Below, piece after piece: positions 1-22,052 of a stretch of 22,052 nt of DNA. The stretch is from a virus. Location: the IMG/VR virus record IMGVR_UViG_3300035698_003704, positions 1 to 22,052 of that record; one strand, 5' to 3'. Within the stretch, counting starts at the first letter, position 1. Each line of letters starts with the position of its first letter. The notes below the pieces were generated by a model that searched no databases, was not told where the DNA came from, and saw only the letters and a list, made by a program, of their open reading frames with translations. The translations under genes and the position numbers were made by a program.

Positions 1-229
1 GCGTGGTAAATAGTGATTTCTCTCGGTAACACGCCCTGAATAGAAGTAAAAGATACTCTCCGCTCGGTTTGAGGTGGTAGATACCCTCTGTATCATACTG
101 TTTGAACTCCTCCGGCATATTTTCCACTCTCACTGATAAAACCAACATCAATTTTGCTTGGGGGTCTATTACTGTCGTGCAGTTCAATTTCTTGTAGAGT
201 TTGTTGAATTTGATAGTTGGATTTTTCAT
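1..229 (-). CDS. Unknown small protein, 3' end off the left edge
   Basis: An open frame of 76 codons starts at an ATG at 229 and runs without a stop to the left edge, so the C-terminus is missing. The product begins MKNPTIKFNKLYKKLN and contains YHLKPSGEYLLLLFRACYR. I do not recognise a family. It is probably real: the frame stays open throughout, a good promoter match (236-264) ends seven bases before the ATG, and an AGGA lies eight bases before the start, which makes it the only start here with a clear Shine-Dalgarno-like sequence. If the promoter works as spaced, the transcript would begin at or next to the ATG and be nearly leaderless, so the AGGA (part of the -10 box) would not be transcribed from it. 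A terminator-like hairpin at 317-341 separates the gene from the lysis genes, so it seems to be its own transcription unit. Confidence 0.6.
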   Translation of the reverse strand, partial: MKNPTIKFNKLYKKLNCTTVIDPQAKLMLVLSVRVENMPEEFKQYDTEGIYHLKPSGEYLLLLFRACYREKSLFTT

Positions 230-235
230 GGCTTT

Positions 236-264
236 ATCCTAACTGAGAAATCAATGACTGTCAA
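236..264 (-). promoter_or_regulatory. Sigma70-like promoter for the leftmost gene
   Basis: Read on the minus strand, a perfect -35 box TTGACA (259-264) is followed by exactly 17 bases and then TAGGAT (236-241, four of six matches to TATAAT). The expected start point, about seven bases on, falls at 228-230, on the ATG at 229. The match is seen in the sequence; leaderless transcription is inferred from the spacing. Confidence 0.5.
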
Positions 265-309
265 AAGTTTTATTAAGTTTTGTTTTGACATAAACAGTGT
301 ATATCGTAT

Positions 310-420
310 AAGCAAAGAGACGACCTAATAAAAGTCGCCTCGATTTGTGTACACATTGACGCATTACTGCTCTGGTTGCCACACCTGAGCTATATCCCGT
401 CACTTGGCTTCTAGAAAAGC
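310..420 (-). ncRNA. Candidate small structured RNA with tRNA D-arm-like element
   Basis: Between a promoter match (427-455) and a hairpin (317-341) lies about 105 nt with no supported reading frame but clear pairing potential on the minus strand. A 5' hairpin GCTT/AAGC is followed by an outer TGACG/CGTCA stem (357-402). That stem encloses GCTC-A-GGT/ACC-A-GAGC, whose sequence TATAGCTCAGG looks like the A-box and D-arm of a tRNA. Next come a 10-base palindrome TGTGTACACA and then the terminal hairpin. There is no matching acceptor 3' strand, anticodon arm or T-arm, so this is not a normal tRNA. It could be a phage regulatory RNA, a tRNA mimic or a decayed tRNA. It sits between the amidase and the leftmost gene. 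Confidence 0.4.
317..341 (-). terminator. Terminator-like hairpin ending the candidate small RNA
   Basis: On the minus strand GAGGCGAC and GTCGTCTC form an 8-bp stem (one G-U pair) around a nine-base loop TTTTATTAG. The stem is followed by TTTGCTTATA, a weak T-rich tract. It would end the small RNA and insulate the leftmost gene. Confidence 0.5.
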
Positions 421-426
421 GGAATA

Positions 427-455
427 ATTATAAAGAAAAGAGAGTCTGTAATCAA
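427..455 (-). promoter_or_regulatory. Sigma70-like promoter for the small RNA
   Basis: On the minus strand TTGATT (450-455) and a perfect TATAAT (427-432) are separated by exactly 17 bases. The expected start point is near 420, at the beginning of the structured RNA. The -35 box lies in the loop and the spacer in one arm of the amidase terminator hairpin at 436-465. Confidence 0.55.
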
Positions 456-465
456 GCTCCCTTTT
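436..465 (-). terminator. Terminator-like hairpin after the amidase gene
   Basis: AAAAGGGAG pairs with CTCTCTTTT (minus strand, one G-U pair) around a 12-base loop. It begins about 30 bases past the amidase stop and is followed by CTTTATAATT. The stem has A/T-rich ends, and its T-rich 3' arm plus tail resemble an intrinsic terminator. It overlaps the promoter at 427-455. Confidence 0.5.
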
Positions 466-496
466 CCCCTCATTCCTATGAAAAATGTTCTCGTAC

Positions 497-1354
497 TTAT
501 TTTGTTTGCAGATATTTCTTGTAAGCTGCCAAGAGTTCATCCCTCTTTAGCAACGCCCCGATAACAATTTTTGCCGTCTGTGCTCGAGTCATTTGTTCTG
601 CCGGTCTCCATGTTTTGTCATCGAATCCTCTCATTACTCCTGTGTCGATCATTGCTTTTGCATAATTTGTGAACCACTCTTTGTCTGGAATATCTGTAAA
701 ATCTCCGATCTCAGTAGGGATATTGCTTGGAATTTCTGGCGGAATTTCTGCCTTTGCGATCATTCCTGTATTTCTAAACTCCTGAACTTGTCCAATAAGA
801 TTGCCCGGACAAACCGTGTAATTTGCAAAGTCGCTCCATTGACCATACTTCAATGCTAGGCTTCTCCCCTTCAATTCCTTGTGTCCGTAAACATCCTTTG
901 CTGCTGCTGGAAATTCTGGGTGTTGTGTAGTGAGTTCTTTCAGTAAACTGTTTAAAGCCTCTAGCTGAGCTTGGCTTGGGTCTTGTCTTGTAAGGTCTCC
1001 ATGCAATGCTATTCCAAGAGAAATATCATTTGCATTTGTTGCCTGCCAAGTTATGTCCTCGAGATCATTGCAGAAATAAATCTTTCCACTTCTCCCGATA
1101 GTGAAGTGATAAGAAAGTGTAGGGGCATAAGCTGGTTTTAAAGAGCTTCCCCAATTTTTATTGATGTGATACTGAGCCATGCTATTATTCTTGGCATTCT
1201 CATCATATACATCTGGTAAAATCCCTCCGGCTGTGTGGTGTACTGCTATAAGTTTGACTTTCTTGATAGCTCTACGCCTCCATGCTCGTGAGGGTTTGTC
1301 AGATTGTGGTAGTTCGTTTCTAACATCGACTACATCGATTGTTTTGAATTCCAT
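497..1354 (-). CDS. N-acetylmuramoyl-L-alanine amidase endolysin with SLH domain
   Basis: This 285-residue protein is the likely endolysin. Residues about 30-195 form an Amidase_2 / T7-lysozyme-like / PGRP fold. VHHTAGG (His39 the probable first zinc ligand), YHFTIGRSGKIY (82-93), GHKEL (His158) and CPG (Cys182) supply the expected His-His-Cys zinc site that cleaves the amide bond between MurNAc and L-Ala. A Pro-rich linker (about 204-215) leads to one S-layer-homology repeat (about 216-270), with FTDIPDKEW, GFDDKTWRP and MTRAQTAK matching the SLH pattern. SLH domains normally bind pyruvylated secondary cell wall polymer, so here it would be the cell-wall-binding module. SLH proteins usually carry three repeats; only one is present. 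There is no signal peptide, so a holin should release it; the membrane protein at 1373-1666 begins just upstream. No Shine-Dalgarno is seen before the ATG. Confidence 0.92.
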   Translation of the reverse strand: MEFKTIDVVDVRNELPQSDKPSRAWRRRAIKKVKLIAVHHTAGGILPDVYDENAKNNSMAQYHINKNWGSSLKPAYAPTLSYHFTIGRSGKIYFCNDLEDITWQATNANDISLGIALHGDLTRQDPSQAQLEALNSLLKELTTQHPEFPAAAKDVYGHKELKGRSLALKYGQWSDFANYTVCPGNLIGQVQEFRNTGMIAKAEIPPEIPSNIPTEIGDFTDIPDKEWFTNYAKAMIDTGVMRGFDDKTWRPAEQMTRAQTAKIVIGALLKRDELLAAYKKYLQTK

Positions 1355-1372
1355 AATAAGATTTTTTAAGTG

Positions 1373-1666
1373 CTACTTTGCAGGAGTAACCGGTGGAGCT
1401 GGTACTTCTGTAGAAACCTGATTTACAACAGTGCTTAATACAGGAGTTTTCTTCATTTCTTTTGCGAAGTTTACAAAACCAGTAACACTCAATCCTTCAA
1501 CAAGTCCTAAAATTCCGTTTGTAACCGTTGGAGGTGCTACCGCCAAAGAAAGTGCTATACCTAACAACCCTGCTATTAGTGGCAAAAATCTACTTGAGAC
1601 TCCAAGCATTTTTGCTATCTGAGTCACTCCGATGACTCCGAATCCTACTAAAATTAGATGTTCCAT
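1373..1666 (-). CDS. Small two-helix membrane protein, probable holin
   Basis: This 97-residue protein has two hydrophobic stretches (roughly residues 3-20 and 27-45) around a short turn GVSSRF, a third semi-hydrophobic stretch near 52-66, and then a charged, Pro/Val-rich tail ending EVPAPPVTPAK. Its size, membrane segments and position 18 bases before the amidase start are what a holin needs: a pore that lets the signal-less endolysin reach the wall. I cannot assign it to a named holin family from sequence alone. A second, more recognisable holin-like gene lies at 4413-4913, so this one could instead be an antiholin or an unrelated membrane protein. TTAAC occurs 11 bases before the ATG; there is no Shine-Dalgarno. 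Confidence 0.65.
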   Translation of the reverse strand: MEHLILVGFGVIGVTQIAKMLGVSSRFLPLIAGLLGIALSLAVAPPTVTNGILGLVEGLSVTGFVNFAKEMKKTPVLSTVVNQVSTEVPAPPVTPAK

Positions 1667-1695
1667 AATGTGTGAGTTAATAAATTCTTATCGAA

Positions 1696-1717
1696 GGACA
1701 GAATGGACATTCTATCC
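1696..1717 (-). terminator. Weak hairpin between the acidic protein and the small holin
   Basis: On the minus strand GGA-T-AGAATG and CATTCT-G-TCC can pair with one mismatch (GGATAGAATGTCCATTCTGTCC), followed by TTCGATAAGAATTT. The innermost bases must open for a realistic loop. It may weaken read-through or protect a processed 3' end. No strong T-tract follows. Confidence 0.3.
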
Positions 1718-1729
1718 TCGCACAAAACT

Positions 1730-2005
1730 TTATTGAGCTGGTGCTGTCTCGGCAGGTTTTTCAACCGCCTCAGCAGGTGCAGCAGGTTCAGCCGGAGCTT
1801 CAACTTCTGCGTCAGCTTCGTCCTCTTGTTCGCCAACGGGCGGTACTGCTTCAAAAACAGTATCATAAACAAGAGTAAAAGGGTGTCCGTTGTATTTAAC
1901 AACAGAGCCAGACTCTAAGACAATTTTCACTGTCTCCGGAGCTGTTTTTTCCTCAGACTGTTCGTCTTTGGATTCCTCGTTTTGAGGTGTTTCTTCTTCT
2001 CCCAT
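1730..2005 (-). CDS. Acidic Pro/Ala/Glu-rich protein of unknown function
   Basis: This 91-residue protein has three parts: an acidic N-terminus (about 1-25, rich in Glu, Gln and Lys); a short ordered-looking core (about 26-56, VKIVLESGSVVKYNGHPFTL) with alternating hydrophobic residues suggesting beta strands; and a C-terminal Pro-Ala-Glu-Val tail (about 57-91). The tail resembles a flexible linker. No family is recognised. I chose this frame because its ATG follows the glycosyltransferase stop by 11 bases and has CTAACC nine bases upstream, the motif seen before other starts here. Another frame over the same DNA gives only a Leu/Lys/Arg-biased shadow. Its place between wall-modifying enzymes and the lysis genes might suggest a surface or lysis-control role, but nothing in the sequence demonstrates that. 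Confidence 0.65.
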   Translation of the reverse strand: MGEEETPQNEESKDEQSEEKTAPETVKIVLESGSVVKYNGHPFTLVYDTVFEAVPPVGEQEDEADAEVEAPAEPAAPAEAVEKPAETAPAQ

Positions 2006-2016
2006 AGGATAAAAGG

Positions 2017-3339
2017 TTAGGTGATATTTTTAGAATTTTGTATTTCTTCGTAAGTTTTTTCGAAGATCGGAAGCCATTGCTCTTTTACTATCTTTTCCCA
2101 AGTGTTTTGTAGTACCCAATCGTAAGCAGCACTCACCTTGTCCAGCACTTCCGGCTTGCTTTTATTCTCCCATACATACAGCATTTTTTCAACCATCTGA
2201 TCTACGTCTGTAAGTGGTCGTGGTGGGTCATCTACTAATTCAGGCAGTTGAATATGACAAGATGGTCCTACTCCACTATCTACCAAAAATCCTCTTTCTT
2301 CGTTTATTCCAATAATCTCTGTGAGACTTGAATTATTCGGGAAAATTACGGGAACTTTACAACCCATCGCTTCCGTAATACTAAGTCCCCATCCTTCACC
2401 AAGAGTCGTGCTCACGCACATGTTGGCTATGTTGTAGGCTTGATTTACTTCTTCGATAGGTGCTCCCTTGAAAGCGTCTTTTCCAGTAGGGAGTTTTGGG
2501 AAGATAATATCGCCGTCCTCTAGCCCATAATATTTTGCTCTGTTTTTTATGCTTCCTCCAATATCATTTTCTTTGCAGAAAAGGAATAAAATTGAATTTG
2601 GGACTTTCTTTTTGAATCCTGCATAAGCCTCGAGTGTTCGTGCCAAATCTTTTCGTCCCTGATTTCTATTGACATTCAACACTACACATGCGTCTTCTGG
2701 GATTCTTAGACTTGCTCTTATGTTCTTTTTCTGCTCCCCGTTCAACGGGTAAAAGTCTTTTGTGTTTGTACCGTGATTGATAACCTCAAGTCTATCTTTT
2801 AATTCTGGACATTTTTTAAGAACCTCTCTTTTCCCGAACTCAGTATAAACAACTGGACGATCAAAAAACTTCGGTGTCTCAGCCCATCGGTGACTAATAT
2901 TTGCTGCGTCAACGGGGAAGTAAAAAATACTCCTGAAATTTCTATTCATTCGAGTTTTAAGATTGATTAGTTTGTCGACAAAATCCTGTACAACGTAAGG
3001 GTCTTGCACACTCCAAAAAATATCAAACTCATTTTCAAACATATATTTTGCTAACTTCTCACGCCCGAACATGTCTGTTTTAAAGCCTTGCTTTTCGTCT
3101 TCTGGCGAAACATAGGCTGCCGGCAATATTTCGTAAGGCACTGCTGGTTTTATAAATCTACCGAACTCATCTACCTCAAAATGGTGATTGATTCCCCAAA
3201 CCGTGATCTCAAATTTTCCTGTTTTATAAAGCTCTCCAAGTATATTTCTTGCAACTTGTCCGAAACCTGAAAAACAGACCGGAGAGTCACAATACGCTAG
3301 AAGTCGAATCTTTTTTGGTTTTGTTTGTAGATTTTCCAT
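2017..3339 (-). CDS. GT4-family glycosyltransferase (GT-B fold)
   Basis: This 440-residue protein is the length of a two-domain GT-B glycosyltransferase. The N-terminal Rossmann-like half begins IRLLAYCDSPVCFSGFGQVA, with a glycine loop at about 24-27 for the acceptor site. The C-terminal half has NRNQGRKDL (about 224-232; Arg/Lys contact donor phosphates in this family) and EGWGLSITEAMGCKVPVI, which contains the family's EX7E signature (Glu315, Glu323) that holds the nucleotide sugar. It would transfer a sugar from a nucleotide donor to a glycan; donor and acceptor cannot be read from sequence. It lies 35 bases downstream of a pyruvyl transferase, suggesting that both act on one surface polymer. 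No membrane segment or signal peptide is visible, so it is probably cytosolic. No Shine-Dalgarno precedes the ATG. Confidence 0.9.
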   Translation of the reverse strand: MENLQTKPKKIRLLAYCDSPVCFSGFGQVARNILGELYKTGKFEITVWGINHHFEVDEFGRFIKPAVPYEILPAAYVSPEDEKQGFKTDMFGREKLAKYMFENEFDIFWSVQDPYVVQDFVDKLINLKTRMNRNFRSIFYFPVDAANISHRWAETPKFFDRPVVYTEFGKREVLKKCPELKDRLEVINHGTNTKDFYPLNGEQKKNIRASLRIPEDACVVLNVNRNQGRKDLARTLEAYAGFKKKVPNSILFLFCKENDIGGSIKNRAKYYGLEDGDIIFPKLPTGKDAFKGAPIEEVNQAYNIANMCVSTTLGEGWGLSITEAMGCKVPVIFPNNSSLTEIIGINEERGFLVDSGVGPSCHIQLPELVDDPPRPLTDVDQMVEKMLYVWENKSKPEVLDKVSAAYDWVLQNTWEKIVKEQWLPIFEKTYEEIQNSKNIT

Positions 3340-3374
3340 AGATTTTAGTTGTTATTAGTTTATTAAAGTTTATT

Positions 3375-4274
3375 CTAATTGTCAATCTTTTGCAACTGAA
3401 TTTTTAATTTCTCAATATGCCTGATTGCCATGTTCTTGTTTACTGGCTTTTTTTCGAACACACTTTTGTATCTTCTGTCGCAACTTTTCACTGCTTTGTT
3501 TTGAGCATATGCCATAACGAGACCGTGATACCTGCATGTGACTACTTTTGTGCAATCAGTAATTATTCTACAAGCCTCCTCTGGGGTAACGTCTAAAAAT
3601 TCATTTAGTCCCCTAGAGCTATTTATTTTTGCTGCAAGCGTCATGCCTAAGTCTTGTTCTTCCCTTGCCATAGTCAAAATAAGCCTTTTCTTCCCCATGT
3701 GTGCGTGCTCTTTCCATTGCTGTTGAAACTCCTGACTTTGACCGTCTGTCTTTGTCGGAATAAAAACAACATGATCGGCTCTATGATCGAAGAAATGATA
3801 TTTTGATGGTTGCATTAAATACACCAAATCTGGGTAGTATTCTACGTTTGCTTCTGGTGCTATCTGCTTGATGATCTCAGCGTCCTTAGTTCCCCTTACA
3901 GTAACGATGTCTGCTTTATTCAAGTACGGTCTCCATCTTTCCATTTGCTTCCACCATTCGCCTACTTGCGAAAAATCTCCAACTTTCATCATCGGTTGAA
4001 CTCCGCAAGAAATAAAAGAAAAAGGTTTTCCTGCCTCTATAGCGGTTTGAAGATACTGAGACATGTAATTGAAATGTGGAGTTTTGTTATCGTAAATCAA
4101 GCCTCCTCCGCCAATAACGACGTAATCAGCAATTCTTACTAAAGCTGGGTCTGGGTATGGATGTGTGAAGATCAACTCGAAGTCTTCACCTAAAAATTTT
4201 TCAAATAGAGTTTTGTATGCGTTGTCTCCAAGATTAAAATATCCTGACGCTCCGCAAAATAATATTTTTTTCAT
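3375..4274 (-). CDS. Polysaccharide pyruvyl transferase (CsaB/PssK-type family)
   Basis: This 299-residue protein matches the polysaccharide pyruvyl transferase family. It starts KKILFCGASGYFNLGD, the family's N-terminal G-x-x-G...NLGD loop; then VVIGGGGLIYD (52-62), VTVRGTKDAE (about 124-133), the YPDLVYLM region (147-154) and CRYHGLVMAYA (247-257, His250). Family enzymes transfer pyruvate from phosphoenolpyruvate to a sugar as a ketal. CsaB does this on the secondary cell wall polymer that SLH domains bind. A phage copy beside a glycosyltransferase and upstream of an SLH-bearing amidase suggests modification of that polymer. The exact substrate is inferred. Other members are glycosyltransferase-like in fold and may act on exopolysaccharide. 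The start is the first ATG, with AAACCC just upstream. Confidence 0.85.
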   Translation of the reverse strand: MKKILFCGASGYFNLGDNAYKTLFEKFLGEDFELIFTHPYPDPALVRIADYVVIGGGGLIYDNKTPHFNYMSQYLQTAIEAGKPFSFISCGVQPMMKVGDFSQVGEWWKQMERWRPYLNKADIVTVRGTKDAEIIKQIAPEANVEYYPDLVYLMQPSKYHFFDHRADHVVFIPTKTDGQSQEFQQQWKEHAHMGKKRLILTMAREEQDLGMTLAAKINSSRGLNEFLDVTPEEACRIITDCTKVVTCRYHGLVMAYAQNKAVKSCDRRYKSVFEKKPVNKNMAIRHIEKLKIQLQKIDN

Positions 4275-4303
4275 AGTGGGTTTATTTAATAGATTCTTTT
4301 ATC

Positions 4304-4331
4304 TTTATAATTTCTTAATATATATTTTCTA
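4304..4331 (-). promoter_or_regulatory. Weak promoter candidate before the glycan-modification genes
   Basis: The 138-base AT-rich gap between the holin stop and the pyruvyl transferase start (4275-4412) is one of the longest gaps in the late region. In it the minus strand carries TAGAAA (4326-4331), a 16-base spacer and TATAAA (4304-4309), four and five matches to the sigma70 boxes. AT-rich DNA yields such matches by chance, so support is weak. I see no hairpin or gene in the rest of this gap. Confidence 0.25.
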
Positions 4332-4412
4332 TAGGTAGCAAATAGTGAAAAGTTATTGTTGAGCTTTCTGTATTTTACTTGTTCTGGTTTTACCCTTAGT
4401 TAATGAGGTAAA

Positions 4413-4913
4413 TTAGCTTTTTTGAGTAGGGATTATGTTCTCTCCTTGCACTGGCTCTTTAGTTTTTGGTTTACCATACTTATCTTCCTCGTGTCCTAGA
4501 TATTGGCAAAGCCTTTCACTCACCCACTTAGGCAAACTTACTCCTAATTGATGTGTGTTTTCTATTATACTCAAAACCTCCGTTACAGCCAAATATACAA
4601 CGATAAAATCCTCTACCCACACAAGGATGTCTTGAAGCCGTGTAAGCTGATGTGCTGCAATTATCAATGTGAAGTATAGGATTAGCTTGTACGCCGTTCC
4701 TTTGAAGCCCTTAGAGCTTAGGTTTCGATTTTTTACGCCCTTCATCACACCGGTCACGGTATCAAGTATCACCAATATGAACAAAACCTCATAGGCGAGC
4801 ATATTCTGTCCAATAGCACTAGTGATCGCAACAATGATAGCCGAGTAGACCGACTTGATCGAAAGCGACTGTACGAGCGATTGTAGCTTCAAAATTATTG
4901 GATTTATTGTCAT
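4413..4913 (-). CDS. Phage holin, Holin_4/toxin-secretion holin type
   Basis: This 166-residue membrane protein has hydrophobic segments at about 22-38, 41-58, 74-90 and 100-117 and a polar, charged C-terminus. FILVILDTVTGVMKGVKNRNLSSKGFKGTAYKL carries the marks of the Phage_holin_4 family: an Asp in the second helix, a basic loop with SSK-G, then a third helix; the VYLAVTEVLSIIENT segment also fits. (Segments here are quoted in parts: LDTVTGVMKGVKNRN at 50-64 and SSKGFKGTAYK at 67-77.) Such proteins permeabilise the membrane at lysis. It is separated from the amidase by the glycan enzymes, unlike the compact holin-endolysin pairs of many phages. AAACCT lies immediately before the ATG; no Shine-Dalgarno. 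Confidence 0.85.
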   Translation of the reverse strand: MTINPIILKLQSLVQSLSIKSVYSAIIVAITSAIGQNMLAYEVLFILVILDTVTGVMKGVKNRNLSSKGFKGTAYKLILYFTLIIAAHQLTRLQDILVWVEDFIVVYLAVTEVLSIIENTHQLGVSLPKWVSERLCQYLGHEEDKYGKPKTKEPVQGENIIPTQKS

Positions 4914-4930
4914 AGGTTTATTTAAAGACT

Positions 4931-5302
4931 TTAGACCTTTGCTTTTTCAGGCACTTTCTCGCTCTTTTTTTTAGTTTCTTCGTCCCATAATTCAGTCTTA
5001 CTCATCTCACCCGTTTTATTGTCATAAACTTCTTTTGTTTTTGGGTCATAGGCTACTTCCATATCTTCATCCCAAGAAAGTTTCTTTTTATCAACAAAAT
5101 CAGGTTGTTTTTTCTTTTTTAGAAGAACGATTGGCTTACCATTACTATCCTTCACAATCCGTAAAGCACAAGTAGAATGAAGCGGATTTTCTACCTCAAC
5201 ATAAGGAAATTTTGACAAAGATTCTTCGCCATCGCTCATCCCTATAATCTTTAAAGTTTTTGGATGATAAAAAATTTTCCTGTGTATTTCTGAGTGTCCC
5301 AT
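4931..5302 (-). CDS. Unknown charged protein following the tail fibre
   Basis: This 123-residue protein is rich in Lys, Glu and Asp. It opens MGHSEIHRKIFYHPKTLKI and has a second half with YDPKTKEVYDNKTGEM, a repeat-like pattern of Tyr/Asp plus Lys-Thr. No signal peptide, membrane helix or family signature is recognised. The start codon lies two bases from the fibre stop, so the genes are probably co-translated. By position it could be a fibre accessory, attachment or chaperone protein. The C-terminus is a Lys/Glu-rich tail. There is no Shine-Dalgarno; TTAAC lies 13 bases before the ATG. Confidence 0.7.
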   Translation of the reverse strand: MGHSEIHRKIFYHPKTLKIIGMSDGEESLSKFPYVEVENPLHSTCALRIVKDSNGKPIVLLKKKKQPDFVDKKKLSWDEDMEVAYDPKTKEVYDNKTGEMSKTELWDEETKKKSEKVPEKAKV

Positions 5303-5303
5303 A

Positions 5304-8300
5304 TTATATATTTGTTAATTGATTTACATATAGTTGCCCGTCAGCTCCTTTGTTACCAGCGACACCTAAAGCTCCTGTTCCGCTTTGAGTACCAGCAGTC
5401 CCACCAACTCCACCTAAATTATTAACTGTGTATGTTCCACTTAATATTCCCATACAGATCATAATAATATCAGCACCTCGTCCACCATCTCCACCAGTTC
5501 CACCAGCACCATTAGTAGCAGGTCCATTACCACCTCCACCACCAATACCTCCTTGAGCATTGAGAGTCATGCCGTTCAAATTCATAGTGCCACCAACTTG
5601 TAGTAAGAATGCAGTAGACCCCGTAATTCCATTTCCACCTCTACCTCCTTTTCCTCCTACAGAAGCACCGTTTCCACCAGCACCTCCTAGACCACCAGTT
5701 CGACCATCTCCACCTGCACCACCATCACCAGCAGCATTACCAGCTCCGCCAACAGCACCAGCTCCACCTTGACCACCTACACCATGTATTCCCTTTCCAC
5801 CTGTTCCTCCTGTAGCGGAAGGATTACCACCTCCACCAGTACCTCCTAGTCCTCCGTCTGTATATCCATCTCCTCCATTTCCTGCCCATCCTCCGGCAAC
5901 TGCGGGAGCAGAAGCCGAACTTCCACCTCCATTGCCTCCATATCCTCCATTACCTCCTGTTTCACCAGAATTTCCTCCATTACCTCCACCACCTCCATGA
6001 CCATTTCCTGAACCAGTACCAGCACCAGCACCTCCATATCCTCCATTACCACTTGCTCTACCTCCACCACCTCCGCCTCCGCCCGGACCATCATTTCCAC
6101 CACCACCAGCTCCACCATAACCTCCATTATCATTGATCGTAGTTTGTCCAGCAGTTCCAACTCCTAAATTTCCACCTCCACCTCCACCGCCACCACCTCC
6201 GACAGTTCCATCTCCACCAGAACCGGGGTCGCCAACAGTGCTCAATATTCCACCTGCACCACCAACACCCGGAGTACCAGAAGGGTCGGTAGCGTCACCT
6301 CCATCTCCACCTGCACCACCACTCGCTGCTAAACCACCAGTTCCTTCTTTCGAAGGGATAAAACTTTGACCTTCACTAGTGGTTAAATTGAATCTTTCAG
6401 TTATTGCACGGAATTGATCTGAAATTGCATTTCTAAGTTCTACAGTTCCAGCAATAACGCAATTCCCAAGACAATTCACTAAGGCGATACCATCGTCTCC
6501 TGTGAATTCAAGCGTACCTCCTGAGATATTTATTGAGCTAAAATTATATATTCTTCCTAATTCCAAATAAGTAGTTCCGGACGATATAACCAAAGGTCCA
6601 TCTACGCCAGTTCCACCGAATGCAATCGGAATTTTTGAGTCAATGTCAATATCAAGTTCTGTAGTAGATTTTGCTACTCCAACACGAACACCAGACGTAG
6701 GCTCAATCGTAAGAAGACCATCTTCGCCTATGTAATAAACTTCGCCCGGAGTCAAACCTGTTTGGCTATCAATCACACCTTTACTTCTCACGGCTACAGT
6801 TTCAGTTGTCGCAACAGTTGAAACAGCAAAGCCGATTATTCCTGCAACATTATTGTAAACTTGATATACCTCAGAATGTCCAAGACTTGAATCTCCGTCA
6901 TCTCTATAAAGTACGATGGTTTTATTTTTACTAGAAAGTTTTGCTATCACGGTATATGAACAAGTATTGTCGTCGTTAATCGTGCTCGCAATAATATCAG
7001 TAGAAACTACGTTTGCACTTATTGTAAGAGCTTTGATCTTACCTTTACTTGTTGAACTTTCTTCAAATGCACAATACGCAATTCCAGTATCAATTACCGC
7101 ACAAGAGCAGTAATTTGATGTCGAATCAGCAACATTCAAAGTGTCTCCGTCATAACTCAACGTCAATCCAGCAATGTTCGCTATTCTTGCCTCGCAACCA
7201 TCAGAATCATTCCATACAGCAAGAATTTTACCATCTTCTATATAATCAGAATCAAAATAGTTTGAAGCACTCTCACTAATATCAACGGGAGTTGCAGCAG
7301 AAACAGAAGTACCAGTCGCTACAAGTATACAACCTTTACCAATATTTGAATCACCTTCATCCCTATAAAATACAACGGCTTTATCTGTCTCAGCTTTTGA
7401 CACAGAAATGTAAGATGTTGCACCGGTCTCAAATTCTTCCTCTGCACCAAATACACCTATTGTAGTTCCTGAAATTGTTGCTGCTTTTGAAGTACCTTTA
7501 TTTGAGTCACCAGCGTCTCTATAGCAAGCAATAATTTTATCAGTATCTACGGCGGCAACATCAAAATAATTTGTTGTAGCAACAGCCAGAACAACAGTAG
7601 CAGCACCAAGAGCAGGCGTTGTGTCAGTGATAGAAACAACCTTTGTTTCCAAATTATTATTTGTATCATCGTAATAAATAACAACAGCTTTATCGTCTTC
7701 GAGACGAGTCAACCTACCGTTTGCTGTAGTTGCAGCAGAAGATACTAAAACAGCATGAGCCGTGTCCCAAATAGTGTTTTTATCTGAGTCAACAGTACCA
7801 ACAATAAGATAATTCTGAGTACCAAATCCATATATACCCAAAACTTTATTTTCTCCTATGTTAATAACGTCATAAGGCACAGAAGTTCCACTCTTGAACG
7901 TATCTTCATCGCCCGGATTTCCTAGTCCAGAAATAATCAATGGCTCAACCTCATCATCAACCGCAGTTTTTGAGATTGGCTTTCCTGATGTAGCACCATC
8001 AAGAGACGTATAATCTGTATCAATTTTCGCACTTGCAAGCTGAGACAAAACATAGGCTTTTGTAACCAGTGCAAGAGAGTCCGCAGGTGTTCCCGAAGGT
8101 CCAAGCGGAGATTGTAAAAATGTTTTAATTCCATCAATATCTTCATCATAATCACCAAGAGAAACGGTAGATTTAATCCGCACTTTTGGTCTTTCGTCAG
8201 CAACATCGACTGGATTTACTTCTGTAGCTCCATTCGGCACTGTAATATCCGCAAGACGGACAAAAGAATCACTGCCTATCGCTGCCTGAATAGCACTATC

Positions 8301-8696
8301 ACTTAAAGCGACTGCACCACTTCCAACAAGAACTTCAACAACCCCGATATTATCTGCCGAAGCATTAGGGGCTACATCTACATCTATTCTTGCGATCACT
8401 GCGTCAACTCGATCTAAACCGGATGAATTCGCTGTGACTGCATAATTGGTCGCTCCTGTTAATTCGAATCTTTCTTTATAAGCCATTCCCGAAACAGTCA
8501 CTCCCATATAACATCTTCCTCCACTTACGGTGACACCCATAGCAAGAGGACTTTGTGGCTGTACGCCTAAATCAGAATAATCTCCGTAAGAATCTGCAAT
8601 ACCATCTTCTAAAAAATCTGTAATAAAGGCTGCAAAATCTTCGGCGTTCCAATAGCGACCTGAGCCATTTCTTCTTACTACTTTTGTATCTGCCAT
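5304..8696 (-). CDS. Tail fibre / receptor-binding protein with propeller-like and polyglycine domains
   Basis: This 1130-residue protein lies directly after the tail hub gene, where receptor-binding fibres sit. Residues 1-175 resemble the N-terminal baseplate-attachment part of siphovirus fibres (RYWNAEDFAAFITDFLEDG, then DRVDAVIARIDV). A linker near 185-255 includes LVTKAYVLSQLASAKIDT. Residues about 275-625 hold seven repeats of about 51 residues, with cores such as DDKAVVIYYDD, TDKIIACYRDAGDS and TDKAVVFYRDEGDS, which fits a seven-bladed beta-propeller. Residues 690-785 contain beta-rich fibre sequence. Residues about 786-1076 are dominated by GG-x-GG triplets, like the polyglycine-II helix bundles of phage adhesins such as S16 gp38. 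The end is a short non-Gly cap QLYVNQLTNI. The fold assignments are inferred from patterns. ATAACCCC precedes the start; no Shine-Dalgarno. Confidence 0.85.
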   Translation of the reverse strand: MADTKVVRRNGSGRYWNAEDFAAFITDFLEDGIADSYGDYSDLGVQPQSPLAMGVTVSGGRCYMGVTVSGMAYKERFELTGATNYAVTANSSGLDRVDAVIARIDVDVAPNASADNIGVVEVLVGSGAVALSDSAIQAAIGSDSFVRLADITVPNGATEVNPVDVADERPKVRIKSTVSLGDYDEDIDGIKTFLQSPLGPSGTPADSLALVTKAYVLSQLASAKIDTDYTSLDGATSGKPISKTAVDDEVEPLIISGLGNPGDEDTFKSGTSVPYDVINIGENKVLGIYGFGTQNYLIVGTVDSDKNTIWDTAHAVLVSSAATTANGRLTRLEDDKAVVIYYDDTNNNLETKVVSITDTTPALGAATVVLAVATTNYFDVAAVDTDKIIACYRDAGDSNKGTSKAATISGTTIGVFGAEEEFETGATSYISVSKAETDKAVVFYRDEGDSNIGKGCILVATGTSVSAATPVDISESASNYFDSDYIEDGKILAVWNDSDGCEARIANIAGLTLSYDGDTLNVADSTSNYCSCAVIDTGIAYCAFEESSTSKGKIKALTISANVVSTDIIASTINDDNTCSYTVIAKLSSKNKTIVLYRDDGDSSLGHSEVYQVYNNVAGIIGFAVSTVATTETVAVRSKGVIDSQTGLTPGEVYYIGEDGLLTIEPTSGVRVGVAKSTTELDIDIDSKIPIAFGGTGVDGPLVISSGTTYLELGRIYNFSSINISGGTLEFTGDDGIALVNCLGNCVIAGTVELRNAISDQFRAITERFNLTTSEGQSFIPSKEGTGGLAASGGAGGDGGDATDPSGTPGVGGAGGILSTVGDPGSGGDGTVGGGGGGGGGGNLGVGTAGQTTINDNGGYGGAGGGGNDGPGGGGGGGGRASGNGGYGGAGAGTGSGNGHGGGGGNGGNSGETGGNGGYGGNGGGSSASAPAVAGGWAGNGGDGYTDGGLGGTGGGGNPSATGGTGGKGIHGVGGQGGAGAVGGAGNAAGDGGAGGDGRTGGLGGAGGNGASVGGKGGRGGNGITGSTAFLLQVGGTMNLNGMTLNAQGGIGGGGGNGPATNGAGGTGGDGGRGADIIMICMGILSGTYTVNNLGGVGGTAGTQSGTGALGVAGNKGADGQLYVNQLTNI
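5469..6341 (-). repeat. GGN-codon repeat region encoding the polyglycine domain
   Basis: This stretch of the fibre gene is built from GGN-rich triplets, seen on the plus strand as repeated CCTCCACC/ACCACC. It encodes Gly-Gly-X arrays with runs of eight to ten glycines near residues 833-842 and 872-879. Repeat units are irregular, not identical. The tract may change length by slippage or recombination. Confidence 0.75.
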
Positions 8697-8711
8697 AAGT
8701 TTTTGGGGTTA

Positions 8712-9794
8712 TTATTTTTGGAGGTCGGAGATTCGCTTATCCATATTCGCTATTCTCTCGAAAAAGTCTTCCCTCGTCAACGAATTACTCCCAAGCTCCA
8801 CTGTCATTTTTGCTTCTTGTCCGCTATTTGTTACGTTGTAATTCTTTCTTACGACTCGGTAGTTTTCGTCAATATCAACGAATCCGTACTCTAGTCTAAT
8901 TTTACACAAATCTCCTATACTGTAAAGGCTCTCACTCATTCTGTCTTTCAACGGAATGATTAGAGGATTCTTTCTAGGGTCTTTGTGCTTGTCCAAATAA
9001 TCCTGTGTAGCTTGATCTAAAGCGTCTTGAGAGGTTATGTCGGGGAAGGTCACAACTTTTTCGAGCTGATCTTTTCCTACCGGCACATCTGATTTTATAG
9101 ATGTTTTTGCTGGTGATTCTGTATTTTTTCCGATAACATAATTTGCTAAATCCATTCCTTCCTCAGTGTAGTTTGGTTTCTCGATATTTGTTTCTACCAT
9201 TTTCTTTTCGAGATATTTAAACACAACAGAAGTCGGCAAAGATTCATCGGATTTGTCTTCTCCCACTTGAGAAAGAATCCATATTTTATCATCTTCGTCA
9301 ACATACAATTCTGCTGATTGAGATTTTACAACACTTTGCAAAGCCTCATAAACTTGAGTATTCTCAAAGTCGAATTCTTCACTTGTAGGAGACATTAAAT
9401 CTGTCCCTCCGTATGTGAACTCAGTCGCATAAGCAGCGTTCATCACGTCGATAATGTCTTCGAAGGTCGTAATCACGCTTTGATCTGGATAGGTTTTTGT
9501 AATATGCCTTCGTTTTAAAAATGCCATCATTGAAGAAAGCACTATCGTCACGTTTGTATCTTCACTTCTGATGTCACTTATATATCCTCTGAATTTTTCG
9601 ATCTCTCCTTTGTAAATCGAAACTCTATTGTATTTTGAAAAGGTTTCAAGATTTGCTTCAAAATCATCAACTGAGACTCTTGTATTTCCACTGTAAGGCT
9701 TATTCAGCAAGATTTGGAAGTCTAGGGAGATGTACCGCCTAAACTTTGCGAGCTGTGTCGTACGAGCCGAATTGTAAACTTTAAGAAAATACAT
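8712..9794 (-). CDS. Tail hub / tail-associated protein (ReqiPepy6 Gp37-like)
   Basis: This 360-residue protein follows the distal tail protein and precedes the fibre. That is the place of the siphovirus tail hub, whose N-terminal fold resembles phage T4 gp27. Visible pattern: an N-terminal beta-rich part with ARTTQLAKFRRYISLDFQI, then VSIYKGEIEKFRGYISDIR, VTIVLSSMMAFLKRRHI, and a central EALQSVVKSQSAELYVDED segment typical of hub proteins; near the end SIGDLCKIRLEY and a short coiled tail (FFERIANMDKRISDLQK). No lysin domain is fused to it. It likely forms a trimer at the tail tip that holds the fibre. I rate ReqiPepy6 Gp37-like as the best guess, with Tal-type hub as the general class. There is no Shine-Dalgarno. 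Confidence 0.75.
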   Translation of the reverse strand: MYFLKVYNSARTTQLAKFRRYISLDFQILLNKPYSGNTRVSVDDFEANLETFSKYNRVSIYKGEIEKFRGYISDIRSEDTNVTIVLSSMMAFLKRRHITKTYPDQSVITTFEDIIDVMNAAYATEFTYGGTDLMSPTSEEFDFENTQVYEALQSVVKSQSAELYVDEDDKIWILSQVGEDKSDESLPTSVVFKYLEKKMVETNIEKPNYTEEGMDLANYVIGKNTESPAKTSIKSDVPVGKDQLEKVVTFPDITSQDALDQATQDYLDKHKDPRKNPLIIPLKDRMSESLYSIGDLCKIRLEYGFVDIDENYRVVRKNYNVTNSGQEAKMTVELGSNSLTREDFFERIANMDKRISDLQK

Positions 9795-9803
9795 ATTTTT
9801 TTA

Positions 9804-10694
9804 TTATCGTGGAACTGATAGCCATGTGTCTCTCCATTCGATTGCCACTGAGCCGTCAGGGTCTACATCTGCGGAAGTAAATCTGAGAGTATTATTTCCG
9901 GGCATTAAAACTATCCATTGACTCTCATCTGTTTCACTCACCAAAACATTAGTCCCATCGCTCTTTGTTGCAGTACCATTTTTCGTATCAATAACGATTG
10001 ATTCACCTGCGACAAGAGTTAGGAGAAATTCTTGGTAAATATCTGGGTAGGAATCATTTGTGATTTTTGGATTCACGCATGGTCCGTTTATTGTGATTGT
10101 CGGCAATGCTCCGAAATTTCCATCGTTCAAAATATCAACTGTGTTTTCCCACGCACCATCAACACCTAAAAGCATTGGAAGTGCAGCAGGCAAAGAACCT
10201 AGCTTATATGATTTGAGCAATGTGTCTGAGTGTAGAATACTTGATAAAATTCTAGGGTCTTCACACCTCAACTCTACGAAAAACCGTCTCATCCTGTGGA
10301 TGTGCATTTGCTTTTCGATTCGAGGCATTGTGTTTATTTTTGCAGAAATATATTTTGAGCTTTCTCCGGATTTTGTCATAACCAAATTATGATAACCAGT
10401 CCTGTCATCTGTAGGCACTGCCGGTATAGAAAAAGCGTCTGTAAATTCCTTGAGCTTTGCGAGCATATCTGATTCGTTCATTGCAACCATTCCGCCTTCA
10501 AGCGTGATTATCCTCTTTCCTATAAATGAGTAATAGTCAATGATTCCGTGTTGACCTACGAGCCTGTCTTCTCGATGGATAATTTCGGGGGACGATAAAC
10601 CACTCACACTTATGAGCGAGATGTAACTTCTAGCTTGTATACTGGCTAGATCATTGAATGTGACTCCGTTGTAAGAAAATTGATAACTAAGCAT
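9804..10694 (-). CDS. Distal tail protein (Dit, Sipho_tail family)
   Basis: This 296-residue protein opens MLSYQFSYNGVTFNDLA and has the Dit pattern: an N-terminal beta domain with GLSSPEIIHREDRLVGQHG and GKRIITLEG, a helix MLAKLKEFTDAF, and RRFFVELRCEDPRILSS, the family's characteristic strand (usually ...v.f...dP). A C-terminal galectin-like beta domain follows (LPTITINGPCVNPKI onward, ending WRDTWLSVPR). Dit forms a hexameric ring joining the tail tube to the hub. The length and the position directly after the tape measure (four-base gap) agree. ACCTTACC lies just upstream of the ATG; no Shine-Dalgarno. Confidence 0.85.
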   Translation of the reverse strand: MLSYQFSYNGVTFNDLASIQARSYISLISVSGLSSPEIIHREDRLVGQHGIIDYYSFIGKRIITLEGGMVAMNESDMLAKLKEFTDAFSIPAVPTDDRTGYHNLVMTKSGESSKYISAKINTMPRIEKQMHIHRMRRFFVELRCEDPRILSSILHSDTLLKSYKLGSLPAALPMLLGVDGAWENTVDILNDGNFGALPTITINGPCVNPKITNDSYPDIYQEFLLTLVAGESIVIDTKNGTATKSDGTNVLVSETDESQWIVLMPGNNTLRFTSADVDPDGSVAIEWRDTWLSVPR

Positions 10695-10698
10695 AATT

Positions 10699-13600
10699 TT
10701 ATAGGTAAGGTCTTAATTGATACATGAGAGCTGCACCGGAAATGCCTGTGTTGGCTTCTGCCGGCGTAGTGTTATTGAAATTGATTGTCATATTTTTATC
10801 CCCAGCAACCGCAGGCTGCATTTTGCCCGACGTGAGACCTCCATCCGCAAAACCTTTTAATCCATTCCGCATGTTTTCTAGGGCGTTGATGAAACCTGTC
10901 GGCTTCAATTTGTTCACCATTTGGGAAGGAATAACATATTCATTTTTGTGGACGAGACCTGCCACGTCGAGCTTTGAGCCTGCACCTGTATATCCACCTT
11001 TTGCAAATCCTACAGAAGATTCACCAGGAGTTGAACCGCCTTGACCTGCTTTTCGAGCAGCAGCAGCAATCGCATTATATCGAGCTATCTGAGTTTTTGC
11101 ATGACCGGCAAGTATAGTTTCCTGTTCTTTAAGATGGGCTTGGAAAGCTACTGTCTCAGCAGCTCTTTGTTCCTCTAGGAAAGTCTGATATTTTACTTCG
11201 ATCTCCTCTTTTTGTGTTCGAGCGTTTTCTAGGAAAGCCTTAGCTTGATCTAGTTCAGCCTGTTGTCTCTCCTGTTGTACGATTAGATTGTCGAGGTATT
11301 CTTGGTTTTCTTCATTCAAAACTCCCTCACGCAAAGTTTTAAGCTCTGAGATAACATCTGCAAGGGCTTTTGGTTTCTTCATTTCAGTATCTTCGAAGAA
11401 AGCAGCATTGATCTTGAGTCTTTCCTCAAGGATTGCTTTTTCTTTTTCGAAGTCTTCTTTTGCTTTTGCGATAGGGTCGAGTTCATCTCTCCTTTCGATC
11501 TCTGCGATTTCGGCTGCAAGTTCTTTCCTTACATCATTATGTTTTTTCAACATATTCTCCATCTCTGAGATTTCAGCCTGCAATTCCGCAACTCTATCGG
11601 TATCATCAGTTTCGCTAAGAGATTTTCGTAAATCTGCGAGCTTTTTTTCCTGAGAATAAATAGCTTTTGCAATATTTTCGCCACCGGTTTTTTCAAGTTT
11701 CGCCAAAGAAGCAAGGGTTTTTTCTGAGTCCGCTCTTATGTCAGCGAAAGCCTTTGCCTGTTCTTTTACCAAATCTTTAAGCCTCTCTTGGACTCCTTCG
11801 ATTCCATCTGCATAATCTTCCCAAAATCCATTCCAACCTTCGGTATCAATAAGCTCGTCAGCACTAGGAAATTCAAAAATATCCTTCACCTCGAAGTCAC
11901 TTGTTTCGATTGTTGAAATAAGGTCTCCTATTGAGGTGAGATTTTTCTCGAATGTTTCGCCTAGACCAGCTAATATTGCAGTGTCTATCTCCTCTATGAA
12001 GGTTTGGAATTTTGAAACGATAGTCTTGATTGATTCATCACCAAGTCCCTCTTTTACAAGAGCCTCATTCCCTTTTTTGAAGATGTCAGCACGCTTTTTA
12101 ACGTACTTCTCATCAACTCCGGAAAGTTTTACCATCTCATCTTTATAATCATCTGCAACTCCGCCTATGCTTTCTGCAACTTGCTTTCTCATATCCTTCA
12201 AACTTTCTGTGATCGTGTCGAACTGTTCTTTGAAGTCGTCACCTAATTTTTCAGCTCCACCACCTCCGCTTGAGCCTTCGAATTTATCAGCTTCCTCAGT
12301 CGCTCCGGCAATGCTGACTTCTAGCTCATCGTATGCACTTACAGCGTCATCAATGGCACTTGCGTCTGTCCCGTTAATTGAAGCAACAAGACCTCCTAAA
12401 GCCTCTGTGATAGCACCGTCTTCAATCCCGAAGATTTTATCTATTCCGAACTGTGAAGCAACATCATTAAAAAATCCTAAGATATTGTTCATAGCACCGA
12501 AGAATAAACCCTTCTTATTTTCCACACCTTGAGCCATTCCTTTTGAAACATTCTCACCTGTAACGATTGCATTGTCTCCCATAGCTTCTCCACCTTTTGC
12601 CTGAATCTCAAGACCAGTATTCATTGTTTTTGTAACAACAGCTCCGAAAGAATCTGCTACCACGTCTTTATTCTTTTTGTTTGTGTGAATCATTGCGTTC
12701 AAAGACTCAACTGTGAAATCTGCTGCTTGAGAGGCTGCATATTGTTTTTTATTGATAACTCCGGCTGCATAAAGCAACGCTGTTTCTTCACCAATATTTT
12801 CAGCTTCTCTAGCCTTTGTCGCCATTTTTATCAATGAAGCGTCAGAGACATCGTGTCCTGCGTCAGCCATCTTCTTCAAAGATTCTGCCGATGTTAGACC
12901 TTCCGCAAAGTAGAAAATAAACTTATCTGCAATATCGGCACTTCTCAAATATTCTTCCTCGAGAGCATTCATCATTTCTCGAGTTCTAATTTCGATTTGC
13001 TCATCTGTAAGATCAAGAGTTTTATAGGTCTCAGCAAGTCCTTCTTGCCATTGTTCTAAATCGTCTGTTAGCTTAGTCACGTTGTCTTCTGAGCCTTCTG
13101 AAAGTTCTTTGAATGATTGGATTGCGTTTTTTGCCATATCATTAAAATCGCTTCTCATTGCTCCCAATCTTTCTGAGGCGAGCTGAGCACCTTCTTCGGT
13201 TGTAAGGTCAACTTCCGCAAGCCACTCTCTAAGATCAGCTTCATTCTCTCCCATTGCTGTACCCAGAGTCACAAAATCCTCTTGAACATTTTGGAGAGAC
13301 TCACTAGCTGCGATAATATCTTCAAAAGTCGCCCAAAAACTATGAGCTGATAATAGCTTTTCTTCTAGGTCTGTTAGAGCTGCATTAAAGTTTCCGATGG
13401 TCTCAGTAGAGAATCCATCCATAGCGGTCTTTAAAGTGGCAATACTGTCCTTAATTTCCTCATTTCTCTTGAACCACTTGTAAATAGACACTGCGAGCAC
13501 TCCGATTGCTGCTGCTGCCAAAAATATAGGGTTTGTAAGCAATCCTATAGAAAAAGCCTTGAATGCTGCGAAAGCTGCTTTTATGCCACCAGTAAGTCCA

Positions 13601-15108
13601 GTCATCAAGCCTGTTGTGGCACTTAGGGTCACTCCAACACCTGAAAGGGCTGTTCTTGTTCCTGCAACTGCTCCGGCTATTCCATTGACTCCAAGAAGTA
13701 ACGTATTTGTCCTTAGAGCTGCGTTCAGTAGTGCGAACATAGCAACTACCTTCGTAATCACTCTAAAGGCAGCAAAGGCTACTACAGCTCCTAGAATGAC
13801 AGGTTTTAGAGCACTTATAAGGTCAACTACAACCTTAATTGCCGGTCCAAGTACGGATAGGAATGCTTTTGCAACATCAAATACCGCTCGAATGATCGGC
13901 ATTAAAGCCGTGAATAAATCTTTTAAGATTCCAACAAACTCTCTAAAGAAGTTTTGTACGCCTTCATCTGAGGCTAGGTCTCCAAGTAATTCTGCGAATT
14001 CTCTAAGAACAGGGGCTAGTTCTTCTCCAATTACCAACTTCAAACTCTCATAGTTTGAGGCTAATAATTTAAGAGAACCTTGCAATGTATCAAGCTGATC
14101 TTCTGCAATTTTTGCTGCTGTACCTCCTGATTCTTCAAGAGCTGCGTTTAGATTTTTTACTTCTCCAACATTATCGAAAAGAGTCTTTGCGAGTGAACCA
14201 TATTCGACTCCAAATAATTCTGCTGAGTCTGCATTTGAAAGCTGTGCTGCTCCGAGAGTTTCCAGTACAGGAATAAGCCCTCTGGTCTCAACATCAACAT
14301 CTGCTAGGGCAAGATTATATTTCTTGAGTACCTTCATCCCCCCATCCGTAACTTTGGCTGTTTTTGTAAGCACATTTCTCAAGACATTACCAGCTCTTGA
14401 GCCATCGAGATTTCTGTCATAAAGAACTCCGAGAGCTGCATTAGCTTCTTCAACGTGAACATTAAAGCCTTCGAATGCTGCACCGGCTATCGAGTAGGAT
14501 TGATTCAATTTATCGAGTGTCGCCTTCGAACTTGCGATTGTCTTTGTGAATACGTCCGCTAACGCCTCTGACGATTCAAAGCCGAGTCCAAGTGAGGCAA
14601 GAGCACCTGTCACTGTCTCAGTGGCAAATTTCAGGTCTGATTGTGTCGCTGCTGCTAGATCAAGAACCGGTTTTAATTCCTTCTCAGTCATATTCGCAAC
14701 ATCATATCCGGCTGAGGCTAGATCGTAGAATGCGGCTGCTGCGTCACTTGCTGCAAACACTGTGGTTTTTCCCAAAGATTTTGAAACATCTTCAATATTC
14801 TTTTTTGTCTTGTCGAGTGCGTCTCCGAATGCTCCTGTAACTGAGGCTGCATTTGATACTGATTGTTCGAATTTTCCGAAGGTTGCAAAAACGTCCTTAA
14901 TTATTAAAATCCCACCTATAGATACGGCGAGTTTCTTAAAAGCTGAACTTAAACCACCTATGGCTTTATCAGCTCCTTTGAGCTTTTTATTGAATCCGTT
15001 TACTGATTTTTCAGCCTTATTGAAACCTTGATTTACACCGGTGAACGCCTTTTTTACGTCCTTATTATTAACCTTGAAATCAATCGTTGCTGAACCAATA
15101 TTTCCCAT
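10699..15108 (-). CDS. Tail tape measure protein (TP901-type)
   Basis: This 1469-residue protein is the largest in the window. Residues 1-75 are basic and helical. About 78-390 form the TP901 tape-measure core (GKFEQSVSNAASVTGAFGDAL, FYDLASAGYDVANMTEKEL, LDGSRAGNVLRNVL; quoted segments start at 78, 127 and 234). Hydrophobic stretches at about 395-465 and 520-546 are expected of a protein that enters the host membrane at DNA ejection. A long charged coiled-coil region occupies roughly 1180-1370. The C-terminus has GFAKGGYTG...VAGLVHKNEYVIP, a motif common near tape measure ends. At about 0.15 nm per residue, the tail would be near 220 nm; this is an estimate from the known length rule, not a measurement. 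It lies just after the G/GT chaperone genes, as in lambda-like phages. Confidence 0.95.
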   Translation of the reverse strand: MGNIGSATIDFKVNNKDVKKAFTGVNQGFNKAEKSVNGFNKKLKGADKAIGGLSSAFKKLAVSIGGILIIKDVFATFGKFEQSVSNAASVTGAFGDALDKTKKNIEDVSKSLGKTTVFAASDAAAAFYDLASAGYDVANMTEKELKPVLDLAAATQSDLKFATETVTGALASLGLGFESSEALADVFTKTIASSKATLDKLNQSYSIAGAAFEGFNVHVEEANAALGVLYDRNLDGSRAGNVLRNVLTKTAKVTDGGMKVLKKYNLALADVDVETRGLIPVLETLGAAQLSNADSAELFGVEYGSLAKTLFDNVGEVKNLNAALEESGGTAAKIAEDQLDTLQGSLKLLASNYESLKLVIGEELAPVLREFAELLGDLASDEGVQNFFREFVGILKDLFTALMPIIRAVFDVAKAFLSVLGPAIKVVVDLISALKPVILGAVVAFAAFRVITKVVAMFALLNAALRTNTLLLGVNGIAGAVAGTRTALSGVGVTLSATTGLMTGLTGGIKAAFAAFKAFSIGLLTNPIFLAAAAIGVLAVSIYKWFKRNEEIKDSIATLKTAMDGFSTETIGNFNAALTDLEEKLLSAHSFWATFEDIIAASESLQNVQEDFVTLGTAMGENEADLREWLAEVDLTTEEGAQLASERLGAMRSDFNDMAKNAIQSFKELSEGSEDNVTKLTDDLEQWQEGLAETYKTLDLTDEQIEIRTREMMNALEEEYLRSADIADKFIFYFAEGLTSAESLKKMADAGHDVSDASLIKMATKAREAENIGEETALLYAAGVINKKQYAASQAADFTVESLNAMIHTNKKNKDVVADSFGAVVTKTMNTGLEIQAKGGEAMGDNAIVTGENVSKGMAQGVENKKGLFFGAMNNILGFFNDVASQFGIDKIFGIEDGAITEALGGLVASINGTDASAIDDAVSAYDELEVSIAGATEEADKFEGSSGGGGAEKLGDDFKEQFDTITESLKDMRKQVAESIGGVADDYKDEMVKLSGVDEKYVKKRADIFKKGNEALVKEGLGDESIKTIVSKFQTFIEEIDTAILAGLGETFEKNLTSIGDLISTIETSDFEVKDIFEFPSADELIDTEGWNGFWEDYADGIEGVQERLKDLVKEQAKAFADIRADSEKTLASLAKLEKTGGENIAKAIYSQEKKLADLRKSLSETDDTDRVAELQAEISEMENMLKKHNDVRKELAAEIAEIERRDELDPIAKAKEDFEKEKAILEERLKINAAFFEDTEMKKPKALADVISELKTLREGVLNEENQEYLDNLIVQQERQQAELDQAKAFLENARTQKEEIEVKYQTFLEEQRAAETVAFQAHLKEQETILAGHAKTQIARYNAIAAAARKAGQGGSTPGESSVGFAKGGYTGAGSKLDVAGLVHKNEYVIPSQMVNKLKPTGFINALENMRNGLKGFADGGLTSGKMQPAVAGDKNMTINFNNTTPAEANTGISGAALMYQLRPYL

Positions 15109-15121
15109 AATTTCGTTGTAA

Positions 15122-15505
15122 TTAAGCAGTTCCTAATCCAAATTTTTCAGCTACTTTTCCATCTGAAACGTAATCATCTGGAACTATTCGCTTTGTTTTG
15201 TCTTCTCTGGATGGGCTTAATTCATCATAGGATTGTAACTTTACATTCTTATCAAAGAGTCCTGCGACGGCTACTCCTATCAAAATTGCCTGTTCTCTAT
15301 GCTCATCGTACGTCCTGCGACGAATCAGCTCACAGCTATTGTACAACCACAGAAATGTCTTGTCGAGTATGTATTCGTCCTGATAACCGTATTGACTACG
15401 AACCAAATCTATCAATTCAAGCAACCAATCTACTGGGTACTCTTTGAAACTGGTCGAATGTTCGCTGCCATCTGACGAATCTGAAAAAAAATTGACTTCA
15501 CGTCT
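15122..15505 (-). CDS. Tail assembly chaperone T-like extension, made by -1 frameshift
   Basis: This frame has no ATG or GTG; the only start-like codon is a TTG at 15424. It is open from a stop at 15506 down to a TAA at 15122 and overlaps the end of the upstream chaperone gene by about 75 bases in the -1 frame. That is the layout of lambda gpT, expressed only as a gpG-T fusion. After slippage at 15484-15490 the fusion would have 127 residues from the first frame and 120 from this one, 247 in total. The T part reads SDSSDGSEHSTSFKEYPVDW and continues into LLELIDLVRSQYGYQDEYIL, resembling the conserved C-terminal domain of such chaperones. It probably binds tape measure and tube subunits. The function rests on context more than sequence similarity. 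Confidence 0.8.
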   Translation of the reverse strand, partial: RREVNFFSDSSDGSEHSTSFKEYPVDWLLELIDLVRSQYGYQDEYILDKTFLWLYNSCELIRRRTYDEHREQAILIGVAVAGLFDKNVKLQSYDELSPSREDKTKRIVPDDYVSDGKVAEKFGLGTA

Positions 15506-15864
15506 TCAAGTTGCATGCTCGCATTGATAACTTCTAAAGCATTTGAAACTTTGAATCCGTCTTCTGCAACCTTTAAATCTATACCCAAAATGGCAGAGAT
15601 CAATTCTGCGATGACTGAATCATCAAGATTTTCCAGTAAAGCAATGACAGCCGAAGCCTCATCACCCTCTTTCAATTTAACATTTCGTGCTTTCGCTATT
15701 GCACCTGCTACAACTCGGGTAAGTTTTAAAACTGCCTTCATTGACAGGGGACGGATTTCATATTCTTTTCCGCCATAGCTAACTAGAGATTTTGGTTGTG
15801 GGTCTAACACTTCATCGTGTGAAGCCTTGTTTGGAGGTGTTTTTTTTTCTTCTTCTGTAGACAT
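15430..15864 (-). CDS. Tail assembly chaperone (lambda gpG-like)
   Basis: This 144-residue protein lies between the tail tube gene and the tape measure, where siphoviruses carry the tail assembly chaperone. It has a disordered, charged N-terminus (1-25), a beta segment SYGGKEYEIRPLSMKAVLKL (29-48) and a helical body including LLENLDDSVIAELISAILGI. Near its end the codons ATT TTT TTT CAG provide a T TTT TTT slippery heptamer (15484-15490) that allows shift into the T frame. The protein likely coats the tape measure during tail assembly, and the shifted fusion recruits tube protein. TTAACCCCC lies upstream of the ATG, with no Shine-Dalgarno. A tight hairpin in the gap before it (15890-15918) may tune expression relative to the tube gene. 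Confidence 0.85.
   Translation of the reverse strand: MSTEEEKKTPPNKASHDEVLDPQPKSLVSYGGKEYEIRPLSMKAVLKLTRVVAGAIAKARNVKLKEGDEASAVIALLENLDDSVIAELISAILGIDLKVAEDGFKVSNALEVINASMQLEDVKSIFFQIRQMAANIRPVSKSTQ
15484..15490 (-). other. Programmed -1 frameshift slippery site (T TTT TTT)
   Basis: On the minus strand eight T residues (15484-15491) are read in the G frame as ATT TTT TTT. The heptamer T TTT TTT fits the X XXY YYZ rule. A -1 slip puts the ribosome into the open T frame at TCA (15482-15484), with no stop until 15122. The position, 17 codons before the G stop, is typical for G/GT pairs. I did not find a convincing long stem or pseudoknot just downstream. Confidence 0.75.
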
Positions 15865-15889
15865 AAGATAGGGGGTTAATTTTATGTGA

Positions 15890-15918
15890 GAGGGAGGGGA
15901 CAGATTGTCACCCCCCTC
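15890..15918 (-). terminator. G/C-rich hairpin between tail tube and chaperone genes
   Basis: GAGGGGGGTGACA and TGTCCCCTCCCTC (minus strand) pair over 13 positions with two mismatches and a three-base loop. No T-tract follows (TCACATAAAATTAACC). It may act as a partial terminator or 3'-end stabiliser that lets tube protein exceed downstream products. It resembles the hairpin after the capsid gene. Confidence 0.5.
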
Positions 15919-15934
15919 ATAATGGATTTATAGG

Positions 15935-15952
15935 GTTGAGTGGACGCTCAAC
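15935..15952 (-). terminator. Short hairpin abutting the tail tube stop codon
   Basis: GTTGAG and CTCAAC form a six-base perfect stem around CGTCCA, starting immediately after the TAA of the tail tube gene. No T-run follows (CCTATAAATCC). With the hairpin at 15890-15918 it makes a double stem-loop after this gene. Confidence 0.45.
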
Positions 15953-16573
15953 TTAGGCAGGCTCTTGGTCGATGATTAGACCGAATCTTCGAGCAGCAGT
16001 CTCAGTGGTATCAGCAATGAGTTTGAATGCTAAAGGTATCAAAGTCTTTTCACCCTTCCTGAACGCATGTTCAGAGTCAGCTCCGTCTAGTTTGGCAATC
16101 CAGAAGATATAGGCACGAATGTACCCTACACTTGAGACTTCACGTTTATCAACGATGAACGCTATCATCCTTTCGGTTGTAGTCTCCGGATCTCCAATAC
16201 CTTGAGAGTTCTCTGTAGGACTTTCAAGAGCGTCAACAGTGATCGCTCCTGCTTCCCATGCTACGATGAAGTTCTCTAAGCTCGCTTCCGCAAGATTTGC
16301 CTCGAGACTCATATTCCAAGAAGTGATAAACTCGTCTATCGCTCCTAGAACTTGGTCTACTTCCCATGTCTCCTTATCGAAGCCACGAGTAAGACTAACT
16401 CCTCCGTCAGTTGCACCTAAATCATTCCATCCAGAAGCCAGAATACCTGTGGAAGTGTCTAAGATATCAGACAATTTTGTTGGTTTTGGTTCGACTGAAT
16501 CTGCGTAGATCAATCTTGCACTACCACCAAAAATGTCATTTTTATCCAAAACTTTTTTTCCTGATTGGCTCAT
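15953..16573 (-). CDS. Major tail tube protein
   Basis: This 206-residue protein is placed between the tail terminator and the G/GT chaperones, the usual site of the tail tube gene. Its make-up, with mixed beta segments such as GILASGWNDLGATDGGVSLT, TWEVDQVLGAIDEFITSWNM and RMIAFIVDKREVSSVGYIRA, and its length fit siphovirus tube proteins, which stack as hexameric rings. The pattern 'Thr-Asp-Gly-Gly-Val-Ser-Leu' followed by a Trp-Glu-Val-Asp strand is common in this family. TAAACCC lies ten bases before the ATG; there is no Shine-Dalgarno. Two hairpins directly follow the stop, in keeping with a highly expressed gene. Family assignment is by pattern and synteny. Confidence 0.85.
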   Translation of the reverse strand: MSQSGKKVLDKNDIFGGSARLIYADSVEPKPTKLSDILDTSTGILASGWNDLGATDGGVSLTRGFDKETWEVDQVLGAIDEFITSWNMSLEANLAEASLENFIVAWEAGAITVDALESPTENSQGIGDPETTTERMIAFIVDKREVSSVGYIRAYIFWIAKLDGADSEHAFRKGEKTLIPLAFKLIADTTETAARRFGLIIDQEPA

Positions 16574-16621
16574 AACAATAATGGGTTTAATGAATTAAAT
16601 TTCTAGTTTGTTTTATAGTTT

Positions 16622-17038
16622 TTAGTATAGTGATTCGAAATTGATATTGAAGAATACTTCGGGTTTCCCTGTCACTTCATCAGCAGTATCGAGCAATGAG
16701 CCTTCAAGTTCAGCCCAATATGCGATGTTGTTTCCGTCGTCATCCTCTAACTCAAAGTTTTCATTGGTCAGACGATTTGCGACAAGTATTGCTACCTCTC
16801 GTGCCTCTTGTAAAGAATCTGCACGGCACAAGAATTTATATCTATAATTCGCTCCTCTCGGGTCTCCTCCGTCCTGCCACATTCCAACTTTGGGGTTGGG
16901 TTGCGACTTTGCTTCTCCCTTCTTATCTTTAGGGATTGAGCCGACGTACAAACGAATATCGATTAGATCAGAAATATCATCACTAGCAAGTAGATAATCT
17001 CTCAACTTGACTCCAATGTCAACGATTTTTATACTCAT
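16622..17038 (-). CDS. Tail terminator / tail completion protein
   Basis: This 138-residue protein begins MSIKIVDIGVKLRDYLLASD, has RLYVGSIPKD and later ANYRYKFLCRADSLQEAREV and VFFNINFESLY. The helix-strand arrangement (an N-terminal helix, a strand with the target-size loop, then a helix with EAREVAILVANRL) is like the lambda gpU / HK97 gp10 / SPP1 gp17 group that caps the tail tube at the head end. It sits directly before the tail tube gene, and its ATG overlaps the preceding TGA stop as ATGA, showing translational coupling. The function is assigned by position and general pattern rather than a diagnostic motif. Confidence 0.7.
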   Translation of the reverse strand: MSIKIVDIGVKLRDYLLASDDISDLIDIRLYVGSIPKDKKGEAKSQPNPKVGMWQDGGDPRGANYRYKFLCRADSLQEAREVAILVANRLTNENFELEDDDGNNIAYWAELEGSLLDTADEVTGKPEVFFNINFESLY

Positions 17039-17433
17039 AAGTAGTGGGCTATTGTTTCTCCAAACGATTTTACCATCTTATCCTTCGACTTGTCTAACGC
17101 TCTTAAAAATATTCCATACCTCTTTTCCAAGTGAATTGCATACTTCACATTCGAACCTCCTTTTATGAAGTTCGGCTTAATAACTTCGTGTATTCCATCT
17201 CCTGCTTCGCTTCCTGCTGCTGGTGGATGGGTAAAGCCATCTGAGGTGTTACTATTGATAGACGCTCGATAACGACCTGTGATGACATGTTTCTCAGTGG
17301 TTGTGAGCAACTTTGCTACCGTCTCCCATCTAAACATTGCTGCCTCAAGACCTTTCTTTGTTCCCTTATCTAAATTAGTGAGATTCTTCTTCAAATTATA
17401 ATTAACGTCCAATTTTACTGAGAGTAGACTCAT
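17035..17433 (-). CDS. HK97 gp10-like head-tail / tail component
   Basis: This 132-residue protein has the HK97-gp10-like layout: an N-terminal helix with NLTNLDKGTKKGLEAAMF, TGRYRASINS (the family's TGxLRxSI segment), then GGSNVKYAIHLEKRYGIFL (usual pattern V-x-YA-x-x-xE-x-G) and a final helix. These proteins sit between head closure and tail terminator genes and act at the head-tail joint. It is translationally coupled on both sides by ATGA overlaps (17430-17433 and 17035-17038). CGGAAAAGC just before the ATG is a weak Shine-Dalgarno-like purine stretch, unusual here. Confidence 0.8.
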   Translation of the reverse strand: MSLLSVKLDVNYNLKKNLTNLDKGTKKGLEAAMFRWETVAKLLTTTEKHVITGRYRASINSNTSDGFTHPPAAGSEAGDGIHEVIKPNFIKGGSNVKYAIHLEKRYGIFLRALDKSKDKMVKSFGETIAHYL

Positions 17434-17786
17434 GCTTTTCCGAGTTTAACTTCTAAATGATGTACTCCTTCAAGATCATTTGCTTTCCGGACATCAATCA
17501 CTCTCAACTCTTTATCCGTTATGGAATTGCCGAGAGCATTCGTGATCTGAGTCACGGTATCATCAAGTTGAATATTTGCTGCGTCGTCCTTAGACATAAA
17601 AACAACAGCCTCAACTTTGATCTTGTTATCTCCTCGAGTGACATAGACTTCTTCTTTCGGAAAATCATAAAAGCACTTCTTCTCATAAGCTGTTTCGGTT
17701 TGCTCGGGCTGTCCATAATCATCAACAGTAGTCCCGTCTACAATCCTTTTGTATTTAATCGTATGTTTTAAATCGCTTTCAATCAT
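17430..17786 (-). CDS. Head closure / head-tail joining protein
   Basis: This 118-residue protein has IKYKRIVDGTTVDDYGQPEQ, a strand with a turn 'D-D-Y-G-Q-P' seen in the phage head-tail joining family (SPP1 gp16 / HK97 gp7-like: often D-x-G-x-x-x-x-x-W), followed by FYDFPKEEVYVTRGDNKI and a C-terminal strand LRVIDVRKANDLEGVHHLEV. These beta-barrel proteins close the portal channel and hold DNA until the tail joins. The order fits: connector gene upstream, gp10-like gene coupled downstream by ATGA. There is no Shine-Dalgarno, and the AT-rich upstream tract comes from the preceding Lys-rich tail. Confidence 0.75.
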   Translation of the reverse strand: MIESDLKHTIKYKRIVDGTTVDDYGQPEQTETAYEKKCFYDFPKEEVYVTRGDNKIKVEAVVFMSKDDAANIQLDDTVTQITNALGNSITDKELRVIDVRKANDLEGVHHLEVKLGKA

Positions 17787-17804
17787 TTTGAAACAATTAG
17801 TTTT

Positions 17805-17999
17805 TTAATTTTTTTTCTCATTCTTTTTAAAGAAATTCAATGCGTCCAACGCATGATCGTGATGAGGAAATTGATAACTCGCAACTGAAATAACACCGGA
17901 TTTGTGCGTCTTAACGACGTGTGCTCGCATTGCCTTCATCTCTAATTTTATAATGTCGTCTTTGCCTACTTTTAGCACAACATTCTGAAATCCAGTCAT
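17805..17999 (-). CDS. Small unknown basic protein in the connector block
   Basis: This 64-residue protein begins MTGFQNVVLKVGKDDIIKLE and has SYQFPHHDHALDALNFFKKN near the end, with a His-rich cluster (FPHHDHALD) and a Lys-rich tail. No family is recognised. It lies between the DUF5659-like gene (gap 45 bases) and the head closure gene (gap 18 bases), in the same direction, and the tight packing supports it being real. A role as a small head or connector accessory is possible but not shown. The A-run at its 3' end (AAAAAAAATTAAAAAAC) is a low-complexity tract. Confidence 0.6.
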   Translation of the reverse strand: MTGFQNVVLKVGKDDIIKLEMKAMRAHVVKTHKSGVISVASYQFPHHDHALDALNFFKKNEKKN

Positions 18000-18044
18000 A
18001 TTGAGTTTGTTACAAAGCTATTATAAAACTCTCTAGCAATAAAC

Positions 18045-18329
18045 TCAAGATTCTTTGTCTTTCTTAACATTGTAGACCATAGACTTAAAGTCCTTCCATG
18101 CGTTTGTGTATGCAAGAAAGCCTCCCTTGTTATTGTAGAAGTCTTGAACATCTGCTTGACGTTTGTTTCGGTCTTTATCGACAAAACCAAAAATAACCTT
18201 CCCGTTTTGCTCGGTCAGATCGCCTACTAGATAGCCTTCCATTTTCAGATAGGCTGCAAGATTGATGTCCTTTGTTTGAAACAAGGCTTGTGGTGCAGGT
18301 TTAACCTCCTCAGGTGTTTGTTCGCTCAT
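18045..18329 (-). CDS. DUF5659-like small protein
   Basis: This 94-residue protein has an acidic and Pro-rich N-terminus (about 1-15) followed by FQTKDINLAAYLKMEGYLVG, VIFGFVDKDRNKRQADVQDFY and FLAYTNAWKDFKSMVY. This pattern (T-x-D-x-x-x-AAYL, F-x-F, DV-x-x-F, then an amphipathic helix) agrees with the DUF5659 domain as I recall it, found in phage and uncultured-bacterium proteins with no known function. It is inserted between the gp6-like connector (start 23 bases past its stop) and the joining proteins, where HK97-like phages usually have no such gene. An overlapping frame at 17996-18190 is treated as spurious. Confidence 0.65.
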   Translation of the reverse strand: MSEQTPEEVKPAPQALFQTKDINLAAYLKMEGYLVGDLTEQNGKVIFGFVDKDRNKRQADVQDFYNNKGGFLAYTNAWKDFKSMVYNVKKDKES

Positions 18330-18352
18330 ATTGTATAGATTATTGATAGATT

Positions 18353-19000
18353 TTATAGAAGCCCGTAATGTAAGCCTTTTCTGTACTTTCCTAGCACTGT
18401 GTAGAGTCCATTAGTCTGCATAGACTGTGAAATGTCAGACTTTTCATCAGGCGTAGAAAAGCTCACGGCATAATTACCAACTTTTTTGCTTTTGAGTTCT
18501 CCGGACGTTTTATTCTGGATTTTTTCAAACTCTTGTCCTGCGACCTGCCTATTAAGCATGTTTAATCCTTTCGGGATGTTTCCTTCTTCAAAGAATCCAA
18601 CTTGAGAGGACGTTTTAAGAGCCTTGAGTTTGTTTGTGAGCGTAGATTGATTGTAGATACTAAGATCGTAGCCATAGAGCGGTAGATCGAATTCTATGTA
18701 CTCTCCGTACGCATAAACTTCTCTATCTTCATTCTGGACATACGCTCCATTAGAATCTTTCAAGTAATATCCTGAAACAGAGACTACGGGAGTTTCTCGG
18801 GGATGATATTTTCTTTGATCTTCAACAATATCAAAAAGCTCCTCTACCTGTCGGTAATAGAGCCTTCCTTCCCTTTGACAATCTTCATCGATTGCGTCGC
18901 TTATAGCTTCAATTAGTGCTTCGATTAGGTCGTCATAAGTAGATGAGGAAATACCCATATCTGATTTGACTTCTTCTGTCGTGCAATAATTTGTAGCCAT
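18353..19000 (-). CDS. Head-tail connector (gp6-like adaptor)
   Basis: This 215-residue protein opens MATNYCTTEEVKSDMGISSS with TYDDLIEALIEAISDAIDED, the N-terminal helical pair typical of HK97 gp6 / SPP1 gp15-like adaptors (usual form 'Y-x-T-x-x-x-V-K-x-x-L...I-x-x-A-x-x-x-I-x-x-x-x'). YYRQVEELFD and VVSVSGYYLKDSNGAYV follow, then a beta-rich middle and a C-terminal helical/loop region. These proteins form a dodecameric ring under the portal. It directly follows the capsid gene, as expected. At 215 residues it is longer than many gp6 proteins, with extra sequence after about residue 130. Confidence 0.8.
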   Translation of the reverse strand: MATNYCTTEEVKSDMGISSSTYDDLIEALIEAISDAIDEDCQREGRLYYRQVEELFDIVEDQRKYHPRETPVVSVSGYYLKDSNGAYVQNEDREVYAYGEYIEFDLPLYGYDLSIYNQSTLTNKLKALKTSSQVGFFEEGNIPKGLNMLNRQVAGQEFEKIQNKTSGELKSKKVGNYAVSFSTPDEKSDISQSMQTNGLYTVLGKYRKGLHYGLL

Positions 19001-19025
19001 AAATAGAATTTAGAGATGAGATAAA

Positions 19026-19057
19026 GAAGCAGGGACGGGGACACCGCCCCCAGCTTC
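19026..19057 (-). terminator. G/C-rich hairpin after the major capsid gene
   Basis: On the minus strand GAAGC pairs with GCTTC at the base, and GGGG(G) with TCCCC inside, just past the capsid TAA (19065-19067). It is followed by TTTATCTCATC, a modest T-rich run. It could be a partial terminator or a 3'-end stabiliser for capsid mRNA. Its 3' arm shares TGTCCCC and TCCCT with the hairpin after the tail tube gene. Confidence 0.55.
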
Positions 19058-19064
19058 ATGGTTT

Positions 19065-19994
19065 TTAGTGAGTGGCTTCTACTACCCCAGAGAGGTAAGC
19101 GTAAGCGTCTCCTTTCTCAACCGCAAAACCAATTCTTAGGTGGAATGCAAACTGGTGCGCTCCTTTGTAGATATCCTTATCTTTCTCAAGACGGATTTTC
19201 TTCCAAATTCCTTCGATTAGGTTTTTCTTAACAGTGAGGACCACTGAACCTGCTGTTAAAGTAGGTACAGGTAGAATATCAACTCCGAAGATTTTGAGAT
19301 TCTCGTTCAAAACTAAAGCGTTATCACCTACATTGGTATCTCTACCAGTGAGGGACACACGATAATCTTGCTCATTGTCTGGGTTCACAAAGAATGCTAA
19401 CTGTCCTCTGTTCCTTCGGTACTTAGTAGGCAGTCCTTTCAAAAGTGCACTGAATACATATTTCGTTAGCGTTTTATCTGTGAATCCTGAAATGTCAACA
19501 AGGTGAGCTCCATCGGCAACTGCCAATTTATGCCAACCATTTACTAACACCAAGAAGGGGTCTCCACTAGCCGTGTCTCCAAGAATAGCGAGTTCTTCAA
19601 TGTCGTTAGCTGCTGCCATTGCGATTTCTTTCATAAGAGTTTCCTCGAATCCTTCTTCTTCCACATTATCATCCATCTGCTCGTAACTGATTTCCCATGG
19701 AATAATAAATGCTTTTGTAGAAAGTTCGATTTGGCTTCCAGACGCTTGGACATATTGTCCGGAAGTTGGGGCGATCATCTCTCCCTTACCCTGCAACACA
19801 CGGTCTCCAATATGAAGCCTAGATAGCTCCTCGATAGGAGCAGTCATAGTTTTCACACGAGCTACCTTTGTCATAACCGATTCGTCTACCACAAATGTGA
19901 TAAATTTCTTGGCTTGGGCTGGGTTGAGAATACCACCACCAGAAAAGTCGCTTGTTGCGATTTTCTTCAATGTGACTTGATTTTCTTTGCTCAT
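19065..19994 (-). CDS. Major capsid protein (HK97 fold)
   Basis: This 309-residue protein directly follows the protease/scaffold gene and precedes the connector. Features of HK97-fold capsids are visible: an N-terminal helix segment ILNPAQAKKFITFVVDESVM, then RLHIGDRVLQGKGE (E-loop region), AFIIPWEISYEQMDDNVEEE (the spine-helix start), DIEELAILGDTASGDPF (the common P-domain 'ED-x-x-x-L-x-G' site) and FFVNPDNEQDYRVSLTG. GVDILPVPTL followed by strand-rich segments ends the P-domain. No long N-terminal delta domain is present, as expected if scaffolding is supplied by the upstream gene. Assembly into hexamers and pentamers is general for the family. CTTAAACC lies 12 bases before the ATG. Confidence 0.9.
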   Translation of the reverse strand: MSKENQVTLKKIATSDFSGGGILNPAQAKKFITFVVDESVMTKVARVKTMTAPIEELSRLHIGDRVLQGKGEMIAPTSGQYVQASGSQIELSTKAFIIPWEISYEQMDDNVEEEGFEETLMKEIAMAAANDIEELAILGDTASGDPFLVLVNGWHKLAVADGAHLVDISGFTDKTLTKYVFSALLKGLPTKYRRNRGQLAFFVNPDNEQDYRVSLTGRDTNVGDNALVLNENLKIFGVDILPVPTLTAGSVVLTVKKNLIEGIWKKIRLEKDKDIYKGAHQFAFHLRIGFAVEKGDAYAYLSGVVEATH

Positions 19995-20057
19995 AAAGTA
20001 AAGGGTGGTTTAAGTTTTAAATTTCAATCCGTTGCGTTCAATAGGATATGGCTTAGT

Positions 20058-20717
20058 CTAGCTAAACAATCCTTTGAACATTTTATTGCTGTTTTTGTCG
20101 TCCGCTTCATCGCCGTTCATCCCCTTTTGAGTAGATGTCGCAGCAGCAGACTTATTGATTTTTTTCACATCTGTTTTAAGATCGGACAAATCTTTAACAA
20201 ATGGTGCAAGGGTTTTCTTGAGGACTTTTTCGAGGTCGCTTTCTTTTTCTTCTTTTTCTTCTTCTTCTTCTTCCTCCTCCTCATCGGATTCCTCCTCAGA
20301 GTCAGATTCCTCTTTTTCTTCTTCTTCGTCTTCGTCTTCATCTTCTTTCTCATCTTCGTCTTTTTCATCAGCGTCCTCCTCATCTTCTTTGGACTCGTCA
20401 TCATCAGATTCACCTTCATCAGCGTCATCATCTTCCTCAGACTTAGACTTTGTGTCTTCGTCCTCAGTAGAGTCGCCTTCATCAGTGTCTTTTGATTCAG
20501 ATTCTTCCTCATCAGATTTTTCCTCCTCATCGCCCTCGTCTTTTTTGAAGTTCATAGATTTTTCGACAGCAATGTCTACTATATCTCTGAGCTCCTGACG
20601 ATTGACATTCACACTACCTGCCTTGTCCAGCACTCCATCACTTAGGTCTACACCTTGTGTCTTTAGGAATTTTAGGACGGCGGTTAATGCTTTTGCCACT
20701 TGTTTTTTCTTGCTCAT
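20058..20717 (-). CDS. Possible internally started scaffold protein (Nu3-like)
   Basis: An in-frame ATG at 20717 opens MSKKKQVAKALTAVLKFLKT, a natural-looking start (the capsid protein also begins MSK). It would give a 219-residue protein made of a helical head, an acidic tract and a coiled-coil tail, which is a typical scaffold composition. The DNA before it (CCCACAAATTTACT, with AAAACCC further up) is unlike protease coding sequence and resembles the gaps before other starts here; its translated form is a bland linker. Protease and scaffold sharing a 3' end is known from lambda C/Nu3. This is an inference from sequence appearance. Confidence 0.4.
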   Translation of the reverse strand: MSKKKQVAKALTAVLKFLKTQGVDLSDGVLDKAGSVNVNRQELRDIVDIAVEKSMNFKKDEGDEEEKSDEEESESKDTDEGDSTEDEDTKSKSEEDDDADEGESDDDESKEDEEDADEKDEDEKEDEDEDEEEEKEESDSEEESDEEEEEEEEEKEEKESDLEKVLKKTLAPFVKDLSDLKTDVKKINKSAAATSTQKGMNGDEADDKNSNKMFKGLFS

Positions 20718-21803
20718 AGTAAATTTGTGGGCTAAAGAATTAAGTGTTTTATAAGGGTTTTGTTGAGTTTGAAGGCTCTCTGCTAGATTATTTAATTTGT
20801 TTTTAGTTGTCAACACTTTCTTTGATTTTTTCATTTTACTTGTGTCTTTAAAAACAAAGGCTCTATCCGGTGTAAATGTTTTGTCTCGACTTTTGAAACT
20901 GTCGATCAAAGCCTCCGGACATGCTGGTCTATCCACTAGAGAAATTTCAGTTAGCTCAAGCTCAAGGATTTCGAAACCTCCTGTAAATACAGTCACAGTT
21001 TCTTCGTCCTCTTTGCATGTAAGCTCTCCATCTGCATATTGTTTGAGTGTCAGTTCATCCATCTCACCGGCTGCATTAACAACGCTCACTGGCACTTCGA
21101 TCTCTAGCCAAATTGCGTCTATAATATTTCCACCGATTGAGAATCCTTTATAAACTGTCTCCACTACTTTTTCCCACGCAGAATCATCAACGACCTTTAC
21201 GGTGATTGAAAGATTCTTCTTTTCCATGTTTAGATCATGTTCTTTGATCGTACCTACTGCACTTGGACCGTGCATTTCACGGATATTGCTGAATTCAAGA
21301 TATTCCGGCAAAGCCTTCTCTATGGCTGTGATACGCACAATATCACCATAAGAATCTATGGCTTCGCTTGTCGCAATTCCTGAAACTAACTTTTTATCTT
21401 CGTCCACTTTTGAGAAAGGGACGTACATTGCTATCTTCTCTATTTTTGCTGGCTTCTCATTAACTTTGACCATGTTTGCAGTAGAAACCTTTTTAGTCTT
21501 CTTGGTTTTTTTAGTCTTTTTTACGCTTACAACTTTTTTTGCTTTAACCTTGATCTTCTTAGTTTTTTTATCCTCTAGTTCTTGCTTTGCTACTTTCTTT
21601 GCTTCGAACTCCTCAAGAGGTGTAAGAAATTTCTCTTTAGGAATAGGCTTTTTCTTTTTCAACTTCTCAATATGCTCCTGAACCTTCTTTGGGTCAGTAA
21701 CATCAAGAGTGCCTTTTCTGTTCAAAATAGCTTTTCGAACTTTCATATTCTTGCTGCGTTTTGCTTTAAGTTTTTGCATAACGCTATCTGCAACTAGAGT
21801 CAT
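20058..21803 (-). CDS. XkdF-like prohead protease fused to an acidic scaffold-like domain
   Basis: This 581-residue protein has four parts. Residues 1-118 are strongly basic and low-complexity (KKTKKTKKTKK at 95-105). Residues about 119-306 are an XkdF/S78-type prohead protease: SGIATSEAIDSYGD (141-154), REMHG (His178), YKGFSIGGNI (Ser222, the likely nucleophile by comparison with the family) and LTEISLVDRPACPEALID (284-301). A Lys-rich linker follows (307-362). Residues 363-581 are scaffold-like: helices, a roughly 100-residue Asp/Glu/Ser tract (422-523), a coiled coil (523-551) and a tail. The protease should cut scaffold during capsid maturation. The Met at 363 (20717) may be an internal start for a separate 219-residue scaffold, like lambda Nu3. 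A Met at 111 is another possible start. GATTAACC lies nine bases before the chosen ATG. Confidence 0.85.
   Translation of the reverse strand: MTLVADSVMQKLKAKRSKNMKVRKAILNRKGTLDVTDPKKVQEHIEKLKKKKPIPKEKFLTPLEEFEAKKVAKQELEDKKTKKIKVKAKKVVSVKKTKKTKKTKKVSTANMVKVNEKPAKIEKIAMYVPFSKVDEDKKLVSGIATSEAIDSYGDIVRITAIEKALPEYLEFSNIREMHGPSAVGTIKEHDLNMEKKNLSITVKVVDDSAWEKVVETVYKGFSIGGNIIDAIWLEIEVPVSVVNAAGEMDELTLKQYADGELTCKEDEETVTVFTGGFEILELELTEISLVDRPACPEALIDSFKSRDKTFTPDRAFVFKDTSKMKKSKKVLTTKNKLNNLAESLQTQQNPYKTLNSLAHKFTMSKKKQVAKALTAVLKFLKTQGVDLSDGVLDKAGSVNVNRQELRDIVDIAVEKSMNFKKDEGDEEEKSDEEESESKDTDEGDSTEDEDTKSKSEEDDDADEGESDDDESKEDEEDADEKDEDEKEDEDEDEEEEKEESDSEEESDEEEEEEEEEKEEKESDLEKVLKKTLAPFVKDLSDLKTDVKKINKSAAATSTQKGMNGDEADDKNSNKMFKGLFS
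20235..20540 (-). repeat. GAA/GAG/GAT/GAC triplet tract encoding an acidic run
   Basis: About 100 codons of the scaffold region are nearly all Asp, Glu, Ser or Lys, read on the plus strand as runs of TCTTCTTC and CTCATC. The longest pure run is 9 or 10 Glu (near residues 508-516). It is a candidate for length change by replication slippage. The plus-strand frames across it are Ser- or Phe-rich shadows. Confidence 0.7.
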
Positions 21804-21834
21804 AATAAAATAGGTTAATCCATGATCGTTTTAT

Positions 21835-21863
21835 ATATTAAGACTATCTGAGTTTTTTCGCAA
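21835..21863 (-). promoter_or_regulatory. Candidate promoter before the protease/capsid genes
   Basis: In the 60-base gap after the minor head protein stop, the minus strand carries TTGCGA (21858-21863), a 17-base spacer and TAATAT (21835-21840), four matches each to the sigma70 boxes. It could boost capsid transcription. The AT-rich context makes chance matches likely. Confidence 0.3.
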
Positions 21864-22052
21864 CTAAAAACTATTGGAATTCACAACTCCAATACTGATT
21901 GCCTGTACATCAGATTCGTCAAAGACCGGCACAACTGCACATCTACAGTTTGGATGAATAGGAGGATAAACGGCATTGTCATCAACTTTGTAAGGATTCT
22001 CAGACGCAAGCTCCATACAAACAGGGCATGCGTCCATTGCTGGAAGTAAAGC
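21864..22052 (-). CDS. Minor head protein C-terminus (Mu F / SPP1 gp7-like), partial
   Basis: The last 62 codons of a gene enter from the right edge and end in TAG at 21864. The sequence has DACPVCMELA, then PPIHPNCRCAVVPVFDES. This spacing (a CxxC pair, about 20-25 residues, HPNCRC) is the C-terminal signature of Mu-F / SPP1-gp7-like head morphogenesis proteins, which enter the prohead with the portal in small numbers. The Cys/His arrangement suggests a small metal site. In such phages portal and terminase genes lie further upstream, outside this window. The N-terminal part is not visible. Confidence 0.85.
   Translation of the reverse strand, partial: ALLPAMDACPVCMELASENPYKVDDNAVYPPIHPNCRCAVVPVFDESDVQAISIGVVNSNSF

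Follow-up and report, generated by a model that had tools for sequence, protein, structure and literature searches.

A pyruvyl transferase and glycosyltransferase beside an SLH-tagged endolysin in a siphovirus late gene block: possibly two independent late functions

The window analysed here is the whole virus record IMGVR_UViG_3300035698_003704 (22,052 bases), which carries siphovirus late genes and is probably a siphovirus fragment. Its late block includes a pyruvyl transferase, a GT4-type glycosyltransferase, an SLH-tagged amidase and two holin genes (Table 1). The frames of the first three are all intact and lie on the minus strand within 497-4274. Their assignments in the initial annotation were confirmed by matches to Pfam PF04230, PF00534, PF01510 and PF00395, and the phage context holds in the form of a siphovirus late block with holins and tail genes. 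The three genes had also been described as one block; the coordinates do cover them, but they are not contiguous, because a 91-aa ORF and a holin-like gene lie between the glycosyltransferase and the amidase. The 91-aa ORF had no match in Pfam, PHROG or NCBIfam. The second holin gene lies before the pyruvyl transferase, so that the transferase/glycosyltransferase cassette is flanked by two holins, with the lysin close by.

Table 1. Features of the late gene block (positions in the window).
Feature	Position	Strand	Basis
Terminator-like stem-loop, 10 pairs, 3' of amidase	317..341	-	consensus scan
Endolysin, Amidase_2 and one C-terminal SLH motif	497..1354	-	PF01510, E=2.7e-19
SLH motif, residues 219-261	572..700	-	PF00395, E=1.9e-8
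Holin-like membrane protein, 97 aa	1373..1666	-	phrog_1299 holin, E=1.3e-8
91-aa ORF in the glycosyltransferase/holin interval, function unassigned	1730..2005	-	ORF listing
GT4-type glycosyltransferase, 440 aa	2017..3339	-	PF00534 Glycos_transf_1, E=1.2e-13
Polysaccharide pyruvyl transferase (PF04230), 299 aa	3375..4274	-	Pfam, E=1.6e-22
Holin, Phage_holin_4_1	4413..4913	-	PF05105, E=1.3e-20
123-aa protein	4931..5302	-	residues 1-56 70% identical in relative G001
Glycine-rich tail-fibre-like protein, 1130 aa	5304..8696	-	ORF; 38% identity to relative L028

We infer that the late block forms one transcript, and the stem-loop 3' of the amidase probably marks the end of this operon, a scan alone being no proof of function. 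The 123-aa protein has a homologue in the viral record G001, the sole match in a scan with this protein, where it occupies the identical position after the tail fibre gene. Shine-Dalgarno sites are missing in the window, which argues against a typical Bacillota host, and an attempt at host assignment found no tRNA in the window.

The pyruvyl transferase scores 81.2 bits against PF04230, above the Pfam gathering score of 25.3. Its AlphaFold2 model (pLDDT 83.6, pTM 0.86) has a predicted GT-B-like fold, as in the pyruvyltransferase Pvg1p (5ax7), which ranked second in a Foldseek search of the PDB (E=8.4e-7) amid other GT-B folds. Four residues, R127, R248, H250 and K270, are predicted to bind PEP and are invariant in five viral homologues. 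By motif and spacing, not by alignment with the CsaB sequence, they correspond to R148, R306, H308 and K328 of Paenibacillus alvei CsaB, likewise a PF04230 member, in which these residues have PEP-binding roles (PMC10435577); the H-to-K spacing is 20 in both enzymes. The active site called for in the initial annotation thus appears to be present as far as motifs can tell. Against the CsaB equivalog TIGR03609 (cut-off 213.1), in contrast, the enzyme reaches only 59.1 bits, and by this model it is a PF04230 protein but not a CsaB. It is also about 100 residues shorter than CsaB and has a Lys near the place of the loop Arg207. Where CsaB has the acceptor-side Tyr14 and Phe16, the window enzyme has Ser10 and Tyr12, an equivalence taken from the G-x-x-G-x-x-N-x-G-D motif and a Microvirga homologue and not from a CsaB alignment. 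In CsaB, the Y14A exchange made activity undetectable (PMC10435577).

Other searches with the transferase returned little. Its subfamily had no match in PHROGs, a PDB profile search gave no genuine match, tblastn against the sequenced phage collection gave nothing, and a single-sequence scan of viral contigs was without matches, as was the same scan with the amidase. One scan of cellular genome contigs yielded three weak, distant homologues only (24-32%, partial), and neither a cellular donor nor a host was found in it. In VIA-align the top ranks went to UDP-GlcNAc 2-epimerases and GT-B enzymes, a reflection of the shared fold. The cassette might instead act on nucleic acid, a soluble sugar or some other product of the phage, or its genes might be passengers without a current role. 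The Foldseek match to the phage T4 DNA glucosyltransferase (1y8z) would suit the first of these options, but it reflects merely the common GT-B fold, and both frames are intact, keep their catalytic motifs and recur in diverse phages, so we consider this explanation improbable.

The glycosyltransferase belongs to the phage glycosyltransferase family phrog_2170 (E=7.1e-39, PHROGs) and has the motif E315-x7-E323. A member of the same family in Tetrasphaera phage TJE1 is 42% identical to it over 95%; that gene has methyltransferase and nucleotide-sugar epimerase genes in its neighbourhood, with terminase and portal downstream of it. PF04230, present in the window, found no match in the TJE1 record.

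In the endolysin, the zinc-ligand-type residues H39, H158 and C182 are invariant in an alignment of five SLH-tagged phage amidases. The SLH motif contains W227, GVMRG (239-243) and TRAQ (256-259), and its PDB matches are SLH domains of the S-layer protein Sap and others. SLH motifs usually occur in tandem threes. The SLH domain proposed for the amidase is present here as a single motif only, with its ligand residues kept. We rejected the idea of a truncated triple, since the frame ends cleanly at 497, no SLH ORF follows downstream, and lysins with a single SLH motif are common in the viral contigs sampled. Pyruvylated polymer is recognised by SLH domains by means of a conserved Trp and Gly together with the TRAE Arg (PMC10628300); the counterparts in the window are W227, G243 and R257.

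A close parallel is LysBT1, from prophage PBT1 of Brevibacillus thermoruber, which like the window lysin is an Amidase_2-type N-acetylmuramoyl-L-alanine amidase with a single C-terminal SLH (PMC12285257). Its SLH carries Trp, GIIxG and TRAE-type motifs, where the window has W227, GVMRG and TRAQ. LysBT1 comes from a Bacillota prophage, binds to host cells, and its SLH is proposed to act as a trimer (PMC12285257); by analogy, the SLH of the window lysin probably trimerises as well. The 2025 paper presents its lysin as the first with an SLH tag, and its text nowhere mentions "pyruvyl", "CsaB" or a pyruvyl transferase (PMC12285257). Despite that claim of a first, SLH-tagged lysins are common in the viral contigs sampled.

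The initial annotation had suggested that the transferase and the lysin may form a self-contained system, the phage building or redecorating the ligand of its own lysin, with better anchoring, less loss of lysin to neighbouring cells or masking of the receptor as possible gains. In its fullest form, the phage would pyruvylate the wall polymer of its host late in infection, and its own SLH lysin would thereby be anchored and retained on the dying cell. To our knowledge, such a phage would be the first known to make the anchoring site of its own lysin. In favour of this coupling are the single late block that holds both genes, the conserved PEP-binding residues, and an SLH that retains its ligand residues, the TRAE Arg among them. 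The three-gene co-occurrence that had been expected in relatives was not found: SLH is absent from all six other transferase-bearing viral records, as is Amidase_2, and no pyruvyl transferase occurs among the 37 SLH-encoding viral contigs listed, these being a sample of at least 37 from a DNA pattern scan and no census. Among the matches listed, no record other than the window combined a transferase with an SLH lysin. The records compared are single, mostly fragment-like contigs, so that these counts are evidence against a phage-made lysin ligand and not a refutation. Each set was selected by the very trait compared, for which reason a Fisher test of the counts was set aside. In G005, one of the six, a small membrane protein adjoins the putative lysin, whose domains are PG_binding_1 and a papain-like one. 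The enzyme is further not a CsaB by the equivalog model and appears to have Ser in place of Tyr14. Many viral contigs have SLH lysins without a pyruvyl transferase, and therefore the ligand need not be phage-made; SLH-bearing hosts are expected to supply it themselves. From these comparisons, a functional coupling of transferase and SLH lysin appears unlikely, and the full scheme of a phage that pyruvylates the polymer for its own lysin is highly improbable. In G001, G003 and G004, a lysin could lie off-contig.

The partner that does recur with the transferase is a glycosyltransferase, a GT-type gene lying at most about 10 kb away in five of the six records. In G001, G005 and G003/G004, the neighbours of the transferase include a GT4 gene of the window type and also methyltransferase-like genes, the latter called by NCBIfam/Pfam in G001 and by sequence reading in the others. 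An FkbM gene belongs to the G001 cassette, and DegT is also found among the transferase neighbourhoods of relatives. The cassette of G001 and G005 comes after the tail module (TMP, Dit, tail, fibre), an order that the window shares. G005 additionally encodes a cytidylyltransferase, LicD and a mannose-6-phosphate-isomerase-type cupin (sugar isomerase), which would suit an alternative in which the two enzymes alter or cap an envelope glycan of the host, masking the receptor against superinfection or against re-adsorption of progeny to debris, with the SLH lysin unrelated. The characterised ketal-pyruvyltransferases CsaB and WcfO act on lipid-linked envelope glycan precursors (PMC6801904), and pyruvylation by CsaB governs the adsorption of some phages, csaB mutants being resistant to AP50c and Thrax1 (PMC9703825). 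Eggerthella lenta prophages, like the window, carry a pyruvyl transferase domain protein in a glycan operon, described as exopolysaccharide biosynthesis (PMC8778435); the likeness is one of description only. Against redecoration of the host, the genes sit in a late structural/lysis block, which leaves little time for polymer remodelling, no signs of early expression or lysogeny were found in the window, and flippase, polymerase and wall ligase genes are absent from it. We regard this alternative as somewhat unlikely.

Tentatively, and a little short of an even chance, we read the block as two independent late functions in a shared transcription unit, a glycan-decoration cassette and SLH-based lysis. 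Direct support comes from the gene families, the conserved PEP and SLH ligand residues, the recurrence of transferase with glycosyltransferase and the absence of SLH from the other transferase records. The GT4 enzyme would attach a sugar to an acceptor, and the pyruvyl transferase would cap that sugar with ketal pyruvate from PEP. From gene position and analogy, the acceptor would most likely be a virion protein made at the same time, a fibre or another late protein, for which the tail-fibre-like protein is one candidate; a surface glycan of the host is possibly the acceptor, as second choice. Mycobacteriophage glycosyltransferases glycosylate capsid and tail proteins (PMC12363180). Lysis would be carried out by the holins and the amidase, the single SLH motif docking as a trimer on the pyruvylated wall polymer. 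We infer that this ligand is host-made, a polymer produced by the host for SLH proteins of its own. A limited search of the open-access literature turned up no account of pyruvylated virions; if the decoration reading is true, phages of this host lineage would pyruvylate a glycan on virions or on the host surface.

Two further observations count against the two-function reading. The lipid-linked precursors on which CsaB and WcfO act (PMC6801904) are more in keeping with a polymer of the host envelope than with a glycan bound to protein. The place of the cassette, between two holin genes and beside the lysin, is what a coupled model predicts.

The polysaccharide pyruvyl transferase of the window matches PF04230 (E=1.6e-22), its AlphaFold2 model is good (pLDDT 83.6, pTM 0.86), and the yeast pyruvyltransferase Pvg1p (5ax7) takes rank 2 in a Foldseek search of this model against the PDB. 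In P. alvei CsaB, a ketal-pyruvyltransferase acting on secondary cell wall polymer, PEP binding critically depends on R148, H308 and K328, and docking implicates R306 in it as well (PMC10435577). By motif and spacing, these four residues correspond to R127, H250, K270 and R248 of the window transferase, which are invariant across five viral homologues, and the protein is probably an active ketal-pyruvyltransferase. The two enzymes diverge on the acceptor side, where Ser10 and Tyr12 take the places of CsaB Tyr14 and Phe16; Lys175 lies near the position of the CsaB loop Arg207, and the window protein scores 59 bits with the CsaB equivalog model, whose cut-off is 213.

ORF and family searches place almost all genes of the 22,052-base window on the minus strand, in the order usual for siphovirus late genes, with a stem-loop resembling a terminator downstream of the amidase gene. 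The initial annotation had put the transferase, a GT4 glycosyltransferase and an SLH amidase in one phage block, which is borne out with correct family assignments; all three are present, but further genes are interspersed among them and the SLH domain consists of one motif only.

Features of the window (last five in gene order) and of other viral contigs
Feature	Contig	Coordinates	Remark
gp6-like connector	window		family match
Tail tube protein	window		match scores under cut-off
Tail assembly chaperone, tape measure protein (TMP), Dit	window		family matches
Major capsid protein	window		tblastn match to phage capsid proteins
Acidic 581-aa protein	window	20058-21803	upstream of capsid gene; long Asp/Glu-rich stretch
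Fibre-like protein	window		glycine-rich, 1130 aa
123-aa protein, then Phage_holin_4_1 holin	window		between fibre-like gene and transferase
Pyruvyl transferase	window	3375-4274 (-)	
GT4	window	2017-3339 (-)	
91-aa ORF	window		
Second holin-like protein	window		
Amidase_2-SLH endolysin	window	497-1354 (-)	
Transferase fusion	L028 (G001)	5157-6551	methyltransferase-like domain N-terminal, pyruvyl transferase behind
GT genes	L028; L009	9869-11041; 536-2605	apparent intein-like insertions near catalytic E-G-W/F-G motif (translations, by eye)
Head-morphogenesis-like protein	L090 (G001)	1-2526	similar intein-like insertion (by eye)
Papain-like peptidase domain with PG_binding_1	L234 (G005)	10491-11597	adjoins small membrane protein

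It had further been proposed that the phage pyruvylates the host wall polymer that its own SLH lysin binds. The comparative evidence at hand does not support this: an alignment-based scan of viral contigs led to six viral records with the transferase, none of which carried an SLH domain or Amidase_2, and PF04230 was found in 0 of 37 SLH-encoding viral contigs sampled (controls positive in 8 of 14 genomes). Most compared records look like fragments, and absence is therefore weak evidence for any single record; the transferase and SLH clearly occur apart from each other.

The zinc-ligand-type residues H39, H158 and C182 of the window amidase are invariant in an alignment of SLH-tagged phage amidases. 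In SLH structures, Trp and Gly contact the sugar and the TRAE Arg salt-bridges pyruvate (PMC10628300). Since the window motif retains the Trp, GxxxG and TRAQ elements, it could plausibly read a pyruvylated polymer. The same layout of amidase and single SLH is found in the endolysin LysBT1, which forms cross-linkable trimers and requires the TRAE Arg for cell binding (PMC12285257). A single SLH on a lysin is not unusual: among the matches listed when viral contigs were scanned with the core of the SLH motif, many ORFs carry one C-terminal SLH on Amidase_2, Amidase_3 or GH25, and a triple-SLH amidase and, judged by eye, SLH-tagged protease-like proteins are also present. The latter, subtilisin-, trypsin- and papain-like with the SLH motif at one end (L113, L118, L169, L124, L156, L182), may represent proteases that phages encode and that are anchored to the wall.

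Phages that lack a pyruvyl transferase have working SLH lysins, so the lysin ligand need not be phage-made. GT genes accompany the transferase repeatedly whereas SLH does not, and the best reading of the transferase is therefore as one component of a phage glycan-decoration cassette. In G001, a viral record sharing the window tail module (TMP, Dit, tail, fibre) with G005, genes for an FkbM methyltransferase and a GT4 enzyme come after the transferase fusion, and the capsid-like gene of G001 is likewise preceded by an acidic protein similar to that of the window. In G005, the transferase is flanked by sugar-related genes and a GT4 gene, with a cytidylyltransferase, LicD and a mannose-6-phosphate-isomerase-type cupin upstream; its papain-like protein, a putative lysin, and the small membrane protein are a probable lysis pair. 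G003 and G004 encode DegT, acetyltransferase-like, transferase, methyltransferase-like, GT2-like and GT4 proteins, all ahead of a terminase-like gene, while in G002 the transferase lies amid glycan genes and a GT-like gene is some 8 kb off. The virion would be the leading target of decoration, since the transferase adjoins tail genes in three phages and mycobacteriophages offer a precedent for virion glycosylation (PMC12363180). Decoration of the host surface instead is a serious alternative, since the known enzymes preferentially use lipid-linked precursors of the envelope (PMC6801904). What the window adds is of known kinds: a phage cassette for glycan decoration, whose pyruvyl transferase is unusual, and an endolysin with an SLH tag.

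A Shine-Dalgarno core is absent from all 17 window genes that were scored, and G001 and G005 likewise show no such sites. T directly precedes ATG in 88, 78 and 88% of starts in the window, G001 and G005 (backgrounds 23-31%; 23% in the window), and a TTAAC-like motif lies upstream in 65, 44 and 31% (backgrounds 3-11%; 3% in the window); Shine-Dalgarno sites occur in 60-68% of genes of SLH-lysin contigs and other GT4 phages. This suggests a host lineage using non-Shine-Dalgarno initiation, the start signal perhaps being an extended UAUG. Bacillota depend strongly on Shine-Dalgarno sites, which argues against a host typical of that phylum. An SLH porin of cyanobacterial type, with a related gene known from Synechococcus phages such as S-PM2, is encoded in six other viral contigs. 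These contigs are mostly poor in Shine-Dalgarno sites and often have T at -1, which makes a host of cyanobacterial type possible, as a lead; T at -1 was absent as a pattern in two other cyanophage loci examined. In cyanobacteria, SLH outer-membrane proteins are likewise anchored to pyruvylated wall polysaccharide (PMC9163127). Proteins combining SLH and porin-like parts are encoded in viral contigs L157, L161, L203, L228, L153 and L211, and that of L157 shares 64-84% identity with genes of Synechococcus phages whose annotation is S-layer protein or porin.
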